Origin: Actinobacteria bacterium IMCC26256
GTDB lineage: Bacteria > Actinomycetota > Acidimicrobiia > IMCC26256
Length of the DNA: 64,000 nucleotides
Assembly: GCA_001023575.1 (NCBI GenBank)
Contig: CP011489.1
Location: 682,001-746,000, forward strand
Direction: 5' to 3'
Shown piece after piece: positions 1-64,000 of this stretch. Made by a program: the position numbers and the translations under genes. How positions within the stretch are numbered: position 1 is the stretch's first letter; every line of letters starts with the position of its first letter. The notes beneath the pieces were generated by a model. That model did no database searches. It was not told the DNA's origin and worked only from the letters and a program-made list of their open reading frames with translations.

Positions 1-1186
1 GACTGGCGTAGAACTCCACGGAAAGACGCTTGGAGTTGTAGGTCTCGGACGCGTTGGCGTATTAGTAGCGCAGCGTGCACTTGCATTTGGAATGCGTCTT
101 GTTGCTTTCGACCCATTTGTTAGTAACGATCGTGCTCGCCAGCTCGGTGTTGAACTCATACCAACTATTGAGGAACTCTTCGCAGTATCTGACTTTGTGA
201 GCATTCACCTACCGAAGACTCCTGAGACAACCGGACTGATTAATGCCGAACTGCTTGCAAAGGCGAAGCCCGGAATTCGAATCATCAATACCGCACGCGG
301 TGGGATTATCAACGAGCAAGATCTTGCTGATGCCATCATCTCCGGGCATGTTGCTGGCGCCGGCCTCGATGTATTCGCTACAGAGCCGACGACACAATCC
401 CCGCTATTTGCTTTGCCTGAGGTAGTTGTCACTCCTCACCTTGGTGCATCTACGGTCGAGGCCCAGGATAAGGCGGGGGTCACGATTGCAGACATGGTTG
501 TACTCGCACTTCGTGGAGAGTTTGTTCCATTTGCTGTAAACCTCGCTGCTACAGAGGCCAACTCAACAGTGCAGTCGTTCCTGCCGCTAGCAGAACGACT
601 AGGTCGCCTATTCACAGGAATGGCGGGTGGCACTCCAGATCTTCTCGAGGTTTTCTACGAGGGGGCAATCGCCGATTATGACTGCAGAGTCTTGAATCTG
701 GGTGTTCTGAAAGGAATCCTGGGTCCAGTTGTAGATGAGCCGGTGTCATTCGTGAATGCCCCACAGATTGCGGAGAGAAGAGGGCTTGTACTTCGTGAGA
801 CCAAGCGCTCCTCGGCTCGCGACTATGTAAACCTGTTAGAGATACGTGGAACCGTCGCGGGTCGTGAGACTCATGTTGCCGGTACCCTCTACGGCAAGCA
901 GTCGTCTCCTCGGATTGTTGGTATTGACGAGCACATTGTGGACCTTCCCCCGTCAACGCACATGCTCGTAGTTCGTAACTCGGATACTCCAGGGATGATT
1001 GGGCGTGTTGGAACCATCGTCGGGGAGGCAGGGCTCAACATCGCAGATATGGATGTAGGCACCGGCCCGAGTGGAGCGGCGGCCCTAATGGTTCTTTCAC
1101 TCGCCGAGATTGTTCCGGATTCAGTCGTTGACGCACTACGCGCTGAGCCAGGGGTTGTCGATGCCCGGGCAATCGAATTCTCCTGA
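1..1186 (+). CDS. serA: D-3-phosphoglycerate dehydrogenase, 5' end outside the window
   Basis: Catalyses the first committed step of serine synthesis, NAD-dependent oxidation of 3-phosphoglycerate, in the cytoplasm. The frame is open from base 2, and the first ATG at base 92 is internal. The 394 visible codons begin inside the Rossmann fold (GVVGLGRVG, the NAD-binding glycine motif). Catalytic residues of the family are visible: Arg in NTARGG (visible residue about 99), Glu in FATEP (about 128) and His in TPHLGAS (about 146). After the catalytic domain come an intervening (ASB-like) domain and a C-terminal ACT domain (about residues 320-394), the long actinobacterial SerA architecture in which ACT binds serine. 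About 130 N-terminal residues are missing by comparison with the family. It often follows ilvBNC in actinobacteria, which would fit the branched-chain genes downstream. Confidence 0.95.
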   Translation, partial: TGVELHGKTLGVVGLGRVGVLVAQRALAFGMRLVAFDPFVSNDRARQLGVELIPTIEELFAVSDFVSIHLPKTPETTGLINAELLAKAKPGIRIINTARGGIINEQDLADAIISGHVAGAGLDVFATEPTTQSPLFALPEVVVTPHLGASTVEAQDKAGVTIADMVVLALRGEFVPFAVNLAATEANSTVQSFLPLAERLGRLFTGMAGGTPDLLEVFYEGAIADYDCRVLNLGVLKGILGPVVDEPVSFVNAPQIAERRGLVLRETKRSSARDYVNLLEIRGTVAGRETHVAGTLYGKQSSPRIVGIDEHIVDLPPSTHMLVVRNSDTPGMIGRVGTIVGEAGLNIADMDVGTGPSGAAALMVLSLAEIVPDSVVDALRAEPGVVDARAIEFS

Positions 1187-1238
1187 GAGCACCAGCTAAA
1201 TAAGCCTATAAAAAACCCTATTTATGCTTTAGTACTGA

Positions 1239-1631
1239 CTAGGCCTGCTCCGCACCATTCTGGCGAAGTAGATCTCTAATCTCGGTGAGTACCTCGAGCT
1301 CGGTCGGGTCTGCTGCTTGCTCCTCGGAAGATCGCAGCCCACGCAGTTTTTCATATGCCTGTACGACCACAAACAGGGTCGCAGCGATAATCAAGAAGTT
1401 CAGCACGGCATTGATAAAGAGCCCGTAATTAATAACCCCGCTCCCAAGCGTAAGAGTTAGATCATCGAATGACGGCTTTCCAAAGATCGCCCCTACTAAG
1501 GGCATAACAATGTCGTTGACGATGCTCTCAACTAGGGATTTAAATGCGAGGCCGATTACGAATGCAACAGCAACCGTCACCAAATCGCCCTGCATCACGA
1601 ACTTCTTAAAGTCTGACCAGATGTTCTTCAT
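1239..1631 (-). CDS. mscL: Large-conductance mechanosensitive channel MscL
   Basis: Homopentameric inner-membrane channel that opens under hypo-osmotic stress. From ATG 1631 the product is 130 residues, the usual family length. It has an amphipathic N-terminal helix (MKNIWSDFKKFVMQGD), a glycine/alanine-rich TM1 (VTVAVAFVIGLAFKSLV), a periplasmic loop, TM2 (FINAVLNFLIIAATLFVVVQ) and a charged C-terminal helical bundle. The frame stays open upstream to 1715, but the extra 28 residues are polar and unlike the family. ATG 1631 also has a purine-rich AGGGGAAC stretch just upstream, so I chose it. It is convergent with serA and divergent from the acyl-CoA dehydrogenase at 1777. Confidence 0.93.
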   Translation of the reverse strand: MKNIWSDFKKFVMQGDLVTVAVAFVIGLAFKSLVESIVNDIVMPLVGAIFGKPSFDDLTLTLGSGVINYGLFINAVLNFLIIAATLFVVVQAYEKLRGLRSSEEQAADPTELEVLTEIRDLLRQNGAEQA

Positions 1632-1776
1632 GTTGGGTTCCCCTACCTCATCTTTTGGTTGCTGCTTGGTTGTCCTCTTGCGGTGAGGTACCGAAATCGG
1701 CCCCGGCGCGCTCAAGTACGCATAGTCTGCGGTTGGTTTATCCTAAGTCCCTCTAACCAAAAGTTTAAGGATTGCA

Positions 1777-3507
1777 ATGGCAGGGAATGCTCACCCAGGA
1801 ATCTTGTTCAACCCGCATGCCTATGAGGCCAGCGAACTTGATGTCGCTTCACGCTCCCTAATGGAGTCGAGTATCAAGTACTTCGAGTCGCTCGGTAAGA
1901 ACCGCATTACTTCAGAGGACAACGCCGGGGTTTGGTATGCAGATTTCTGTAACTTCCTCGCCGAGTCCGGCGCCTTCGCGAAACTTATGACACCGGCTGG
2001 ATACGGAGCGGAGGACTCGCGCTGGGATACCTGGCGGAACTGTCACTTCAGTGAAATTACCGCGTTCTATAGCCTCGGCTATTGGTATGCGTGGCAGGTA
2101 TCGATGCTGGGTTTGGGCCCTATCTGGATGGGGGAGAACGAAGAAGCGAAGAAGCGCACTGCTGAGTTGCTCCGTGACGGAGGAATTTTTGCATTTGGCC
2201 TCTCCGAGCAGACTCATGGGGCCGATATCTACTCGAGCGAGATGACGCTCACTCCCAATGGCGATGGTACATATAGCGCTAGCGGAAGTAAGTACTACAT
2301 AGGCAACGGCAACGAGGCCGCGCTGGTCTCAGTCTTCGGAAAGATTGCGAATGACGACCCGGAGGCCGGTGTTGAGTACGTGTTCTTTGTTGTCAACTCT
2401 AAGCACAGCGCCTATGAGTTAGAGAAGAACACTATTCATTCTCCGATGTATGTATCGGCCTTCACGCTCCACGAATATCCGATCACGGACGCGGATGTAT
2501 TGGTGCGCGGAGCCGAGGCTTGGAATGTTGCGCTCAACACGATCAATGTATGTAAATACAACCTCGGATGGGCATCCATTGGAATATGCACCCACGCTTT
2601 ATATGAAGCTATAAATCATGCTGGCCACCGCAGCCTCTATGGAGGTTTAGTCACTGATTTTGGTCATGTGCGCCAACTATTCGTAGACGCCTATGCACGC
2701 CTCACTGCGATGAAACTCTTTGCGATGCGTGCAAATGACTATATGCGCAGCGCCTCAGATGAAGACCGTCGCTACCTCCTATACAACCCACTTGTGAAGA
2801 TGAAAGTAACGACTGAGGGCGAGCATGTTGTCAACGCTCTCTGGGATGTAATCGCCGCTAAGGGCTTCGAGGCAGATACATACTTCCAGATGGCTGCACG
2901 CCACATTCGTGCACTGCCAAAGCTCGAAGGAACTGTGCATGTCAACATCGCGCTAATCGTCAAATTCATGGCTAACTATTTCTTCGCACCTCAGGAGTAT
3001 CCAGATATCCCTATGCGAAGAGACGCAACGAACGACTCCTATCTCTTCGAGCAGGCGCCAACGCGAGGGCTAGGGAAGATCTGTTTCCATGACTGGGAGA
3101 AGACCTTTAACAAGTTCGACTCGCTAAATATCTCCATCTTCCGCAGTCAGGTTTTGATTCTCCGCTCAATGCTTGAGGAGGCAGGCCCTGAGGGCTCCCA
3201 GGCGCGTGACATCGATTTCCTGCTTGCGCTTGGAGAACTCTTCTCACTAGTTGTTTACGCTCAACTAATACTTGAGAATGTGGAGTTGATGGGGATTAGC
3301 GAGGCAGTGACAGAGCAGATTTTCGATGTCTTTGTTCGCGACTTCTCAGCCTACGCAACGCGTCTCCACGGAATTTCTGGAGCGACTGAGCGCCAGGCTG
3401 AGTTTGCGCTTGCGATGGTTAAGCGTCCAAATGCCGATGCAGAGAGATTCAATGCAGTCTGGGAAGAGGTCTCAGGGCTAATGGATACTTACGAACTCGC
3501 GCCCTAA
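1777..3507 (+). CDS. Acyl-CoA dehydrogenase family flavoprotein, long form
   Basis: 576 residues, longer than the usual 380-430 of FadE enzymes. An N-terminal helical domain is followed by the middle beta domain with the FAD/substrate signature FGLSEQTHGAD (about residues 138-148, equivalent to LTEPxAGSD) and a C-terminal helical bundle, plus about 150 extra C-terminal residues. It should oxidise an acyl-CoA thioester to the enoyl-CoA using FAD. Substrate and catalytic base cannot be assigned by eye. The ATG is preceded by AAGGA at 5-base spacing. It stands alone between divergent mscL and the convergent sunset-domain gene, so it has its own transcript. A second, shorter acyl-CoA dehydrogenase lies at 55064. 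Confidence 0.88.
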   Translation: MAGNAHPGILFNPHAYEASELDVASRSLMESSIKYFESLGKNRITSEDNAGVWYADFCNFLAESGAFAKLMTPAGYGAEDSRWDTWRNCHFSEITAFYSLGYWYAWQVSMLGLGPIWMGENEEAKKRTAELLRDGGIFAFGLSEQTHGADIYSSEMTLTPNGDGTYSASGSKYYIGNGNEAALVSVFGKIANDDPEAGVEYVFFVVNSKHSAYELEKNTIHSPMYVSAFTLHEYPITDADVLVRGAEAWNVALNTINVCKYNLGWASIGICTHALYEAINHAGHRSLYGGLVTDFGHVRQLFVDAYARLTAMKLFAMRANDYMRSASDEDRRYLLYNPLVKMKVTTEGEHVVNALWDVIAAKGFEADTYFQMAARHIRALPKLEGTVHVNIALIVKFMANYFFAPQEYPDIPMRRDATNDSYLFEQAPTRGLGKICFHDWEKTFNKFDSLNISIFRSQVLILRSMLEEAGPEGSQARDIDFLLALGELFSLVVYAQLILENVELMGISEAVTEQIFDVFVRDFSAYATRLHGISGATERQAEFALAMVKRPNADAERFNAVWEEVSGLMDTYELAP

Positions 3508-3534
3508 ACGTCTCGCGTCTTAACGCTTGACTGT

Positions 3535-3903
3535 TTAGCGCTTGGCTGGGCGTAATCCGTCTGCCTCGGCTGCCTCTGCATCTCGATAGCAACGATCAGC
3601 CGCGGTGCGCTCATAGGATGCGCCCTCGGGGGAGTGAAAAATCTCACTCGAGTGCTTTGCTTTGATTGGATAATTGACCGGGCAGGCACCATCAACTGCT
3701 GGGACCCAGGCGGCAGATTTGGATTCATTAGTCGTGGAGGAACGCTCCTGATCTGGAGCCTTCTTGCGAGGAAAGAGCGGAACTGCTGGCGGAATATCAG
3801 CCGCCTCAGTGGCTGGATTCAGGAGTCTCCATACCCCCGCTCCTGCTGCTACCGCGGTAGCGAATCCGATTAGTCGCCCTATGAATCCAAGAAGTCTGCG
3901 CAT
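3535..3903 (-). CDS. Membrane-anchored sunset-domain protein
   Basis: 122 residues. The N-terminus is one hydrophobic segment (LLGFIGRLIGFATAVAAGAGVW, about residues 4-25), followed by a Pro/Ser-rich linker. A C-terminal domain of about 50 residues begins CPVNYPIKAKHSSEIFHSP and continues through YERT, DRCYRDAEAAEADGLRPAK. This pattern (CP..PIK, S.I.H.P, Y..T, C, AEADG.R) matches the actinobacterial sunset domain as I know it. Its function is not established; the topology suggests an extracytoplasmic domain anchored at the membrane. It is convergent with the acyl-CoA dehydrogenase (27 bases between stops). Confidence is high that it is a gene and moderate for the domain name. Confidence 0.82.
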   Translation of the reverse strand: MRRLLGFIGRLIGFATAVAAGAGVWRLLNPATEAADIPPAVPLFPRKKAPDQERSSTTNESKSAAWVPAVDGACPVNYPIKAKHSSEIFHSPEGASYERTAADRCYRDAEAAEADGLRPAKR

Positions 3904-3971
3904 GGGGATGGATCTTCGCGCGTTTTAAGGGTTCCGTGCTTAGCGAACTCTCTGGTAGGGTCTAAAACATC

Positions 3972-4022
3972 ATGAAATCCAGAGGATCAATCTCCACCAA
4001 CACCAGCCTCCTACTTACGTAG
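3972..4022 (+). CDS. leuA leader peptide (LeuL-like)
   Basis: A 16-codon reading frame, MKSRGSISTNTSLLLT, with three consecutive leucine codons (ctc cta ctt, 4008-4016) one codon before the TAG. It ends two bases before a long hairpin (4024-4048) and 31 bases before a rho-independent terminator ahead of leuA. That is the expected layout of a leucine attenuator: ribosome stalling at Leu codons when Leu-tRNA is scarce changes RNA folding. A -10-like TAGGGT lies at 3956-3961, ten bases before the ATG, and there is no ribosome binding site, so the peptide may be read from a leaderless transcript. Recognition of the layout is direct; the regulatory mechanism is inferred. Confidence 0.75.
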   Translation: MKSRGSISTNTSLLLT

Positions 4023-4023
4023 C

Positions 4024-4086
4024 GGTGGGCGCCTCCTAGGTGCTCACCGATGCCTCCTCGTGCCCTTAGGGCCGGGGGGGTTTTTT
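4024..4086 (+). terminator. leuA attenuator: pause hairpin plus rho-independent terminator
   Basis: Hairpin 1 spans 4024-4048: an 11-bp stem (GGTGGGCGCCT with AGGTGCTCACC, two G-U pairs) and loop CCT, starting right after the leader stop codon. Hairpin 2 pairs CCTCCTCG (4053-4060) with CGGGGGGG (4073-4080) around an inner GCCC-TTA-GGGC, and six T residues follow (4081-4086). Hairpin 2 is a typical intrinsic terminator placed 80 bases before leuA. An antiterminator between the 3' half of hairpin 1 and the 5' arm of hairpin 2 is likely, but I could not define it base by base. Confidence 0.78.
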
Positions 4087-4125
4087 GTTGGCCTACCGAG
4101 GCCCGCATAGCGAAAACCGTTATAA

Positions 4126-4148
4126 CCAAGACCCAAGACCCAAGACCC
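4126..4148 (+). repeat. Three tandem copies of a 7-base unit before leuA
   Basis: CCAAGAC is repeated three times without change at 4126-4146, with two further bases of the unit, in the spacer between the attenuator terminator and the leuA start. Slippage of this kind would change leader length only. No function is assigned. Confidence 0.7.
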
Positions 4149-4167
4149 GACTAAAAGGATGAACCCC

Positions 4168-5709
4168 ATGGACAGGGTGAAGATTTTCGATACGACCCTC
4201 AGAGACGGCGAGCAGAGCCCGGGTATCTCACTGGATACTGGCGAGAAACTCGAGATCGCTGAGCAGCTCGCGCGCCTTGGTGTCGACATCATCGAGGCAG
4301 GGTTCCCAATAGCGAGTGACGGCGACTTTGAGTCTGTTGAGGCCATCGCCAAACAAGTACAGGGCCCCACGATCGCAGCTCTCTCTCGTACTGGTTTTAA
4401 AGATATCGACCGTGCATGGGAAGCAGTACGCCACGCTAAGAGCAATCGAATCCATGTGTTTATCGCAACCTCCGAGATTCACATGGCCAAGAAACTGCGC
4501 ATGACCCGTGACCAAGTAAAGGTTGAGGCAGCAGCCGGCATTGCACGTGCTGCGAGCTACACCGGCGACGTCGAGTTCTCTCCTGAGGATGGATTTAGGT
4601 CTGATCCAGAGTTCATGGTTGAGGTGTGTCAGATAGCTGTAGACAACGGAGCAACGACTCTGAACATTCCTGACACTGTTGGTTATGCAATGCCGGGTGA
4701 TTACGGAGCATTGATTGCCTATGTAATCGAGAATGTGAAGGGCGACTACGTCGTCTCAACGCATTGCCATGATGACCTTGGCCTCGCTGTTGCCAACTCC
4801 CTCTCGGGGGTGCTCAATGGAGCGCGCCAGGTTGAGTGTGCAATCAACGGGCTCGGTGAGCGTGCCGGTAACGCAGCACTTGAGGAGGTAGTCATGGCGA
4901 TGCGAACTCGCGATGACCACTTTGGTGGGCTCACGACGGGTATCCAGACAGCTGAGTTGGCTCGTACATCGCGCCTTGTATCTCGTCTTACGGGCTATCC
5001 AGTGCAGTACAACAAGGCAGTTGTGGGGCGCAATGCGTTCGCGCATGAGAGCGGCATTCATCAGCACGGAGTTCTCGAGGACCGCAATACATACGAGATT
5101 ATTGATGCACGAGAAGTTGGCCAGGAGGCCGCACAAATTGTGCTCGGTAAGCACTCTGGTCGCCACGCTTTCGCTGAGACACTCTCGACTATGGGTCTGC
5201 GGATCCAAGGCGATGCGCTTAATCAAGCCTTTACGCGATTCAAAGAACTTGCAGACCGTAAGGTGCAGATTACTGATGCGGACCTTGAGGCAATTGTGGC
5301 AGAGGAGCTCGGTACCAGTGAGGTGCACAGATTCACGATGGTGAGCCTTGATGTGCGCGGCGGCACAATCTCCACCCCAACAGCAGATGTGGTGCTGCGC
5401 GATGGAGACACAAACGTTGAGGCGACCGGTACCGGTAACGGAATGATTGACGCTGCAGTAGATGCGATTGCAACTGCTACTGGCTACGTCGGGAAGGTGC
5501 TCGACTTCAATGTTTCCTCAGTTACCTCTGGTGGTGACGCACTCGGTGATGTCGTGATCCAACTCGAGGTAGGCGGAACCAAAGCCTCAGGGCGAGGTGT
5601 AGCTACCGATGTGGTCGAGGCCTCAGCACGCGCCTATCTGAATGCTGTTAACCGAATTGTGAGGATCCAGAGCCGAGGCCAGGAGCGCGAGCACGACATC
5701 GGTCCTTGA
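4168..5709 (+). CDS. leuA: 2-isopropylmalate synthase
   Basis: First committed enzyme of leucine synthesis: condenses acetyl-CoA with 2-ketoisovalerate. It is the roughly 510-residue bacterial type I LeuA. The N-terminal TIM barrel has the signature DTTLRDGEQSPG and the metal-binding HCHDD segment. A linker follows (KHSGRHAF at about residue 330), then the C-terminal regulatory domain (about 385-513) that binds leucine in the family. An earlier in-frame ATG exists at 4159, but AAGGA (4155-4159) is 8 bases before ATG 4168 and overlaps the earlier codon, so 4168 is preferred. Expression is probably controlled by the leucine leader at 3972-4086. Compare cimA at 19641, a different subfamily. Confidence 0.95.
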   Translation: MDRVKIFDTTLRDGEQSPGISLDTGEKLEIAEQLARLGVDIIEAGFPIASDGDFESVEAIAKQVQGPTIAALSRTGFKDIDRAWEAVRHAKSNRIHVFIATSEIHMAKKLRMTRDQVKVEAAAGIARAASYTGDVEFSPEDGFRSDPEFMVEVCQIAVDNGATTLNIPDTVGYAMPGDYGALIAYVIENVKGDYVVSTHCHDDLGLAVANSLSGVLNGARQVECAINGLGERAGNAALEEVVMAMRTRDDHFGGLTTGIQTAELARTSRLVSRLTGYPVQYNKAVVGRNAFAHESGIHQHGVLEDRNTYEIIDAREVGQEAAQIVLGKHSGRHAFAETLSTMGLRIQGDALNQAFTRFKELADRKVQITDADLEAIVAEELGTSEVHRFTMVSLDVRGGTISTPTADVVLRDGDTNVEATGTGNGMIDAAVDAIATATGYVGKVLDFNVSSVTSGGDALGDVVIQLEVGGTKASGRGVATDVVEASARAYLNAVNRIVRIQSRGQEREHDIGP

Positions 5710-5765
5710 GGCTCGGAATCTCGGGTTTAATTGAGTGCTAGATAAATAATAGAGACGCAGGACAA

Positions 5766-5933
5766 ATGCCGCTAACAGGCATCATGAACCCGTTGACGGG
5801 TCGGGATTCTCGGGGCCTAAATCAGGGAAAAAAAAATAGGTATTAGGGCTCAAGTTTCTCTGGGCCCGGGCCGATATCTCTCGCACAAGCAACGCCAAAC
5901 CCTTCCGGGGTGGGTACAGGGGCCTAAATCAGG
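5766..5933 (+). ncRNA. Tandem structured RNA-like motif of unknown type
   Basis: Two units share a layout. Unit A: hairpin ATGCC/GGCAT (5766-5782), hairpin ACCCG-TTGA-CGGGT (5788-5801), then the core GGGGCCTAAATCAGG (5812-5826) and a run of A. Unit B: hairpin ACCCT-TCC-GGGGT (5899-5911), then the same 15-base core (5919-5933), in which GGCCT-AAATC-AGGCC forms a perfect hairpin. The cores are 107 bases apart and identical. The units lie in the roughly 300-base gap after leuA, upstream of a 45-codon gene with a good ribosome binding site. Tandem aptamer-like units before a short gene suggest cis-regulation. I do not match it to a known riboswitch class, and strand is assumed from the downstream gene. 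Confidence 0.45.
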
Positions 5934-6008
5934 CCAGAAGAACTGTACTCAATCCCTTGAAGATTCCGGCAGCAAATAGCGAAAGACACGAGCCAAATGG
6001 AGAATCAA

Positions 6009-6146
6009 ATGAGTTACCACGAGTTCCTTGCTTACCTTTACGACCACGAGACATCACGTGACCTTGCCGTTGGAATTGCCCAGGCAGTTGCAGAGGCTCC
6101 GCACCCAGAGTCGAACGACAAGCGTCAAGTATCCCTAGCGGTATAG
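6009..6146 (+). CDS. Small 45-residue acidic protein of unknown function
   Basis: Starts MSYHEFLAYLYDHE and continues with an alanine-rich, probably helical segment (LAVGIAQAVAEA) and a polar tail ending QVSLAV. No family is recognised. Support for translation: GGAG at 5999-6002, six bases before the ATG, and a stop that falls 13 bases before the end of convergent leuD, filling the gap neatly. An in-frame ATG at 5997 would overlap that ribosome binding site. It is the only gene downstream of the tandem structured motif, so the two probably belong to one transcript. Confidence 0.6.
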   Translation: MSYHEFLAYLYDHETSRDLAVGIAQAVAEAPHPESNDKRQVSLAV

Positions 6147-6159
6147 CCCTTTCTTAGGG

Positions 6160-6756
6160 CTACGCCCCAACTCGCGGTAAGTGAGTTGGGCGCGTTGCCT
6201 CAAAGGCTGTGATCTCATCGGCAAACTTCTCAGTTATACCGATGTCATCTAGGCCATGAACCAGGCGATGAATGTGGTGGTCGTCAAGATGGAACGGCTC
6301 CTCCATATCGAGTGACGGCACGCGAAGGATTAAATCCGGTACGTCGATGATTATCTCGATGGTTGGGTCCGCCTCAACCGCACGCATGATGCGATCGACC
6401 TCCTCGGGCCCGAGTGTCACCGGTACGAGCCCGATCTTTAAGCAATTGTTCCGGAATATATCGGCGAAGCGAGAAGAGATGATCGCCTTGAAGCCGTAGT
6501 CCTCGAGTGCCCATGGTGCGTGCTCGCGAGACGATCCGGTTCCAAAGTTTGGGCCTGCTACAAGAATCCCAGCCCCCTGGTATTGAGGTTGGTTGAGAAC
6601 AAACTCGGGGTCTTCGCGCCACTCTGAGAAGAGCCCGGCTCCGAACCCTGTGCGCTCAATGCGCTTTAGCCAATCACTTGGAATGATCTGATCGGTATCT
6701 ACATCCGATCGGTCGAGCGGCACTGCGCGCTCTGTGATGAGTTTTACTGGCTCCAT
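6160..6756 (-). CDS. leuD: 3-isopropylmalate dehydratase small subunit
   Basis: 198 residues, the usual LeuD length. Together with LeuC it isomerises 2-isopropylmalate to 3-isopropylmalate. Visible family motifs are DRSDVDTDQIIPSDWLK near the N-terminus, the swivel-domain loop GPNFGTGSSREHAPWAL (about residues 68-84), and ISSRFADIFRNNCLKIGL. It lies 21 bases downstream of leuC on the same strand and is the second gene of a leuCD operon. It ends convergent with the 45-codon gene. Confidence 0.95.
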   Translation of the reverse strand: MEPVKLITERAVPLDRSDVDTDQIIPSDWLKRIERTGFGAGLFSEWREDPEFVLNQPQYQGAGILVAGPNFGTGSSREHAPWALEDYGFKAIISSRFADIFRNNCLKIGLVPVTLGPEEVDRIMRAVEADPTIEIIIDVPDLILRVPSLDMEEPFHLDDHHIHRLVHGLDDIGITEKFADEITAFEATRPTHLPRVGA

Positions 6757-6777
6757 GACATTCTCCTATCTAGGTTT

Positions 6778-8205
6778 TTAGTTATCGAGGTCGGATGGGA
6801 TTGCGAAGTGGCCTGCAATGGCTGTGGCAGCCGCGACAGCGGGGGAGACGAGGTGCGTGCGTCCTCCACGTCCCTGGCGCCCTTCGAAGTTGCGGTTCGA
6901 TGTACTCGCACTGCGCTCGCCGGGTGACAATTTGTCTGGGTTCATAGCGAGACACATTGAGCACCCTGGCTCACGCCACTCGAGCCCGGCAGCGATGAAT
7001 ACATCATGCAGACCCTCTGCCTCTGCTTGATCCTTCACCGCAAACGAACCGGGCACCACCATTGCGCGCATGCCAGATTTGATGCTGCGACCGCGCAGAA
7101 CATCTGCGGCTGCACGAAGGTCCTCGATACGAGAGTTAGTGCAGGACCCTATGAATACAGTATCGACCTCGATCTCACGCATTGGTGTACCTGGCGTGAG
7201 GCCCATGTACTGAAGCGCTCGATACGCCGCATCGCGAGCATCGGGGTCTGTGTACGAATCGGGGTCCGGTACTGAGTCCTCGATGGTGATGGTCTGCCCA
7301 GGGTTTGTGCCCCATGAGATCGATGGGCGGATAGTGGCGGCATCGATTACGAGTTCGCGATCGAATACTGCGTCGTCATCTGTCGCAAGCTCGCGCCAGT
7401 CTGCGACTGCTTTATCCCAGTCAGCTCCCTTCGGTGCATATGGACGACCCTTGAGATACTCAAAGGCCACTTCATCTGGTGCAACTAGCCCTGCTCGCGC
7501 GCCTGCCTCGATAGACATGTTGCAGAGAGTCATGCGACCCTCCATCGAGAGTGAGCGGATAGCAGATCCTCGGTACTCAATGACCGAACCGATCCCGCCG
7601 CCGGTGCCGAGCGCAGCGATGATCGTGAGTGTCACATCCTTTGCAGTAACTCCCTCGGGAAGTTTGCCCTCGACAGTTACAGCGAGAGTGCCCGGACGCG
7701 CCTGGGGCAGTGTCTGTGTGGCTAGGACATGCTCGACCTCGCTGGTGCCGATTCCGAACGCAAGTGCGCCGAAGGCTCCATGCGTAGATGTATGGCTATC
7801 GCCACAGACGATGGTCATACCAGGTTGCGTGAGGCCCTGCTCGGGGCCGATGACATGCACAATGCCTTGGCCCGGCTGCCCCATCGCGTGGCAGAGAACC
7901 CCAAACTCATCACAGTTACGCGCAAGTGTCTCCATCTGGATACGTGAGACGGAATCCTTTACGCCGATCGAAAGGTCGCTCTCGCCCCAGACGAGAGCCA
8001 CATCGGTCGGGACGTTGTGATCCATTGTTGCGACGGTAAGGTCTGGTCGGCGCACGCTGCGACCGTTCATGCGAAGCCCATCGAAGGCCTGCGGTGATGT
8101 CACCTCGTGTACAAGGTGGAGGTCGATGTAAAGGATCGTGGGCTCGCCTTCTGCGGCGCGCACAACATGGAGGTCCCAGACCTTCTCGCTAAGAGTTCTT
8201 CCCAT
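6778..8205 (-). CDS. leuC: 3-isopropylmalate dehydratase large subunit
   Basis: 475 residues, aconitase superfamily, binding a 4Fe-4S cluster. The three cluster cysteines are visible: Cys355 in GSCTNSR, and Cys415 and Cys418 in [17 protein letters not shown] (about 135-146) and MDHNVPT (61-67) are also characteristic. The start ATG 8205 is preceded by GAAGGAG. It is first gene of the leuCD operon and is transcribed away from the IclR-type regulator at 8294. A TATAGT -10-like box on this strand overlaps the inverted repeat at 8267-8281, so repression by that regulator is plausible. Confidence 0.96.
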
Positions 8206-8266
8206 TACTTTTCTCCTTCTTTCACTTGAGGTTTCTTGTTCTTGATTCTTCTCGATATTTGATTTG

Positions 8267-8281
8267 TCTCACTATATGAGA
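8267..8281. promoter_or_regulatory. Inverted repeat, probable operator between leuCD and the IclR-type regulator
   Basis: TCTCA-CTATA-TGAGA is a perfect 5-bp inverted repeat with a 5-base centre in the 88-base divergent gap. It overlaps a TATAGT -10-like box reading toward leuC and sits 12 bases before the regulator start codon. The position fits an operator for the adjacent NdgR/LtbR-type protein; binding itself is inferred. Confidence 0.55.
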
Positions 8282-8293
8282 TAACATATCCGT

Positions 8294-9016
8294 ATGTTGG
8301 ACAGTATAAGCACCGTAGGGGTGATTGACAAGTCAGTTGCAATTCTTGAGGCTCTCTCGAAGGGCCCAAGATCGCTCTCGGATCTCGTTGACGAGACAGG
8401 GCTTGCTAGGCCGACGATTCACAGGCTCGCGGTTGCTCTCGAATCGCATGGGCTAGTGGGGCGCGATGGAGACGGCCGATTCCGCCTCGGGCGGCGCCTA
8501 ATTCTTTGGGGGAGTGGTACCGGCCTCGCTGAGACTCTCGTGGATGCAGCAGCAGAGGTGCTCGCAGCATTGAGCAGTGCAACAGGTGAGAGCGCGCAGC
8601 TCTTTATCCGTGATGGAGCATCACGTGTATGCATTGCAGCGTTCGATCGCCCAACGGGCCTGCGTGACACGGTTCCAGTAGGTGCGGTTCTCTCTCTGCA
8701 GGCTGGTTCGGGGGCCAAGGCACTAATGGCTTGGGCGTCTGAGGGAGAGAGCAGCGCGAGTGCCGCTGAGCTGGCGCAGGTGCGTCGACGCGGATGGGCC
8801 GAGTCAGTTGCAGAGCGAGAGGCCGGGGTAGCGAGCGTCAGCGCACCGGTATTCGATGGCCCAGGAGTTGTGGTGGCGGCCGTCGGGGTTAGTGGGCCGA
8901 TAGATCGGTTTGGAGCAAGCCCGGGGAAGCGCTTTGGGTCTGCAGTGCGCGAGGCGGCTCGTAAGTTGGAGGTCGCCGCTGGGCTCGAGGGGAACTCGGA
9001 GAGGAAGAAGGGTTAG
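8294..9016 (+). CDS. IclR-family transcriptional regulator (NdgR/LtbR type)
   Basis: 240 residues with an N-terminal winged helix-turn-helix (SVAILEALSKGPRSLSDLV, then TGLARPTIHRLAVALESHGLV, about residues 10-55) and a C-terminal IclR effector domain. Orthologues named NdgR in Streptomyces and LtbR in Corynebacterium lie divergent from leuCD and control leucine genes. The same arrangement here supports that role. The ATG has no Shine-Dalgarno sequence and a TAACAT box ends five bases upstream, so the mRNA may be leaderless. Probable targets are leuCD and its own promoter through the inverted repeat at 8267-8281. Confidence 0.88.
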   Translation: MLDSISTVGVIDKSVAILEALSKGPRSLSDLVDETGLARPTIHRLAVALESHGLVGRDGDGRFRLGRRLILWGSGTGLAETLVDAAAEVLAALSSATGESAQLFIRDGASRVCIAAFDRPTGLRDTVPVGAVLSLQAGSGAKALMAWASEGESSASAAELAQVRRRGWAESVAEREAGVASVSAPVFDGPGVVVAAVGVSGPIDRFGASPGKRFGSAVREAARKLEVAAGLEGNSERKKG

Positions 9017-9185
9017 GGAGATCCCGCACCCGCTTCAATGACAGCGACATTTATCAAAATTGGAAAACTTTTCTAAGAGTCTGCATCCCTCCGTTGGCTA
9101 GAGTCAGCGATCGTGTCAAAAGATCATTAGGCGATTAAACATTGCCGATATTGCAATCTCGATAATTTTTTATGGGAGTAAAACG

Positions 9186-10433
9186 TTGAGCACTTCGAGT
9201 TTTGAGTCCAGTGGTGAGAAGAAGTCAGCAGAAAGGGCTTCGTCTCGGCGAACCAAGAGATGGATTGGAGTTGCAGCGGCGATAATTGTTGTCGCGGGTG
9301 GCGCAGTTGCGATAGCGGTAACGCAGGGCAGTGACTCGCAGCGCTCCGGCACAGTCATTAGCGGCTCAACGAGCGCCGCTGCTTCTATGAAGATCGCCAT
9401 TGGTGGTTCAACTTCGTGTCTTGTTCACTACTCCGACGTTCAGTGCTGGGGAGATAATTCTCAAGGGCAAGCCGGGAACAACACTCTTACGACTCCGGCT
9501 GCGATTGGAAAGGTCAAAACCTCCGGTAGCACTTTTTTTGGCGGGAATTCTGTATCAGCAGGTTTGGCTCATGGGTGCGGCTTCTATGGTACAAACGCCG
9601 TCTTTTGCTGGGGGAGTAATGACAATGGACAAATTGGCTCTGGTAATAGCTATCCCGAATATTCACTCGCTAACCCAGTAACGAAATCAACTGGCGGGTT
9701 GTTAACGAATTTAGTCGCAGTATCCGCTGGGGATGACGGTACCTGTGCCGTGACAGCAGCGAAGGAAGTTTGGTGCTGGGGGGGTGGTGATAATGTCGCA
9801 CGACTTAATTCCGCTGCCGGAAATCCTGTCACGGCTCTGAGCTATGGCGGCGTGGGGAACGTTTGCATGGTAACTGCTCCGTCAGGGCAGACCCCTTACG
9901 TTTTCTGCACCGGAGGTAATCCGAGTGGGATCCCGGAGCCAAGGGCGATATCAGTTGGCGGAGATCACGCGTGTGTAGTGCTCGCGGCAGATGGGGCTGT
10001 CAAATGCTGGGGAGACAACACCTACGGTCAGTTAGGCAATGGAACTACTACTGCGTCTCCAGGCTCGCTTCAGAGTACCGGTATTACTAACGCAATTGAT
10101 GTAGTCGCAGGCCTCAAGCACACCTGCGCTCTCATTGCTGGCAGCACAGCGGCGGCCAACACAGTCAAGTGCTGGGGAGACTACTCAGCAGCACAGACAG
10201 GCCAGACGCCAGGAGGCATCTCTAAACAGACCACCCCGATAGAGGTCCCCGGGCTCCTTGGGGCGACTGCGATTAGTACCTCGAGCGGCAGCTTGCACAC
10301 CTGTGCAAGCGGAGGCGGAGGTGGTGCAGGAGTTCCATGGGTGAAGTGCTGGGGCCTCAACACGAGTGCTCAAGTCTCATCGCCGGCCTCAGCATTTATA
10401 ACAACGCCAGTAAAAATAACTCCGGTTGCCTAG
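9186..10433 (+). CDS. Membrane-anchored 7-blade RCC1-repeat protein (copy 1)
   Basis: 415 residues, TTG start with GGGAG 8 bases upstream. The N-terminus is a short charged cytoplasmic stretch (about 1-25), one transmembrane helix (WIGVAAAIIVVAGGAVAIAV, about 27-46), then an extracytoplasmic region. Seven RCC1-like repeats can be counted, each with a pattern like G..H.CA....G.V.CWG.N..GQ.G; repeats 3 and 4 are degenerate. Seven is the number needed for one closed beta-propeller. Each blade keeps a Cys in the H.C position and one in CWG, suggesting a disulfide per blade. Function is unknown; surface binding is the usual guess. It is followed 101 bases later by a paralogue. Confidence 0.85.
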   Translation: MSTSSFESSGEKKSAERASSRRTKRWIGVAAAIIVVAGGAVAIAVTQGSDSQRSGTVISGSTSAAASMKIAIGGSTSCLVHYSDVQCWGDNSQGQAGNNTLTTPAAIGKVKTSGSTFFGGNSVSAGLAHGCGFYGTNAVFCWGSNDNGQIGSGNSYPEYSLANPVTKSTGGLLTNLVAVSAGDDGTCAVTAAKEVWCWGGGDNVARLNSAAGNPVTALSYGGVGNVCMVTAPSGQTPYVFCTGGNPSGIPEPRAISVGGDHACVVLAADGAVKCWGDNTYGQLGNGTTTASPGSLQSTGITNAIDVVAGLKHTCALIAGSTAAANTVKCWGDYSAAQTGQTPGGISKQTTPIEVPGLLGATAISTSSGSLHTCASGGGGGAGVPWVKCWGLNTSAQVSSPASAFITTPVKITPVA

Positions 10434-10534
10434 CCCGAGTTCCTAACACCTGAGGCGCATTTGATTTCGAGTACTAGCAGTCGTAACTACGTGATCACTT
10501 CAGGTAGTCGAATTTATAGATAGGGAGTTAAACG

Positions 10535-11854
10535 TTGAGCACTTCGAGTTTTGAGTCCAGTGGTGAGAAGAAGCCAGCAGAAAGGGCTTCGTCTCGGCGA
10601 GCCAAGAGATGGATTGCAGTTGCAGCGGCGGTAGTTGTTGTCGCAGGTGGTGCAACGGCGATCGCCGCATCGCAGGGTGGAGACTCGCAGCGCTCCGGCA
10701 CAGTCATTAGTGACACAATAGGTAATGCAGTCGCAACGAAGATCGGCGCTGGCGGAGGTTTCTCGTGCGCGGTTACCTCCATTGGGAGAGCAAAATGCTG
10801 GGGCGCCAATTCCTATGGACAAGTCGGTAATGCAACGACGAGTATCAATGGGACCTCGGGTTCGAATACCACCTCGGCATCTGAAGTTCTCTGGGGCAAC
10901 GCCCCCTACGGACCGCTTCAACCTGTAACAGCTATTGCAGCCGGCCAGAATCATGCCTGCGCAATTGCTGGGACGGGGGGCTTCGTCCTCTGCTGGGGTT
11001 CCAACAGCAATGGACAGTTGGGAAACCGCTCGACAACGAACAGTTCAATCGCGGTCGATGTGATAGATACCGCGAACTACCGCTTGAGCGGGGTCGTAGG
11101 AATAACGGCTGGGAACGCACAGACATGTGCATTAGATCGGCAAGGGTATGTTTACTGCTGGGGCTCTGGGGTGGCTCTTAATTACTCCACAAACCAGACT
11201 GCTGCGATCAGGCTCTTGGCTGTCGGCAGCACGACGGCCCCGTTTAAGGCGAAAGCCGTTAGCGCCGGAGGCACTGCCACGTGTTTAATCGCGGGCGCGC
11301 TAGAAGATACCTCCGGGACCGTCATGTGTCTTGGAAGTGGAGGGGCATCTTTACCCGGCACCCTCCAAGCGAAGGCAATCTCTGTTGGAGGAGAGCACGG
11401 TTGCGCCGTTCTCCCGGATGGCTCAGTGAGGTGCTGGGGGAGTAATACCTACGGACAGCTCGGTAACGGAACGAAGGTTGCCTCCGTAGGAGCCGCAGTC
11501 GTGGCCTCTGGGATTACCAATGCTGTTGATGTAGCCGCTGGGATGAACCACACCTGTGCGCTCCTCAGTGATCAAACAATTAAGTGCTGGGGAAATTATT
11601 CCTCAGGGCAGACTGGTCAGACCCCTGGTGAAAATCAGTACGGGCAGCTGATTGGCTCTCAGACTACGCCGACCCCATTAGCTGGTATCACCGCTGTGAC
11701 TGCTATCTCCTCCTCAAGCAGCAGCCTTCATACCTGCGCTATAGGGAGTGTGGCGAATGTTGTTGGGATGAAGTGCTGGGGCGGTAATGCCAATTACCAG
11801 ATCTACTGGTCAGCGACTCCGTATTACACAACCCCAAACTCGGTGCTCTACTGA
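10535..11854 (+). CDS. Membrane-anchored 7-blade RCC1-repeat protein (copy 2)
   Basis: 439 residues, paralogue of the preceding gene with the same TTG start, the same GGGAG ribosome binding site and a nearly identical first 60 codons (cytoplasmic stretch and TM helix). The propeller part is clearly diverged but again has seven blades, of which blade 4 has CLG instead of CWG. Blades 5 to 7 align best between the copies (TYGQLGNGT, GQTGQTPG). Tandem duplication is evident. A short inverted repeat AGACC-TCG-GGTCT at 11858-11870 follows the stop, between this gene and convergent greA. Confidence 0.85.
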   Translation: MSTSSFESSGEKKPAERASSRRAKRWIAVAAAVVVVAGGATAIAASQGGDSQRSGTVISDTIGNAVATKIGAGGGFSCAVTSIGRAKCWGANSYGQVGNATTSINGTSGSNTTSASEVLWGNAPYGPLQPVTAIAAGQNHACAIAGTGGFVLCWGSNSNGQLGNRSTTNSSIAVDVIDTANYRLSGVVGITAGNAQTCALDRQGYVYCWGSGVALNYSTNQTAAIRLLAVGSTTAPFKAKAVSAGGTATCLIAGALEDTSGTVMCLGSGGASLPGTLQAKAISVGGEHGCAVLPDGSVRCWGSNTYGQLGNGTKVASVGAAVVASGITNAVDVAAGMNHTCALLSDQTIKCWGNYSSGQTGQTPGENQYGQLIGSQTTPTPLAGITAVTAISSSSSSLHTCAIGSVANVVGMKCWGGNANYQIYWSATPYYTTPNSVLY

Positions 11855-11885
11855 TTCAGACCTCGGGTCTACCTACTGCAGACGG

Positions 11886-12359
11886 CTAGCCAGCAGAACT
11901 AACAGAGATAATCTCAACCGTTAGCGTCTTCTTCGCAGGGGTGCGGTACTCAACAGTCTCGCCAGGGCCTTTTCCATTCAACGCAAGCCCGAGCGGCGAT
12001 GAGGTTGAGAGCACATCGAGTTCGTCGTTGCGCTCCTCTATCGATCCAAGTAGATACTTAGTCGTCTCGTCAGAGCCTGCATATCTGAGCTCGACAATTG
12101 TTCCCGGGCCGGCAACATCACCGGTAGCAGAATCAACGATCACTGCATCTAGGAGAATCGCTTTGATCTGGCGAACGCGTGCTTCGTTGAGACCCTGCTC
12201 ATCTTTAGCAGCGTGGTAATCGGCATTCTCTTTTAGATCGCCGAGTTCACGCGCTATCTCGATGCGCTCCGTGATCATGAGGCGTCGGGGCCCAGAGCGC
12301 TCTTCTAGTTCTTCTTTGAGGCGGTCAGACGCGGCTGTTGAGAGGTGTGAAGGTTCCAT
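11886..12359 (-). CDS. greA: Transcription elongation factor GreA
   Basis: 157 residues, the normal GreA size. The N-terminal antiparallel coiled coil (about 1-78) carries the acidic tip GDLKENADYHAAKDEQ (about 54-69), which enters the RNA polymerase secondary channel and stimulates transcript cleavage. The C-terminal FKBP-like domain (about 82-155) ends in a typical TVEIISVS strand. It is monocistronic between the RCC1 gene and the liv operon, which runs on the same strand 50 bases upstream; read-through from livF is possible. Confidence 0.95.
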   Translation of the reverse strand: MEPSHLSTAASDRLKEELEERSGPRRLMITERIEIARELGDLKENADYHAAKDEQGLNEARVRQIKAILLDAVIVDSATGDVAGPGTIVELRYAGSDETTKYLLGSIEERNDELDVLSTSSPLGLALNGKGPGETVEYRTPAKKTLTVEIISVSSAG

Positions 12360-12409
12360 GGATGTAGAGGGTACCCGCTAGTTGGGTAGCGGGTCACCCC
12401 GGGAGGCTT

Positions 12410-13177
12410 CTAGTCCTCGCCGAGGTAGGAAGACTCAAGGATGTCACTACGCTTTTCTAGGTCTCGGGAGTCGCCCTGGATCGTTACCACGCCGCGTGAC
12501 ATCACTACTGCGCGGTCTGATACGGCGAGTGCCATATGGACATGCTGCTCGACAATTAGGACGCCGGCCCCTGTCGCCGCAGCGGCTGACCTCACAAGCG
12601 GGAGTAGGCGCTCCACAATGATGGGTGCAAGACCAAGGCTCATCTCATCGACCATCAGAAGTTTGGGTTTCGTTCCTAGCGCCCTTGCAATAGCGAGCAT
12701 TTGTTGCTCTCCTCCGGATAGGAGGCCTGCTTGCCTTGTGCGCAATGGAGCAAGGGCAGGGAAGAGATCCAGGATATCGCTGCTCTTATTCGACTTCGCC
12801 CGAGAGAGGCGCAGGTGCTCGTTTACGGTTAGTCCGGGGAATAGCCCACGATCCTCGGGGACTAACGAAAGCCCACGACGCGCTCGCCTCCAAGTGCGCG
12901 TTAGTGAGTTGCGTCGAACTCTTCTTCCTCTTCCGCCCTCATCGTGAGCGAGTTCCCCTAAGACCGTAAGGCTCCCGGAAATAGGTGGAAGTAGACCAGC
13001 AATTGTGAGCAAGGTTGTTGTCTTACCGGCTCCATTTGCACCGAGTAACGCAACTACCTCGCCATGATTGATTACTAAATCAAGGCCATGTACAACAGGG
13101 ACCCCGTCATAACCAGCGTGGAGTCCTTGAGCGACAAGGACCGGCGAACTTATTTGCGTAGCGGAGGTCACGGTCAT
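12410..13177 (-). CDS. livF: Branched-chain amino acid ABC transporter ATP-binding protein LivF
   Basis: 255 residues. Walker A GANGAGKTT (about 44-52), signature LLSGGEQQMLAIARAL (about 150-165), Walker B LLMVDEMSLGLAP, and the switch His in IVEQHVHMAL. The LivF subfamily is recognised by the DEMSLGLAP and LFPGLTVNEHL segments. It is the last gene of the operon; its start overlaps the livG stop by 4 bases (ATGA). Residues 80-100 hold an Arg-rich insertion (GGRGRRVRRNSLTRTWRRAR) that is longer than I expect for the family. Confidence 0.92.
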   Translation of the reverse strand: MTVTSATQISSPVLVAQGLHAGYDGVPVVHGLDLVINHGEVVALLGANGAGKTTTLLTIAGLLPPISGSLTVLGELAHDEGGRGRRVRRNSLTRTWRRARRGLSLVPEDRGLFPGLTVNEHLRLSRAKSNKSSDILDLFPALAPLRTRQAGLLSGGEQQMLAIARALGTKPKLLMVDEMSLGLAPIIVERLLPLVRSAAAATGAGVLIVEQHVHMALAVSDRAVVMSRGVVTIQGDSRDLEKRSDILESSYLGED

Positions 13178-13944
13178 GTCTCCGACCTTGCTGTCCCTAA
13201 ATATGCCTGTAATACAAGTTTGTTGTTGCGTATCTCTACGGGTGTTCCAACGGCGATGATCTCGCCAAAGTTGAGAACCGAGATGCGATCACAGGTTGAG
13301 AGAACAAGCCCCATGTCGTGATCGACAAGCAGCACTCCGATCCCCGTGGCGGCGATCTCCTTGATTCGAATACCCAGTAATTTGCTCTCTTGGGTGTCGA
13401 GACCCGCCGCGGGTTCGTCGAGCAAGATGACTTTTGGTCGTCTCACTAGTGCGCGAGCAACTCCAATAAGCCGACGCTGGCCGTGGGAGAGCGACGTCGG
13501 CAGAGACTCCCCAAATGCACTGAGCCCGACTGCGTCAAGTGCCCACTCGACATCCATAGCACCGTTGCCTCGTCCGAAATTTGGGGCAATCATATGAATG
13601 AGCGGGGACCACCAAGTTGGGTCAGATGCAGCAACCAATAGGTTCTCGCTAACCGTTAGATCATCGAAGAGCTCAACGGATTGAAATGTGCGTGATAGCC
13701 CTAATCGTGTCCGCCGGTGAGCGGAGAGTCCGGTCACTGAGACTCCATCTACAGCGATACGGCCCCGCGATGAGGTGAACCCTGTGATCGCATCAATTAA
13801 TGAGGTCTTGCCCGCGCCGTTTGGCCCAATGAGGCCAACGACTTCTCCTGGAGCAACATTGATTGATGCTCCAGAGACTGCAAGCAGCCCACCGTAGGAG
13901 ACAGTTAGTTCGTTTACATCGAGAGTCAACTCGTTATGGCTCAT
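13174..13944 (-). CDS. livG: Branched-chain amino acid ABC transporter ATP-binding protein LivG
   Basis: 256 residues. Walker A GPNGAGKTS, an LSHGQRRLIGVARAL signature in place of LSGGQ, Walker B VILLDEPAAGLD, and switch His in LLVDHDMGLV. LivG-type ATPases pair with LivF on the LivHM permease. It overlaps both neighbours by 4 bases, so translation is probably coupled. The central segment TWWSPLIHMIAPNFGRGNGAM (about 110-130) is where LivG proteins have their variable insertion. Confidence 0.92.
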   Translation of the reverse strand: MSHNELTLDVNELTVSYGGLLAVSGASINVAPGEVVGLIGPNGAGKTSLIDAITGFTSSRGRIAVDGVSVTGLSAHRRTRLGLSRTFQSVELFDDLTVSENLLVAASDPTWWSPLIHMIAPNFGRGNGAMDVEWALDAVGLSAFGESLPTSLSHGQRRLIGVARALVRRPKVILLDEPAAGLDTQESKLLGIRIKEIAATGIGVLLVDHDMGLVLSTCDRISVLNFGEIIAVGTPVEIRNNKLVLQAYLGTARSET

Positions 13945-15908
13945 GACGCCACTTCGTTATGCGCATTGGAACGCGTATTGGAACTCGCTTTGGAACGCGA
14001 TTTCAGAGAGGTCTTGAGAGCGGAGATACCGCCGGCTATTCCATTGGGCTGCGCGATCGCAACAACAATAAGGAGGACGCCGCTCATTGCAGTCTGGTAC
14101 TTGGATCCAACGCTGCCATTGCCCCCGAGAAGTTGAGTAAGTATTCCTCCAGATGCAAGCGCCCCTGCAATAAATGCACCTGCAATGCGGGCAATGCCCC
14201 CGAGATATGTCAAAGCCAGAGTGGCTAGTGCAAGAAATACAATAAATACATCCGGCGATAGGGCAGTAAGTTCATAAGCCGTCAGCGCTCCGCCGATACC
14301 AGCGAGCGCAGATGCAACCGCAAACGCAAGGAGTTTTGTGTTGGTTACATCAATCCCTGATGCCGCTGCGGCGCGCTCATTTGAGCGGACCGCTAACCAA
14401 CGCAGACCCGTAGGGCTTCGGCGCAAATTGCTAACTGCGAGAGTCGATAGTGCCAGAGCGACTACGACCAATATCCCAAACGCCGCGCGTGGATATTCGT
14501 CTCCGAGCGCCGCTATCCCAAGATTGACCCCAAAAAGGTGTGGCTGGGGAGTAGAGGTTCCTGCTATTCCACCCGTCAACGCCTCACTGTTAAATGCAAT
14601 AGCTTGAATCGCTGTCGCTGCGCCAAGAGTCGCAACTGCAAGGGTCGTGCCGCGCACTCTCACTGCTGGAAACCCTGAGAGAACCCCCATCCCTATCGCA
14701 GCGGCGACTGCGAGTAGCGGGGACCATGGAAATGGAATATTTGCATCGGCGCTGAGTCGAGCCACCATGAATGCGGAGACCCCGGCGATAGCGAGTTGGG
14801 CCAATGATATTTGGCCAACCCAACCGGTTAGCACAACACTCGATAATGCGATCACCGCTGAGATCATCGAGACGATCAGGGCAAGTCTCCATGCCCCGTC
14901 GAGTGTCACCATCGCAGTGATCCCGACTGCAGCCCCTATGAGTGTCCAACGAAATGGGTGAAGGGCAATCGGGGCAGAGGGAGAGAATTTTTCTTCGAGA
15001 GCGCCTCTGCTAGGTAGCGCCTTACCTCGCAATGTAATCGCAATGAGAATGAGTACAAATGGAAGTGTCTCGGGAATACCTGCGCGCGGTAACCAATTTG
15101 GAATAGCGCTAGATACAGTAGAAAAGTGCAGTAACGCTGCTTGGAGCATTCCGATGCTAAGACCAGCGATTGTGGCGATTGTAAACGAGGACATGCCACC
15201 TAGAAGTGCTGCGGCGAGCGCCGGAACTACAAGTAGAGATGTTGAGACGACATCGAGTTGTTTGGTTACCGATGCGATGAGAATTACTGCAATACCAGAG
15301 AGCACCGTAGCGATCATCCAGTTCACAGCGGCAAGCCGATCTGGTGAGAGGCCGGCTAGGACTGCTGAGCGTTCATTCTCTGCAGCTGCTCGAGTCGCTA
15401 ACCCAAACTTCGTCCAACGGTAAATTCCCCCTAGTAAGAGAGACGCGATTACAGCAACGCCTGCAAGGACAAAGCGATTCATCGGTACCGCAACATCAAG
15501 AATGTGCACTGCTCCTTGTGGGAGAAGGTCACCAATTGAGAAGATGGCCGAGCCTCCACCACCAAAACGCAGCCTGATCATCTCTTGTGTATAGAGAAGT
15601 AGGCCGAGTGAAGCAACGATACGTGCAAGCGGGGGAGCGGTACGCAGAGGCCGGAACACAAACGTATAAATGATCAGTCCAACAATCGCCGCTAGAACTA
15701 TTGAGATTAGAAGCGCTGTAAAAACTGTTGGCCTGCCAATGAGATGGATACGCGCTGGTAGCCCGAGAATAGGTAAGACTAAATCGCCGTCTTGTCGAAG
15801 CGTAAAGAATGCGAAAGCGATATACGCGCCAACCGCGCAGTGTGCAAAGTTGATGACTCCGGAAGCCCGATAGGTAAGTACCAATCCAATTGCGAGCGCG
15901 GCAAGCAT
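13941..15908 (-). CDS. Fused LivH-LivM branched-chain amino acid permease
   Basis: 655 residues carrying two permease domains in one chain. Residues 1 to about 295 are LivH-like (LAIGLVLTYRASGVINFAHCAVGAYIAF), and about 320-655 are LivM-like, with the later GFPAVRVRGTTLAVATLGAA and AYELTALSPDVF segments. In most bacteria these are two genes. Upstream of ATG 15908 the frame encodes LLVGLGAGG, which also looks like the family N-terminus, and the first stop is at about 15969. No ATG/GTG/TTG lies between, so a rare start codon or a slightly short N-terminus is possible; GGAG eight bases before ATG 15908 favours that start. Confidence 0.9.
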   Translation of the reverse strand: MLAALAIGLVLTYRASGVINFAHCAVGAYIAFAFFTLRQDGDLVLPILGLPARIHLIGRPTVFTALLISIVLAAIVGLIIYTFVFRPLRTAPPLARIVASLGLLLYTQEMIRLRFGGGGSAIFSIGDLLPQGAVHILDVAVPMNRFVLAGVAVIASLLLGGIYRWTKFGLATRAAAENERSAVLAGLSPDRLAAVNWMIATVLSGIAVILIASVTKQLDVVSTSLLVVPALAAALLGGMSSFTIATIAGLSIGMLQAALLHFSTVSSAIPNWLPRAGIPETLPFVLILIAITLRGKALPSRGALEEKFSPSAPIALHPFRWTLIGAAVGITAMVTLDGAWRLALIVSMISAVIALSSVVLTGWVGQISLAQLAIAGVSAFMVARLSADANIPFPWSPLLAVAAAIGMGVLSGFPAVRVRGTTLAVATLGAATAIQAIAFNSEALTGGIAGTSTPQPHLFGVNLGIAALGDEYPRAAFGILVVVALALSTLAVSNLRRSPTGLRWLAVRSNERAAAASGIDVTNTKLLAFAVASALAGIGGALTAYELTALSPDVFIVFLALATLALTYLGGIARIAGAFIAGALASGGILTQLLGGNGSVGSKYQTAMSGVLLIVVAIAQPNGIAGGISALKTSLKSRSKASSNTRSNAHNEVAS

Positions 15909-15972
15909 TCCGCCAGCTCCAAGCCCAACTAGTAAATATCCCCCGTAGGATCCGATTGAATTGGCCCTCTAC

Positions 15973-17319
15973 CTAGCGGACAACCAAGGCGCCGACATCA
16001 ATCCAGCCGGTACGAGGCACGAGTGTTCCCTTCACATTCTGAACAATGACCTCCTCCGAGGTGCAGAGAGCAGGGAGTCCTGGGAAGTCCTTGCCGTCGC
16101 AAGTGTAAGAGTGCCCGTTGAATGAAGGGTGATCTACGGACTTGCGGAAAGCATCAATGATTGCTGCTCGATTTGTCGCTTTCGCACCGAGAGATTTCAT
16201 CTGCATATAGAGATTCATTGAAGACCTAAACGCAACCGTGCCCGCACCGGCAGGGTCTAGTTTGGGCTGATATTTAGCGAGTACGAAGTTATACAAGCTT
16301 GTATCAGGGTCGACAGTCCCTGGCTTCGGGAGAATCTGTTCAATATTGAAGTACGCACCCTCGGTCGCAGACTCTCCTGCGCTCTCAAGAATCTTTGGAG
16401 CGGCGCATGCTCCCGTGAAGAAGAGCGCTGCCTTAGTCTTAAGTTCCTCCGTCGCGCGAAAAGATGGAACACAACCCGTATCGGCTGTCCCTACGATGAT
16501 CGCATCCGGATTGCTCTGAACCGCCTCGGTGATAGGCGTGAGATAGTCCGTCGTGATTACGGGGAACGGAATCATCTGGACTTTCACCCCGAGATTCTCA
16601 AGCGCATCCTTTGCAGTATTAGCGCCGTCTGTGATTGGCCCAAAATCGGTGTAGAGAATAGAGACGTTTTTCGCCTTCAAATTTTTTGCTGAGTAGTCAG
16701 CGAAGGCTAGAAAGGCACCCCAAATACCACCACTAAATTGAAATGAGGTTGGCACTGATGCTGAGGCCGTGCTAACAGGGATTCCCCCAACAAATGGAAT
16801 CCCATTGTCGTTCAGAATTTTAATACCATCTCCAAAAACATCAATACCGCCTGTTACGGCTACGACTTTTTTCTCAACCATCTGTTGAGCACACGCGATC
16901 GAACCGGTAGGTGAGAACTTTGTGTCGCAGACCTCAAGTTGTATGGGTCTTCCATTGACTCCACCTAGCTCGTTATTGATGAACGCCACTACGGCACGAT
17001 CTGCTCCGCTTAGTTCTGGGAATGCGCCCGCCGCTCCAGCCTCTTGGTTAATCATGCCGATGAGGATGGGCTCTCCCTTAGCGACAATCGGGGTGTGCGA
17101 GATTTTGCCTAGGGTGGTGTCATCTCCTATGCAGGCAACAACGGAACTCTTCGTGCAGGCTTGGCCACCTCCAGGTAACCCACCTGAACCTCCGGCATTG
17201 TTTCCTCCGGATTCACTGCAAGCGCCGAGGCCCGCTGTGAGAAAGGCGAGGGCCCCTGCGAGCGCAAGACCTCTGCGGCTCCAATCCCGATGTGGCCGCT
17301 GCTGAGTCTGATTGCTCAT
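15973..17319 (-). CDS. Branched-chain amino acid ABC transporter substrate-binding lipoprotein
   Basis: 448 residues. The signal peptide (RRGLALAGALAFLTAGLGAC) ends in a lipobox with Cys34, so the protein should be lipid-anchored outside the membrane. A Gly/Ser-rich linker follows, then a type 1 periplasmic-binding-protein fold (ILIGMINQEAGAAGAFPEL, NDNGIPFVGG, VSILYTDFG, AIIVGTADTGC). It is first gene of the operon with the fused permease and both ATPases. The family binds Leu/Ile/Val but also amides and urea, so the substrate is inferred from the neighbouring leu and ilv genes. Confidence 0.9.
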   Translation of the reverse strand: MSNQTQQRPHRDWSRRGLALAGALAFLTAGLGACSESGGNNAGGSGGLPGGGQACTKSSVVACIGDDTTLGKISHTPIVAKGEPILIGMINQEAGAAGAFPELSGADRAVVAFINNELGGVNGRPIQLEVCDTKFSPTGSIACAQQMVEKKVVAVTGGIDVFGDGIKILNDNGIPFVGGIPVSTASASVPTSFQFSGGIWGAFLAFADYSAKNLKAKNVSILYTDFGPITDGANTAKDALENLGVKVQMIPFPVITTDYLTPITEAVQSNPDAIIVGTADTGCVPSFRATEELKTKAALFFTGACAAPKILESAGESATEGAYFNIEQILPKPGTVDPDTSLYNFVLAKYQPKLDPAGAGTVAFRSSMNLYMQMKSLGAKATNRAAIIDAFRKSVDHPSFNGHSYTCDGKDFPGLPALCTSEEVIVQNVKGTLVPRTGWIDVGALVVR

Positions 17320-17431
17320 CTCGATATACCCCTCTAACCGCTCGATGGCCGGACCCCCCTTGGAACCGGCAGGTCACATCATTCCACTCAGAGAGGGGGT
17401 CATGCTGCCGAAGTGGTACATTGGCGCCCTT

Positions 17432-17539
17432 ATGGCAACCGCATTCGCCTCCCTCTCCAGCCCTCGCATCGAAGATATGCGCGACCTGAGCGCTCGGGTT
17501 TCCGGGGCTGCTCTTCGCCGAGTAATTATTATTCCCTAG
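17432..17539 (+). CDS. Isoleucine/valine-rich leader peptide upstream of leuB-ilvE-cimA
   Basis: The frame ends ALRRVIIIP-stop, with codons gta att att att just before ccc tag. Candidate starts in frame are ATG 17432 (35 residues) and ATG 17477 (20 residues). A TACATT -10-like box ends ten bases before ATG 17432, a leaderless layout like that of the leuA leader, so I list that one. The stop codon touches a perfect 8-bp hairpin and an intrinsic terminator follows. Ribosome stalling at Ile codons would fit a transcription attenuator. The frame stays open further upstream to 17312 without other support. Confidence 0.68.
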   Translation: MATAFASLSSPRIEDMRDLSARVSGAALRRVIIIP

Positions 17540-17598
17540 CGAACGCTGCCCTTTGGCGTTCGCCCCTGACCGTCCACTCCGGTGGGCGGTCTTTCGTT
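17539..17598 (+). terminator. leuB-ilvE-cimA attenuator hairpins
   Basis: Hairpin 1: GCGAACGC (17539-17546) and GCGTTCGC (17556-17563), perfect 8 bp, starting on the last base of the leader stop codon. Hairpin 2: GACCGTCCAC (17568-17577) and GTGGGCGGTC (17582-17591), 10 bp with one G-T pair, loop TCCG, followed by TTTCGTT. Hairpin 2 is an intrinsic terminator 78 bases before leuB. The terminator is clear; the switching partner is inferred. Confidence 0.75.
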
Positions 17599-17676
17599 AT
17601 CAGGACCTACTAGAGAAATGAATCCAGAAATGAAGCCGGAAATAAATCCAGAATCTCAGATAGAAATAAGGCAGCA

Positions 17677-18669
17677 ATGACGCACCGTGTTGGAATTATC
17701 GGTGGCGACGGGATCGGCCCCGAGGTAACTGAGATTGCTCTCGCAGTTATTGACGCGGTAGGCGTGAGCCTTGAAACGACCGATTATGACCTCGGAGGCC
17801 GGAGATACTTATCGACCGGCGAGGTTCTTCCCGATGAAGTCCTCGATGAGATCCGTGGGTTCGATGCCGTGCTTCTTGGAGCAGTCGGAACCCCAGATGT
17901 ACCTCCTGGAGTAATTGAGCGCGGGCTATTGCTTCGCCTACGCTTTGAACTGGACCTATACGTAAACCTTCGCCCGTTTCTAGCGGGTCCATCGATTCTA
18001 AATAATGGTGTTGACATGCTCGTCGTGCGTGAAAATACTGAGGGGACCTACGCCGGTGAGGGTGGATTCCTGCGCAAGGGCACCCCTAACGAGGTTGCTA
18101 CCCAAGGATCAGTCAACACGCGCATGGGTGTTGAGCGCTGTGTCCGTTATGCCTTTGGTCTTGCAAATGATCGGCCAGCCAAGCGCTTAACGCTTGTACA
18201 TAAGACGAATGTGCTTACTTTTGCTGGGGATCTCTGGGAGCGGGCATTCAACGAAGTGGCTACGGAGTTCCCGGAAGTCACTACCGGTTATGACCATATA
18301 GATGCTGCCTGTATTCATTTTGTGCAGAGACCTGAGAAGTACGACGTGATCGTCACCGACAACCTATTCGGCGACATTCTCACCGACCTCGGAGGTGCCG
18401 TATCGGGTGGAATTGGTCGTGCAGCCTCTGCAAATCTAAATCCTGCGCGCACTGGCCCTTCATTATTCGAGCCGGTGCATGGTTCGGCTCCAGATATTGC
18501 TGGCAAAGGAATTGCGGATCCTCGTGCGGCAGTTATCTCTGCCTCGATGATGCTGGACTTCCTTGGTGAAGAGGTAGCGGCAGAGCGGATTCGTGCAGCT
18601 ATAGCGGCAAGTGACCTAGCAACTGGTGGAACAAAGGAAATTGGCGCTGCGATCATAGCGGCTCTGTAA
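17677..18669 (+). CDS. leuB: 3-isopropylmalate dehydrogenase
   Basis: 330 residues, the shorter actinobacterial form. NAD-dependent oxidative decarboxylation of 3-isopropylmalate. Family motifs: GGDGIGPEV at the N-terminus, [43 protein letters not shown] (metal-binding aspartates) and [14 protein letters not shown]. It is first gene of an operon with ilvE and cimA behind an isoleucine-type leader. Methylmalate (from citramalate) is processed by LeuCD and LeuB, so a LeuB linked to CimA can serve isoleucine as well as leucine synthesis. Confidence 0.95.
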
Positions 18670-18715
18670 ATAAGCAAAAAAATAAAAGACTCGAGCAACA
18701 AAGGAGCATGTAGTC

Positions 18716-19648
18716 ATGCCATTTGAGAAGACGAAAAAAATCTGGATGGACGGAGCATTGGTTGATTGGGATGACGCGCGCATCCACGTCCTCTCCCACA
18801 CTCTCCACTACGGCTCTGGTGTATTCGAGGGAATTCGTGCATACCCGACAGATCGCGGCCCTGCGATATTCCGCCTGACTGATCACATGCGCCGCCTCCA
18901 TCAGTCTGCGCACTTGTTAATGATGAAGGTGCCATTTACTGTCCAAGAGTTAGTCGACGCGACCAAAGAGACAATTCGAGCCAACGATGTCGAGTCTTGC
19001 TACATCCGCCCGCTTGTCTACCTCGGCTATGGAGAGATGGGCCTCAACCCATTGCCCTGCCCGGTAAACGTCTCGATCGCCTTATGGCCGTGGGCTTCAT
19101 ACCTCGGAGACGAGGGTGTGCGAAATGGTGTTCGTCTTCAGGTCTCATCGTGGCGCCGAATGGACCCCAACGTAATGCCTGTTGCCGCAAAGGGGACTGG
19201 TATCTATGTCAACTCCAGTCTCGCCAAGGTAGAGGCGATCAAGGCGGGCTATGACGAGGCGATTCTTCTAAACACCCTTGGTTATGTCGCAGAGTGCACA
19301 GGTGAGAACCTATTTACTGTTCGCGATGGAGTTATCAGCACGCCGCCGACGTCATCGGGCGCTCTCGACGGGCTCACTCGTGCAAGCGTCATGACAATCG
19401 CGCGCGATCTCGGATACCCGGTAGTTGAGGCCAAGTTGCTTCGCTCTGACCTCTATCTCGCCGATGAGGCTTTCCTCACAGGAACCGCAGCAGAGATTGT
19501 CCCGATGCGCTCCGTAGACGATCGCCAGATTGGCGATCGCGGTGGAGACCCAGGGCCTATCACTAAGGAGATTCAGGCCGCCTACTTCGACGCGGTATAC
19601 GCGCGCAACCCTAAGTACTCAGATTGGTTGGAGTACGCGGATGAGTAG
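18716..19648 (+). CDS. ilvE: Branched-chain amino acid aminotransferase
   Basis: 310 residues, PLP fold type IV. Transfers the amino group from glutamate to the 2-keto acids of Leu, Ile and Val. N-terminal IWMDGALVDWDDARIHVLSH, then LHYGSGVFEGIRAY; the PLP lysine is expected in PVAAKGTGIYVNSSLAK; the later GENLFTVRDGVISTPP and GLTRASVMTIARDLGY segments are typical. AAAGGAG lies nine bases before the ATG. The last eight bases overlap the cimA start (ATGAGTAG), so translation is coupled. Confidence 0.95.
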   Translation: MPFEKTKKIWMDGALVDWDDARIHVLSHTLHYGSGVFEGIRAYPTDRGPAIFRLTDHMRRLHQSAHLLMMKVPFTVQELVDATKETIRANDVESCYIRPLVYLGYGEMGLNPLPCPVNVSIALWPWASYLGDEGVRNGVRLQVSSWRRMDPNVMPVAAKGTGIYVNSSLAKVEAIKAGYDEAILLNTLGYVAECTGENLFTVRDGVISTPPTSSGALDGLTRASVMTIARDLGYPVVEAKLLRSDLYLADEAFLTGTAAEIVPMRSVDDRQIGDRGGDPGPITKEIQAAYFDAVYARNPKYSDWLEYADE

Positions 19649-21257
19649 CACCTTGAGCGGAGACCGCACGCCTAAGGCTGTAGAGATATACGACACAACG
19701 CTTCGTGATGGCGCTCAACTCGAGGGGATCTCGCTCACAGTTGACGACAAACTTCGCATAGCCGAGCAACTCGACTCTCTTGGAGTGCACTACATCGAGG
19801 CTGGCTGGCCAGGCGCCAATCCAAAAGACGATGAGCTCTTCAAGAGGATTCCAAACGAGCTTGTGCTCACGACATCAAAACTTGTCGCCTTTGGATCAAC
19901 GCGTCGTGCGCGCGGCAAGGTCGACTCTGATGAGACTCTTGCCCACCTCATCCGATCTGGTGCACCGGCGCTCTGCATCGTCGGAAAGTGCTGGGATTAT
20001 CACGTAATTGAGACGCTGAACACGACCCTTGATGAGGGTGTTGCAATGGTTGGCGACTCGGTTGCTTATCTAAAGGGAGAGGGCCGCGAGGTTCTCTTCG
20101 ATGCAGAGCACTTCTTCGATGGTTACAAGCGCAATCCTGAGTATTCGTTGAGGGTCCTTGAGGCTGCAGCTACCTCCGGTGTTGATCGCCTCGTGCTCTG
20201 CGATACCAATGGGGGTTCGCTTCCCCACGAGGTTGAGCAGATCGTCTCTGAGGTAGTCGATTACTTCGGTGGCGATGTCGCTGTGGGCGTGCACCTCCAC
20301 GATGACACCGGCTGCGGTGTTGCAAATGCACTTGCAGGGGTTCGTGGTGGAGCAACACAAGTGCAGGGAACCATCAACGGCTATGGCGAGCGTACGGGTA
20401 ACTGCAATCTCACTACCATCATTCCGAATCTCACAATCAAGATGGGGATCGAGACCATCCCCGCTGACCGTTTAGAGCGCTTAACTCCAGTATCGAGGCA
20501 TATTGCTGAGTTGGTGAACATGTCGCTGAATCCGCAGGCCGCATATGTTGGCTCCTCGGCGTTCGCTCATAAGGCAGGGCTGCATGTAAGCGCGATTGTT
20601 CGTCGACCAGATGCTTACGAGCACATTGCTCCAGATTCTGTTGGTAACGGCACGCGATTTATCGTCTCGGAACTAGCAGGTAAGGCCACAATTGCTCTCA
20701 AAGCACAGGAACTCGGGCTCGACCTCGACGGACCAACTGTCAACGCAGTAGTAGAGACTCTCAAGCGCCTTGAGCATGACGGATTCCAATTCGAGGTTGC
20801 AGATGCGTCGCTTGAGTTGCTGATGCGCAGAGCAACTGGTTGGACCCCTCACTGGTTTACTGTCGAGAGTTTTCGAGTAATCACAGATGACGTTCAGGGC
20901 GAGGATGGTCATGCAGGGGTTGTCACCGAGGCGACTATGAAGGTACGCATCGGCGAGGATCGAGAGATCGCCACCTCAGAGGGGAATGGACCGGTAAACG
21001 CTCTTGACCGTGCGCTTAGATCAGCGCTGGGGTCTCGATTCCCTGCGCTCGATCATGTTCACCTCACCGATTTCAAGGTACGAGTCTTGAATGCAGAGTT
21101 AGGCACCGGAGCAGTAACGCGCGTGCTTTTAGATACTGCTGATGCTGATGGTTCTTGGACCACTATTGGAGTGAGCGAGAACATCATCGACGCCTCTTGG
21201 CAAGCACTCTCAGACTCACTCATCTATGGATTACTGCGCGCAGAAGCACGCGGATAG
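19641..21257 (+). CDS. cimA: (R)-citramalate synthase
   Basis: 538 residues from ATG 19641. Condenses pyruvate with acetyl-CoA, giving a threonine-independent route to 2-ketobutyrate and isoleucine. The CimA subfamily of LeuA-like enzymes is marked by DTTLRDGAQLEGISLTVDDK and EAGWPGANPKDDE. The metal site HLHDD and the C-terminal regulatory domain are present. The frame is open back to 19530 inside ilvE, but ATG 19641 overlaps the ilvE stop and has GGAG 8 bases upstream. The isoleucine-rich leader at the head of the operon fits this product. Confidence 0.93.
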   Translation: MSSTLSGDRTPKAVEIYDTTLRDGAQLEGISLTVDDKLRIAEQLDSLGVHYIEAGWPGANPKDDELFKRIPNELVLTTSKLVAFGSTRRARGKVDSDETLAHLIRSGAPALCIVGKCWDYHVIETLNTTLDEGVAMVGDSVAYLKGEGREVLFDAEHFFDGYKRNPEYSLRVLEAAATSGVDRLVLCDTNGGSLPHEVEQIVSEVVDYFGGDVAVGVHLHDDTGCGVANALAGVRGGATQVQGTINGYGERTGNCNLTTIIPNLTIKMGIETIPADRLERLTPVSRHIAELVNMSLNPQAAYVGSSAFAHKAGLHVSAIVRRPDAYEHIAPDSVGNGTRFIVSELAGKATIALKAQELGLDLDGPTVNAVVETLKRLEHDGFQFEVADASLELLMRRATGWTPHWFTVESFRVITDDVQGEDGHAGVVTEATMKVRIGEDREIATSEGNGPVNALDRALRSALGSRFPALDHVHLTDFKVRVLNAELGTGAVTRVLLDTADADGSWTTIGVSENIIDASWQALSDSLIYGLLRAEARG

Positions 21258-21269
21258 GACCACAAGACA

Positions 21270-21806
21270 ATGCCAATGGACCCATTTGTATCTATCGTGA
21301 GCGGTGATAAGCCTCGCAACAAGGCAAATCTTGCTCCCGGAGTAACACTTCCGGCCGCGCGCTCATGGCGAGCAAATCGACCCGGCGAGGTTGGCCCAGC
21401 AGGCGAGCAGGGTGGAGTCTTCGGTAATACTGGACCGAATATCGGCTATGCGATGTCGTTGGCTCGCCGTGCTTCTGAGCGAATTGTCCTGCTGCCCGGA
21501 GAGCATCTCGGCGATGCGTTAGCAATTATCTCAGAGATAGCAATGAAGCGCGCCGCTTCATTTGGTCGTGCCCCCACCGCGCAGGATGTTGAGTTAGCGA
21601 TCAAATTCTTAGATTTTGAGGCGTCATCCCTAGACGTTCGCGACTGGCGCCCAGCGCTTGTTCATGGAGCAGGGCATCATTGGCTATCCCGTCGGCGTGC
21701 AGTAGGTGCTGTCTCTGACGAGATTCTGCACCTGCCATTTGATCAGGCATTGGCTCGCGTCAATGAGGTGCGTTCATCGCTCGCAGCGGTTGCCATCTCG
21801 CACTGA
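21270..21806 (+). CDS. Conserved-looking hypothetical protein downstream of cimA
   Basis: 178 residues, no family recognised. The N-terminal third is Gly/Pro/Asn-rich (VGPAGEQGGVFGNTGPNIGYAM), followed by two helical stretches and a segment with HGAGHHWLSRRRAVG. No signal peptide or membrane helix. It begins 12 bases after cimA with codon use like its neighbours and AGGA about ten bases upstream, so it is probably the fourth gene of the leuB operon. An in-frame ATG at 21276 is an alternative start. Confidence 0.75.
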   Translation: MPMDPFVSIVSGDKPRNKANLAPGVTLPAARSWRANRPGEVGPAGEQGGVFGNTGPNIGYAMSLARRASERIVLLPGEHLGDALAIISEIAMKRAASFGRAPTAQDVELAIKFLDFEASSLDVRDWRPALVHGAGHHWLSRRRAVGAVSDEILHLPFDQALARVNEVRSSLAAVAISH

Positions 21807-21877
21807 TGCTTGATAACCGCTGATCTGCGCGCTGAACTGCGCTGACCAGTACCAATTAGAGAACACGAGGAGCAAAA

Positions 21878-23308
21878 GTGCCCGAATCAAATGTGAGAGT
21901 TCGTTTCTCGCCGGCACCGACCGGGTTTCTGCATGTTGGCGGGGCTCGCACTGCTCTCTTCAACTGGTTATTCGCTCGAAGCGCCGGTGGCGTACTGATA
22001 CTTCGAATTGAAGACACAGATGTCGCGCGATCTCGCCAGGAGTGGGTAGATGGAATTCAAGAGACACTTACTTGGCTTGGGCTTGGGTGGGATGAGGGTC
22101 CTGTCCTCCAGAGTGACCGGTTTGAGCTCTACCTAGCAGCAGCCGATCAGATGCTCGCCGAGGGCCTTGCATACGAATGTTTCTGCACTGAGGAGGAGTC
22201 GAAGGAGCGCAACGATGCCGCGGTAGCAGCGGGTAGGCCTCCGGGGTACGACGGGCATTGTCGCAACCTCTCGGAGGCTGAGCGCGTTGCACTGCGAGAC
22301 GCTGGCCGCCCGCTCTCGCTCCGATTTCGCACGCCAGATATAGGGAGCAGCGAGTTCGTAGATGTTGTGCGCGGCCCGGTCTCTGTCGAGTGGTCGACGA
22401 TCTCGGATTTTGTGATCGTGCGCTCCGACGGTACCCCTATCTTCTTTCTAGCGAACGCCGTCGATGACCTTGAGATGGGCATCACCCATGTCGTACGTGG
22501 CGAGGACCTTCTCGACTCAACCCATCGCGTGCTCGCACTTCGACGCGCAATGGGGTCCCTTGATGCGCCGACGTATGCGCACCTTCCACTCATTGTGGGG
22601 GAGGATCGCGCAAAGCTATCAAAGCGTCACGGAGCAGTATCTCTAGAGGATTTCCGCGATCGGGGTTATCTGCCAGAGGCCCTTCTCAACTACTTGGCCT
22701 TACTCGGTTGGGCACCTGATGAGGGTAAAGAGGTAATGGATGCCGAAGAGATCGCGCGTGAATTTGATCTCGATCGTGTTACCCACTCAGCCGCCTACTT
22801 CGATCATCAGAAACTTGAGTGGGTAAACGGCGAGTGGATTCGACGGCTCTCGCTCGAGACCCTCGTCGAGCGCGTGCTGCCATATGCCGAGACGCTCTAT
22901 GGCAGCGAGCTCGATAAGGAGTTGCTCTTAGGCGCAGTTCGTATCGGACAGGAGCGTGCAACAACGTTGGTGCAGCTAGCCGAGCAGATGGATTTCCTCT
23001 TTCTCCCTGCGGCCGATTTTGTGATCAACCCCGATTCTTGGGAGCGGGTCTCTAGCGCTGAGGGGCTCGTTGAGATACTTGGAGCTGTGCTGAGCCATCT
23101 CGAGAAGTGCGAGTGGAGCGTTGAAGATATAGACCTCCGGCCGGCCCTTGAGGCGCTTGGGGTCAAGCCGCGTAAGGGGTTACCGGCTGTATACGCCGCT
23201 ATTGAGGGGCGTCATGCTGGGCTGCCACTCTTCGACTCCATCCACCTATTAGGGCGCGATGAGTCTCTGCGAAGGGTAAGTGCAGCACTCTCCCTTCTGG
23301 GCGGCTAA
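21878..23308 (+). CDS. gltX: Glutamyl-tRNA synthetase
   Basis: 476 residues, class I aminoacyl-tRNA synthetase, GTG start with GAGGAG upstream. The HIGH region reads PTGFLHVGGARTALFNWLF (about 12-30), and the KMSKS region is KLSKRHG (about 248). The anticodon-binding helical domain forms the C-terminal third. Many actinobacteria use a non-discriminating GltX plus GatCAB to make Gln-tRNA. The tRNA-Gln and tRNA-Glu genes immediately downstream fit that, but gatCAB is not in the window. Confidence 0.96.
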   Translation: MPESNVRVRFSPAPTGFLHVGGARTALFNWLFARSAGGVLILRIEDTDVARSRQEWVDGIQETLTWLGLGWDEGPVLQSDRFELYLAAADQMLAEGLAYECFCTEEESKERNDAAVAAGRPPGYDGHCRNLSEAERVALRDAGRPLSLRFRTPDIGSSEFVDVVRGPVSVEWSTISDFVIVRSDGTPIFFLANAVDDLEMGITHVVRGEDLLDSTHRVLALRRAMGSLDAPTYAHLPLIVGEDRAKLSKRHGAVSLEDFRDRGYLPEALLNYLALLGWAPDEGKEVMDAEEIAREFDLDRVTHSAAYFDHQKLEWVNGEWIRRLSLETLVERVLPYAETLYGSELDKELLLGAVRIGQERATTLVQLAEQMDFLFLPAADFVINPDSWERVSSAEGLVEILGAVLSHLEKCEWSVEDIDLRPALEALGVKPRKGLPAVYAAIEGRHAGLPLFDSIHLLGRDESLRRVSAALSLLGG

Positions 23309-23382
23309 TTGCGAAATACGCAGGCTTGAGATCACCCGGCTAGCCGAGGAAGACCTCTGCTCGGATAGAGTGTGCCCTCCTT

Positions 23383-23454
23383 TCGGGGGTGGTGTAATCG
23401 GTAACACAACGGGTTCTGATCCCGTTATTGGGGGTTCGAGTCCTCCCCCCCGAG
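23383..23454 (+). tRNA. tRNA-Gln (anticodon CTG)
   Basis: Cloverleaf folds by eye: acceptor TCGGGGG/CCCCCGA, D arm with GGTAACAC, anticodon stem AACGGG/CCCGTT around loop TTCTGAT (anticodon CTG), and T arm GGGGG-TTCGAGT-CCTCC. Discriminator G; the next bases are CAG, so CCA is not encoded. It lies 74 bases after gltX. Confidence 0.9.
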
Positions 23455-23520
23455 CAGGTTCTGAGCGTGAGTCACGCTTTAGAACCATTGAAAAATGACC
23501 GCAACTTGGTCCATATGCAC

Positions 23521-23596
23521 GGCCCCGTCGTCTAGAGGCCTAGGACGCCGCCCTCTCAAGGCGGAAACGGCGGTTCGAATCCGCTCGGGGCTACCA
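23521..23596 (+). tRNA. tRNA-Glu (anticodon CTC)
   Basis: Acceptor GGCCCCG/CGGGGCT (closing G-T pair), D arm GTCTAGAGGCCTAGGAC, anticodon stem CCGCC/GGCGG around loop CTCTCAA (anticodon CTC), T loop TTCGAAT, discriminator A and an encoded CCA. The body closely matches the bacterial tRNA-Glu pattern. It lies 66 bases after tRNA-Gln. Confidence 0.93.
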
Positions 23597-23717
23597 AATC
23601 TGTAACCGAACTATCACCTGAACTCTCAGGAGAACTCGCGAACGTAGTGATCCTCAAAACCAGGATTACATGCGAGGGTCACTCCACTCACGTGCAGGAA
23701 CTATTGCTTATTCACGC

Positions 23718-24890
23718 TCAGCTGCGGGAGCCTTTGCGGAGCCCTCCGTATAGGTACTGCGTTACGAAGACCCGCATTAGAAGTGGTTCAGCTATCCAGC
23801 GCGGAATTCGAAAGCGGCGACCATCGGGCTGCACAACAGTGAGCCCCTCGGGCTGCAGACCAAGGATAGATCCCCACCTGTATTCGGGCGCATGGAAACG
23901 TTTTAGCTTGCTGCTTCCCTTTAATTCTGCGCGCACATTCGCAACCACAACCCGAAATCCCCAATTGCGCGCCGAGCTTCGGTGTGGATCGCTCGCCGCA
24001 ACATCGCCTACTGCAAATACATTCCGGTAACCCGGGAGACGCAGATACTCGTCGACAGTCACGAAGCCTGAGTCGTCGAGCACCTCAGCGGGGAGAAAAT
24101 TACTATGCGGACGCATTCCTCCGACTGCCCAGAGTGTTGCGTCTGCAGTAAATGGCGCCTGGTCAGTTGCCCACTCAATGGGCTCGTGCGTAAGGCGATC
24201 TCCAGTGAATCCCGCTGGGGTAATGGCGCGGTGGTCAGGGTGGAGCACAACTCCATCCGCAGAGAGCACGCGAGTGATCCAAGATCGAGCTTTTGGATGG
24301 TATCCAGGGAGGGGCTCCTCTCCACTGTGGAACAGGTGTACCTCAGCCCCACCGCGTCGAGCAAGGTTGTCAGCGACACTCACGCCTGTAGTCCCGCCAC
24401 CTACGACTGCAATTGTTTTAGCAGCCTTTAGTTCTTCTGAAACAGAGGCCAAACCTGCCTCTGTTGTAGCGATGTCCTCTATCCGGTCGTGTCGCCAGAA
24501 ACCGTTCGAGGCACCAGTGGCGATAACGAAGATGTCATAGGGCTCGATAACTGTTGTGCCATCAGATAGCTCAACCTCTACTGAATCTCCTTCGAGGTCG
24601 GCTCTGATAATGCGCCCCTGTAGTTGACGGACGCGGTCTAGACGACGAAACCTTCGGTAGGGGACAAGGTATGTGCGCCTCCAACTCGTTGGGTCGGTTA
24701 GGCGCGTCCCGAGTTCCTGCCCGCTTACCAACGCGGGGCGGGTCGAGATCGCTACGACCTCGCAGCGCCTGCTGAGACGCGTGGCCACTAGGACTCCAAC
24801 GTCACCGACGCCTGCAATAACTACCCGTGGCTTCTTCTGCGATCCTCGGACCGGGTTATTCAGTCCCTTTACTCCATGACTTTTAGGCAC
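23718..24890 (-). CDS. FAD-dependent pyridine nucleotide oxidoreductase (NDH-2/AIF-like)
   Basis: 390 residues with two nucleotide-binding glycine motifs: IAGVGDVGVLVATRL near residue 25 (FAD) and VVGGGTTGVSVADNLARRGG near residue 165 (NAD(P)H). IVIATGASN-type and VFAVGDVAASD segments complete the two-dinucleotide-binding-domain fold. No CxxxxC redox disulfide is seen, so it resembles type II NADH dehydrogenases or AIF/FSP1-like flavoproteins that pass electrons to quinones. The C-terminal RIPRWIAEPLLMRVFVTQYL segment could be an amphipathic membrane-contact helix. Substrate not assigned. Confidence 0.82.
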   Translation of the reverse strand: MPKSHGVKGLNNPVRGSQKKPRVVIAGVGDVGVLVATRLSRRCEVVAISTRPALVSGQELGTRLTDPTSWRRTYLVPYRRFRRLDRVRQLQGRIIRADLEGDSVEVELSDGTTVIEPYDIFVIATGASNGFWRHDRIEDIATTEAGLASVSEELKAAKTIAVVGGGTTGVSVADNLARRGGAEVHLFHSGEEPLPGYHPKARSWITRVLSADGVVLHPDHRAITPAGFTGDRLTHEPIEWATDQAPFTADATLWAVGGMRPHSNFLPAEVLDDSGFVTVDEYLRLPGYRNVFAVGDVAASDPHRSSARNWGFRVVVANVRAELKGSSKLKRFHAPEYRWGSILGLQPEGLTVVQPDGRRFRIPRWIAEPLLMRVFVTQYLYGGLRKGSRS

Positions 24891-25140
24891 GCTTCATCCT
24901 CGCACGGGTTGCATTACCAACCGTCGATATTTGTTAAATAAGTAAACGCAGAGATTCACGCGAGTGCAGCGAGCAATAAAATTTCGCGCAATTTTCGCGA
25001 TTTTTTCAATATTTTTTATAAATTATTTTTCAACTCGATTCTGCATTTTTAGGTATCGACTTCGGACTTCAGATCCACGATAAATCTCTCTTGAATCTGG
25101 CCGGCGGACATCGCATCGGTATTGAGCGCGAGACGGTTTA
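24891..25140. other. AT-rich intergenic region with a terminator-like hairpin
   Basis: No gene seen. Bases 24925-25050 are much richer in A/T than the rest of the window. TCGCG (24984-24988) and CGCGA (24996-25000) form a short hairpin followed by six T (25001-25006), terminator-like on the + strand, although no + strand gene precedes it. It may contain the promoter of the leftward flavoprotein gene. Confidence 0.4.
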
Positions 25141-25443
25141 TTACAGGAGAATCTCCGGTTCTCCGTTTAAAACGCGCACGCTGCAAGGGTGCCCCGCAAG
25201 GTCGATTGGATCACGCTGAGTGAGATGATACGCGCGTAACGTCAATAATTCGCCCTTTTTATCCCCAGTTGTGATGACTAAGTCGATGGATAGGGCTCCA
25301 TCGCCTACTTCATCTGCCCAGATAATGATGACGTCATATAGGCCGTCGGCAATTGGCGAAGTGAACTCCATGGCCTCCATTTGATCATGCTTCGCGGCAC
25401 CCGTCAGACCACCGAAGTCGGGGTGAAATTCCCGGTCCAGCAA
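25141..25443 (-). CDS. Hypothetical small protein
   Basis: About 100 residues, no family recognised. The core reads as beta strands (YDVIIIWADEV, ALSIDLVITTG, GELLTLRAYHL, CSVRVLNGEPEILL), suggesting a small barrel or sandwich domain, with no membrane segment. The listed start is TTG 25443; in-frame ATGs (MEAMEF, near 25380 and 25371) are equally possible because no start has a clear ribosome binding site. It is divergent from HU. Confidence 0.6.
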   Translation of the reverse strand: MLDREFHPDFGGLTGAAKHDQMEAMEFTSPIADGLYDVIIIWADEVGDGALSIDLVITTGDKKGELLTLRAYHLTQRDPIDLAGHPCSVRVLNGEPEILL

Positions 25444-25629
25444 GTTGCATAGAGCCCTTATCGAAATGAACTCAGAGGGCCTTGCAGTGGAAATCCCCCA
25501 AACGCGCGTGTAAGTGTGTAATGGTTCTTAGGACAACGGCGGAGTTGTTCGAGGAGTTATTCAGGCAATTAGTCTGCGGCGTCCATTTTAAGGATCGCAT
25601 CGGGCCGCTTGAAGGCGAATCGACAATAC

Positions 25630-25649
25630 GCCCCTACCTAGGTGGGGGC
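25630..25649. promoter_or_regulatory. Inverted repeat upstream of HU
   Basis: CCCCTACCT and AGGTGGGGG form a hairpin (one T-G pair) 23 bases before the HU start, upstream of its GGAGGA ribosome binding site. It could be a 5' UTR hairpin or an operator; nothing decides between them. Confidence 0.35.
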
Positions 25650-25671
25650 AATGAAATCTCGGAGGAAGTAA

Positions 25672-25944
25672 ATGAATAAAGCAGAGCTCGTTGACAAGGT
25701 TGCGGAAGCAACTGGTATGCCTAAGAAGGACGTCGAGGAAGTGCTCGGTGGCGTTATCAACGCCGTTGTAGCAGCCGTAAAGGCAGACGACAAAGTCGCT
25801 CTCCCTGGTTTCGGTTCCTTCACGAAGTCACACCGCGCGGCGCGTCAAGGACGCAACCCGCAGACAGGTGCGACTATAGAGATCGCGGCATCAAATGGCG
25901 TGAAGTTTTCGGCGGCAGCCGGCTTCAAGTCAGCCGTGAACTGA
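25672..25944 (+). CDS. HU-family DNA-binding protein
   Basis: 90 residues, the standard HU/IHF length. It has N-terminal helices (NKAELVDKVAEATGMPKKDVEEVL) and a beta arm with GRNPQTG, whose proline intercalates into the minor groove. It is nucleoid-associated and works as a dimer. A strong ribosome binding site (GGAGGA, 7 bases) precedes the ATG. It lacks the long Lys/Ala tail of mycobacterial HupB; a separate protein with such a sequence starts 74 bases downstream. Confidence 0.95.
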   Translation: MNKAELVDKVAEATGMPKKDVEEVLGGVINAVVAAVKADDKVALPGFGSFTKSHRAARQGRNPQTGATIEIAASNGVKFSAAAGFKSAVN

Positions 25945-26018
25945 ATCCACCGAACTCCTGCACCCGCAGGGTGCTTCGATGGATCAGGTAATACATAACC
26001 CACAGAAAGGTGGTACCC

Positions 26019-26471
26019 ATGCCTCCGGCAAAGAAGACCACTCGCAAGGCAGCAGCAAAGAAGGCCCCAGCAAAGCGGAAGGCCGCTAAGAAGGCCCCCG
26101 CGAAGCGCAAGGCAGCAGCAAAGAAGGCCCCAGCAAAGCGTAAAGCCGCTAAGAAGGCTCCCGCGAAGCGCAAGGCAGCAGCAAAGAAGGCCCCAGCAAA
26201 GCGTAAAGCCGCTAAGAAGGCTCCCGCGAAGCGCAAGGCTGCTAAGAAGGCTGCAAAGAAGGCCCCAGCAAAGCGTAAAGCCGCTAAGAAGGCTCCCGCG
26301 AAGCGCAAGGCTGCTAAGAAGGCCCCTGCAAAGCGTAAAGCTGCGAAGAAGGCCGCTAAGAAGGCTCCTGCTAAGCGCAAAGCCGCTAAGAAGGCTCCTG
26401 CAAAGCGCAAAGCCGCCAAGAAGGCTCCTGCAAAGCGTAAAGCTGCCAAGAAGGCAACTCGACGTAAGTAG
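26019..26471 (+). CDS. Lys/Ala/Pro-rich histone-like protein
   Basis: 150 residues built almost entirely of near-repeats of APAKRKAAKK (10 residues) with an 11-residue variant APAKRKAAAKK and short AAKK insertions. It resembles the basic tail of mycobacterial HupB or eukaryotic H1 tails and should bind DNA through charge, probably disordered. The start is ATG 26019, with AAAGG 8 bases upstream; an in-frame GTG at 26010 overlaps that site. Placement right after HU suggests the two act together and may be cotranscribed. A strong terminator follows at 26493. Confidence 0.85.
   Translation: MPPAKKTTRKAAAKKAPAKRKAAKKAPAKRKAAAKKAPAKRKAAKKAPAKRKAAAKKAPAKRKAAKKAPAKRKAAKKAAKKAPAKRKAAKKAPAKRKAAKKAPAKRKAAKKAAKKAPAKRKAAKKAPAKRKAAKKAPAKRKAAKKATRRK
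26045..26450 (+). repeat. In-frame 30/33-base tandem repeats inside the histone-like gene
   Basis: The unit AAGGCNCCNGCNAAGCGNAA with its flanks recurs about a dozen times, with some copies identical over more than 60 bases (for example the stretches from about 26107 and 26173). Units are multiples of three, so changes in copy number keep the reading frame. Confidence 0.85.
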
Positions 26472-26492
26472 CCATTTGGCTGGTAAAGGATT

Positions 26493-26523
26493 CGGACGGG
26501 GAGGCCGGGAGGCCTCCCCGTTC
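26493..26523 (+). terminator. Strong hairpin after the HU and histone-like genes
   Basis: CGGGGAGGCC (26497-26506) pairs perfectly with GGCCTCCCCG (26511-26520) around loop GGGA, with extra pairs at the base. Only two T follow, so it may act as a terminator, a 3' stabilising hairpin, or both. Confidence 0.6.
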
Positions 26524-26618
26524 CGCGTCCAAACCCGTTCTCAATTTCTCCGTGTGAGTAGCTAGCCCAAAGATTTATGCGCTTTGGGTGTTATGCGCGC
26601 AGCGGGAACGCGACCGCT

Positions 26619-27347
26619 CTAGGTCTCTGTGATTAGGTGGAACGCCTCATAGAGTCGATCAGCCAGCTCCGGGTTGGCATGCTCGCGTTTCGCGTTGGCC
26701 CGAACTTGAGAGATAAAGGCGCTCCTCTGAGACGCCTCCTCAGATGCGCCCGGGACAATCCCCATGGTTGAGTGCCACTGACTCTTGTGCTCAAGTAGTG
26801 CATCAACTTTTCTTCCAAGATGATCCTCGGCCGGCTCCCAGTGATTTGGCGAGTCAGCCTCAAAGAGGAGCAGAGCATCGGGGCGATGGTGGGTTCCAGC
26901 GTTCGGAAAGAAGTGCGGGTCACGCGCCGCTACTAACCCATCAACCGTGAGCCAACCTGCATGTCGATGATCTGGGTGGAGCCGATAACGCCTCCACGGG
27001 TCATGCCCAAGAAGGACCTGGGGCCGCGTGGAGCGAATAACTCTGCAGACCGCTTCGCGCTCGGGCATTCCACTCTGAAGTTCCCCATCTGGATAGCCGA
27101 GGAGTGTGAGGGATTTGGCGCCGAGCTGGTCTGCGGCGGCTTTGGCCTCTTCTTCCCTTGTTGCTACTAGGGCCTCAAGGTTCGCCGCTCCGTCCCATGA
27201 TCCTTTTGATCCATCGGTCAGCACAAGAAGGTGCACCTCGCAGCCGTTCTCGGCCCAGCGTGCAAGGGTGGCGCCTGCGCCAAACTCGATGTCGTCTGGA
27301 TGAGATCCAATAGCGAGTGCGCTGCTTGGAGTATCGAGTTGCTTCAC
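26619..27347 (-). CDS. LmbE/PIG-L family deacetylase
   Basis: 242 residues. The zinc-binding motif of the family is visible as GSHPDDIEFGAGATLARW (about 13-30), with the third ligand region in LHPDHRHAGW (about 123-132). The family removes N-acetyl groups from sugars or sugar conjugates, for example in mycothiol, bacillithiol and GPI-like lipids. It differs from the clear Mca at 56397 and lacks a recognisable MshB signature, so the substrate is open. Its start overlaps the cofC stop by 4 bases, implying coupled translation. Confidence 0.85.
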   Translation of the reverse strand: MKQLDTPSSALAIGSHPDDIEFGAGATLARWAENGCEVHLLVLTDGSKGSWDGAANLEALVATREEEAKAAADQLGAKSLTLLGYPDGELQSGMPEREAVCRVIRSTRPQVLLGHDPWRRYRLHPDHRHAGWLTVDGLVAARDPHFFPNAGTHHRPDALLLFEADSPNHWEPAEDHLGRKVDALLEHKSQWHSTMGIVPGASEEASQRSAFISQVRANAKREHANPELADRLYEAFHLITET

Positions 27348-28009
27348 AGAGCCTGCTCCGATTTCTCTCGATCAATTTGGTAAGAACCAAGAGGGACCAA
27401 TGCTGAGAGATCTTCGGGCAGGTCAATGTCGTAAGAGAGTTCAGGAATGCTTAGTACCTTGATCTGGAGTCCAGATTTGCGCGCCTCCTCCAGATGTAGT
27501 TCGAATGACCCCGGTCCATAGGCGAAATTAAACGCAGCATCCACCGGAATGCCTATGACAGGTGTGCCGTCATTTCGATGGCACGCAACTGCCACGCAGA
27601 GGTTGGGGTGTTCATCGCGAATAGTGAATCTTGCTACCTGCTCAAACGCATCTTTGGTGGCGCCTGGAAGGTCAGCATGGGCAATAATCACACGCTCTAA
27701 TCCCTGCGATATGCACCACTCGCGTCCGGCCTCCGCTGATGCATTTAGTGAACCTGGGTCATCTATCCACGGGTGGCGGATCTGCTCACACCATTCGATG
27801 ACCTCTGGAGCGCTCGTAACTACGACAGATGCAAAATTCGATACAGCCTCGACGACTCGTCCTGCGAGGTCACGCCCTAAATCTGCTCGCTGCTTGGGGC
27901 TGAGTACAGAGGAGAGTCGGGCCATTCCATCTGTAAATGCGCGAATAGGGATGACGATTCCTGTTGGGGTTGAAGGCAATAACTCTGCGTCGGGCGTCAC
28001 GGGGTGCAT
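27344..28009 (-). CDS. cofC: 2-phospho-L-lactate guanylyltransferase (coenzyme F420 synthesis)
   Basis: 221 residues, nucleotidyltransferase fold. IVIPIRAFTDGMARLSSVLSP matches the CofC/FbiD N-terminus (usual form: VPVK.....KSRL...L); the usual Lys is replaced here by IRAF...ARL. Later ERVIIAHADLPGAT is the metal-binding acidic loop. The C-terminal LELHLEEARKSGLQIKVL and SYDIDLPEDL segments are typical. The enzyme activates phospholactate or phosphoenolpyruvate with GTP for F420. It overlaps the LmbE-like gene by 4 bases, and its start lies just 10 bases from the divergent plsC start. Confidence 0.82.
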   Translation of the reverse strand: MHPVTPDAELLPSTPTGIVIPIRAFTDGMARLSSVLSPKQRADLGRDLAGRVVEAVSNFASVVVTSAPEVIEWCEQIRHPWIDDPGSLNASAEAGREWCISQGLERVIIAHADLPGATKDAFEQVARFTIRDEHPNLCVAVACHRNDGTPVIGIPVDAAFNFAYGPGSFELHLEEARKSGLQIKVLSIPELSYDIDLPEDLSALVPLGSYQIDREKSEQAL

Positions 28010-28019
28010 GGGGTTCCGT

Positions 28020-28739
28020 ATGCTACAGATTGTGGAGATTGCTTACCCCGTTGTGCTCGCTGGAGTGCGCCCCGTGCTCAGATTTGGAGTGCGCTGGAGC
28101 ATTGAGGGGCTAGGGCATATTCCGCAGTCGGGAGGGGTGATTCTGGCCTCTAACCACATCTCGTACCTCGATCCGCTTGTCCTCGCAGTAATCGCCGACA
28201 AACAAAAGCGGCGGGTTCGCTACCTAGCTAAAGAAGAACTATTCGCCAAACCTGTGCTCGGTACCTTTCTGCGCTCTGCTGGACAGATACCCGTAGCACG
28301 CGGATCGGTCGATGCCGCCGACGCATTGGATGGAGCAGTTAAGGCGGTCGAATCTGGGGAGTGTGTAGTTGTATTCCCTGAGGGAACAATCTCGCTTGAT
28401 CTAGAGCCCATGCAGGGTCGCACTGGTACTGCGCGGCTTGCAGCAATCTCTGGTGTTGATGTTGTTCCGGTCGGGGTGTGGGGTGACCATCGGATTCTCT
28501 TCAAGGGTCGACCCGCCCGCTGGCGAACCGGAATAGCAGTAAGTGTTGTTATAGGAAACCCGTTAAATATTCCTCCAGATGAAGATCTTCATGCTGCGAC
28601 TGATCGCGTAATGACCGCAATATGTGAGTGTGTTTCACGCGCTCGCACTATCTACCCGCAGCGCGCTACCGAGGGTGACGAGTGGTGGGAGCGTTCGCCA
28701 GACTCCGCGATATTACGCCCAAGCGGAGGGGGAGCATGA
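28020..28739 (+). CDS. plsC: 1-acyl-sn-glycerol-3-phosphate acyltransferase
   Basis: 239 residues from ATG 28020. Transfers an acyl group to lysophosphatidic acid at the membrane. Motif I is ASNHISYLDPLVL (NHxxxxD, catalytic His and Asp), and motif III is VVFPEGTISLD. An N-terminal hydrophobic stretch (EIAYPVVLAGVRPVL) may contact the membrane. The frame is open far upstream inside cofC, but those codons are antisense to a real gene. ATG 28008 is a second candidate. The stop overlaps the gpsA start (ATGA), forming a phospholipid operon. Confidence 0.9.
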   Translation: MLQIVEIAYPVVLAGVRPVLRFGVRWSIEGLGHIPQSGGVILASNHISYLDPLVLAVIADKQKRRVRYLAKEELFAKPVLGTFLRSAGQIPVARGSVDAADALDGAVKAVESGECVVVFPEGTISLDLEPMQGRTGTARLAAISGVDVVPVGVWGDHRILFKGRPARWRTGIAVSVVIGNPLNIPPDEDLHAATDRVMTAICECVSRARTIYPQRATEGDEWWERSPDSAILRPSGGGA

Positions 28740-29788
28740 AGGTTGCAGTAATTGGTGCGGGCTCATGGGGGACTGCTGTAGCCGCTCTTGCTGCACAGAA
28801 TGTAGAGACGACACTCTGGGCGCGTAGCGAAGAGCTCAGCGCAGCGATGACTCGAGACTCTCGGAATAATTCCTACTTGCCGGGGATTGATCTCCCAGAG
28901 ATGACTTATACCGCTGACCTCGAAGAGGCCTGCAATGCTGCAGATATTGTTGCAATCGGCGTTCCTTCGCATGGATTTAGGGCGGTACTTGAGTCCGCCG
29001 CCAGGTCAATTGATAGTGGGGCCACAGTCATCAGTCTCGTTAAGGGTGTGGAGCAGGGGACGCTGCTGCGGATGACACAGATTGCGCATGAGGTGCTATC
29101 TACCAGCGACCACAGTCATGATCACAGGCACGACCGCAGTCATGACCGCAGTCATGACCTGACTGCAATTGGAGTATTGACCGGCCCGAACTTGGCACGC
29201 GAGGTTGCAGAGGGTCAGCCGGCGGCCTCTGTTGTGGCGATCCCTGATGGCGGGCGAGCGGAGCAAGTGCAGGCTGCATTTATGAGCCCGACATTTAGGG
29301 TCTATACAAATCCAGATGTCGTGGGGTGCGAGATTGCGGGTGCGCTAAAGAATGTGATGGCCATAGCCGCTGGAGTTGCGCATGGGCTCGGGTATGGAGA
29401 CAACACAATCGCCGCGCTGATTACACGAGGCCTCGCGGAGTTGGCGCGCCTCGGGATAGCTCTAGGTGGGAGTCCACTTACCTTCTCGGGGCTTGCAGGT
29501 ATGGGTGATCTTGTGGCGACATGCATTAGCGACAAGAGCCGTAATCGCACGGTGGGTGTTGAGCTGGGTCGCGGCCGTAGCCTTGAGGATGTGGTCAACG
29601 AGATGCATATGGTTGCTGAGGGAGTGAAGACAACGCGCGCGGTGCTTGATCTCGCCGCTCTTCACTCTCTTGAGATGCCTATCGCCGAGCAGGTTGGTGC
29701 CGTTCTGTATGACGGTAGGCGCCCAGACGAGATAGTGCCCACACTGATGATGCGCGGAGCTACCTCCGAGATGCATGGTCTTGGGTGA
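28736..29788 (+). CDS. gpsA: Glycerol-3-phosphate dehydrogenase [NAD(P)+]
   Basis: 350 residues. Makes sn-glycerol 3-phosphate from dihydroxyacetone phosphate for phospholipids. NAD(P) motif VIGAGSWGTAVA at the N-terminus, then SLVKGVEQGTLLRM and TGPNLAREVAEGQPAA; the catalytic Lys is in GALKNVMAIAAG and the substrate loop is LAGMGDLVATC. Odd feature: residues about 122-142 hold an inserted stretch of His, Asp, Arg and Ser (SDHSHDHRHDRSHDRSHDL) between the usual HEVL and IGVLTGPN, encoded by short DNA repeats. It starts inside plsC (4-base overlap) and ends within a 15-base repeat tract. Confidence 0.93.
   Translation: MKVAVIGAGSWGTAVAALAAQNVETTLWARSEELSAAMTRDSRNNSYLPGIDLPEMTYTADLEEACNAADIVAIGVPSHGFRAVLESAARSIDSGATVISLVKGVEQGTLLRMTQIAHEVLSTSDHSHDHRHDRSHDRSHDLTAIGVLTGPNLAREVAEGQPAASVVAIPDGGRAEQVQAAFMSPTFRVYTNPDVVGCEIAGALKNVMAIAAGVAHGLGYGDNTIAALITRGLAELARLGIALGGSPLTFSGLAGMGDLVATCISDKSRNRTVGVELGRGRSLEDVVNEMHMVAEGVKTTRAVLDLAALHSLEMPIAEQVGAVLYDGRRPDEIVPTLMMRGATSEMHGLG
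29110..29160 (+). repeat. Short CATGAC-type repeats encoding a His/Asp insertion in GpsA
   Basis: The unit GACCGCAGTCAT and its variants recur about four times in frame, giving the SHDHRHDRSHDRSHD stretch. The surrounding gene shows no such repetition. Confidence 0.75.
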
Positions 29789-31118
29789 GCGGGTCTTGGG
29801 TGAGCGGGTCTTGGGTGAGCGGGTCTTGGGTGAGCGGGTCTTGGTGAGTAAGCAGACCGAGAATATTGAGGAATCTCGCCGAACCCTTGTAGGGACTGTT
29901 GGCTCCTCGGCTCGAGCTGAGGTAGATGAACGCGGAGCGATTTCTCCAATTGATAATGCGTGGAGCCTTGGTTGGTGGATCGGTGGCGACGACCGCTGGC
30001 ACGTACCCGCCCGCGAATCCTCTGTCCGCCAGAGTGCGGTTGAGTCAGCGCCGGTTCTCGAGACATTGGTGCATGTCCCCAATGGCAACATCATTCAGCG
30101 CGTCTATGGAGTCTCTGGCCCCGCTGGATTGATCGTGGTCGATATTCAGAACCGTTCGCCAGGCGCTGCAGTAATTGCTTTCACCATAAACGGGAGTGGT
30201 GCACGGCCGGTGCGTTCAGTCTCTCTTGATGGAGACACTTTCGTGATTAACGGGACCCCCGCATTGGTCCTTCCGTTTGCCCCATCCCGCTGGTTTGTCT
30301 CGAAGGCGGGGGAGCAGCCAGCGATAGATGCGGTAGTAGAGGGGCTTGCTAAGACCGGGCCGTTTCCGAGTAGTGAAGACTCCAAGGGTCTAGAGGTAGT
30401 AATCATGTATCCCCTCGCTCACACAGCGAGGATGCGTATCGCGCTTGCTTTGGGCGACGAATGGCCCGATGCGGTAGCGCTAGCGGACTTGCCCAGCGCA
30501 GACGACGCTGCTCGAGGTTGGCTTGCGCTACTCGACCGCGCTACACGTGTAGTGCTCCCGGACCAACGCCTAATGGATCGCGTGATGCTCTCGCGTTCTC
30601 AAGTTCTATTGAATGCAGACGGCGGCCCTGTTGAGGTAGCGGCCCTTGAGGACTGGGGTTTTGATTCCGAGGCTGAGTACGCGTGGCACGGATTAAAACT
30701 TAGGGATAGACGCAAGGCTCGCCGACGACCTGCAGGTGCAGGGGTTGTCGCAAACATCGAGACTCCGGATGGAGCGCTCTTGGTTGTGCCGTCATGGCCG
30801 AGTGCGCCTTCAGAGTTCTTGGTTGCACTGCGCCAAGGTCTTGTATGCGATACCGATGACGGAGTAGCGCTATTAAGTGTCTTCCCCTCTGAGTGGTATG
30901 GGCAACCCGTTGAGGTACACGCAGCCCCAACCCGTCACGGTCTTGTCTCTTTTGCACTGCGTTGGCACGGCTCGCGCCCTGCTCTGCTTTGGGAGGTGAC
31001 CGATGCGGCGGAGGGATTGGTTGTAACCGCACCTGGTCTTGACTCGCAGTGGTCAAGTAGAGAATTAAGTGGTGATGCTCTGCTCTCGGAGCCGGTTAAT
31101 CCGCCAATCTCACAGTAA
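29775..31118 (+). CDS. Unknown 447-residue protein downstream of gpsA
   Basis: No family recognised. From ATG 29775 the first 23 residues are repeats of VLGER encoded by the 15-base tract; GTG 29844 (start VSKQTENIEE) avoids this and may be the true start, giving 424 residues. The first half is beta-rich and reads like a sandwich domain (WSLGWWIGGDDRWHVPARES, VLETLVHVPNGNIIQRVYGV, GLIVVDIQNRSPGAAVIAFTI). A helical segment follows (AARGWLALLDRATRV, LMDRVMLSRSQVLL), and then a second strand-rich part. No signal peptide or membrane helix. The last 23 bases overlap the convergent alpha-mannosidase, whose sugar-related role hints at, but does not prove, a carbohydrate link. Confidence 0.75.
   Translation: MVLGERVLGERVLGERVLGERVLVSKQTENIEESRRTLVGTVGSSARAEVDERGAISPIDNAWSLGWWIGGDDRWHVPARESSVRQSAVESAPVLETLVHVPNGNIIQRVYGVSGPAGLIVVDIQNRSPGAAVIAFTINGSGARPVRSVSLDGDTFVINGTPALVLPFAPSRWFVSKAGEQPAIDAVVEGLAKTGPFPSSEDSKGLEVVIMYPLAHTARMRIALALGDEWPDAVALADLPSADDAARGWLALLDRATRVVLPDQRLMDRVMLSRSQVLLNADGGPVEVAALEDWGFDSEAEYAWHGLKLRDRRKARRRPAGAGVVANIETPDGALLVVPSWPSAPSEFLVALRQGLVCDTDDGVALLSVFPSEWYGQPVEVHAAPTRHGLVSFALRWHGSRPALLWEVTDAAEGLVVTAPGLDSQWSSRELSGDALLSEPVNPPISQ
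29777..29844 (+). repeat. 15-base tandem repeat across the gpsA stop and the next gene start
   Basis: Four perfect copies of GGTCTTGGGTGAGCG (29777-29791, 29792-29806, 29807-29821, 29822-29836) plus a partial fifth. The gpsA stop TGA lies inside copy 1. In the downstream frame each copy reads VLGER. The unit is a multiple of three, so copy number can vary without shifting that frame. Confidence 0.9.
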
Positions 31119-33885
31119 CAATCTCGTTTGGCCGGAGTGCGAGTGTGCCGGTAAATGGAGCAAGCGCCTCCCCGACTAGATCTATGACCTCGCCGCTTGC
31201 CGGCCTCTCCCTTACTGATACCTCTAGTAGGGCCTGGGTTTTGAGTGGGTTAAAGGCTCGAAGTATTAAGGCTCCAGCCTCTCGTCTAAGGGTTGATACG
31301 ACTGCACCTCTAACTTGCAGAGCGCTTCCTATTGCCTCGCGGTCTGCTGATGCCGAGCCAGTTGCACTTGTGGTCTCGAGAGGAATTAGGAATCGGTCCG
31401 CAATGCTGTTCATCTCTGCATTCACCCAATCTCCAGAGTGCGGCACTACGCAGTAACGCATTTGAACTCGCTTCTGAACTTGTGCTCCCTCGACAGGTAG
31501 AAGCGGCCCTGCTGGATTTGGCCGGAGTTTCATCTCTGAACGGGATAGGTAGCCAACCGAGCGTAGAAGCGTGAGTGCCAACTCGGTACCTTCGTTTACA
31601 ACCTCGTACTCAAGTAGTCCATCGTGTACAAGCCCGAGGCCTTGTGCGCCGTCTGAGCAATCAACGAATCTGCGAGAGACCCATGTTGGGAGCGCATACT
31701 CATGTGGTCCACCCTCAGTCTCGAGGCCGCGCTCAACTACTGCAAATGCACAGTCGGCACTCGATCCGCTTACTTGTTTAGGCAAAGGGAAGTGGGCCCG
31801 TACTCTGTGGTCTCTCGCGCGGTTCTCGATGTCATGAGTTACTCGTAAGAATCTCTCACCAACGCGTAGTTCGAGGGTTGTAATTACCGTGTGCTGCGCG
31901 AGAGAAGTAGAGCGCTTGCTGCAAGATCGCTCATCACCAATTGCATGCGTGGGCCATAGGTAATCAGCCTCGATGATGCAGCGTGCGAAGACCGGACCCG
32001 TCTCAACAACGCTCACACGAACCGCTATGGGGGAATCGATTACCTGATCAATTCCAGGCGGTGAGTAGTTATACGTATCCCCGCCGTCTCCGCCCTCGAC
32101 GATGCGCCCAAGTCCGGCGATGACAATGCTCTCTTCACCGGCTGCGCCAACCGTGGTGATTGTGTAAGTCGCATCGCTCGGATCAATCAGTAAAGAGATG
32201 TGTTCGTTATGAATGGATATATCTGAACCCCCAAGCACCGTTGAAGGGCCAGAGCCCTCGACTGCTTCAAATGTCCGCCACCCAAAACCTGGAATATCCA
32301 CAGCGTTGAATGCCACTACTTGGGCCGGGGCTCGAAGCACACGTAGGTGAAAGGTCTTGTACGTTCTCGAGAGAGCAAAGACTTGATCGCGCAGATCCTC
32401 GAGGTCGAGACCCTTCCCCATCGCTGAGGCAGCAAATGCTCGTACATCCACGCTGTCGTCCGCGAGGACCTCAATCTCAAAACTCTCGATCAAAGTGCCG
32501 GCGAACTCCGGTCCGCGGACCATCTCAAGCGAGTTAGGAATCTGTTCAGATGTAACAGTTGTACTGAATACTTCGCCACCGAGAACGTGCAACTGCTGTG
32601 TGGGGCAACTCTGCGAACTCTCGATACTTCTTAAGTGCATTGGCGTATCGCCTGAGACTAGGCAGATAACCACACCGTCACGTCGAGTTGCGGTGGCATT
32701 TGCAACAATCACCGCACCGCTGGGGGCTGATACGCGATTCGCAAGCGAGTCGAGCGCCTCTCTGCTTAGGCCCTCTCCGATGTGGAGTGCCTCGCGATAG
32801 CGAACCATGACTGCATCCACTACGTCATCAGCGCTACATGCACAAGAAGAATCGTGAGCGCTATTTAGGATCAGGAGCCGCCAGGCAATATCCATCTCAG
32901 CGGTTGCATACTTGGCAACAGGGAGGTGAATGGCTTGAAGTGGTTCGGCACGGCGTTCGATAATTCGCTCTGCAGCCGCGCAGGCCTGATGGATGTCGAC
33001 TCGATTTGATGCAACCCCCATGAGCACATTCGCGCGCGCTCCGGATCGCATCTCCCCTCGCCATGTGGGCAGGTTCTCGCTTGTCTGCTCAGCTAGATAC
33101 GCGGCTAGGGAATTAACCTCGAACCGGTACTCACTCTGCTCAGCGTTTGCTGCGGCCACCACAGCGCCTAGCCAAGGCTGTGGTACCTGGTGATCGGTGC
33201 CATTCATGAAGAGAATGCCGCCGCCGGGGTAGCGAGCATCACCGAGTTCGTTTGCGTAGTTGTGTGCTCGTTGCACAAGAGTTGCTGGATTAGATGGCAG
33301 GTCGCGCCCGTTTGAGTATGAGCCAACTAAGAACTCGGCACGAACGCGCGATCCATCTAGCGCCTCCCACCAGAAAGCAGTCTTCTGAATAGCGCTTGGC
33401 ACACCTCTCCAGACAACTGCTTGATCCAAGCCGGCGAGTCGAAGAATCTGAGGCATCTGCGCGACATGGCCGAACATATCGGGTAGGTATCCAACCTTCA
33501 TCGCACCACCAAAATCCTCAGCGCGTGCGATGCCCATTTGCAGGTTGCGAATGATCGTCTCGCCGGAGACCATGTATTCATCCATCAGAATCGCCCACGG
33601 CCCGATCCCTAAGCGTCCACTCTTGCCTAGTCGGGTGAGAATCTCGGATGCCTCGGGGCGAACCTCTAGGTAGTCGTCAATGACAGCGGTCTGCCCATCG
33701 AGGAGAAAGTGCTCATAACTTGGGTCTGCCTCGAGGCGTGGAAGGAACTCATCTAATAGCCGAACAAGGCGATGGCGAAAATCCTGAAACGGTGCATACC
33801 ACTCCCGGTCCCAGTGGGTATGGGGGAGGATCGTTACCTTGATCGGTGAGTCGTTCGCGCTTTGACTAGGTGAGGTGGCAGTCAT
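31096..33885 (-). CDS. Alpha-mannosidase, glycoside hydrolase family 38
   Basis: 929 residues. The N-terminal GH38 catalytic domain has zinc-ligand motif LPHTHWDREWYAPF (about 19-32), and the nucleophile Asp lies in VGYLPDMFGHVAQMPQIL (about 151-168). A three-helix middle domain follows (AHDSSCACSADDVVDAV region), then a long C-terminal beta-sandwich region. No signal peptide, so it is cytoplasmic. It probably removes alpha-mannosyl residues, for example when recycling mannosylated glycans; mannosylglycerate hydrolysis is another GH38 activity. The 3' end overlaps the convergent unknown gene by 23 bases. Confidence 0.92.
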   Translation of the reverse strand: MTATSPSQSANDSPIKVTILPHTHWDREWYAPFQDFRHRLVRLLDEFLPRLEADPSYEHFLLDGQTAVIDDYLEVRPEASEILTRLGKSGRLGIGPWAILMDEYMVSGETIIRNLQMGIARAEDFGGAMKVGYLPDMFGHVAQMPQILRLAGLDQAVVWRGVPSAIQKTAFWWEALDGSRVRAEFLVGSYSNGRDLPSNPATLVQRAHNYANELGDARYPGGGILFMNGTDHQVPQPWLGAVVAAANAEQSEYRFEVNSLAAYLAEQTSENLPTWRGEMRSGARANVLMGVASNRVDIHQACAAAERIIERRAEPLQAIHLPVAKYATAEMDIAWRLLILNSAHDSSCACSADDVVDAVMVRYREALHIGEGLSREALDSLANRVSAPSGAVIVANATATRRDGVVICLVSGDTPMHLRSIESSQSCPTQQLHVLGGEVFSTTVTSEQIPNSLEMVRGPEFAGTLIESFEIEVLADDSVDVRAFAASAMGKGLDLEDLRDQVFALSRTYKTFHLRVLRAPAQVVAFNAVDIPGFGWRTFEAVEGSGPSTVLGGSDISIHNEHISLLIDPSDATYTITTVGAAGEESIVIAGLGRIVEGGDGGDTYNYSPPGIDQVIDSPIAVRVSVVETGPVFARCIIEADYLWPTHAIGDERSCSKRSTSLAQHTVITTLELRVGERFLRVTHDIENRARDHRVRAHFPLPKQVSGSSADCAFAVVERGLETEGGPHEYALPTWVSRRFVDCSDGAQGLGLVHDGLLEYEVVNEGTELALTLLRSVGYLSRSEMKLRPNPAGPLLPVEGAQVQKRVQMRYCVVPHSGDWVNAEMNSIADRFLIPLETTSATGSASADREAIGSALQVRGAVVSTLRREAGALILRAFNPLKTQALLEVSVRERPASGEVIDLVGEALAPFTGTLALRPNEIVTVRLAD

Positions 33886-33965
33886 ACCGGTGAGATTAGA
33901 GGAAAGGCCATGACTTTCCTGCTAATTGCTTCAGAAGTGACCCATGCTCAACTAAGACTCGGCAG

Positions 33966-35186
33966 TTACCCCGTATTCCTTAGGTCGGGTGGTGCTCGCC
34001 AATCCCACCTGGCCTCGCGTGCACCTTCACTCTCGGCCGTCTCCGCTGCAATTCTCTTGAGCCTGTATCCATCATGTGTTTTTTGGAGATGATGTCGCTT
34101 GCAGAGCCTTACGAGGTTCTCCAGGCTGGCGGCGCCGCCCTCAGCGAAGGGTTTGATGTGATCTATCTCTAGGCCAATGCTCATATCGCATGTTGGTACT
34201 TGACAGACGCGGTCGCGTTCCTCAAGAGCAGTTCGTAATGGTGCCGGAATTGCCCTGCCCATATGCGCAACCGTTCTGATATCTACTCCATCGAGAACAA
34301 GAAGCTTTAAGAATGCCTCGCCCAAATACTCTGTTGCAGTAGCCACCGGTATCGGTCCGACTCCAGCGATCTCACAGACCTCACCATTCTCAGTATGCCC
34401 ACGCTTAAGTGCATCAATGTCGACTCGAATATTGATCACAGCGTTAGAGCGACTCGCTTTCCCGCCACTCTCGCTCGACTGGTTGGTGGTCGCCTTCTCG
34501 CAGATTGCCATTAGAGCGTCAGCGGCGTAGGCCTCCGGTCTTTCATGCGCGCCACTCTTACGCGCTGCTTTAAAGATCTCGTCCTGTATAGGTTTGAGCG
34601 CCGCCATTACTAGCGCACCATTAGCAACGGTCATGCGCCCTTTGATAATGAATGCACCATCAGGGTCTCTCCACGATTTTAGGAAACGGCTGTTGTGTAT
34701 TCGTTTATCGCGTGCGGCCTCATCGGTGGCCCCTGCAATTACGCGAGCGGTTGCATCGCGTAGGTCGCGTACTGTTGCGTGTTTTGCGAGATTCAAGAGT
34801 TGTGTCTCCGTATTAGGTGCAACGATCGCACCTCGTGCAACCTCAACAGCCTGAGCATTTGAGAGCGTGCCTGAGCGCAGTGCTGCCTAGGTGACCGGCA
34901 GATGCTGCAGTTGGTTAGCGAGCACCACCACAGACTGGGCTTCATAGTGGGCACAATCTGTCTCGATAGCGAGCCACTCTGAAATACTCTTCGCGCCCTC
35001 ACCCTTCCAGCCATTGGTGCGCTCGACCTGGCCCACGGCCACAGTGCGGAGAGAATCAACTGCCCTGCGAGCGTCCTCAGAGATTCGGACCAACTCGGCC
35101 GCGGCCTTCCCATCGATCACATCGACGTCAATACGTAAAGTGACCTCTCGAAGGTGGATGACTGCGTCTTTAAGTTCATCGAACAT
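33966..35186 (-). pseudogene. DUF222/HNH endonuclease (13E12 family) gene interrupted by one in-frame TAG
   Basis: The frame from ATG 35186 (MFDELKDAV) to 33966 is continuous for 406 codons except for TAG at 34887-34889, where the intact paralogue at 43762 has Gln (VTQAALRSG). Both halves remain collinear and similar to the paralogue, including the HNH region IDHIKPFAEGGAASLENLVRLCKRHH and the CQVPTC pair, with no frameshift. This is a recent nonsense change, a sequencing error, or a suppressible stop. A LexA box overlaps the start codon. A downstream start at 34796 could yield a C-terminal fragment. Confidence 0.85.
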
Positions 35187-35194
35187 ATGTTCGA
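35179..35194. promoter_or_regulatory. LexA (SOS) box over the start of the interrupted HNH gene
   Basis: TCGAACATATGTTCGA is a perfect 16-base palindrome matching the actinobacterial LexA consensus TCGAAC-N4-GTTCGA. The ATG of the leftward gene lies in its centre. A TAGAGT -10-like box precedes it on the minus strand, implying a leaderless transcript blocked by LexA. Confidence 0.85.
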
Positions 35195-35335
35195 CTCTAA
35201 TGCAGGGGTGTGACAGTCAAGAATCAAATCGCTAATCCTCCTAGAAAAAAAGTGTGATTCGGCGTGGGCGAGTTCTAGGCCGCACCTTTTCACTCTCTAC
35301 CGGCTTCGATTCTCGATACCACGTAGCATCTTGGG

Positions 35336-35983
35336 GTGCTCGATAATCCTTCAGACCTCGCAGTTTTCCTCGACTTCGATGGGACAATTACAACCGCCGA
35401 TACGGGTCTCTACGTACTAGAGCGACATGGCGCAGAGGGGTGGCGTGAGGTTGACGCTGCATACGTACGCGGCGAGATACCTTCTAGAGAGTGCCTGATC
35501 GACGAGTGGGATCTTCTGCCTCACGATGAAGCGCTACTCGTAAATACCGCGAGAGAGGTTCCCCTAGATACTGGTTTCATGCCGCTCGTCGAGGCCCTGC
35601 GGGGAAGCGGTGCCGAGGTAACTGTCGTCTCGGATGGATTCGGGCTCACAGTGCACGAGGTCTGCGAAGCCATCGGCCTGCGAGCGATATCGAACCGCGT
35701 CGATTGGGGCACTGGGCGCCTCGAGTTCCCCTACGAAGATCGTTGCTGCGCCTGCTCCTCTTGTGGCACATGCAAACAGGCCCCCGTTAAGGCTGCGTCG
35801 CAGGCAGGCAAGAAGACGGTACTTGTTGGGGATGGAGCGAGTGACCGCAAGGCAGCGCTGCTGGCAGATGTGGTCTTCGCCAAGGATGGGCTTGCGAATT
35901 GGTGCAGCCTAAATAATCTCGAGTTTCTCCCATTCGAGGGTCTCCGAGATGTGCAGCAAGCATTGCTTGGCACGCAGGGCTAG
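35336..35983 (+). CDS. HAD-superfamily phosphatase (SerB/MtnX-like)
   Basis: 215 residues. HAD motif I FLDFDGTITTADTG (nucleophile Asp at about 12), motif II in VTVVSDGFG, motif III Lys region (CKQAPVK), motif IV VGDGASDRKAALLAD. The helical cap between motif I and II and the overall length resemble phosphoserine phosphatase-like MtnX proteins. A cysteine-rich segment CCACSSCGTC (about 137-146) is unusual and could hold a metal. GTG start; a TAGCAT box about 7 bases upstream and no ribosome binding site suggest a leaderless mRNA. Substrate unknown. Confidence 0.82.
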   Translation: MLDNPSDLAVFLDFDGTITTADTGLYVLERHGAEGWREVDAAYVRGEIPSRECLIDEWDLLPHDEALLVNTAREVPLDTGFMPLVEALRGSGAEVTVVSDGFGLTVHEVCEAIGLRAISNRVDWGTGRLEFPYEDRCCACSSCGTCKQAPVKAASQAGKKTVLVGDGASDRKAALLADVVFAKDGLANWCSLNNLEFLPFEGLRDVQQALLGTQG

Positions 35984-35992
35984 GGTCTGTAC

Positions 35993-36289
35993 ATGCCTTA
36001 TTACTGCATGCTTACAACACTCGGCCCCGACGGCTGGGCAACAGTTCGTGAACACCCAGAGCGCATCGGACAAGTGCGCCAAGAGGTTGAGGCGATGGGG
36101 CTGAAGGTCATAGTGCAGTACGCACTCATGGGGCAGTGGGACTTCTTAAACATCATCGAGGCCCCAGATGAGAAGTCCATGGCAGCGGCCGCAGTGTCAC
36201 TCGCTGCACGAGGAACGATGCGCACGACCACAATGCAAGCCATCCCTGTAGAGGATCTCATTGAGGTTCTCTCGCGCGGCAAGGATTAA
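35993..36289 (+). CDS. GYD-domain protein
   Basis: 98 residues. YYCMLTTLGPDGWATVREHPERI and later QYALMGQWDFLNIIEAPDEKSM match the GYD family, small ferredoxin-like stress-type proteins named for a Gly-Tyr-Asp motif (here GQWD). Function is unsettled. It is 9 bases after the HAD gene, probably cotranscribed. Confidence 0.8.
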   Translation: MPYYCMLTTLGPDGWATVREHPERIGQVRQEVEAMGLKVIVQYALMGQWDFLNIIEAPDEKSMAAAAVSLAARGTMRTTTMQAIPVEDLIEVLSRGKD

Positions 36290-36325
36290 TGCCCTAACAA
36301 GGCGGATTCTTCACGATCCAGCTAC

Positions 36326-36341
36326 TTGGGTTTGAACCCAA
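36326..36341. terminator. Inverted repeat between convergent genes
   Basis: TTGGGTT and AACCCAA, separated by TG, form a 7-bp stem between the GYD gene and the leftward small gene. No T-run follows; it may act as a weak bidirectional terminator. Confidence 0.4.
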
Positions 36342-36350
36342 AGTGTTGGC

Positions 36351-36551
36351 CTAGACCCACCAGGTCTCGCGCTTGCGGTGCTCGGCGCGTATCTCGTCCT
36401 CGGCAAAAAGGGCGGGGAGCAGGGCCTCATCGTGGCGGCGCTTAACGCGATACCTGATCGAGTCGCCATCGACTACCTCGGTAATCTCGAAGCCACGTGA
36501 CCATTCACGTTGGAATCGTGATCGCACCTCGACTCGATCTCCCTGCTGCAC
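36351..36551 (-). CDS. Small basic/charged hypothetical protein
   Basis: 66 residues starting at a GTG. The sequence reads as a small strand-rich domain (DRVEVRSRFQREWSRGFEI, DSIRYRVKRRHDEALLP), reminiscent of short SH3-like or Tudor-like folds; no named family. The C-terminus EDEIRAEHRKRETWWV is charged. Its start is divergent from rnhB, 69 bases away, so their promoters share the gap. Confidence 0.68.
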   Translation of the reverse strand: MQQGDRVEVRSRFQREWSRGFEITEVVDGDSIRYRVKRRHDEALLPALFAEDEIRAEHRKRETWWV

Positions 36552-36620
36552 ACGTTGAGCGTACGCCTAAATATCCTCCGCATCACGCGCGCTCCGCATT
36601 GTTTGGCTACGGTCACATTC

Positions 36621-37283
36621 GTGGCACCTCGAGTAACCCCAACACTGGATGTTGAGCAAGCCTGCTGGGACTCCGGTGAGTCGATTATCTGTGGCCTAGA
36701 TGAGGTCGGGCGTGGCGCATGGGCGGGGCCAGCAACCATGGCCGCTGTGGTTCCAGGGCGCACCTTCATAGAGGGAGTTCGAGACTCGAAGCAGCTCAGC
36801 CCTGCTGCGAGGATACGCGCCCTTGAGTCTGTTAAGGGGTGGGCGGTCGCAATTGGTATCGGGCACGCATCGCCTCAAGAGTGCGACGAGCTCGGGATGA
36901 CGGCTGCTCTACGTGTAGCGGGGCTTCGTGCCCTTGCAGAGGTAGAGGCACAAGGATTCATCCCTGATCGCATTCTCTTAGACGGCTCTCATGATTTCCT
37001 GCGTCTTGGATCGAGAGTCACCACAATCGTGAAAGGCGATACGACCTCGCTATCTATAGCGGCTGCATCAGTTGTGGCCAAGGTAACTCGCGACGCAATT
37101 ATGACCGCCGAGGCTGAGAACTTCCCGCCCTATGGGTTTGAGGGCAACAAGGGTTACGCGGCTCCTGTGCACCAGATGGCGCTCGCCGGTTATGGCCCAA
37201 CGACAATCCATCGGCGTTCGTGGTCATTTATGGATGACATTCCATGGCGCGATCTTCTCCCTCCTCCGGGCCGCCTGCTTTAA
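36621..37283 (+). CDS. rnhB: Ribonuclease HII
   Basis: 220 residues from GTG 36621, the usual size. Cleaves RNA in RNA-DNA hybrids and at single ribonucleotides. The catalytic acidic residues lie in CGLDEVGRGAWAGP (Asp-Glu), LLDGSHDF and the later KVTRDAIM region. An in-frame TTG at 36555 would add 22 residues unlike the family. TACGGT seven bases before GTG 36621 and the absence of a ribosome binding site suggest a leaderless mRNA. Confidence 0.92.
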   Translation: MAPRVTPTLDVEQACWDSGESIICGLDEVGRGAWAGPATMAAVVPGRTFIEGVRDSKQLSPAARIRALESVKGWAVAIGIGHASPQECDELGMTAALRVAGLRALAEVEAQGFIPDRILLDGSHDFLRLGSRVTTIVKGDTTSLSIAAASVVAKVTRDAIMTAEAENFPPYGFEGNKGYAAPVHQMALAGYGPTTIHRRSWSFMDDIPWRDLLPPPGRLL

Positions 37284-37358
37284 GAAGCGCTAACTGTGAC
37301 GCGCTCCTAGGACCCTGCAAACCGTAAAGATGGGTGACCACGGTCTAGGCTCCCCTCC

Positions 37359-37718
37359 ATGGGTCAACCAATTACTGTCTCAATTCGCAAGGGGAATGAC
37401 CCCGAGGTGCGGATTCTCGAGACCAATCGTTCACTAACCGGGATGGCTATCGAGCGTTATGCCTCAGTTGAAGCTGCTCACACTCGAGGCCGCCGCCCAC
37501 CGGATGTTCTCGCTGAGCGCATCCTGGAGGCTGGAGCCAAGCACGTAACGGTCTACGGCAATGTCGTGACGGTTCGTGCTAGCGACTGGTCATCACTCGA
37601 GGAGCGCGCTGAATACCTAGTTACACACCTATTCGAGTACTACGGCGAGGATGCGGGATGGTCGCCGAGCGCTCTTGGTGTTGAGGCAGCAACCCCGGCC
37701 GAGGTTGCTGCCACCTAA
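37359..37718 (+). CDS. Hypothetical protein with possible NifU N-terminal-like fold
   Basis: 119 residues. The segment LAERILEAGAKHVTVYGNVVTVRASDWSSLEERAEYLVTHLFEYYGEDA has the rhythm of the Nfu/NifU N-terminal scaffold domain (pattern: a helix, a VTV-type strand pair, then W and a long helix). The metal-binding CxxC of NifU-like domains is absent. No membrane segment. It is convergent with the large RCC1 gene. The family suggestion is tentative. Confidence 0.7.
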   Translation: MGQPITVSIRKGNDPEVRILETNRSLTGMAIERYASVEAAHTRGRRPPDVLAERILEAGAKHVTVYGNVVTVRASDWSSLEERAEYLVTHLFEYYGEDAGWSPSALGVEAATPAEVAAT

Positions 37719-37747
37719 CACCATCGAGTTCTTGAGACCAGCTACTC

Positions 37748-40700
37748 CTAGAGACCGATAACGGTTACTGGGATGTTCGAGTTGGTTGTGGTTCCATCCC
37801 CAAGCTCGCCAGAGCCGTTGGATCCCCAACAAACAACGCTCTGGTCCTCTAGTACTGAGCACGAGTGCTGGTCACGTGCTGAGACAGTTACGCCCGTTGA
37901 GAGGCCGGAGACCCTAACAGCGATGTTTGAGTTGCTATTCATTCCATTGCCGAGTTGACCGACTGAGTCGCGACCCCAGCACCCCACTTCACCACTCGCA
38001 ACAACGGCGCATGTGTGCCGCCATGCCGTAGTCACGTCGGTAGCGGTCGAGATTCCCGCTACTGCTACCGGAGTGTTTGAGTTGCTGTTGCTCGAGTTAC
38101 CGAGTTGACCATCTGAGTTATTTCCCCAGCATTTGATAGCCCCGGTATCAAGTACCGCGCATGAGTGGCTCTCGCCGGCATCGACGGAGCTTGCATCGGT
38201 GATCCCTGTGACCGAGACCGGGGTCAGCGACTGGGTATTAGATGCATTGCCGAGTTGGCCAGCGGAGTTGGCCCCCCAGCACTTAACACTGCCGTTAGCG
38301 AGTGAAGCACAGGTGTGGTCGTCGCCCACTCCAACTGAGGTTGCGGTAGTGATGCCAGTTACAGATACTGGAGTGGCTGACGATGTTGTGTTTCCAGTGC
38401 CCAACTGCCCGGCTGCATTCTTTCCCCAGCACTTAATACCCGCGTCGGCGAGGAGCGCGCAGGTGACGCTGCCGCCGGTGTCGATTGCTATCGCAGTTGA
38501 GATGCCGCTGACCGCCACCGGAGTATTTGAGTCGTCACCAGTTCCATCACCGAGTTGACCATCTCCGTTGTATCCCCAGCACTCCACGGTGCCATCTTCG
38601 AGGAGAGCGCAGGTATGAAGGTCTCCTGCCGCGATTGCAACCGCGGTCGATATGTTGCTTACCGAGACCGGTGTCAGCGAACTTACATTTGTTCCATCAC
38701 CAAGCTGGCCATAAGTGTTGTCCCCCCAGCAGGTGACGCTGCCTGTGGCTAGTGCAGCACAGGTATGGTTCAAACCTGCTGCAACTGCGATCGGTAATGG
38801 CAGCGGAATACCAAAAACGGTGACTGGGACATTCGAGTTGGTATTGGTGGCGTCGCCGAGCTCACCGTACCCGTTGTATCCCCAGCATTTGATCTTCGCG
38901 TTAGCGAGTAGCGCACACGAAGAGAGGTCGCCTGCTGCGATGGAGGTTGCGGTTGTGATGCCTGAGACTGTGACGGGAATATTCGAGTTGGTATTTGTTG
39001 CGTTGCCGAGTTGGCCATAGAAGTTAAATCCCCAGCATTGGACGGTCTGGTTAGCGAGTAGCGCACACGTATGGCGGCCACCTGCTGCTACGGAGGTTGC
39101 GGTTGTAATGCCTGAGACCGTGACGGGAATATTCGAGTCGGTATTTGTTGCGTTACCGAGCCGACCATTTGCGTTGTATCCCCAGCATTGGACGGTCTGG
39201 TTAGCGAGTAGCGCACACGCATGGCTGCCACCGGCTGTGATAGCGGTTGCGGCTGTGATGCCTGAGACTGGGACGGGAATATTCGAGTTGGTAATTGTTG
39301 CGTTACCGAGCTGTCCGTAGAAGTTGTATCCCCAGCATTTGATCGTCGCGTCATCGAGTAGGGCGCACGTATAGTTTGCCCCCGCTGCTATGGAGGTTGC
39401 GGTTGTGATGCCCGAGACTGTGACGGGGATATTTGAGGTGGTATTTGTTGCGTTGCCGAGCTGTCCGTATTGGTTGTATCCCCAGCATTGGACTGTCTGG
39501 TCAGCGAGCAGCGCACACGTATGGCTACCACCTGCTGCGATTGCTGTAGCGGTTGTGATGCCTGAGACTGGGACGGGGATATTGGAGTCGATGTTGGTGT
39601 CGTCGCCAAGCTGTCCAAGTGCGTTGAATCCCCAGCACTCGACCGTCGCGTCATCGAGCAGCGCACAGGTGTGGTATTGCCCGGCTGTTATGGAGATAGC
39701 GGTTGTGATGCCCGAGACTGTGACGGGGATATTCGAGCTGATATTGGTGGCGTCACCAAGCTGTCCGGTTTCGTTGTTGCCCCAGCATTGGACTGTCTGG
39801 TCAGGGAGTACCGCACAGGCATGGTTCAAACCTGCTGCGAGGATGGTGTCGGTCGCTGTCGGAAGAGCACTTGGGCCTTCGTAGTAGCCGACGACATCAA
39901 CAATTACATTCGGGCAACCACCACTAGCGAAGAGTGAGATCGCTCCAGCATCACCAACTTTTACAACAGTTCCGTTGGGTACTACCTGGCCGGCAACATA
40001 GTTAAGTGTTGAGGCTGTCGGGCGTGTCGCACCTGTCGGGAAAGCAGTTAAATATCCTGGCGTGGATGGCGATACAACTGTGATGTTTAACGCGACAGCG
40101 TTCGCACCATCAGGCACAGTTGTTGTGCCGCCAGTAACAGTGAGGTTACGAAGAGCACCAACACAGGGGCCTTCGCCGGGGTTGCGAGTATCAACAAGAC
40201 GCTTCGGGGTAAGACCTACAAAGCCGCCCTCTAATACTGGAGAGCCGCCTTCGTAGTAGCCGACAACATCAACGATTACGTTCGGGCATCCGCCATTCGA
40301 GAAGAGTGTGATTGCTCCAGCGTCGCCGACTTTTACAGTCACGTTGTTTGGTACTACCTGACCTGTTGAGTAGTTCAAGTTTGAGGCTGTGGGGCGTGAT
40401 GCGCCATTGGGGTAGACAGTCACATAACCAGGGGTTGTTGGTGAGACAACAGTTACATTCAAAGCAACAGCACTCGCACCCACAGGCACGGTTGTAGTGC
40501 CGCCAGTAACAGTGAGGTTACGAGTAGTCAGAAGGCATGGGCCTTCACCTGGGTTGCGAGAATCTACAAGACGCTTTGGTGTGACACCAACAAAACCACC
40601 AGGCGCTACAGGTGTAGTGCCATCAAAATATCCAAGGACATCAACAATCACATTCGGGCAACCAGCATTAGCAAAGAGTGTGATCTGGCCCGCGTCACCG

Positions 40701-41131
40701 ACTTTTACAAACACACCATTAGGGACTACTTCCCCTGCTACATAGTTCACGTTCGAGGCTGTTGGGCGTACTGCTCCTGTCGGGTAGACAGTCACATAAC
40801 CAGGGGTTGTTGGTGAGACAACAGTTACATTCAAAGCAACAGCACTCGCACCCACAGGCACGGTTGTAGCGCCACCAGTAACTGTGAGGTTACGGGGCGT
40901 CCCCAAGCAGGGAGTCTGGCCAGGGTTTCGAGTATCAAGAAGACGGTTAGGTGTAACACCAACAAAACCACCAGCCGAGACCGCCGCCGATGCCGGCACT
41001 GCATTGGCCACTACACCTGCAATGCCTGCAAGCCCTGCTGCCGAGAGGGCCAGGGCCACAATCGGGGCTGTCAGACGCGAGAAGAGCGAACGACTGTAAC
41101 GAGGAGTCGAGAATACGGTGTTGCTAGACAT
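37748..41131 (-). CDS. Secreted 1127-residue protein: three N-terminal repeats and 14 RCC1 blades
   Basis: A signal peptide (RLTAPIVALALSAAGLAGIAGVV, cleavage near residue 49 after ASA) is followed by three repeats of about 130 residues (about 50-440), each with RL(L/V)D(T/S)RNPG, NLTVTGG, ALNVTVVSP, TAS.(V/L)NY and VIVDV(L/V)GYF/Y. Repeats of this kind occur in many secreted actinobacterial proteins. From about 445 to the end there are 14 RCC1-like blades with paired Cys (H.CA and CWG), enough for two 7-blade propellers; the linker GIPLPLPIAV after blade 7 marks the join. Adhesion or ligand binding at the surface is an inference. DNA repeats between blades are strong, so assembly here deserves caution. 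Confidence 0.9.
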   Translation of the reverse strand: MSSNTVFSTPRYSRSLFSRLTAPIVALALSAAGLAGIAGVVANAVPASAAVSAGGFVGVTPNRLLDTRNPGQTPCLGTPRNLTVTGGATTVPVGASAVALNVTVVSPTTPGYVTVYPTGAVRPTASNVNYVAGEVVPNGVFVKVGDAGQITLFANAGCPNVIVDVLGYFDGTTPVAPGGFVGVTPKRLVDSRNPGEGPCLLTTRNLTVTGGTTTVPVGASAVALNVTVVSPTTPGYVTVYPNGASRPTASNLNYSTGQVVPNNVTVKVGDAGAITLFSNGGCPNVIVDVVGYYEGGSPVLEGGFVGLTPKRLVDTRNPGEGPCVGALRNLTVTGGTTTVPDGANAVALNITVVSPSTPGYLTAFPTGATRPTASTLNYVAGQVVPNGTVVKVGDAGAISLFASGGCPNVIVDVVGYYEGPSALPTATDTILAAGLNHACAVLPDQTVQCWGNNETGQLGDATNISSNIPVTVSGITTAISITAGQYHTCALLDDATVECWGFNALGQLGDDTNIDSNIPVPVSGITTATAIAAGGSHTCALLADQTVQCWGYNQYGQLGNATNTTSNIPVTVSGITTATSIAAGANYTCALLDDATIKCWGYNFYGQLGNATITNSNIPVPVSGITAATAITAGGSHACALLANQTVQCWGYNANGRLGNATNTDSNIPVTVSGITTATSVAAGGRHTCALLANQTVQCWGFNFYGQLGNATNTNSNIPVTVSGITTATSIAAGDLSSCALLANAKIKCWGYNGYGELGDATNTNSNVPVTVFGIPLPLPIAVAAGLNHTCAALATGSVTCWGDNTYGQLGDGTNVSSLTPVSVSNISTAVAIAAGDLHTCALLEDGTVECWGYNGDGQLGDGTGDDSNTPVAVSGISTAIAIDTGGSVTCALLADAGIKCWGKNAAGQLGTGNTTSSATPVSVTGITTATSVGVGDDHTCASLANGSVKCWGANSAGQLGNASNTQSLTPVSVTGITDASSVDAGESHSCAVLDTGAIKCWGNNSDGQLGNSSNSNSNTPVAVAGISTATDVTTAWRHTCAVVASGEVGCWGRDSVGQLGNGMNSNSNIAVRVSGLSTGVTVSARDQHSCSVLEDQSVVCWGSNGSGELGDGTTTNSNIPVTVIGL
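37770..39850 (-). repeat. 14 coding repeats of about 150 bases (RCC1 blades)
   Basis: Each unit of about 144-153 bases contains CCCCAGCA (CWG in antisense) and GTTGCCGAGTTGGCC-like segments. Units near 38900-39700 are the most alike, which suggests recent expansion inside the propeller region. Confidence 0.85.
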
Positions 41132-41304
41132 GAGCTCTCCAGAAGAGTTGGCGGATAGTTAGTTAGAAGGAAGATCGCCATAAACGTCTAGGAGGCTGAG
41201 GTCTTGAGGCCCAGAGTATTTGATATCAGCGATTGTCGGTGGGGACATAGCGAGCGTAGTGGGGTGCCCGATTTGGGGCAAATACTGGAGCCTCCTTGCA
41301 TGTG

Positions 41305-41318
41305 CGAACGTATGTTCG
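41305..41318. promoter_or_regulatory. LexA (SOS) box upstream of imuA'
   Basis: CGAACGTATGTTCG matches the actinobacterial SOS consensus CGAAC-N4-GTTCG exactly in both half-sites. It lies 13 bases before the probable GTG start of imuA' and overlaps a TATGTT -10-like box. Confidence 0.88.
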
Positions 41319-41331
41319 ATACCCTAGGGAG

Positions 41332-42018
41332 GTGGAGTCTCTACGCGACCTATCTATTACCCCTATTTCAGAGTCCCCTCTGCCGCCTAAGCGCGATGCA
41401 TTAAGACTGTCGCAGGTCGTCGAGGTGGCTAGAGGGTCTGGCTCTCTTCTCTCATCAAAGGATCGAAGCATCGAGGTGAGTGGTCCTCTGCGTGCTCTCG
41501 TTCCACGCCTGCAGCGCGGCATCGTTGCAGTAGTAGATGGTGAGCCTGGCCATGGCTCTACAACTCTTGCACTGCAATTTGGTGCTGCAGTTAGCGCGCT
41601 TGGTGAGTGGATAAGCATCCTCGATCCAGAGGGTTCCTTATCGGGGCTTGCACTATTAGAGGCGGGGATTGTCGCCGAGCGATGCGCGGTAGTGCGTCGG
41701 GTACCAACAGATCGCTGGGCACTGGTTGTCGCTTCATTGCTTGACGGGGTATCGCTTGTAATCGCCGATGCGCCACCCCGACTACGAGCTGCCGACGCGC
41801 GTCGACTCATAGCGCGTGCGCGCGAACGCGCTGCCCTGCTTGTAATCACCGGGCCATGGCCAGCGGAGGCATCGTTACGTATGCGCGCCGAGGGCGGGGA
41901 GTGGGTAGGGCTTGGCGATGGGAGTGGATCTCTAGAGAGGCGAGATGTACGAGCTCGCTTAGAGACGCGTCGAGGTATCGAGCACGCGGAGATCTCGTCA
42001 ATAGCGCATGCTGGCTGA
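41332..42018 (+). CDS. ImuA'-type mutasome protein
   Basis: About 228 residues. RecA-like fold with a degenerate Walker A (DGEPGHGSTTLALQFG: no Lys before ST) and a Walker B-like VSLVIADAPP, as expected for the actinobacterial ImuA' that helps recruit ImuB and DnaE2. The start is uncertain: the frame is open from TTG 41296, which lies before and inside the LexA box, so GTG 41332 just after the box is preferred. It precedes imuB by 42 bases. Identification rests on position and on these weak motifs. Confidence 0.8.
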   Translation: MESLRDLSITPISESPLPPKRDALRLSQVVEVARGSGSLLSSKDRSIEVSGPLRALVPRLQRGIVAVVDGEPGHGSTTLALQFGAAVSALGEWISILDPEGSLSGLALLEAGIVAERCAVVRRVPTDRWALVVASLLDGVSLVIADAPPRLRAADARRLIARARERAALLVITGPWPAEASLRMRAEGGEWVGLGDGSGSLERRDVRARLETRRGIEHAEISSIAHAG

Positions 42019-42060
42019 CGGTGGTTGCCTGATTATGGCTAACTGATTATGGGGACTCGA

Positions 42061-43641
42061 ATGCTCTCGATCTGGTGCCTTGATTGGCCCATTGTTGCGG
42101 CGCGAGCGCAAGAGCCTTCTCTAGAAGGGGTTCCTGTGGCTGTCCTCGTACGATCTCGGATTCTCGCGGCATCTACAGAGGCGCGAAATGTTGGTGTGAT
42201 ATCTGGTCTACGCCGTCGTGAGGCAGAGGCGCGTTGCCCCGGTATCGAGATAAGGGAGGCTGATCCTTCGTCTGAGGCTCGGGCATTTGAGGTAGTAGCG
42301 CGCTGCATCGAGACGCTTACTCCTCGTATAGAGATTGAGCGCCCTGGCATTCTCTCTTTCCCAACCCGCGGCCCATCGCGTTACTTCGGTGGCGATGAGT
42401 CTCTAGTCGCCGCAGTCTTAGCTGCGTTAAAGACTGCTGGGGTAGAGGAGGCAAGAGTGGGTATCGCTGATGGAGTCTTCGCCGCTCGCCTTGCAGCGCG
42501 CTCGAGCATTGTTGTGCCACGGAACGCAACCCCTGAGTTTCTTGCCCCTTGGTCTGTAGTGCATCTTGGGGAGCCCAATCTCTCTGGCGTGCTGATGCGT
42601 TTAGGGATACGCACGCTTGGCGACTTTGGGGCCTTACCGGTTGGTTCAGTAGTGGCTCGCTTTGGTGCGCAGGGATTAGAGGCGCATCGTCTTTCTATCG
42701 GCGAGGAGCGTTACCCTCCTGCACTCTCAACCCCACCAGCTGACCTTGTTGAGTCATGCGTTATAGACCCGCCATCGAATCGTGTCGATGAAGCTGCATT
42801 TATAGGCAAAACTCTTGCAGATCGATTACTTGAGCGCCTTGCTGCTCTTGGTCTTGCATGCACACGTGTTGTGATCGCATGTGAGACCGAGCATGGCGAG
42901 TCGCTAGAGCGTTGCTGGCGTCATGAGGGAGCACTTACCCCCGCAACACTTGCAACGAGAGTTAGGTGGCAGCTTGATGGCTGGCTCACCGAGTCCGGTG
43001 GGTTATCTGGCGGCTTGACGCTCCTTAGGCTTATCCCCGACGAAGTGATTCCTGCGGGTGGGAGTCAACTTGGATTCTGGGGTGGGGATCAAGCAGGTGC
43101 AGATCGGGCATCGCGCGTCTTTGCGCGCGTCCAGGGGATGCTCGGCCCCGATTCTGTAGTGACAGCGGTTGAGCAGGGTGGACGCACGCCCATAGAACGC
43201 GTGCGATGGGTTACATGGGGAGAGCCGCGTCTTGTTGATTTCAGAGGAGAGGGAGGAAAGCATCGAGGTACGGGTATGAGAGGCGCAGGTGCGAGTGGTG
43301 GGCATATCAACGCGGAGTCTTGGCCTGGAGCAGTACCTGGCCCTGCACCAGCGCGTGTCTTTGATCCTCCATATTCAGCGCAACTTCTAGATAGCAAGTC
43401 TCGACCTGTCTTGGTAAATGCACGAGGGGATGTTTCATCTACGCCGGCGATATTGAAGAGTGCAGCGTTGCCTGGTCAGGGAGGAGAGGTATCAGCATGG
43501 GCTGGCCCTTGGGCTCAAGATGTTCGATGGTGGGACCCTCTCGGGGAGCGCCGAGTGCTCTGGCATGTAGTCGTAGGGGATGTGGCATGCCTAGTGAGAG
43601 TTGAGCATGGGCGTGCCACCCTTGATGCGATCTATGACTGA
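42061..43641 (+). CDS. imuB: ImuB, catalytically inactive Y-family polymerase homologue
   Basis: 526 residues from ATG 42061 (GGGGA five bases upstream; an in-frame ATG at 42049 has no such site). The fold follows DinB-type polymerases but the N-terminal catalytic motif is replaced (SIWCLDWPIVAA instead of DMDAFFA), so it lacks polymerase acids, as in known ImuB. A beta-clamp-binding motif QLGFWG is seen at about residue 336. Thumb and little-finger-like regions follow (LGIRTLGDFGALP). ImuB is the hub linking ImuA', DnaE2 and the clamp during mutagenic repair. Confidence 0.92.
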   Translation: MLSIWCLDWPIVAARAQEPSLEGVPVAVLVRSRILAASTEARNVGVISGLRRREAEARCPGIEIREADPSSEARAFEVVARCIETLTPRIEIERPGILSFPTRGPSRYFGGDESLVAAVLAALKTAGVEEARVGIADGVFAARLAARSSIVVPRNATPEFLAPWSVVHLGEPNLSGVLMRLGIRTLGDFGALPVGSVVARFGAQGLEAHRLSIGEERYPPALSTPPADLVESCVIDPPSNRVDEAAFIGKTLADRLLERLAALGLACTRVVIACETEHGESLERCWRHEGALTPATLATRVRWQLDGWLTESGGLSGGLTLLRLIPDEVIPAGGSQLGFWGGDQAGADRASRVFARVQGMLGPDSVVTAVEQGGRTPIERVRWVTWGEPRLVDFRGEGGKHRGTGMRGAGASGGHINAESWPGAVPGPAPARVFDPPYSAQLLDSKSRPVLVNARGDVSSTPAILKSAALPGQGGEVSAWAGPWAQDVRWWDPLGERRVLWHVVVGDVACLVRVEHGRATLDAIYD

Positions 43642-43753
43642 GGAGATGTATTACTGAAGGGATGTGGTCAGAGTGGGTGCGATCGGTGTTTTAAGCGGAT
43701 TCTCTGGGGATTTTTGTCCTCCCTCTTTTAGTTGTCACACCCCTGTTTTAGAG

Positions 43754-43769
43754 TCGAACATATGTTCGA
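43754..43769. promoter_or_regulatory. LexA (SOS) box over the start of the intact HNH gene
   Basis: The same 16-base palindrome, TCGAACATATGTTCGA, as at 35179. The ATG 43762 lies within it. TAGAGT at 43749-43754 is a plausible -10. The preceding bases (GTCACACCCCTG) are also shared with the first copy. Confidence 0.88.
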
Positions 43770-44994
43770 CCGACTGGATCAACTCACAACAGAGCTCGAG
43801 GCCTGCTTTGCCTCAATGGAGGTTGACTGCTTCGATGGTGCCCGGGCTGCAAGGTTGGTGAGCTGCGGGGAGCGAGTCCGGCGTCTTGGTGATGCGATCC
43901 GCACTATCGGTGTTGGCCAGGTCGAGCGCACCAATGGCTGGAGAGGCCAGGGCGCTAAGAGCGTTGCGGAGTGGCTATCTATCGAGACGGATTGTGCTCA
44001 CTACGAGGCCCAGTCGGTTGTAATGCTCGCTGGTCAGCTCCAACATTTACCTGTTACCCAGGCTGCACTGCGCTCTGGTCAACTCTCAGGCACACAGGCT
44101 GTAGAGGTTGCGCGTGGTGCGATCGTTGCACCTAATACTGAGACACAACTATTGAACCTCTCCAAGCATGTAACGGTGCGCGATCTGCGAGATGCAACCT
44201 CTCGAGTAGTTGCAGCGGCTACTAATGAAGCAGAGCGGCACAGGCAGGTGCATAAATCGCGTTACTTAAAGTCGTGGATAGATCTTGATGGTTCATTCAA
44301 TCTAAAAGCGCGCATGACGGCTGCTAATGGTGCGCTTGTAATGGCAGCACTCAAGCCGATACAGGATGAGATCTTTAAGTCGGCGCGCAAGAGTGGTGCA
44401 CATGAAAGACCGGAGGCCTACGGAGCAGATGCGCTTATGGCGCTCTGTGAGAAGGCTAATCACGCTGCCTCCGCTCCAGCGGCGGGCGCGAGTAGAACGA
44501 AGACGACTCGATCTAATGCTGTGATGCATATTCGTGTCGACATAGATGCCCTCAAGCGTGGGCATACCGAACACGGCGAGATATGTGAAATTGCTGGAGT
44601 TGGCCCGATACCAGTGGCGACTGCAACTGAGTATTTGGGCGAGGCATTCTTAAAGCTTCTTGTTGTCGATGGGGTAGATATCAAGACGGTTGCGCATATG
44701 GGGCGACACATCCCTGCACCACTGCGAACAGCGGTTGAAGAACGCGACCGTGTCTGCCAAGTACCGATGTGCGACATGAGTGTTGGCCTAGAGATTGATC
44801 ACATCAAACCCTTCGCTGAGGGTGGCGCCGCAAGCTTGGAGAATCTGGTGCGGCTCTGTAAGCGCCATCACCTTAAAAAAACGCACGATGGTTACCGACT
44901 CATCAAGGTAGAGGCCGGCGAGGGTGAGATTGGCGTGGAGCAGGAGGCCAGGTGGGATTGGAGAGCACCACCGGATTTAAGGAACACCGGGTAG
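43762..44994 (+). CDS. DUF222/HNH endonuclease (13E12 family), intact, SOS-controlled
   Basis: 410 residues from ATG 43762 (MFDRLDQL), chosen because the paralogue at 35186 starts at the same place; the frame is open 10 codons further. The N-terminal DUF222 region (about 1-300) is largely helical. The C-terminal HNH nuclease has CQVPMCD, then IDHIKPFAEGGAASLENL and CKRHH, giving the His-Asn-His residues and two Cys pairs for zinc. 13E12-family members with SOS boxes are known in mycobacteria. It lies between imuB and dnaE2 with its own LexA box, so it should be induced with the mutasome. Its DNA target is unknown. Confidence 0.9.
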   Translation: MFDRLDQLTTELEACFASMEVDCFDGARAARLVSCGERVRRLGDAIRTIGVGQVERTNGWRGQGAKSVAEWLSIETDCAHYEAQSVVMLAGQLQHLPVTQAALRSGQLSGTQAVEVARGAIVAPNTETQLLNLSKHVTVRDLRDATSRVVAAATNEAERHRQVHKSRYLKSWIDLDGSFNLKARMTAANGALVMAALKPIQDEIFKSARKSGAHERPEAYGADALMALCEKANHAASAPAAGASRTKTTRSNAVMHIRVDIDALKRGHTEHGEICEIAGVGPIPVATATEYLGEAFLKLLVVDGVDIKTVAHMGRHIPAPLRTAVEERDRVCQVPMCDMSVGLEIDHIKPFAEGGAASLENLVRLCKRHHLKKTHDGYRLIKVEAGEGEIGVEQEARWDWRAPPDLRNTG

Positions 44995-45037
44995 CGCCGG
45001 GTAGTGCCGGGTAATGCCGGGTAATGCCGGGTATTTG
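44981..45037 (+). repeat. 10-base tandem repeat after the HNH gene
   Basis: Consecutive units GTAGCGCCGG, GTAGTGCCGG, GTAATGCCGG, GTAATGCCGG begin at 44991, flanked by degenerate copies on both sides (GGAACACCGG before, GTATTTGGGC after). The HNH stop codon TAG (44992-44994) lies in the first unit. Confidence 0.85.
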
Positions 45038-45073
45038 GGCAGGGAGCAGGGCAAATAATTGGGGCTTGTGGTA

Positions 45074-45087
45074 CGAACGTGTGTTCG
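45074..45087. promoter_or_regulatory. LexA (SOS) box upstream of dnaE2
   Basis: CGAACGTGTGTTCG has both exact half-sites of the actinobacterial SOS consensus. It lies 90 bases before the dnaE2 ATG, leaving room for a promoter and a conventional leader. Confidence 0.87.
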
Positions 45088-45177
45088 ATACTCTCAGATC
45101 CTTATGCCGTCAGAGATCGACCCAGATCTACCTCGGGTCTACGCAGTAGTCCCTCGAAAACCGAAAGGAGCAGCGCC

Positions 45178-48100
45178 ATGAGCAATCAATCCAAGAGCCC
45201 CGCGGGTAATGCCGTGCGCAGCGCCTCCGGCAGAGGCTTGAGCGTGGGCCGATCCCATAAGTCCCATAAGTATGCAGAGCTGCACTGCCATACGAACTTC
45301 TCTTTCCTCGATGGGGCAAGCCACCCTGAAGAGTTAGTGGAGGAGGCTTACAGGCTCGGCCTAAGTGCTCTCGCCACTACCGATCACGATGGCCTCTACG
45401 CAGTGGTTCGCAGCGCCGTAGCGGCTCGCACCCTTGGTCTCCCGACAGTCTTTGGAGCGGAGATCACCCTCACCTCCGAGCATGTTTTGCAGGGCAGTTC
45501 TTCTAATAAAAGTGCTCTGGATAACTCTGCAGATCCACATGGAGCGCATCTCCTAGTTCTTGCAGAGGGTGTATCTGGCTACTCCGCTCTATCTAGAGCT
45601 ATTAGCGAGGCCCAGATGCGCGGCTCTAAGGGCGCACCTATATCGACGCTCTCTGATCTTGCAGCATCCCCTGCTGCGGGTAGAAGTTGGTTCGTGCTCA
45701 CAGGGTGCCGTAAGGGAACCGTTCCATCGGCACTTATAAACGAAGGCCCTGCCGCTGCACGCACTGCACTTGATCGTCTCGTCTCTGATTTTGGGCGAGA
45801 CCGTGTCTTTGTGGAGTTATGGGATCACGGAGATCCACTAGATAGGCCTCGTAACGATGCCCTAAGCGAGATTGCATCAAGAGCAGGTGTCGAGGTTGTT
45901 GCTACAAACAATGTTCACTATGCAACCCCCGCCGATCATCGTCTCGCAACTGCACTAGCTGCGGTACGTGCGCGCCGTTCTCTAGATGAGATGGATGGAT
46001 GGCTACCCGCGGCTCCATTCGCTCATCTGCGTAGCCCCGCCGAGCAGGCACGACGCTTTGCTCGCTACCCAGGAGCAGTGGAGCGCACCGTAGAGATTGC
46101 AGAGGCCGCGGCCTTTGACCTGCGTATTGCGGTACCGAACTTGCCTGATTACCCAGTCCCGGATGGCCACGATGAGATGTCGTGGTTGAGGGTTCTGACA
46201 ACACATGGAGCAGCGGTTAAGTACCCATCAACGCACCCACAGTATGGCGAGGCGATGCGTCAGATTGATTATGAGTTAAGTGTTATTGATCAGATGGGTT
46301 TCCCGGGCTACTTCTTACTTCTCCATGACATTGTCGAGTTCTGTCGTCGCCAAGATATCTATTGCCAGGGGAGAGGTAGCGCTGCGAATAGCGCAGTCTG
46401 TTACGCGCTAGGTGTAACAAAGGCCGATGCTGTCGCTCTTGGGCTCTTATTTGAGAGGTTCTTATCGACAGAGCGTGATGGACCGCCCGATATTGATTTA
46501 GATATCGAGCATCAAAGACGCGAGGAGGTGATCCAGTATGTATACGAACGCTACGGACGTGATCGCGCAGCCCAGGTTGCAAATGTCATTACCTATAGAT
46601 CGCGCTCTGCCTTACGTGACATGGCAAAGGCATGTGGACTCTCGCCAGGGCATGCTGATGCACTTACACGCCAACTAGATAGACGTAGATCTGGCGAGGA
46701 TGCTTTTGCTGCTCTAGCGAGTGGCGAGGACGGAGCGCCGGCCCCACCCCTTGTCCTAGAGCTAGCTACTGCAGTGCGTAATTTCCCCAGGCATCTTGGG
46801 ATTCACTCCGGCGGAATGGTTATGGCAGATCGCCCTCTTATCGAGTGCTGCCCAGTGGAGTGGGGGCGTATGGAGGGGAGGTCTGTGCTGCAGTGGGATA
46901 AAGAAGACTGTGCCGCTGCAGGTTTAGTGAAGTTTGATCTTCTAGGGCTCGGCATGCTCACTGCCTTGCACATGGCTGTTGATTTGGTACGCGAGCATGA
47001 AGGGGTTGAGATTGATCTTGCGACTATTCCCCAAGAGGACGAGGTCTACGACCTGCTCTGCGCTGCGGACACCATCGGGGTCTTTCAGGTAGAGAGTCGA
47101 GCGCAGATGGCAACTCTCCCGCGCCTGCAGCCGCGTACTTTCTACGATCTAGTGGTTGAGGTAGCACTGATCAGACCTGGGCCCATACAGGGAGGTTCGG
47201 TGCACCCATACCTACGCAGGCGTATGGGAGAAGAGCCTGTTACCTACCTCCATCCGTTGCTAGAGCCCTGCCTTGCGAAGACTCTTGGGGTCCCGTTATT
47301 CCAAGAGCAGTTGATGCAGATGGCGATAGACGTGGCTGGCTTTACGGCCGGCGAGGCAGACCAACTCCGTCAGGCAATGGGCTCCAAGCGCTCGAAGCAA
47401 CGTATGGAGAGAATGCGTGAGCGACTTATGGCGGGCATGGCAGAGAGGGGTATAACCGGTGAGATCGCAGATGAGATTGCGAAGAAGTTAGAGGCTTTTG
47501 CAAATTTTGGATTCCCTGAGAGTCACTCGGTGAGCTTTGCCTACATCGTCTACTCAAGTGCTTGGATCAAGTATCACCATCCAGCGGAGTTCGCATGCGC
47601 ACTCCTTAACTCTCAGCCGATGGGTTTCTACTCGCCACATACGATTGTGCGCGATGCGCGTCGTCATGGAGTCGAGACTCTCGGTGCGTGTATTGCCCAG
47701 TCGAGGCGCGACTGCACTCTTGAGTCGCGTAGCGATGAAGCCGGACCTCAAGGGTTCCCTATGCGTGGATGGCATGCAGATCCATCGGTACATGCTCTGC
47801 GCCTTGGCCTGCGATATGTGCGCGGGCTTCCATCGGCCTTACTTAATCGCATCGACGCGGAGCGCGAGCAGGGGCCATTCGTCGATATTGAAGACTTTGC
47901 TCGCCGCACGGATGCCCCTGTAGATGCGCTTGAGTCGCTCGCTACTGCGGGTGCGTTCTCCATATTTGGTCATGACCGTCGTGAGGCCCTCTGGTCAGCC
48001 GGTGCACTTAGGGCAACTCGCCCAGGTATGCGCAGGCAGGCAGGCAGGGGAGCGAGTACGGGAGCAGGTAAAGGCTCGGTAGTTCGCTCCGATCGACTCC

Positions 48101-48561
48101 CGGGATTGGTCCCAGGGATGGAGGCCCCAACCCTGCCGGGCATGGAGCCCGAGGAGGTAGTCGCCGCCGATCTATGGGCAACCGGGATCTCTCCAGATCA
48201 CCACCCGACTGAGTTCTCTCGGGCAGACCTAGTTAAGCGCGGTGTCGTTACTACGGGCTCGTTGCGCGATACGCCACACGGAACCGTGGTTGAGGTTGCT
48301 GGGCTTGTGACACATCGTCAGCAACCGGAGACTGCAGGGGGCGTGGTCTTTATCAACCTTGAGGATGAAGACGGGCTTCTAAATGTGATCTGTACTGCTG
48401 CAGTCTGGGCCCGATATAAACGCATCGCAAGTCGATCCCCAGCACTCTGCGTACGAGGAATTTTAGAGCGACGTCGTGGGGTTACGAATCTCTTAGCTCA
48501 ACGCATTGAAGTGCTATCGATATCGCTTACTGGAGTACAGCGGTCCAGAGACTTCCGCTAG
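45178..48561 (+). CDS. dnaE2: Error-prone DNA polymerase III alpha subunit DnaE2
   Basis: 1127 residues from ATG 45178, which has AAAGGAG 8 bases upstream; the frame is open to 45079, but those codons cross the LexA box. N-terminal PHP domain (AELHCHTNFSFLDGASHPEE; TTDHDGLYAV), polymerase palm with PDIDLDIEHQRR aspartates (about 465), a helix-hairpin region, and a C-terminal OB fold (GTVVEVAGLVTHRQQPETAGG). DnaE2 is shorter than replicative DnaE and works with ImuA'/ImuB in damage-induced mutagenesis and lesion bypass. It is convergent with the GGDEF-EAL gene 20 bases away. Confidence 0.94.
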   Translation: MSNQSKSPAGNAVRSASGRGLSVGRSHKSHKYAELHCHTNFSFLDGASHPEELVEEAYRLGLSALATTDHDGLYAVVRSAVAARTLGLPTVFGAEITLTSEHVLQGSSSNKSALDNSADPHGAHLLVLAEGVSGYSALSRAISEAQMRGSKGAPISTLSDLAASPAAGRSWFVLTGCRKGTVPSALINEGPAAARTALDRLVSDFGRDRVFVELWDHGDPLDRPRNDALSEIASRAGVEVVATNNVHYATPADHRLATALAAVRARRSLDEMDGWLPAAPFAHLRSPAEQARRFARYPGAVERTVEIAEAAAFDLRIAVPNLPDYPVPDGHDEMSWLRVLTTHGAAVKYPSTHPQYGEAMRQIDYELSVIDQMGFPGYFLLLHDIVEFCRRQDIYCQGRGSAANSAVCYALGVTKADAVALGLLFERFLSTERDGPPDIDLDIEHQRREEVIQYVYERYGRDRAAQVANVITYRSRSALRDMAKACGLSPGHADALTRQLDRRRSGEDAFAALASGEDGAPAPPLVLELATAVRNFPRHLGIHSGGMVMADRPLIECCPVEWGRMEGRSVLQWDKEDCAAAGLVKFDLLGLGMLTALHMAVDLVREHEGVEIDLATIPQEDEVYDLLCAADTIGVFQVESRAQMATLPRLQPRTFYDLVVEVALIRPGPIQGGSVHPYLRRRMGEEPVTYLHPLLEPCLAKTLGVPLFQEQLMQMAIDVAGFTAGEADQLRQAMGSKRSKQRMERMRERLMAGMAERGITGEIADEIAKKLEAFANFGFPESHSVSFAYIVYSSAWIKYHHPAEFACALLNSQPMGFYSPHTIVRDARRHGVETLGACIAQSRRDCTLESRSDEAGPQGFPMRGWHADPSVHALRLGLRYVRGLPSALLNRIDAEREQGPFVDIEDFARRTDAPVDALESLATAGAFSIFGHDRREALWSAGALRATRPGMRRQAGRGASTGAGKGSVVRSDRLPGLVPGMEAPTLPGMEPEEVVAADLWATGISPDHHPTEFSRADLVKRGVVTTGSLRDTPHGTVVEVAGLVTHRQQPETAGGVVFINLEDEDGLLNVICTAAVWARYKRIASRSPALCVRGILERRRGVTNLLAQRIEVLSISLTGVQRSRDFR

Positions 48562-48580
48562 GTAGAGCCTTGCAAAAAAT

Positions 48581-50395
48581 CTACCGCGATGTTTTTGTAA
48601 CGGCGTCAGCGACGAGCTCGGTAATTTTTTCGGGTGATACTGAACGTGAGAATAAAAATCCTTGAGCAAAAACTACACCGAGCCCTAGAAGTAAATCACG
48701 CTGGGCCTCGGTCTCCACACCCTCCGCAACGCAGAATAAATCAAGAGCATCTGCCATCAGAATAATTGTCGCAAGCAACCCGCGATCGCGCTCAGACTCC
48801 ACAATCGTTGTTACAAAGGCTCGATCAATTTTCACAGCATTTACAGGCAAATCGCGCAGGTACGAGAGCGATGAGTATCCAGTTCCGAAGTCGTCGATGG
48901 CGATCCAAACCCCAAGAGCTCTAAGCCCTTGGAGTACTTCAACTGCTGAATTAACATCCTTAAGCACTACATACTCAGTAATCTCGATGGAGAGTCCACT
49001 TGGCTCTAGCCCGGACTCCGATAGAGCCTTAGAAACAAAATTAAGAAACCCAGGAGATAGCAGTTGAGTCGCTGAGACATTTACTGAGACGATAAAGTAG
49101 GGAATAGATTCTCTCCATTTTACTCCCCATCGCGCTGCCTCCTCTAGAACAATTTCACCAATCGAACTGATGAATCCATGCTCTTCGGCGATCGAGATAA
49201 ATTCGCCTGGCTGCAGTAGGCGCCCGTCAGGTCTGCGCCACCTCACTAGAGCCTCAGCAGAATAAATACTCCCTGTCCTCATGTCGACCAAGGGTTGAAA
49301 CTCAACCTCAAATTGCCTTTGGAGGAGGGCATCACTAAGTGCACCTGCAGTCTCGATGGCGTGGTCTGTCGTTATACGGAGTGCATCATCAAAGAAGGCG
49401 ACTCGGTCTTTGCCCTCTGCCTTCGCTTCATACATAGCTAGGTCGGCTTGGTGTATCAGGCTGTCTCCACTGATTCCAGAATTTGGTCCCGCAACCGCAA
49501 TACCAACACTGGCGGAGAGATTGGCGCTTGCAGGGGCTGCACTCCGCGAACTCGAGAGAGGAATTTGCACACGTAGTACATCTGTAATGCGTGTTGCTAC
49601 CTGTAACGCTATTTCCTCTGCATCTCCTGGTGGCAGATCTTCAATAAGAACAATAAATTCGTCTCCGCCAAAACGCCCTACGGTATCTCCTGGACGCACG
49701 GCTCTAGTAAGGCGGTGCGCTACCTCCATAAGCGCTTCGTCTCCCCCGATGTGTCCGAATCCATCGTTGATTGACTTAAAGCGATCAAGATCAACAAACG
49801 CAATAGCGGTTGCAAGGCCATTGCGAGTATTGCGCGAGATGGCATGGATGACAAGTGTCTGGAAAAGGGAGTGGTTTGGAAGATTAGTAAGGCGGTCATG
49901 CGTTGCTTGATGCTGAAGCGTTTCTTCTAGCGCTTTGGTACTCGAAATATCACGAGAGATGCTGGAGAAAAACGATGGAGAGCCATCCTCGAGTGTGTGA
50001 ACTGTCGTTACCTGCGAGACAGGAAAGGTTCGTCCAGACCTGTGCTTGAGCCTCAACTCTCCAGACCAACTCCCCGTTGCGATGAGGCTCTCAATGATGG
50101 CGTCTGAGACTCGGGAGTAGAACTCTAAATCGAAGAAATTTACCGAGTCGAGCAGCGTTACATCTTCATCGTCCTCTATGCCAAGGGCCGAGCGGGCTGC
50201 CGGATTGAGGTAGAAGAAAGATCCATCGACGCTAGTTATGCCAACAAAGTCACTAGTTGCTTCGCAGATTGCCTCAAAGCGTAGAGCCCACATCTCCGCA
50301 TTCAGAAGAGCGGAGGATTCCAAGGCCAACTTCTCGGAATCCTGACTTGCGGAGTCCTCGTTGCGACCGCTTTTAGAGCCGCCGATCTTGGGCAT
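48581..50395 (-). CDS. PAS-GGDEF-EAL cyclic-di-GMP signalling protein
   Basis: 604 residues. A PAS sensor domain (about 40-155: FEAICEATSDFVGITSVDGSFFYLNPAARSALG), a GGDEF diguanylate cyclase domain with intact RFGGDEFIVL (about 243-252), and an EAL phosphodiesterase domain with intact YSAEALVRWRRP (about 365) and DDFGTGYSSL (about 505). Both catalytic signatures look complete, so it could make or break c-di-GMP depending on the PAS input. No transmembrane segment is seen; it is cytoplasmic. The gene is divergent from the P-type ATPase. Confidence 0.92.
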   Translation of the reverse strand: MPKIGGSKSGRNEDSASQDSEKLALESSALLNAEMWALRFEAICEATSDFVGITSVDGSFFYLNPAARSALGIEDDEDVTLLDSVNFFDLEFYSRVSDAIIESLIATGSWSGELRLKHRSGRTFPVSQVTTVHTLEDGSPSFFSSISRDISSTKALEETLQHQATHDRLTNLPNHSLFQTLVIHAISRNTRNGLATAIAFVDLDRFKSINDGFGHIGGDEALMEVAHRLTRAVRPGDTVGRFGGDEFIVLIEDLPPGDAEEIALQVATRITDVLRVQIPLSSSRSAAPASANLSASVGIAVAGPNSGISGDSLIHQADLAMYEAKAEGKDRVAFFDDALRITTDHAIETAGALSDALLQRQFEVEFQPLVDMRTGSIYSAEALVRWRRPDGRLLQPGEFISIAEEHGFISSIGEIVLEEAARWGVKWRESIPYFIVSVNVSATQLLSPGFLNFVSKALSESGLEPSGLSIEITEYVVLKDVNSAVEVLQGLRALGVWIAIDDFGTGYSSLSYLRDLPVNAVKIDRAFVTTIVESERDRGLLATIILMADALDLFCVAEGVETEAQRDLLLGLGVVFAQGFLFSRSVSPEKITELVADAVTKTSR

Positions 50396-50517
50396 CAGCG
50401 GAACCCAAAACTCACTCTTAAAGATGCTTTGATTGTCATTAGGTATTTGACTCTAGACGGAGTTGATTCTCCACCGTAGAAGCCGCTCGTCTGGTTTCTC
50501 AGGTAGATTTCCCACCT

Positions 50518-52884
50518 GTGACCGAGTCAGGCACCGCCGCGCAAGTACCACAGCCAATTTACCTGACCCCCGAGAACGGGCTCACAGCTGCCGAGGTAGA
50601 GGAGCGACATAAGTCTGGCCTCTCTAATACTGCGAATAGTCGGACTAGCCGCTCTGTAGTTGAGATACTCCGAGCCAATATTTTCACACGTTTCAATGCG
50701 ATCCTTGGGGTGATGTTTGGCATCGTCGTTGTAGTGGGCGAGTTCCGTGATGCACTCTTCGGTTTGGTTCTCGTGGCTAACGCTGCGATTGGAATCCTTC
50801 AGGAACTCCGTTCAAAGGTGACGCTAGACAGGCTCTCAGTCTTGAATGCACCCTTCATTCGCGTTATGCGCAGCGGGGTCGAGATCGAGATACCTGCAGC
50901 AGAACTCGTTTTAGATGACCTCATAGCCCTGAAGTCCGGAGATCAGGTCCCGGCGGATGGTTTACTTCTTTCTGTCGAGGCCTTAGAGGTTGACGAGTCG
51001 CTGCTAACGGGTGAGGCAGATGCACTCGAAAAATCTGCGGGCGGTTATTTACTATCCGGTTCAATCGTCGTTGCGGGCTCAGGAGTTTTTCAGGCGACCG
51101 CGGTGGGGGAGTCGGCCTACGCACACAGGCTCGCAAATGAGGTTCGCAGATTCGCTCTTGTTCGCTCTGAGATCGTTGATGGAGTCAATCGAATACTTAA
51201 GTTCGTCACCATTGGGCTATTTATCGTCGGCCCCCTGCTTTTTTGGAATCAGCTACGAAACCCAACGGACGAGGCTGACGGAGTTAAAGCCGCTTTGGTG
51301 GGTGCAGTCGCCGGCGTAGTCGGCATGGTGCCTGAGGGCCTCGTGCTACTAACGAGCCTTGCGTTTGGCATCGCAGCGGTGACGCTTGCGCGCAGAAAGG
51401 TGCTCGTTCAGGAACTGCCAGCGATCGAAGTACTTGCCCGAGTAGATGTGGTCTGCATTGATAAGACTGGAACTCTCACCGAGGGCTCCGTTGCGCTAGA
51501 GCGTCTCGAGATATTGCCAGGCGCATCTGAATCCTTGGTCGCCAATGCGTTGGCCGCTCTCGCAGCAGATGAGTCAGCAAACGCCACACTTCTCGCGGTA
51601 CGCGATGCATTCCCAAATAATTCGGAGTGGGAGCGAGATGCCTATGTAGCGTTTTCATCTTCTCGCAAGTGGAGTGCGACTTCATTCCGAGGTCAGGGTG
51701 CCTGGTGGCTAGGTGCCCCCGAGATGCTGCTCTCCGATGCCACGCACCCGGCGCGGCGTCTGGCAGACGAGATTGCATATACGGGTTCTCGGGTGCTTGC
51801 TCTGCTCCATGCTGAATCGGGCGAGATCGGAGACTCTGTCTCAGAGAGTGCATCTGCGGTAGCGCTTGTAATACTCGAAGAGCAGGTTCGCCCTGATGCA
51901 GCCGAGACTCTCGCATACTTCACTGCTCAAGGGGTTGGCTTAAAGATCATCTCGGGGGATAACCCACTTACAGTCGCGGCAGTTGCGAGGCGAGTCGGGG
52001 TTGAGGTAGATGAGGCATACGACGCTAGAAATCTCCCGTCGTTAGAGAGCGAGATTGCTGACGTACTCGAACGTCACTCTGTCTTCGGCAGGGTATCGCC
52101 AGAGCAGAAGCAAGCGATGGTCAGCGCGTTGCAATCCAAAGGGCGCGTAGTTGCTATGACCGGCGACGGCGTAAATGATGCATTAGCGATCAAGCGCGCA
52201 GACATCGGGGTTGCAATGGGGTCGGGCGCCCCTGCGACGCGCGCCGTCGCAAAAATTGTCTTACTCGATGGCAGATTCGATCGACTCCCAGGGGTAGTCG
52301 CAGAGGGGCGCAGAGTCATTGCAAACGTGGAGCGCGTCTCGAATCTCTTTGTCTCGAAGACCACTTACGCTGCGTTGATTGCGATCGCTGTAATAGTGCT
52401 CGCAGTCCCATACCCATTCCTGCCTCGCCACCTAACGATTGTCAGCACCATCACTATCGGGCTCCCGGCATTCTTCATGGCGCTCGCCCCAAATGCGCAG
52501 ATCTATCGGCCAGGTTTCGTGCGAAGAGTTCTCAAGTTCGCGATCCCTGCAGGAACGGCAGCCACGATAACTGTGCTGACTACCTACTTATTTGCTCGAT
52601 CTCAAGGAATGAACCTGACGCAGGAGCGCACGCTTGCAACCTTGTCGTTAGTTGTGGTTGGTCTATGGATATTGACGCTCCTCGCAAGACCATTGACGCG
52701 GGGCCGTTACTTACTTCTCTTGGTATTGGTAGCGCTTCTATTGGTCGGTGCAGCGGTGCCATTCATGAGCAGTTTCTTTGCTATTGAGTTTGTCTCGATT
52801 ACCGCTGTACTGGAGACGATCCTGATCTCGGCTGTTGGGTGCTGCGTGCTCGAGGTTTGGTGGAGAGTTCGCGGAGATGCATAG
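50518..52884 (+). CDS. P-type cation-transporting ATPase (CtpE-like)
   Basis: 788 residues, GTG start. Membrane helices flank the actuator loop with LLTGEAD (TGES variant, about 162-168). TM4 carries MVPEGLVLL. The phosphorylation site is CIDKTGTLTEGS (Asp at about 318), and the hinge MTGDGVNDALAIKRADIGVAMGSG is intact. A set of C-terminal TM helices completes the P-type core. No N-terminal metal-binding CxxC. The PEGL and overall layout resemble mycobacterial CtpE, a calcium-related ATPase; the ion is an inference. Divergent from the GGDEF-EAL gene. Confidence 0.88.
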   Translation: MTESGTAAQVPQPIYLTPENGLTAAEVEERHKSGLSNTANSRTSRSVVEILRANIFTRFNAILGVMFGIVVVVGEFRDALFGLVLVANAAIGILQELRSKVTLDRLSVLNAPFIRVMRSGVEIEIPAAELVLDDLIALKSGDQVPADGLLLSVEALEVDESLLTGEADALEKSAGGYLLSGSIVVAGSGVFQATAVGESAYAHRLANEVRRFALVRSEIVDGVNRILKFVTIGLFIVGPLLFWNQLRNPTDEADGVKAALVGAVAGVVGMVPEGLVLLTSLAFGIAAVTLARRKVLVQELPAIEVLARVDVVCIDKTGTLTEGSVALERLEILPGASESLVANALAALAADESANATLLAVRDAFPNNSEWERDAYVAFSSSRKWSATSFRGQGAWWLGAPEMLLSDATHPARRLADEIAYTGSRVLALLHAESGEIGDSVSESASAVALVILEEQVRPDAAETLAYFTAQGVGLKIISGDNPLTVAAVARRVGVEVDEAYDARNLPSLESEIADVLERHSVFGRVSPEQKQAMVSALQSKGRVVAMTGDGVNDALAIKRADIGVAMGSGAPATRAVAKIVLLDGRFDRLPGVVAEGRRVIANVERVSNLFVSKTTYAALIAIAVIVLAVPYPFLPRHLTIVSTITIGLPAFFMALAPNAQIYRPGFVRRVLKFAIPAGTAATITVLTTYLFARSQGMNLTQERTLATLSLVVVGLWILTLLARPLTRGRYLLLLVLVALLLVGAAVPFMSSFFAIEFVSITAVLETILISAVGCCVLEVWWRVRGDA

Positions 52885-52954
52885 ATAACTCTCTATCTTT
52901 TAATCACTAGATGCAAGATTTGAGTCGATATAGCGACTCCCATGGAGGGCGTCC

Positions 52955-54844
52955 TCAAAGGAGCGGCACTAGAGGGGCAGTGGTTGTAGTGGCAGCAGGG
53001 TCGAGGTTGCGCGCTACCTTCTGCTTCCCCATTTGGTACCGCTCTCGAAAACGCTGGCGCTTCTCGGTGCCGTCCGCATATTTGATGATTCGGAAGTTCT
53101 CGACCACATATCCAGTGTGCCCCGCGAATAGTTCTTTCTGCGTGCCGATCGGGAGCGTGGGATCCTCGGTGTACTCGACTACTACCGGGATCGTCTCGAT
53201 GATGTTGGGGCCCTCTGCTCGAACAGTTCTACCTTCGTTGTCGCCGTAGAGGCTCACAGTGATTGAGGTAGAGGAGAACGAAGTGATGATCAGGACTCCA
53301 TTCTTAGTGTCGTTCTTGAATCGATTGTCGATAGACGGATAGTTGAGTGTTGCTTCACGACCGAGCGGGTATCTGCTCAGGTAGAGCGAATGCACAGTGT
53401 GGGTTACGTCTTGATACCCACCGAAGAAAACAGCATTGAATAATGTCGTAGAGACTTGGCTAACGCCCCCACCCACAGCGTCTTCATAACTCAAGTCCGC
53501 GGCTATGGCTGGTGCAACTACGTAACCCTTATCAAGGGTTCGCTGGCCAAGATGATTATTGAGAGAGAAGGTCGCTCCGGGCTCAACGATCGCTCCATTT
53601 AACGCGGTTGCACCGGTATGGATATTCGTGACTCGTGCCATGCAGCATGGATGGTTAGTCGTATAGGTAGATACCAACCCGCTGATGTGGAGCCCCTCGG
53701 CCCATGCAGTGTCGTGAGTAGGCGCGAGCTCGCCGACTGGAGCATCCACGTTCTTGGACCCGCGGGACATTGCCTTTGCTGCTGGTGCTAGGTCGACCAC
53801 GGTTCCGGTTGCTGAGGGAATCACCCTCACCTTGCTTCCTTCGACCTTAAACGTTGCTTCTTTAGGTGGCGTCTCGAACGGTACGAGAGATTGAGCGATC
53901 GAGGTTCGAAGAGCCAGTGGGTCTACAACAAGTTCAAGTTCCCGACCGCGGGGCCGCACACTGAGTGCAGAAGCAACACTCGATGGATCTAATTTTAAAG
54001 TTGCATCGCGAATCGTAAGGGTTATAGGTGAGGAGAGCAGAGACCGGGCATTGCGAGCGGCAAGACGCGTTGCTGCTTTAGTTATAACTGGCTCAGTCTC
54101 CCCGACAGGAAGGCGAACCGACCTCGTATCTCCACTAATGATCGCCGAGCGCATCGCATCATCTGCTTTCGGGCGCACGATACTTGTTCCACTTTTGGGG
54201 GTTACCTCGATTACTTCAGTGCCTTTGAAGATTAACGACCCATCAACCAATCCATCCCCGATAGTGCGCTGCCACCCATCAAGAACTCCTGCAAGCATTA
54301 CATCATCAATCGAGACTGGGAGGGCAATGTTCTCCGTGTGACCGCGGCGCAGGAAAGTGGCGAGAATCGCGCCGATCGGATTTGAGCGACCGGCTTCTCG
54401 CGACGCTCTGACGGCCGCCTCGGGATCGTAGGTTGCCCCAAGTACGGCGGGCGCGGCACTGAGCTCATTCTTTCCGGCGACGGCAGCAAACTCTGTAGCA
54501 CCGCGCTGCGCTATAAGTATGCGTGCTGTGTCTAGCAACTCTGTAGCGTTCTTCCCGCTTACATCTTGCCCGGCGAGCGAGACACCGGGCAGAGCCTCAC
54601 CTTGATGAGTAAGGCGCTCGACTACAGAGGTCGCAACTATGACCAAGGCGATACAGAGGATGCCGACGAGGAGCCAAGCGCGTTCTGCTTCTGAGTGCCC
54701 TGAACGCCGAGCAGAGCGAGCCTGCGAGCGGGCGCGCCTTGCCCTCGCCTCGGCTGAGTGGGGGCGAGGGGTCGCTGAGGTTGAGTCAGCGTCTGGCGCA
54801 ACCTGAGGTTCTGGGGTGATGTCGGGGGTGGGCTCTTTTGTCAT
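52955..54844 (-). CDS. VanW family protein with peptidoglycan-binding-type domain
   Basis: 629 residues. A Ser/Arg-rich cytoplasmic N-terminus, one transmembrane helix (AWLLVGILCIALVIVATSVV, about 60-79), then two putative peptidoglycan-binding-4-type domains (to about 350) and a VanW domain (about 380-570: NIHTGATALNGAIVEPGATFSLN, AVGGGVSQVSTTLFNAVFFGG). VanW is widespread next to cell-wall genes, but its reaction is not established. Topology places the domains outside the membrane. It is transcribed away from the acyl-CoA dehydrogenase at 55064. Confidence 0.88.
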   Translation of the reverse strand: MTKEPTPDITPEPQVAPDADSTSATPRPHSAEARARRARSQARSARRSGHSEAERAWLLVGILCIALVIVATSVVERLTHQGEALPGVSLAGQDVSGKNATELLDTARILIAQRGATEFAAVAGKNELSAAPAVLGATYDPEAAVRASREAGRSNPIGAILATFLRRGHTENIALPVSIDDVMLAGVLDGWQRTIGDGLVDGSLIFKGTEVIEVTPKSGTSIVRPKADDAMRSAIISGDTRSVRLPVGETEPVITKAATRLAARNARSLLSSPITLTIRDATLKLDPSSVASALSVRPRGRELELVVDPLALRTSIAQSLVPFETPPKEATFKVEGSKVRVIPSATGTVVDLAPAAKAMSRGSKNVDAPVGELAPTHDTAWAEGLHISGLVSTYTTNHPCCMARVTNIHTGATALNGAIVEPGATFSLNNHLGQRTLDKGYVVAPAIAADLSYEDAVGGGVSQVSTTLFNAVFFGGYQDVTHTVHSLYLSRYPLGREATLNYPSIDNRFKNDTKNGVLIITSFSSTSITVSLYGDNEGRTVRAEGPNIIETIPVVVEYTEDPTLPIGTQKELFAGHTGYVVENFRIIKYADGTEKRQRFRERYQMGKQKVARNLDPAATTTTAPLVPLL

Positions 54845-55063
54845 ACGTCGCCCCGCAGGTTACAGAGTCGGGGCCTAGAAATCTGCGCGGAGGAGCAGGA
54901 GAGAGGGTTCTGGGGGCGGGGGGATGACTCCAGAGCGGCGGATGATCGCCTGAAGAATGTTCCGACGCGTCGCAGCCGGGTAATCTACTCAGCGGTTCGA
55001 AATCACTCTTCAAGTACCTACTCTTCAATTACCTGCGACTCCACAACTCCGAGAGGGAACTCA

Positions 55064-56344
55064 ATGTCAACAGACGCCAGCGCACTAAGCAACGACCAAC
55101 TTCGGGATCAGACTCTCGCATGGTTGAAGATCAATCTCCCAGATGGCTGGATGGACGCTGTCGATTCGCGAGACGACGCCGAGGTTGCTCGTCTTCGTAG
55201 TGCTCAGGATTACTCCGAGTGGTGCATACGCTTAGGTGAGGATGGCTATGCCACCCCTACATGGCCTGCCGAGTACGGCGCAGGTATGTCGCTCAATCCC
55301 ACACAGGCCAAGGCCGTGAACGATGTCCTCAACCATTACAAAGTTGCGCGCCCTTATAACATCATCGGAATTGGAATGGGTGGCCCAACGCTTATGGCGT
55401 GGGGTTCCGAGGAGATGAAGCACAGACTCCTTAAGCCAATGGCCTGCAATCAAGAGATTTGGTGCCAGCTATTCAGCGAGCCTGGGGCTGGGTCTGATGT
55501 TGCAGGTCTAGCTACACGGGCTGTTCGCGATGGAGACGAGTGGGTAGTAAACGGCCAGAAGGTCTGGACCACTCTTGCCCATGTTGCGCGTTGGGGGATG
55601 CTCGTAGCGCGTACTGATCCAGATGCTCCTAAGCATGCCGGTCTCACATACTTCGTCGTCGATATGGAGCAGGAGGGCGTAGATGTTCGCCCGTTAGTGC
55701 AGATTACGGGTGATGCAGAGTTCAACGAGGTCTTCTTCAATGACGCTCGCGTGCAGGACTCGTGGCGCCTCGGACGCGAGGGCGATGGCTGGAAAGCCGC
55801 TATTACAACCCTAATGAACGAGCGCGTCTCGCTCTCAGGGGCAGGTTCTGTTGGTGGAGATGCTGTAGGTGGTAGCCCAATAGCGAAACTAATTGAGCGC
55901 CACAAGGGTGTAACTAATCCACTAGTGCGCCAATCGATTGCGCAGCTCTATATCGAGAGCACGTTGATTCGCATCAGCAACCAACGTGCAGCCGGTAAGC
56001 GCAAGTCAGGCTCCGAGGCGGGACCAGAGGGTTCAATCACAAAACTTCAGCAGGCTGAGTTCAACAAGCGTCTGCAGAATGTTGCGCTTGATCTTGAGGG
56101 ACCGAGCGCAATTGCGTGGGAGGGTAAGAACCTCTCACGTGTTGAGCGGATAGGGCGTGTAGGGGCTGCTGCAGATGACGACAGCGCAATCGCATCTGGA
56201 TTCCTCCGTGCACAGGCCAACACGATTGAGGGTGGCACGTCGGACATCATGAGAAATATTCTTGGAGAACGCGTACTTGGGTTACCAAAAGAGCCTGACC
56301 CTTCGCGCTCTATCCCATGGAAAGACGTACCTCGCTCTGTCTGA
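55064..56344 (+). CDS. Acyl-CoA dehydrogenase
   Basis: 426 residues, typical of actinobacterial FadE. FAD/substrate motif LFSEPGAGSDVAGL (about 141-154), a middle domain with VNGQKVWTTLAHVARWGMLVARTD, and a C-terminal helical domain with IEGGTSDIMRNILGERVLGLP (C-terminal FAD-contact motif). GAGGGAA precedes the ATG. It should introduce a 2,3 double bond in an acyl-CoA (fatty acid, branched or steroid side chain); the substrate is not clear. Single gene, followed 52 bases later by mca. Confidence 0.92.
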   Translation: MSTDASALSNDQLRDQTLAWLKINLPDGWMDAVDSRDDAEVARLRSAQDYSEWCIRLGEDGYATPTWPAEYGAGMSLNPTQAKAVNDVLNHYKVARPYNIIGIGMGGPTLMAWGSEEMKHRLLKPMACNQEIWCQLFSEPGAGSDVAGLATRAVRDGDEWVVNGQKVWTTLAHVARWGMLVARTDPDAPKHAGLTYFVVDMEQEGVDVRPLVQITGDAEFNEVFFNDARVQDSWRLGREGDGWKAAITTLMNERVSLSGAGSVGGDAVGGSPIAKLIERHKGVTNPLVRQSIAQLYIESTLIRISNQRAAGKRKSGSEAGPEGSITKLQQAEFNKRLQNVALDLEGPSAIAWEGKNLSRVERIGRVGAAADDDSAIASGFLRAQANTIEGGTSDIMRNILGERVLGLPKEPDPSRSIPWKDVPRSV

Positions 56345-56396
56345 GTCGAGGCAGAGACTTCGTTGCGCTCAATCCGAATAAAGAGTTAGGACTCCT

Positions 56397-57269
56397 TTGA
56401 CTGCGCCGCGGCTATGCCTTTTAGCGATACATGCACACCCAGATGACGAAGCATCGAAGGGTGCCGGTACCTCTGCTCGGTATAACGCTGAGGGTATTCG
56501 AAATGTATTGGTCTGCTGCACCGGCGGCGAGGAGGGCGACATCCTCAACCCCGCTATGGATACCCCCGAAGTGCGAGCTGATTTATTCGGGGTTCGCATG
56601 CGTGAGTTAGAGGCGAGCGCGGAGGCAATTGGATACGAGAAGATTTATCTCCTTGGGTATCGGGACTCCGGGATGCTCGATAGTGAAGCAAATGCACGCT
56701 CGGATAATTTTGCGAATGCTCCATTCGAGGAGGCGGTCGAGCGCTTAGTCCGCATAATCCGTAGCGAGCGACCCCAGGTAATCGTCACCTACGGAGACGA
56801 TAAAGCTTTCTATCCGCACCCAGACCACGTACAGGTGCATGAGATCTCCGGCCCTGCCTTCAAAGCAGCGGGCGACCCTGCGGCCTATCCAGATGCGGGG
56901 GAGCCGTGGCAGCCAAGCAAGATGTATTACACCGGCTGGTCGCATCGCAGGGTCAAGGCCCTACACGATGCGTTCTTGGCGCGCGGTGAGGAGAGTCCAT
57001 ATGAGCAGTGGTTCGCAGCCGGATTCTCAGAGCGAGCAGATGCGAGATTTACAGCACTAATAGATGTCTCTGATTTTCTACATGCTCGACGCAAAGCTCT
57101 ACTGGCGCACCGGACTCAGGTTGATCCTGAGGGATTCTGGATGCGTCTCCCTGATGAGGTCGTTCGCGAAGTATTCCCTTGGGAAGAGTTCGCGCTAGCA
57201 GAGTCGTTGGTTGATAACGGAGTGGCACAAGGCGAGCCTGAAGAGGATCTATTCGCCGGTCTGCGATAG
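56397..57269 (+). CDS. mca: Mycothiol S-conjugate amidase
   Basis: 290 residues, TTG start with AGGA five bases upstream. LmbE-type zinc hydrolase with AIHAHPDDEASKGAGTSARY (about 9-28) and FYPHPDHVQVHEI (about 139-151) zinc ligands. The long insert with GEEGDILNPAMDTPE and KMYYTGWSHRRVKALHDAF are characteristic of Mca rather than MshB. Mca splits mycothiol conjugates of toxins into a mercapturic acid and glucosaminyl-inositol, so the organism probably makes mycothiol. A hairpin at 57273-57294 follows. Confidence 0.93.
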   Translation: MTAPRLCLLAIHAHPDDEASKGAGTSARYNAEGIRNVLVCCTGGEEGDILNPAMDTPEVRADLFGVRMRELEASAEAIGYEKIYLLGYRDSGMLDSEANARSDNFANAPFEEAVERLVRIIRSERPQVIVTYGDDKAFYPHPDHVQVHEISGPAFKAAGDPAAYPDAGEPWQPSKMYYTGWSHRRVKALHDAFLARGEESPYEQWFAAGFSERADARFTALIDVSDFLHARRKALLAHRTQVDPEGFWMRLPDEVVREVFPWEEFALAESLVDNGVAQGEPEEDLFAGLR

Positions 57270-57272
57270 GAC

Positions 57273-57300
57273 GGCTCTGCGGTGGGAGAGCCGCTTGTTA
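57273..57300. terminator. Hairpin terminator between mca and the convergent YdjC-like gene
   Basis: CGGCTCT (57273-57279) and AGAGCCG (57288-57294) form a perfect 7-bp stem with an 8-base loop, followed by CTTGTT on the + strand. Placed between two convergent stops, it may serve both. Confidence 0.6.
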
Positions 57301-57311
57301 AGGCGGAGCCT

Positions 57312-58142
57312 TTAGCCCGCTCGCTGTACCTCTCGGAGTTCTTTGAAACCAATAAGCGTCGCTCCAGAACTGCTTACAAGTTGGCGAAACGCCTCGTTGG
57401 CGCATAACGCCTCATGGTCTCTAACGCGTCCGCTCCAGTCTGGGTGGGATGCGCGCAACTCGTCGGTCTCTACCGCTGGGTGGAAGTAGATCTCGGTTAC
57501 TCCTGGGCGCATATCTGCGAGCATGCGCTCAATGTCTCCGCGGCTGCCGACTCGGGTGTACAAGAAGTGGTCGCTAAATATAATTCCCTCTTCGGTCGCG
57601 AGCCTGCGATATGGAAATCCAACCTGAGCCTCTCCCGCTGCTCCACCCATTCGAAGCGGGAGCGCAAACTCTGCGGCCATCTCAAGATAAACATCGAAGA
57701 ACTCTGGTCGAAGTTGTACGGAACCCATATGGGAGTCGAGATGGCTTACATCGAATCCCCAGTAGATAGCGCGTTCGATCTGTGCGCGACATTCTTTGCG
57801 AACTTCATCAAGATCGGCATGATCCCAGAGGTCGGCAAGGGTTCTAGGGAATCCGCCGTCGCCGTCTAGGAGGCTGGGGGAGCGAGTGATGGGCCCCCAC
57901 CGGTAATTCTCCCACTCGCTATTGAGCGTGAGATGAACGCCTACATCTTCTCCGCGGTACTCGGCGGCGGCATCGCGTGCCCATGGGCAAGGCACCATCA
58001 ATGTTGCACTAGTGGCGAGCCCTTCGCGCAATGACTCGTAAATACCTACGTTGGCTGCGCGCGTTGAACCTAGGTCGTCACAGTTAATGATCAGGAGGCG
58101 CGTGTCTTCTGCATACCCGAGGCGCTCAGCAAGAGTTGTCAC
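57312..58142 (-). CDS. YdjC/ChbG-like carbohydrate deacetylase
   Basis: 276 residues from GTG 58142. The family motif LLIINCDDLGSTRAANVGIYES (Asp-Asp metal ligands, about 16-37), VGVHLTLNSEW (His) and DSHMGSVQLRP (His) are present. Members remove N-acetyl groups from chitooligosaccharides or similar. The frame is open to 58229, overlapping the thiolase 3' end, but the extra residues are Arg/His-rich and unlike the family, so GTG 58142 is preferred, 38 bases after the thiolase stop on the same strand. Confidence 0.87.
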   Translation of the reverse strand: MTTLAERLGYAEDTRLLIINCDDLGSTRAANVGIYESLREGLATSATLMVPCPWARDAAAEYRGEDVGVHLTLNSEWENYRWGPITRSPSLLDGDGGFPRTLADLWDHADLDEVRKECRAQIERAIYWGFDVSHLDSHMGSVQLRPEFFDVYLEMAAEFALPLRMGGAAGEAQVGFPYRRLATEEGIIFSDHFLYTRVGSRGDIERMLADMRPGVTEIYFHPAVETDELRASHPDWSGRVRDHEALCANEAFRQLVSSSGATLIGFKELREVQRAG

Positions 58143-58180
58143 GCCAATAGCGTAGCGACCGAGGGATAGCCGGAGGCCGT

Positions 58181-59368
58181 TTAGATGCGCTCGATGATGG
58201 TTCCGGTACCTAGCCCGCCGCCGCAGCACATCGTTATGAGCCCAAAGGTTCCGTCGGTGCGCTCAAGCTCGTGGAGTGCTGAGGTGATTAGGCGTGCTCC
58301 TGTTGCTCCAACTGGGTGGCCAAGTGCAATAGCGCCGCCGTTGGGGTTGACCTTCTCCATATCGGGGCGGTGCGCGCGATCAAAGGCCAAGACGACAGAT
58401 GCAAAAGCCTCGTTGATCTCGATTGTGTCGATGTCGTTCATCGAGAGCCCAGTGCGGTCGAATAGTCGCTGCGTGGCCTCAATGGGTCCGGTGAGCATGA
58501 GCACGGGGTCAACACCAACTAGGCATTGGTCAACGATTCGCGCCCGTGGAGTTAGACCGAGTTCTGCTGCACGCTTTGCTGTCATGACGATAAGCGCAGC
58601 CGCTCCGTCTGTAATTTGTGATGATGTTCCGGCAGTGTGAACACCATTCTCGCGACCAACAGGCTTGAGCGTTGCGAGCTTCTCTAGTGAAGTCTCTCTA
58701 AGCCCTTCATCTCGAGAGATCGTCTGCAGGGTCTCTCCCGCAGCGCCGTCTTCGCCACGCTCAGGCGCCTGGATTGGGTGCACCTCTCGCTCGAAGCGCC
58801 CCTCTGCCCACGCACGTGCTGCACGCTGCTGGGACTGAAGGCCAAATGCATCGCAGTCGCCGCGTGTGATTCCCCACTGGTCAGCAATGCGCTCTGCGCC
58901 CTCGAACTGTGTTGTGTATTCGTACTGTGCGAAGTATGCCTTTGTAATCGGGCGACCAAAATCGCCGCGCACGGCTGCGCCCAAAGGAATACGCGACATG
59001 CTCTCAACTCCGCAGGACATGGCCGAGTCAATTACTCCTGCCTTGACCATGGCAATAGCCATATTCGATGCCTGCTGTGAAGACCCGCACTGCGCATCTA
59101 CCGTGCTAGCTGCGACCTCAAGTGGGAGGCCGGCTGTTAACCAAGCGGAGCGAGCGATGTTGAAGGTCTGCTCACCTATCTGGCTGACACAGCCACCTAT
59201 GACCTGTCCGATTAGCGCTGGGTCCATACCGCTACGGCGAACGGCCTCTGCCTGTACTGCTCCTAGGAGTTCGGTCGGGTGAACCGTGGAGAGGCCACCA
59301 TTGCGGCGCCCTAGCGGTGAGCGAACTGCCTCAACAATTACTACGTCATTATCTGCAAGGTTGGCCAT
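58181..59368 (-). CDS. Thiolase (acetyl-CoA C-acetyltransferase family)
   Basis: 395 residues. Active-site Cys in VDAQCGSSQQAS (about 89), His in NGGAIALGHPVGATGARLI (about 352) and the second Cys in MCCGGGLGTGTII (about 383). It could form or cleave beta-ketoacyl-CoA in fatty acid metabolism. TAGGAGAGACC precedes the ATG, a good ribosome binding site. Probably cotranscribed with the YdjC-like gene downstream, although their functions appear unrelated. Confidence 0.94.
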   Translation of the reverse strand: MANLADNDVVIVEAVRSPLGRRNGGLSTVHPTELLGAVQAEAVRRSGMDPALIGQVIGGCVSQIGEQTFNIARSAWLTAGLPLEVAASTVDAQCGSSQQASNMAIAMVKAGVIDSAMSCGVESMSRIPLGAAVRGDFGRPITKAYFAQYEYTTQFEGAERIADQWGITRGDCDAFGLQSQQRAARAWAEGRFEREVHPIQAPERGEDGAAGETLQTISRDEGLRETSLEKLATLKPVGRENGVHTAGTSSQITDGAAALIVMTAKRAAELGLTPRARIVDQCLVGVDPVLMLTGPIEATQRLFDRTGLSMNDIDTIEINEAFASVVLAFDRAHRPDMEKVNPNGGAIALGHPVGATGARLITSALHELERTDGTFGLITMCCGGGLGTGTIIERI

Positions 59369-59439
59369 GGTCTCTCCTAGTTATGGGGTGGGGGTATTAA
59401 TCGGAGTGTTGATAGGTAAGCGGTAATCGTTATGCGGGC

Positions 59440-59480
59440 TTTGGGTGCAGGTGTTGGGCTGCAGGTGTTGGGGTGCGGAT
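59440..59480. repeat. GCAGGTGTTGGG tandem repeat in the gap upstream of the thiolase
   Basis: GCAGGTGTTGGG occurs twice in tandem, with a degenerate third copy (GGGTGCGGATG), in the 141-base gap upstream of the thiolase. No function assigned. Confidence 0.55.
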
Positions 59481-59509
59481 GCGATGGTACTCGCCCCTGT
59501 AGTTGAGGG

Positions 59510-60493
59510 TCAGCGGCAGTCGAGGATTACCTTTCCGAAGGTGGTATCCGAGGCGAGGAGTTCGTAGGCCTGCTCCGCATCGGCTAGTGGGAGCACGGTC
59601 TCAATTACAGGTGCTACCGCGCCAGAGGCGAGCAGAGGGACGACCTCGGCTACGAAGGCTGCGGTTGCAGCGTTTTTTTCGTCTCGGCTTCGGGGGCGCA
59701 GTACGGTCCCGAAGAGTCTCAGGCGTTTACTCATCACTGCGAGTATCGGTAATTCGCAGCGCCCTCCAGCGAGGGTTCCAATGAGTACAACGCGCCCGCC
59801 CTCTGCGCTAGCAAGCACGTCCGCGGTTACGTACGCGCCTCCGACTAAGTCGGCAGTCACGTCGATTGGGCCTCCTGCTGCCTCCGTGATCTGGGCTGAG
59901 AAGGCAAGTGGATCAATCTCGCGCGGCGCGAGAATCGCGTTATCGAGACCGAGTGCTTGAGCGCGTGAGAGTTTCTCAGGGGTGCGGGCAGTTCCGGTGG
60001 TCTCGCATCCCCATGCTCTCGCCAACTGCACCACCGCGGTACCAACACCGGAGCCAACAGCGTGTACGAGTACGCGCTCTCCCGATAAGAGTTGAGCCTG
60101 TGTGCGGAGGGCATCGTGGGCTGTTAGGAAAACCTCTGGCACTCCACCGGCAGATACAAGGTCAAGCGACTCGGGGACGACTGCGCAGTGAGCACTAGCA
60201 ACCACTATCTCCTCTGCCTGCGCACCGCCTGCAGTAATCCCAAAGACTCGTTCACCAATTTCAGGGCTTATAACGCCCTCGCCTAACTCGATTACCTCAC
60301 CTGCAAACTCAAGGCCTGGAATATCTGCAGGGACTCCCGGTGGAGCGGGGTAGAAGCCTGCGCGCTGGAGTAGGTCGGCGCGATTAAGACCAGCGGCGTG
60401 GACACGAACCCTGACTTCACCTGGCCCCGGACGCGGAGAGGGGCGCTCGCCGATTGAGATAGTTCCATCGCCTAGAGAGATCACACATCGCAT
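59510..60493 (-). CDS. NADPH:quinone oxidoreductase, medium-chain dehydrogenase family
   Basis: 327 residues. The N-terminal GroES-like domain (GEVRVRVHAAGLNRADLLQRAG) lacks the zinc cysteines of alcohol dehydrogenases, as in the zeta-crystallin/PIG3 quinone reductase branch. The Rossmann part has VLVHAVGSGVGTAVVQLARAWG (about 142-163). NLVGGAYV-type and RVVLIGTLAGG segments are typical. It reduces quinones or enones with NADPH; the physiological substrate is unknown. Its start is 27 bases from the stop of the upstream leftward gene. Confidence 0.9.
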   Translation of the reverse strand: MRCVISLGDGTISIGERPSPRPGPGEVRVRVHAAGLNRADLLQRAGFYPAPPGVPADIPGLEFAGEVIELGEGVISPEIGERVFGITAGGAQAEEIVVASAHCAVVPESLDLVSAGGVPEVFLTAHDALRTQAQLLSGERVLVHAVGSGVGTAVVQLARAWGCETTGTARTPEKLSRAQALGLDNAILAPREIDPLAFSAQITEAAGGPIDVTADLVGGAYVTADVLASAEGGRVVLIGTLAGGRCELPILAVMSKRLRLFGTVLRPRSRDEKNAATAAFVAEVVPLLASGAVAPVIETVLPLADAEQAYELLASDTTFGKVILDCR

Positions 60494-60520
60494 ACTTGGG
60501 CAGGTTACCCAAGGCGAGGA

Positions 60521-61978
60521 TTACTTCTGGGGTGGGACTTGATTAGGTATCGGCGCAGGCTCAGTCTCTAGAGGTGCTGGCTGAGGCTCAATAGGCGGGA
60601 TCTGCTTTGGGTCGGGCACGCCAGGGTCAATCCCGGGTGTGGGTTCGAGCGGGGCGAAGAGTGATGGGTCAAGTGCGTTAAGGGTGGCCTGTGCCTCTAT
60701 GCCCTCGGTGTCAACACCAAGGAATGTGTAGGTCGGCACAAGTAGCGATGCGGCCTCACCATTAATGGCGCCAAATTGCATTGAGTAACCCGACTCAACG
60801 CGATCAATCGTTACAACTCTTGGTCCCACAACTAAGCCGTCCTGAATGGGCATCTCAGGCAGATCGGTGTTGGCTGAAGTTTCATCACCGCTTGCACTCG
60901 CCAAGGCCCCCATCGGCATCACACCAAAAACTAAACCTGCTTCTCCTGCTTGCAATGCCGTAAATGCACGCTCGGTACCGCGTCTTGAGTACTCGCCAAG
61001 TCTCTCGGCCTTGACCCATGCTCCGTAGGCGCTAAGCACAAGACCTTGATCGCCTATCTCCACATACCAATCAAGATCGTGGACTGGTAGTGAATTAACT
61101 AGCGGGGTCAATACAACTTGGCGCGAGTACAGAGTCGATCCCTGTGGCTCGCAGATAGCGGATTGCTCGCACGAAACGCTGGTTGACATCATGCTTGCAT
61201 CGTTGACAGACGAGAGCCAATCAGAAGAATCAATACCTGTGGAGCGAAGCACATCACGCGCAATTTTTATTACTGCATCACCACGAGGAATATCTTGAGG
61301 AGTGCTATCAATCAAGTCTGGAGCGACTGTATTTGTGGTAACAGGGGGTAAAGGATCATTCGGATTACTACTCTCGGGGCCTTGCGAACTTGAGGATGGT
61401 CCTGAAGAACTTGATGAACCTTGCGAGAATTGAGGCGCTTGATTGCGCGTATAGGAGAGCGTAGTAAGTGCGCCGATCTCGCTAGCAGGAACTTCACAAG
61501 AGAGGGTCGCCAATCCGGTGAGGGTATCTCCAGCGGTTAGCGGAGCGTGAGAAACCTCTATGGATGATGAGCAATCTATTTTCTTCAATGCTCCAGCACT
61601 ACCAAAATGCTCAGCAAAACTCTTCAGTGCGTTGGTTGCAGAATCCTTCCCTGATTCGAAAGGAACTACTTGATAAACCTCGCCAGGCGAACCGAGTCCA
61701 GGGAGCGCCGAGCTCGACGTCCAGCGAGTCTCTCTTGCCGGATAAAGAAGTGATTCGCTGCTCGCCTTTGCCGAGCCTGGTGCACTGATGCTCAGTCTTG
61801 GATTTTTATCTGCTCCGTAGCAAGAAGAGAGAAGGGCGGTAAGTGCGAGGACGATAATTACAAAGATGGCTCCATACCCTGGAGTAGGGATCCGCCAATT
61901 GGAGTGCTCGGTGCTCTCGGATATGCCTTCATTGCTGCCCATCCCCAAACCGTACTCTTGATCTGAATCTTGAATCAC
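60521..61978 (-). CDS. Membrane-anchored hypothetical protein with Ser-rich and Pro-rich linkers
   Basis: 485 residues, no named family. The N-terminus is polar, then comes one hydrophobic segment (GAIFVIIVLALTALLSSC, about 36-53) ending in a Cys that could be a lipobox or simply the end of a TM helix. The extracytoplasmic part has a Ser/Gly/Pro linker (about 180-210), a domain with conserved-looking Cys (VSCEQSAICE), and a Pro/Glu-rich tail that looks like a wall-spanning or disordered segment. In-frame ATG at the MGSNEG position is an alternative start. Surface role inferred from topology only. Confidence 0.75.
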   Translation of the reverse strand: MIQDSDQEYGLGMGSNEGISESTEHSNWRIPTPGYGAIFVIIVLALTALLSSCYGADKNPRLSISAPGSAKASSESLLYPARETRWTSSSALPGLGSPGEVYQVVPFESGKDSATNALKSFAEHFGSAGALKKIDCSSSIEVSHAPLTAGDTLTGLATLSCEVPASEIGALTTLSYTRNQAPQFSQGSSSSSGPSSSSQGPESSNPNDPLPPVTTNTVAPDLIDSTPQDIPRGDAVIKIARDVLRSTGIDSSDWLSSVNDASMMSTSVSCEQSAICEPQGSTLYSRQVVLTPLVNSLPVHDLDWYVEIGDQGLVLSAYGAWVKAERLGEYSRRGTERAFTALQAGEAGLVFGVMPMGALASASGDETSANTDLPEMPIQDGLVVGPRVVTIDRVESGYSMQFGAINGEAASLLVPTYTFLGVDTEGIEAQATLNALDPSLFAPLEPTPGIDPGVPDPKQIPPIEPQPAPLETEPAPIPNQVPPQK

Positions 61979-61998
61979 GCAGGTAATTAATCAATTTT

Positions 61999-62424
61999 GT
62001 GGCTCTGCCACTTAAATCTCACGAGTTCATAGCGAGAATGGGGGATAGCTTCGTTAGGGTTAGGGATGTGACCGCCCCTGCGCTCTGCATCATTGATAAC
62101 GATGGGAGGCGACTCGAGATTAATCACGATGATGCGCTTAGCCTTTTTCAACTAGCAGAGGGCCTTGAGTCGGCGACTACCTCCTCGTGTACCGAATGCC
62201 GAAGCCGAGTGATCGCTAGTGGAGCACTCTCTGAACTCTTGAGCAGCTTCGTCGAGCATCCACGTGTCTCAGAGATAATCGGTTTCGCTGATGACGCCTC
62301 AACTCTGCACATTTATGTGATTGATGTTGAGTCTCCGTGTATCCACCGCACATGGCGGGATCCAGGGCGGGAAGAATTTTTTATGGCCGTAAAGGCGCAG
62401 AGCCCGAGTCGTAAACGCCGATAG
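61999..62424 (+). CDS. Hypothetical 141-residue protein
   Basis: GTG start, no family recognised. The sequence reads as a strand-rich N-terminus (FVRVRDVTAPALCIIDNDGRRLEI), a helical middle (DDALSLFQLAEGLESA), a CTEC pair and a second strand pair (STLHIYVIDVES). The Cys pair plus a later Cys could bind metal, but this is weak. Basic C-terminus SPSRKRR. It is divergent from the 485-residue gene with a 20-base gap, so promoters would overlap or transcripts be leaderless. Confidence 0.65.
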   Translation: MALPLKSHEFIARMGDSFVRVRDVTAPALCIIDNDGRRLEINHDDALSLFQLAEGLESATTSSCTECRSRVIASGALSELLSSFVEHPRVSEIIGFADDASTLHIYVIDVESPCIHRTWRDPGREEFFMAVKAQSPSRKRR

Positions 62425-62450
62425 TTCGCAGCCGTTTACCGAGGTTGTAG

Positions 62451-63869
62451 TTACTCACCTCGACCGATTGCTAGTAGGTCGGTGAAGGACTCTCTCAAGC
62501 ACTCTATTAGCGCCTCTGGGTCTGTTACCGAGGCGGGGTCTGAGTTGACCCCAACGTGCATGACTCCGCAGTAGGAGAGGGTGGTGAAGTTGACTGCGCA
62601 TCCGCCTCGCGGTCCGATCGGGAAGTTCGCCTCGATGCGCGCACCAGATATCCAGAGGTCGATAGCGCTCCCTCGGAGATTAGAGGTGGCGAAATCAATG
62701 GTGCGCGTCTGCGTATGTGTCGCTGCAACAAGGAGAGCAGTAGGCAGGCTTGAAATCACATCTGCTAGCGACTCTGCTGCCTCTAGAGCGCGTTCCCCGC
62801 GCAGGTGCCTGAGGCTTTCGCGAGTCGCAACAAACCTCTGTGTTGGATCTTTAGGACCGGTTGGTACAAGAACTCGAGTAGGTACAAAGTGATTTGCAGA
62901 TGTGTCGTTCTGTCCTCGTGTGCTTACCGGCATCGCCATACGTAGTTCTGAGACAGGCTGACCCATGGCCTCGTGGTACCTGCCTAGCGCTCCGGAGACT
63001 CCAGTGACGAATACATCGTTTACATGGCCGTCTAATGCGTGAGCGGTCGCAGCTGCATCCTCAAGCGAGAATGTAAATAGATCAAAGCGGCGCTCGAGGG
63101 AGCGTGGACTGAGTAGTTCAGAGTGTGCAGAGTCGGTGACGAAGACCTGTCTACGCAGCGATGAAAGCATCTTGATTGAACCACTTATTGCCTTGGGGGC
63201 GCGCTGGGGGTGGAGTGCAAGCGAGATGCTCCCTCCGATGGCTGTTCTTGCGATCTGGGTATTTCTGCGCGTTCGATAAGCCAGCGCACTAACCGCAGTC
63301 TCGAAAGCGTTGGTTCTGTTGACAGGGTCGAGTTGTCGTTCATCGCGTTGGCGTGCTGCGGCTGCCTCTGCGATTGCTTGCACCTCGTGGTCGCTCTCAG
63401 GATGAGCGTCGCGATCCACGATGCTGAGAGAGAGGCGAAGGCCGCCAACTCCATCTGTAATGGTGTGGTGCACTTTCTGCAGTAGTGCGCAGCGCCCATC
63501 AGGCAGGCCCTTGATGACGGTGAACTCCCATAGCGGGCGAGATATATCAAAGGGCTCTTCGCATAGCGCAGAGGCGAGATCAAGAAGGGAGCGCATGCTC
63601 GATGGCTGATCAAGGGTGATGCTCCGGAGGTGGTAATCAAGATCTATGCCTGAGTCCGCGCTCCAGACCGGAGGCGCAATGCGGAGTGGGGATGGGACGA
63701 CTCGCTCGCCTAGGTGGGGAATGAGCGTGATCGCTCTCTGCATTTTTAAGCGGAGCCGCTCCATATCAGGGGCGCTCTCCAAGATGGTGAGGTTGCAGAA
63801 GTCGGACCTAAGGGCTGGGTCTCTCTCAACCGCCCACATGATTGCTTCTGTCGCCGTCATCCGTCCCAC
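62451..63869 (-). CDS. Wax ester synthase/diacylglycerol acyltransferase (WS/DGAT)
   Basis: 472 residues, normal family length. The catalytic motif HHxxxDG is KVHHTITDGVGG (about 131-142). The C-terminal conserved region DFATSNLRGSAIDLWISGA (usual form: SNVPGP) is present. The enzyme makes triacylglycerol or wax esters from acyl-CoA at the membrane; actinobacteria often have several copies. Convergent with the 141-residue gene (26 bases). The last 131 bases of the window beyond its start show no further gene. Confidence 0.92.
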   Translation of the reverse strand: MGRMTATEAIMWAVERDPALRSDFCNLTILESAPDMERLRLKMQRAITLIPHLGERVVPSPLRIAPPVWSADSGIDLDYHLRSITLDQPSSMRSLLDLASALCEEPFDISRPLWEFTVIKGLPDGRCALLQKVHHTITDGVGGLRLSLSIVDRDAHPESDHEVQAIAEAAAARQRDERQLDPVNRTNAFETAVSALAYRTRRNTQIARTAIGGSISLALHPQRAPKAISGSIKMLSSLRRQVFVTDSAHSELLSPRSLERRFDLFTFSLEDAAATAHALDGHVNDVFVTGVSGALGRYHEAMGQPVSELRMAMPVSTRGQNDTSANHFVPTRVLVPTGPKDPTQRFVATRESLRHLRGERALEAAESLADVISSLPTALLVAATHTQTRTIDFATSNLRGSAIDLWISGARIEANFPIGPRGGCAVNFTTLSYCGVMHVGVNSDPASVTDPEALIECLRESFTDLLAIGRGE

Positions 63870-64000
63870 TCCCCAAGATTGCCTGCTGGCGCCGTGAGTT
63901 GCAAGGACCTAAGTCATTTAAATAGGGATTAGACCGATAAATAGGGGTTAGCGGTCTATCTTCGTTCTCTTGAACTCGTTGAGGTTGCTCCACTCAAGGA

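What the first reader, a model, noticed from the sequence alone, without database searches (positions are those of the whole stretch)
5766..5933. Two copies of an unrecognised structured motif with an identical 15-base core
GGGGCCTAAATCAGG occurs at 5812-5826 and 5919-5933, each preceded by an ACCC/GGGT hairpin at similar distance, in a 300-base gap. In copy B the core itself folds as GGCCT-AAATC-AGGCC. Tandem arrangement, conserved unpaired-looking bases and placement before a 45-codon gene recall tandem riboswitches and small-peptide leaders, but I cannot match it to glycine, glutamine, guanidine, ZTP, SAM or c-di-AMP classes.
Basis: partly seen in the sequence, partly recalled or inferred. 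Interest (0 to 1): 0.68.

Follow-up and report, generated by a model that had tools for sequence, protein, structure and literature searches.

The report
WhiG-type promoter, leader and small protein
The repeated 15-base motif is not a tandem riboswitch: only its second copy lies in a conserved, probably hairpin-forming leader, of an unnamed 45-residue protein gene whose flagellar/WhiG-type promoter box also sits in front of the organism's type IV pilus and sensor-kinase genes.

Summary
The 15-mer GGGGCCTAAATCAGG does occur at 5812-5826 and 5919-5933 and is non-random locally, but it is not a tandem structured element. Copy A is absent as such from the three same-genus genomes and lies in a 90-nt stretch that replaces a glycosyltransferase gene. 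It does not match a covariance model built on copy B. Copy B lies in a ~125-nt leader that is 92% identical between species, against 69% at fourfold sites of the adjacent leuA. All three species' leaders fold into the same long hairpin, but no compensatory pair changes were seen. No Rfam class matches, even at E<=1. Just upstream of the leader is a conserved box, TCAAGTT-N14-CCGATA (5850-5876), matching the FliA/WhiG promoter type. A similar box precedes this small gene in all 12 genomes where BLAST finds it (degenerate in four). In the window's genome, close matches also precede a type IV pilin, the pilB operon and a GAF-histidine kinase. The genome has a WhiG sigma orthologue in the classic whiG locus and no flagellin. 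Best reading: a new small-protein gene in a WhiG/type IV pilus regulon, like the one described in Rubrobacter. Whether the leader hairpin regulates anything, and what the protein does, remain unproven.

The parts
4159..5709 (+). leuA (2-isopropylmalate synthase), upstream neighbour
   Evidence: Pfam HMGL-like 4e-93 and LeuA_dimer 1e-32
5739..5828 (.). stretch specific to this genome that replaces the glycosyltransferase gene found here in G001 and G002; contains copy A
   Evidence: homology with G001/G003 starts at about 5829; leuA-GT4-small ORF order in G001 and G002; intact close orthologue absent from G000, best remaining match a 49% paralogue at another locus
5812..5826 (+). copy A of GGGGCCTAAATCAGG, upstream of the promoter box
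   Evidence: absent as such in relatives; not matched by covariance model R1
5850..5876 (+). FliA/WhiG-type promoter box TCAAGTT-N14-CCGATA (-35 TCAA 5850-5853, 16 nt, -10 GCCGATAT 5870-5877)
   Evidence: same or degenerate box upstream of the small ORF in all 12 BLAST-found homologue genomes; recurs at pilin, pilB operon and histidine kinase genes in G000; 17 hits versus 1 for the reversed control in 11 relatives
5884..6008 (+). inferred 5' leader (start site inferred from the -10 box, not mapped)
   Evidence: 92% identity G000/G001 and G000/G003 against 69% at leuA fourfold sites
5902..5962 (+). predicted long stem-loop of the leader, apical hairpin GGCCU-AAAUC-AGGCC at 5921-5935
   Evidence: same fold in G000, G001, G003; no compensatory double changes
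5919..5933 (+). copy B of the 15-mer, apex of the leader hairpin
   Evidence: G001 and G003 have GGGGCCTAAAGCAGG here
6009..6146 (+). 45-codon gene MSYHEFLAYLYDHETSRDLAVGIAQAVAEAPHPESNDKRQVSLAV, Shine-Dalgarno-like GGAG at 5999-6002
   Evidence: homologues in 12 of 58 genomes of the order by BLAST, plus one more by profile; no Pfam or NCBIfam family; AlphaFold2 two helices 3-12 and 17-29, mean pLDDT 71.5
6160..6756 (-). leuD (3-isopropylmalate dehydratase small subunit), convergent neighbour
   Evidence: Pfam Aconitase_C 9e-30

Best explanation
The region is the control region and leader of a small-protein gene that belongs to a WhiG/FliA-type sigma regulon. RNA polymerase carrying the WhiG orthologue would recognise TCAA-N16-GCCGATAT (5850-5877), start near 5884 and make a transcript with a ~125-nt leader. 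The leader folds into a long hairpin whose apex is the copy B core, followed by GGAG and the 45-codon gene. The small protein would be made together with type IV pilus components (a pilin, the DUF4388-PilB operon) and a GAF-histidine kinase that carry the same kind of box, as in the WhiG-controlled type IV pilus regulon of Rubrobacter. The hairpin most likely tunes stability or translation of this mRNA rather than sensing a metabolite. Copy A is an evolutionary by-product (a short duplication or conversion from copy B at the site where a glycosyltransferase gene was lost) and has no role of its own. Shown: the box, its recurrence, the sigma orthologue, conservation of the small protein and of the leader. 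Inferred: that WhiG uses the box, the start site, the hairpin's role, how copy A arose, and the protein's function.
For: Box: TCAA-N16-GCCGATAT has two mismatches to the flagellar consensus TAAA/GCCGATAA and lies 132 nt from the ATG, which fits the criteria used for WhiG targets in PMC8325347 (up to two mismatches, within 200 bp). Protein homologues found without reference to DNA carry the box upstream, although leader length and neighbours differ. In G000 the exact N14 pattern occurs only here and before a type IV pilin, and one-mismatch sites precede the DUF4388-pilB operon and a GAF-HisKA kinase. In 11 relatives there are 17 hits against 1 control; 12 of the 17 precede the same four gene types. 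WhiG orthologue (275 bits, cut-off 189.6) in a dprA-xerC-whiG-peptidase-rpsB-tsf locus, and no flagellin in G000. Leader 123/134 identical against leuA fourfold sites 189/273 (p 1e-7) and the small ORF's own fourfold sites 10/16, so not a recent transfer. Indels of 1 nt in the leader rule out a coding reason for its conservation. Copy A: absent from relatives, shares the T that G000's copy B has but the relatives' cores lack, no model match.
Against: No transcript data. The -35 element is TCAA rather than TAAA. A distant homologue (G040, L174) sits between leuA and leuD without a recognisable box, so the box is not universal. In G014, G041, G025 and G038 the box is degenerate. The leader hairpin has no compensatory changes, two broken pairs and only modest z-scores, and its sequence is not kept in the fourth species G002. 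The long leader is confined to this genus. The presence of RsiG in this genome was not tested.
Confidence: 0.62

Rival explanations
1. Copy B's leader is a dedicated cis-regulatory RNA (riboswitch-like or protein-binding) that senses a ligand and controls the small protein.
For: Leader much more conserved than neutral sites; same long hairpin in three species; no known Rfam class matches.
Against: Only three close sequences, no covariation, apical loop base changes T to G, pair breaks at columns 23 and 65; absent in other families, where the leader is only 33-42 nt; no match among the fetched regulon members.
Confidence: 0.17
2. One reading: a tandem structured element (two aptamers) in one leader.
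For: Two identical 15-mers in one gap, unlikely by chance.
Against: Identity stops at exactly 15 bases; copy A absent from the same-genus genomes and not found by the covariance model; copy A lies upstream of the promoter box; its region folds like shuffled sequence.
Confidence: 0.03
3. The two 15-mers are operator sites for a DNA-binding regulator flanking the promoter (one upstream of -35, one downstream of the start site).
For: The copies lie on either side of the box, 107 bp apart; a G001 stretch at copy A's place holds a loosely similar GGCCTCAAG.
Against: Copy A not conserved in G001, G002 or G003; no other occurrence in the genome, so the regulator would have a single target.
Confidence: 0.06
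4. The small gene is tied to leucine biosynthesis (between leuA and leuD) and is transcribed with leuA; the box match is incidental.
For: The leuA / small ORF / leuD neighbourhood recurs in G000, G001, G019, G040 and, with one side seen, G025, G038, G035.
Against: The gene is found away from leu genes in G014, G031, G041 and G044 but keeps the box or a degenerate form of it; box hits exceed the control 17 to 1.
Confidence: 0.12

Closest known systems
WhiG/RsiG/c-di-GMP regulon of Rubrobacter controlling type IV pili (PMC8325347)
   Same: WhiG orthologue in a non-flagellated genome, flagellar-type promoter boxes before pilin and pilB genes
   Different: Here a -35 of TCAA(GTT); boxes also before a GAF-histidine kinase and a previously unnamed 45-residue protein; RsiG not tested; no transcript data
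FliA/SigmaD/WhiG promoter class (TAAA-N-GCCGATAA)
   Same: -10 GCCGATAT and a 16-nt gap to TCAA
   Different: two mismatches in total; A-to-C in the -35
Tandem riboswitches (e.g. glycine class)
   Same: Two like-sequence units were proposed in one intergenic gap
   Different: No Rfam match, one unit only in relatives, the unit upstream of the promoter is not transcribed from it

Membership tests
WhiG/FliA regulon promoter | -35 TAAA / -10 GCCGATAA with at most two mismatches, within 200 bp of a start codon | tested here: met
   TCAA-N16-GCCGATAT, two mismatches, 132 nt from the ATG
WhiG/FliA regulon promoter | a WhiG/FliA sigma encoded in the genome | tested here: met
   TIGR02479 at 275 bits, G000:C1:815585-816259, classic whiG locus
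WhiG/FliA regulon promoter | box recurs before functionally related genes above chance | tested here: met
   pilin, pilB operon, kinase; 17 versus 1 control
WhiG/FliA regulon promoter | transcription start just downstream and dependence on the sigma | not testable with these tools
   no expression data available
Known riboswitch or RNA family (Rfam 15) | score above a family's threshold | tested here: not met
   no match in 5700-6200 even at E<=1
Tandem riboswitch | two homologous structured units in the same transcript | tested here: not met
   copy A unmatched by model R1, missing in relatives, upstream of the promoter box
Structured cis-regulatory RNA | covariation supporting the helix | tested here: inconclusive
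   three sequences, no compensatory changes, two broken pairs
Named small-protein family (Pfam/NCBIfam) | match to a curated model | tested here: not met
   no significant family for any of 10 members

The most novel reading that the evidence does not exclude
A genus-specific regulatory RNA hairpin sits in the leader of a new family of 37-45-residue helical proteins that are expressed with type IV pili and a histidine kinase by a c-di-GMP-linked WhiG switch, the small protein acting as a regulator of pili or of the kinase.
Probability: 0.15. Interest if true: 0.62.

Novelty: new member of a known kind. Interest (0 to 1): 0.42.

Why it matters
WhiG orthologues scored over the family cut-off in 53 of 58 genomes of this order, most of them without flagellin, yet what they control there is not known from the papers found. 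The boxes found here give a concrete, testable target list (type IV pili, a sensor kinase and an unnamed small-protein family) and would extend the Rubrobacter picture to another deep actinobacterial lineage. The result also shows how a striking local repeat can lead away from the feature that matters.

Tried and rejected
Rfam at gathering and at E<=1: nothing in the region. The 15-mer as a dispersed element: only two in the genome; 79 scattered hits in all sequenced species, below the several hundred expected by base count, with no taxonomic theme seen in the record titles. Copy A as the 5' end of the lost glycosyltransferase gene: alignment no better than shuffles. A reading frame in the leader: 1-nt indels between species exclude it. 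Sigma-70 promoter: none found. Leader homology in G002: weak, 24 of 1000 shuffles as good. Covariance model R1 over the window and 28 fetched loci: only copy B, next best E 0.66. Weak profile hits of the small protein outside the order: partial matches; the two read (L172, L177) are not small ORFs beginning with the motif. The first leuA fourfold comparison used a wrong frame and was redone.

Full report
Observation. A repeat this long in a gap of this composition is rare by chance. The repeat identity does not extend by a single base on either side. The ACCC/GGGT pairs lie at different distances from the core (10 and 3 nt), and in the predicted fold of copy B the GGGT pairs elsewhere.

Comparative test. 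The window belongs to a complete 2.46 Mb genome (G000). Three same-genus genomes are held. In G001 and G003 homology starts at about window 5829, after copy A; they have one core only, GGGGCCTAAAGCAGG, at copy B's place. In G001 and G002 a glycosyltransferase gene stands between leuA and the small gene, and in G003 its 3' part is seen upstream of the small gene. In G000 that gene is gone and the 90-nt stretch with copy A is in its place; its closest remaining match is a 49% identical paralogue at another locus. Copy A shares the T of G000's copy B that the relatives lack, so a late duplication or conversion is the simplest account (inference). A covariance model of the copy B hairpin does not find copy A. 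The tandem reading therefore fails.

What is conserved. The 45-codon gene is a real gene: homologues of 37-45 residues occur in 12 of 58 genomes of the order by BLAST and in one more, distant genome by profile, with the motif M-x-Y-H-x-F-L-x-Y-L-[FY]-D. No Pfam or NCBIfam model matches. AlphaFold2 suggests two helices with moderate confidence. Between G000 and G001 the leader is 92% identical, against 69% at the fourfold sites of leuA and 10/16 at those of the small gene itself. One-base indels exclude coding. The leaders of three species fold into one long hairpin with copy B at its apex, but changes are few and none is compensatory, so structure is plausible, not proven.

The promoter box. 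Reading upstream of all homologues showed a shared element, TCAAGTT-N14/15-CCGATA, in spite of different neighbours and leader lengths; it is degenerate in G014, G041, G025 and G038. It has the -10 and spacing of the FliA/SigmaD/WhiG class. In G000 the exact pattern with N14 occurs twice: here and before a type IV pilin. One-mismatch sites precede the DUF4388-pilB operon and a GAF-histidine kinase, while two further one-mismatch sites (585240 and 1668164) look like chance. In 11 relatives the pattern has 17 hits against 1 for the reversed control; five precede the small gene, five the kinase or a homologue of its N-terminal part (in f12 genomes without a Pfam kinase domain in the 265-residue ORF), one a pilin and one the pilB operon. 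The genome has a WhiG orthologue in the dprA-xerC-whiG-peptidase-rpsB-tsf locus and no flagellin. In Rubrobacter, boxes of this class and mapped start sites point to WhiG control of type IV pili (PMC8325347).

Mechanism. WhiG holoenzyme starts near 5884; the transcript carries a ~125-nt hairpin leader, then GGAG and the 45-codon gene. Co-expression with type IV pili and the kinase is inferred from the shared box. Leader function (stability or translation tuning) and protein function are inference only. Copy A lies upstream of the start site and would not be transcribed from it.

Limits. No expression data; only three usable leaders; no genome-wide scan with a matrix; RsiG not sought. One distant homologue (G040) lacks the box while keeping the leuA-leuD neighbourhood, which leaves a link with leucine genes open.

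Noticed in passing
G000:C1:1053536-1054838 (L132:9537-10839): Two nearly identical type IV pilin genes in tandem; only the second has the WhiG-type box upstream, the first has no visible box, which suggests separate control of the two copies.
   Followed up: partly
L174 (G040), position 1501: Distant homologue MNVIEFLEYLAAHDATRALAYDLADAWVASEAGLGAIRPAA between leuA and a convergent leuD in another family, without a recognisable WhiG box.
   Followed up: partly
L098, L099, L104 upstream of the small ORF: In one genus the -10 element is part of an inverted repeat (CCGATACC-N6-GGGTATTG) just upstream of the Shine-Dalgarno sequence, a possible operator or leader hairpin.
   Followed up: no
window 9186-11854: Two tandem genes for RCC1-repeat-like proteins with nearly identical N-termini (MSTSSFESSGEKK.AERASSRR.KRWI).
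   Followed up: no
window 26043-26440: Array of imperfect repeats of about 63-72 bp encoding Lys/Ala-rich sequence, as in histone H1-like or HU tails.
   Followed up: no
window 29777-29845 and 38831-39710: A 15-bp tandem array (GGTCTTGGGTGAGCG) and an array of about 150-bp repeats.
   Followed up: no
order-wide: A WhiG orthologue scores over the family cut-off in 53 of 58 genomes while flagellin is found over cut-off in 16; many flagellated ones carry a second, FliA-like sigma next to flagellin.
   Followed up: partly

Follow-up and report, generated by a model that had tools for sequence, protein, structure and literature searches.

Why should a gene for a nuclease-like protein lie between imuB and dnaE2, within the mutasome, with a LexA box over its start codon? 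The question is raised by a stretch of 64,000 nucleotides of Actinobacteria bacterium IMCC26256 (contig CP011489.1, positions 682,001 to 746,000 of the forward strand), analysed here as a whole and referred to as the window. An earlier note on it had suggested either a role of the nuclease in processing DNA before or after mutagenic synthesis or a selfish element that uses the SOS state to home or duplicate. The real surprise, as argued below, is not the mutasome position of this gene but the 30-fold SOS wiring of one nuclease family, to which most recognisable SOS-controlled genes of the genome belong.

The DUF222-HNH gene and its neighbours

The features of the window that the argument needs are the following, in window coordinates:

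33966-35186, minus strand: second DUF222-HNH copy, with one in-frame TAG at codon 100 (about 34887-34889)
35179-35194: predicted LexA operator of the second copy, identical to TCGAACATATGTTCGA, on its start codon
41296-42018, plus strand: imuA' candidate, with no Pfam match; a 47-49% identical ORF precedes imuB in order relatives
41304-41319: LexA box GCGAACGTATGTTCGA at the 5' end of imuA', matching at 11/12 arm positions
42049-43641, plus strand: imuB (IMS family, Y-family-like), from Pfam
43726-43753, plus strand: putative promoter of the mutasome DUF222 copy, from the sequence and the column conservation in 30 copies
43754-43769: predicted LexA operator TCGAACATATGTTCGA, covering the ATG, with 16/16 bases identical in 30/30 genomic copies
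43762-44994, plus strand: DUF222-HNH protein P0001, 410 aa (ATG at 43762, stop at 44992-44994), from the ORF and Pfam
45073-45088: LexA box ACGAACGTGTGTTCGA upstream of dnaE2, 79 bp past the DUF222 stop
45178-48561, plus strand: dnaE2 (Pfam DNA pol III alpha), its ATG preceded by the Shine-Dalgarno sequence AAAGGAG

In P0001, a Pfam search places a DUF222 domain (PF02720, E 9e-10) followed by a C-terminal HNH domain (PF01844, E 2e-7) whose core occupies about 44779-44886 (residues 340-375), so that the nuclease-like character first read from the letters is borne out by domain prediction. Both domains lie above the curated cut-off, and the low DUF222 score (38.8 bits) assigns the protein to a divergent DUF222 subfamily. 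A sequence search of the PDB returned only HNH-domain matches (a Cas8f-HNH fusion, E 1e-4), and the AlphaFold model, with a mean pLDDT of 43, was too poor for use. Upstream of the gene, the putative promoter comprises a weak -35 (TTTTAG, 43726-43731), the family-conserved TGTCACACC (43733-43741) and a -10 (TAGAGT) that overlaps the first base of the LexA box. Downstream, short tandem CCGGGTA(A/G) repeats (~10-bp unit, four copies, 44985-45035) are found at and after the DUF222 stop, and for dnaE2 a GTG at 45079 is likewise in frame. On its other side, the imu operon is adjoined by the gene of a 1127-aa RCC1-repeat protein with 12 matched stretches (37748-41131, minus strand).

The second copy, read on the minus strand from 35186 to 33966, carries the identical box and the same upstream GTCACACCCCTG as the mutasome copy, just as the earlier note had described; the TAG had been missed there, and by its sequence this copy would be either a pseudogene or the bearer of a recent nonsense mutation.

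Thirty boxed copies across the genome

The genome (G000) is a single contig of 2,461,858 bp (2.46 Mb), in which the exact 16-mer occurs 30 times, while far less than one occurrence is expected from length alone. Each of the 30 sites is the start codon of a DUF222-HNH copy; of these copies 28 are intact, the second copy of the window has the TAG, and one is a truncated remnant. When a distant family member served as query for a homology search and each of the 34 candidates was scored, 29 copies were recovered, 29/29 of them boxed on the ATG, and neither the box search nor the homology search found any unboxed DUF222 gene in the genome. PF02720 itself gave at least 20 matches, against 30 copies from the box search and 29 from the homology search. 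Altogether the units amount to 36.7 kb, i.e., 1.5% of the genome; their sites appear intergenic, as judged by the neighbouring ORFs, and their spacing and clustering show no departure from random. A degenerate form of the LexA box matches the genome 42 times, compared with 5 for a reversed control; if only the window is considered, loose LexA-like matches number 4 where 2.55 would be expected, which does not exceed chance.

The box as a predicted LexA operator on the start codon

Boxes of the same form are present at lexA (two, upstream), at recA (~330 bp upstream), at the start of radA, at uvrD/pcrA, imuA' and dnaE2, and over the start of ruvC, which heads ruvCAB; these SOS genes were named by inspection of their translations and with the help of Pfam searches for LexA and RecA. 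Since all these genes share the operator type, the 16-mer on the DUF222-HNH starts is a predicted LexA operator, in agreement with the LexA control across the start codon proposed before. The cassette boxes are even closer to the consensus than those of the repair genes: perfect 12/12 arms are found in 30/30 of them, but only in 1/8 of the other SOS sites (Fisher P 6e-7). At ruvC (L031 1969, G000:C1:1029468), a perfect-arm LexA box, TCGAACCCATGTTCGA, lies exactly over the ATG, and the RuvC protein therefore likewise begins MFD.

Could the box nevertheless be conserved merely as coding sequence, or by hitch-hiking? The copies are paralogous, and TCGAACATATGTTCGA doubles as coding sequence for a conserved start, M-F-D or M-F-E. 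However, the non-coding half of the box is invariant in 30/30 copies, and the third base of the Phe2 codon, inside the box, is C in every copy (30/30) even though TTT accounts for 26% of the other Phe codons (P about 1e-4), whereas the synonymous base immediately outside varies 18/12. These three observations indicate that the box is constrained as DNA, beyond its coding role. With the same motif at lexA, recA, ruvC and dnaE2, and with boxes also at diverged DUF222 genes, the idea that it is no operator is hardly credible.

The surroundings of the box are conserved as well. TGTC[AC]CACC is present at -29 to -21 in 30/30 copies, and an invariant TTA (-14 to -12) forms part of a -10-like TATAAT/TAGAGT, which lies 7 nt before the ATG and is separated by a 17-bp spacer from a weak -35. 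Before the cassette ATG there is no Shine-Dalgarno sequence, in which dnaE2 differs (AAAGGAG before ATG 45178). Together, the distance of the -10 and the missing Shine-Dalgarno make a leaderless transcript, with LexA covering its start, the natural reading, as had been supposed from the window.

The repeated unit, its selection and its history

What is repeated is a unit of ~1.25 kb, from about -30 to the stop codon; upstream similarity is gone near -36, and outside the promoter-to-stop segment the flanks are mutually unrelated. The HNH core is intact in 29/29 full-length copies, and a dN/dS of 0.07-0.22 among copies points to purifying selection. A transposon or insertion sequence was considered and rejected: no target-site duplication above shuffle was detected at the cassette sites, and the unit encodes the DUF222-HNH protein only, without a transposase.

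Two drafts assigned to the same genus (G001 and G003, both fragmented MAGs) allow the history of the sites to be followed. About 20 sites hold a copy at matching flanks in these two drafts, and the mutasome site in G001 is filled by a 97%-identical copy. Three sites are empty: L035 and L048 in both drafts, and L064 in G001. Judged by the recA locus, G000 is sister to G003, so L035 and L048 are most simply gains in the G000 lineage. The closest sampled copies to those at L035 and L048 are, at best, 81% and 91% identical, respectively; none of the sampled genomes contains a near-identical source, which leaves recent copying within the genome undemonstrated, with import or loss elsewhere as the alternatives. 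In G003, an internally deleted cassette remnant is found at the L060 site.

Replacement of the 5' half is seen at several shared sites, where same-site copies are 44-65% identical in that half and ~90% at the 3' end. Within the complete genome, neighbouring windows are linked with an r of mostly ~0.8 over the first 430 nt, falling to ~0 downstream, which indicates that the copies are mosaics made by recombination; single junctions in G001 and G003 are possible assembly errors, while for this intragenomic signal the single-contig genome is the source. Plain RecA-mediated exchange between repeats, with no role of the nuclease, may account for the mosaicism. A breakpoint lying exactly at the LexA box was also considered, on the grounds that linkage is missing between promoter and N-terminal haplotypes (r 0.03; coding controls 0.64), and it is not claimed because linkage is missing within the promoter block as well. 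One right flank stands apart: L127 (G001:C201) and L049 are 99.7% identical beside the cassette, when most flanks shared by G000 and G001 are ~85-95% identical, reflecting either a recent exchange bounded by the cassette or an assembly chimera.

Are these cassettes, then, selfish elements of the homing type, whose nuclease cuts cassette-free sites that are afterwards filled by recombination, with SOS control making this coincide with RecA activity? Empty and filled sites among close genomes, a dispersed cassette with defined limits, the conversion mosaics and an HNH core as in many homing nucleases would be expected from it. On the contrary, the cassettes occupy unrelated intergenic sequences in which neither a common target nor a target duplication was seen, most sites are stable within the genus, copies at fixed ones show no decay, and carriage by mobile replicons is lacking, all of which makes homing unlikely. 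From the selfish element of the earlier note, repetition and shuffling are thus retained, but homing stays unproven, given the lack of target duplications and of phage or plasmid carriage and the purifying selection at fixed sites.

DUF222 genes and boxes in relatives

Among order relatives, a LexA-type box is present in the start region of 10/26 DUF222 loci as opposed to 1/398 control windows, and across the phylum an SOS box is found at 8/26 DUF222 starts and in 0/405 control windows. Pooled, 18/52 DUF222 loci are boxed versus 1/803 control windows, a strong enrichment, and in five loci (L085, L090, L094, L206 and L208) the position of the box relative to the ATG, which it overlaps, is also the same. 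The earlier note had staked its reading on the neighbourhood not being unique to this genome and on there being other SOS-boxed DUF222 genes, and with 30 boxed copies and boxed relatives this is decisively the case. The link between SOS boxes and DUF222 holds across the phylum, and in the present genome operator, start codon and coding sequence are visibly under selection.

The named close relatives are freshwater-type MAGs (e.g., UFOp-RE-4nov15-119). Full-length relatives number 0 in 50,697 phage records and 1 in 72,556 plasmids, and there are essentially none in viral contigs. The MAG TrH-25oct19-242 (L236, L237 and L240), titled Bifidobacterium breve, carries close family relatives in matching flanks, and its title is probably a label error. 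A distant genome assigned to the same genus (G002, 79% complete) has recA and is 67% identical around it; in this incomplete assembly no LexA, dnaE2, DUF222 or exact box was found, and a loss of the whole SOS regulon is possible.

Does the mutasome position matter?

A DNA-repair nuclease working with the mutasome or with RuvCAB, for example in the mismatch repair proposed for M. tuberculosis (PMC4181829), would explain a LexA regulon shared with imuA'-imuB, dnaE2, ruvCAB, radA and uvrD, and this genome is one of four lineages in which a DUF222 gene lies beside dnaE2. The other three are G017 and G045, where the gene is divergent, and G032, where it is decayed; their dnaE2-adjacent DUF222 genes have different orientations and are 26-39% identical. 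In G045 (L161 6358-6404), a pair of LexA boxes, 31 bp apart, seems to be common to dnaE2 and the divergent DUF222 gene. The adjacency, recognised after the fact, amounts to 2/29 surveyed relative loci plus G017, noticed from coordinates, and a significant association was rejected as suggestive but near chance, because DUF222 copies are so numerous; there is a small possibility of a real attraction between SOS loci.

Conserved linkage across relatives was not found: in most order relatives in which both genes were seen, dnaE2 comes after imuB without an intervening DUF222 gene. Moreover, DUF222 copy number varies widely among dnaE2-bearing relatives, with none detected in G029, G036 and G039, and a repair function sits badly with this unevenness and with 30 dispersed copies. 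Taken together, we regard a dedicated repair nuclease as quite improbable, and the specific role in mutagenic synthesis is not upheld. The mutasome position is probably incidental, this being one of 30 scattered copies, all with the same promoter and with the same operator on the start.

Proposed explanation

The reading that we favour, and hold to be rather probable on the sequence evidence, is that of a 30-copy chromosomal family of LexA-repressed DUF222-HNH cassettes of the 13E12 type, spreading and shuffling by recombination. Each cassette would consist of a sigma-70-like promoter, a LexA operator on the transcription and translation start, and the ORF. LexA lying across the -10 and start region would keep the nuclease fully off in undamaged cells, and since the cassette operators are closer to the consensus than the repair-gene ones, derepression of the family would come late, under heavy damage. 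The HNH domain might then cut DNA while the boxed RecA and RuvCAB are available, and repair by these proteins, templated by other cassettes, could produce the observed mosaics and occasionally fill new sites. The mutasome position would be one such insertion site, with no dedicated role in DnaE2 synthesis.

What would such a nuclease be kept for? One answer is a function in host cell fate or defence, in which a late-SOS battery of DNases destroys heavily damaged or phage-attacked DNA, as programmed death or abortive defence; the number of copies would then follow from dosage or from diversified targets and not from selfish spread. The purifying selection seen at fixed sites agrees with this function, the perfect operators suggest tight repression of something harmful, and the near absence of full-length phage and plasmid relatives indicates a chromosomal trait. 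There is also the example of the HNH nuclease MSMEG_1275 from M. smegmatis, which cleaves chromosomal DNA and kills (PMC9416677), although it is not called a DUF222 protein in that work and the parallel is by motif only. Nonetheless, a search of defence families gave no match above noise and the unit is not accompanied by any immunity or partner gene, and we consider this function a tentative possibility. In similarly tentative terms, the cassette family set out above, with tens of near-identically wired members, may represent a large nuclease arm of the SOS response in Actinomycetota that is kept silent by the genome's best-matching LexA operators, fires late when damage is heavy and cuts DNA, leading to programmed death or to defence, or else to recombinational copying of the cassettes. 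If so, the LexA regulon of this organism would be, by gene count, mostly the DUF222-HNH family.

Comparison with known systems

In LexA-controlled nuclease colicins, an HNH nuclease is held off by strong LexA operators, and the cassettes resemble them in combining such a gene with such operators. Unlike them, they have no immunity or lysis gene and no receptor or translocation domains, and they are chromosomal and present in 30 copies. A nuclease bacteriocin was accordingly rejected, there being no travelling immunity gene and the flanks of the units being mutually unrelated beyond the stop codon. With HNH homing endonucleases they share the catalytic core and the presence or absence of the cassette between close genomes; in contrast, they are not placed in introns, inteins or conserved target genes. 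The flanks of the three empty sites (L035, L048 and L064) have no visible common target, and their junctions are blurred.

The remaining comparison is with the 13E12 (REP13E12) proteins of M. tuberculosis, which we take to contain DUF222. The cassettes share with them the features by which the type is recognised, i.e., DUF222 followed by a C-terminal HNH domain, a multicopy and dispersed occurrence, and a LexA box at the promoter, which here is of one type with the operators at lexA, recA and further SOS genes of the same genome. In M. tuberculosis, LexA has the 13E12 HNH genes among its targets (PMC4181829, PMC5005354), the response of five HNH genes to mitomycin is RecA-dependent (PMC8151990), and a mismatch-repair role together with RuvABC and DnaE2-ImuAB has been proposed (PMC4181829). 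Both systems comprise multicopy, LexA-controlled HNH genes with a TCGAAC-N4-GTTCGA box, and the M. tuberculosis family has been described as mobile-element-like (PMC4181829, PMC5005354, PMC8151990). Some of the 10 family genes are counted as LexA targets in M. tuberculosis, whereas here all copies are boxed, 30 of them in 2.46 Mb, each with an identical perfect palindrome exactly on the ATG and with the conserved TGTC[AC]CACC promoter element. Linking the two through the literature and domain knowledge, we read the DUF222-HNH cassettes as an extreme variant or expansion of the 13E12 kind and not as a new category. Such an expansion offers a direct route to test why actinobacteria, M. tuberculosis included, keep many LexA-controlled nucleases of this type, and also whether the SOS state drives gene conversion among their copies.
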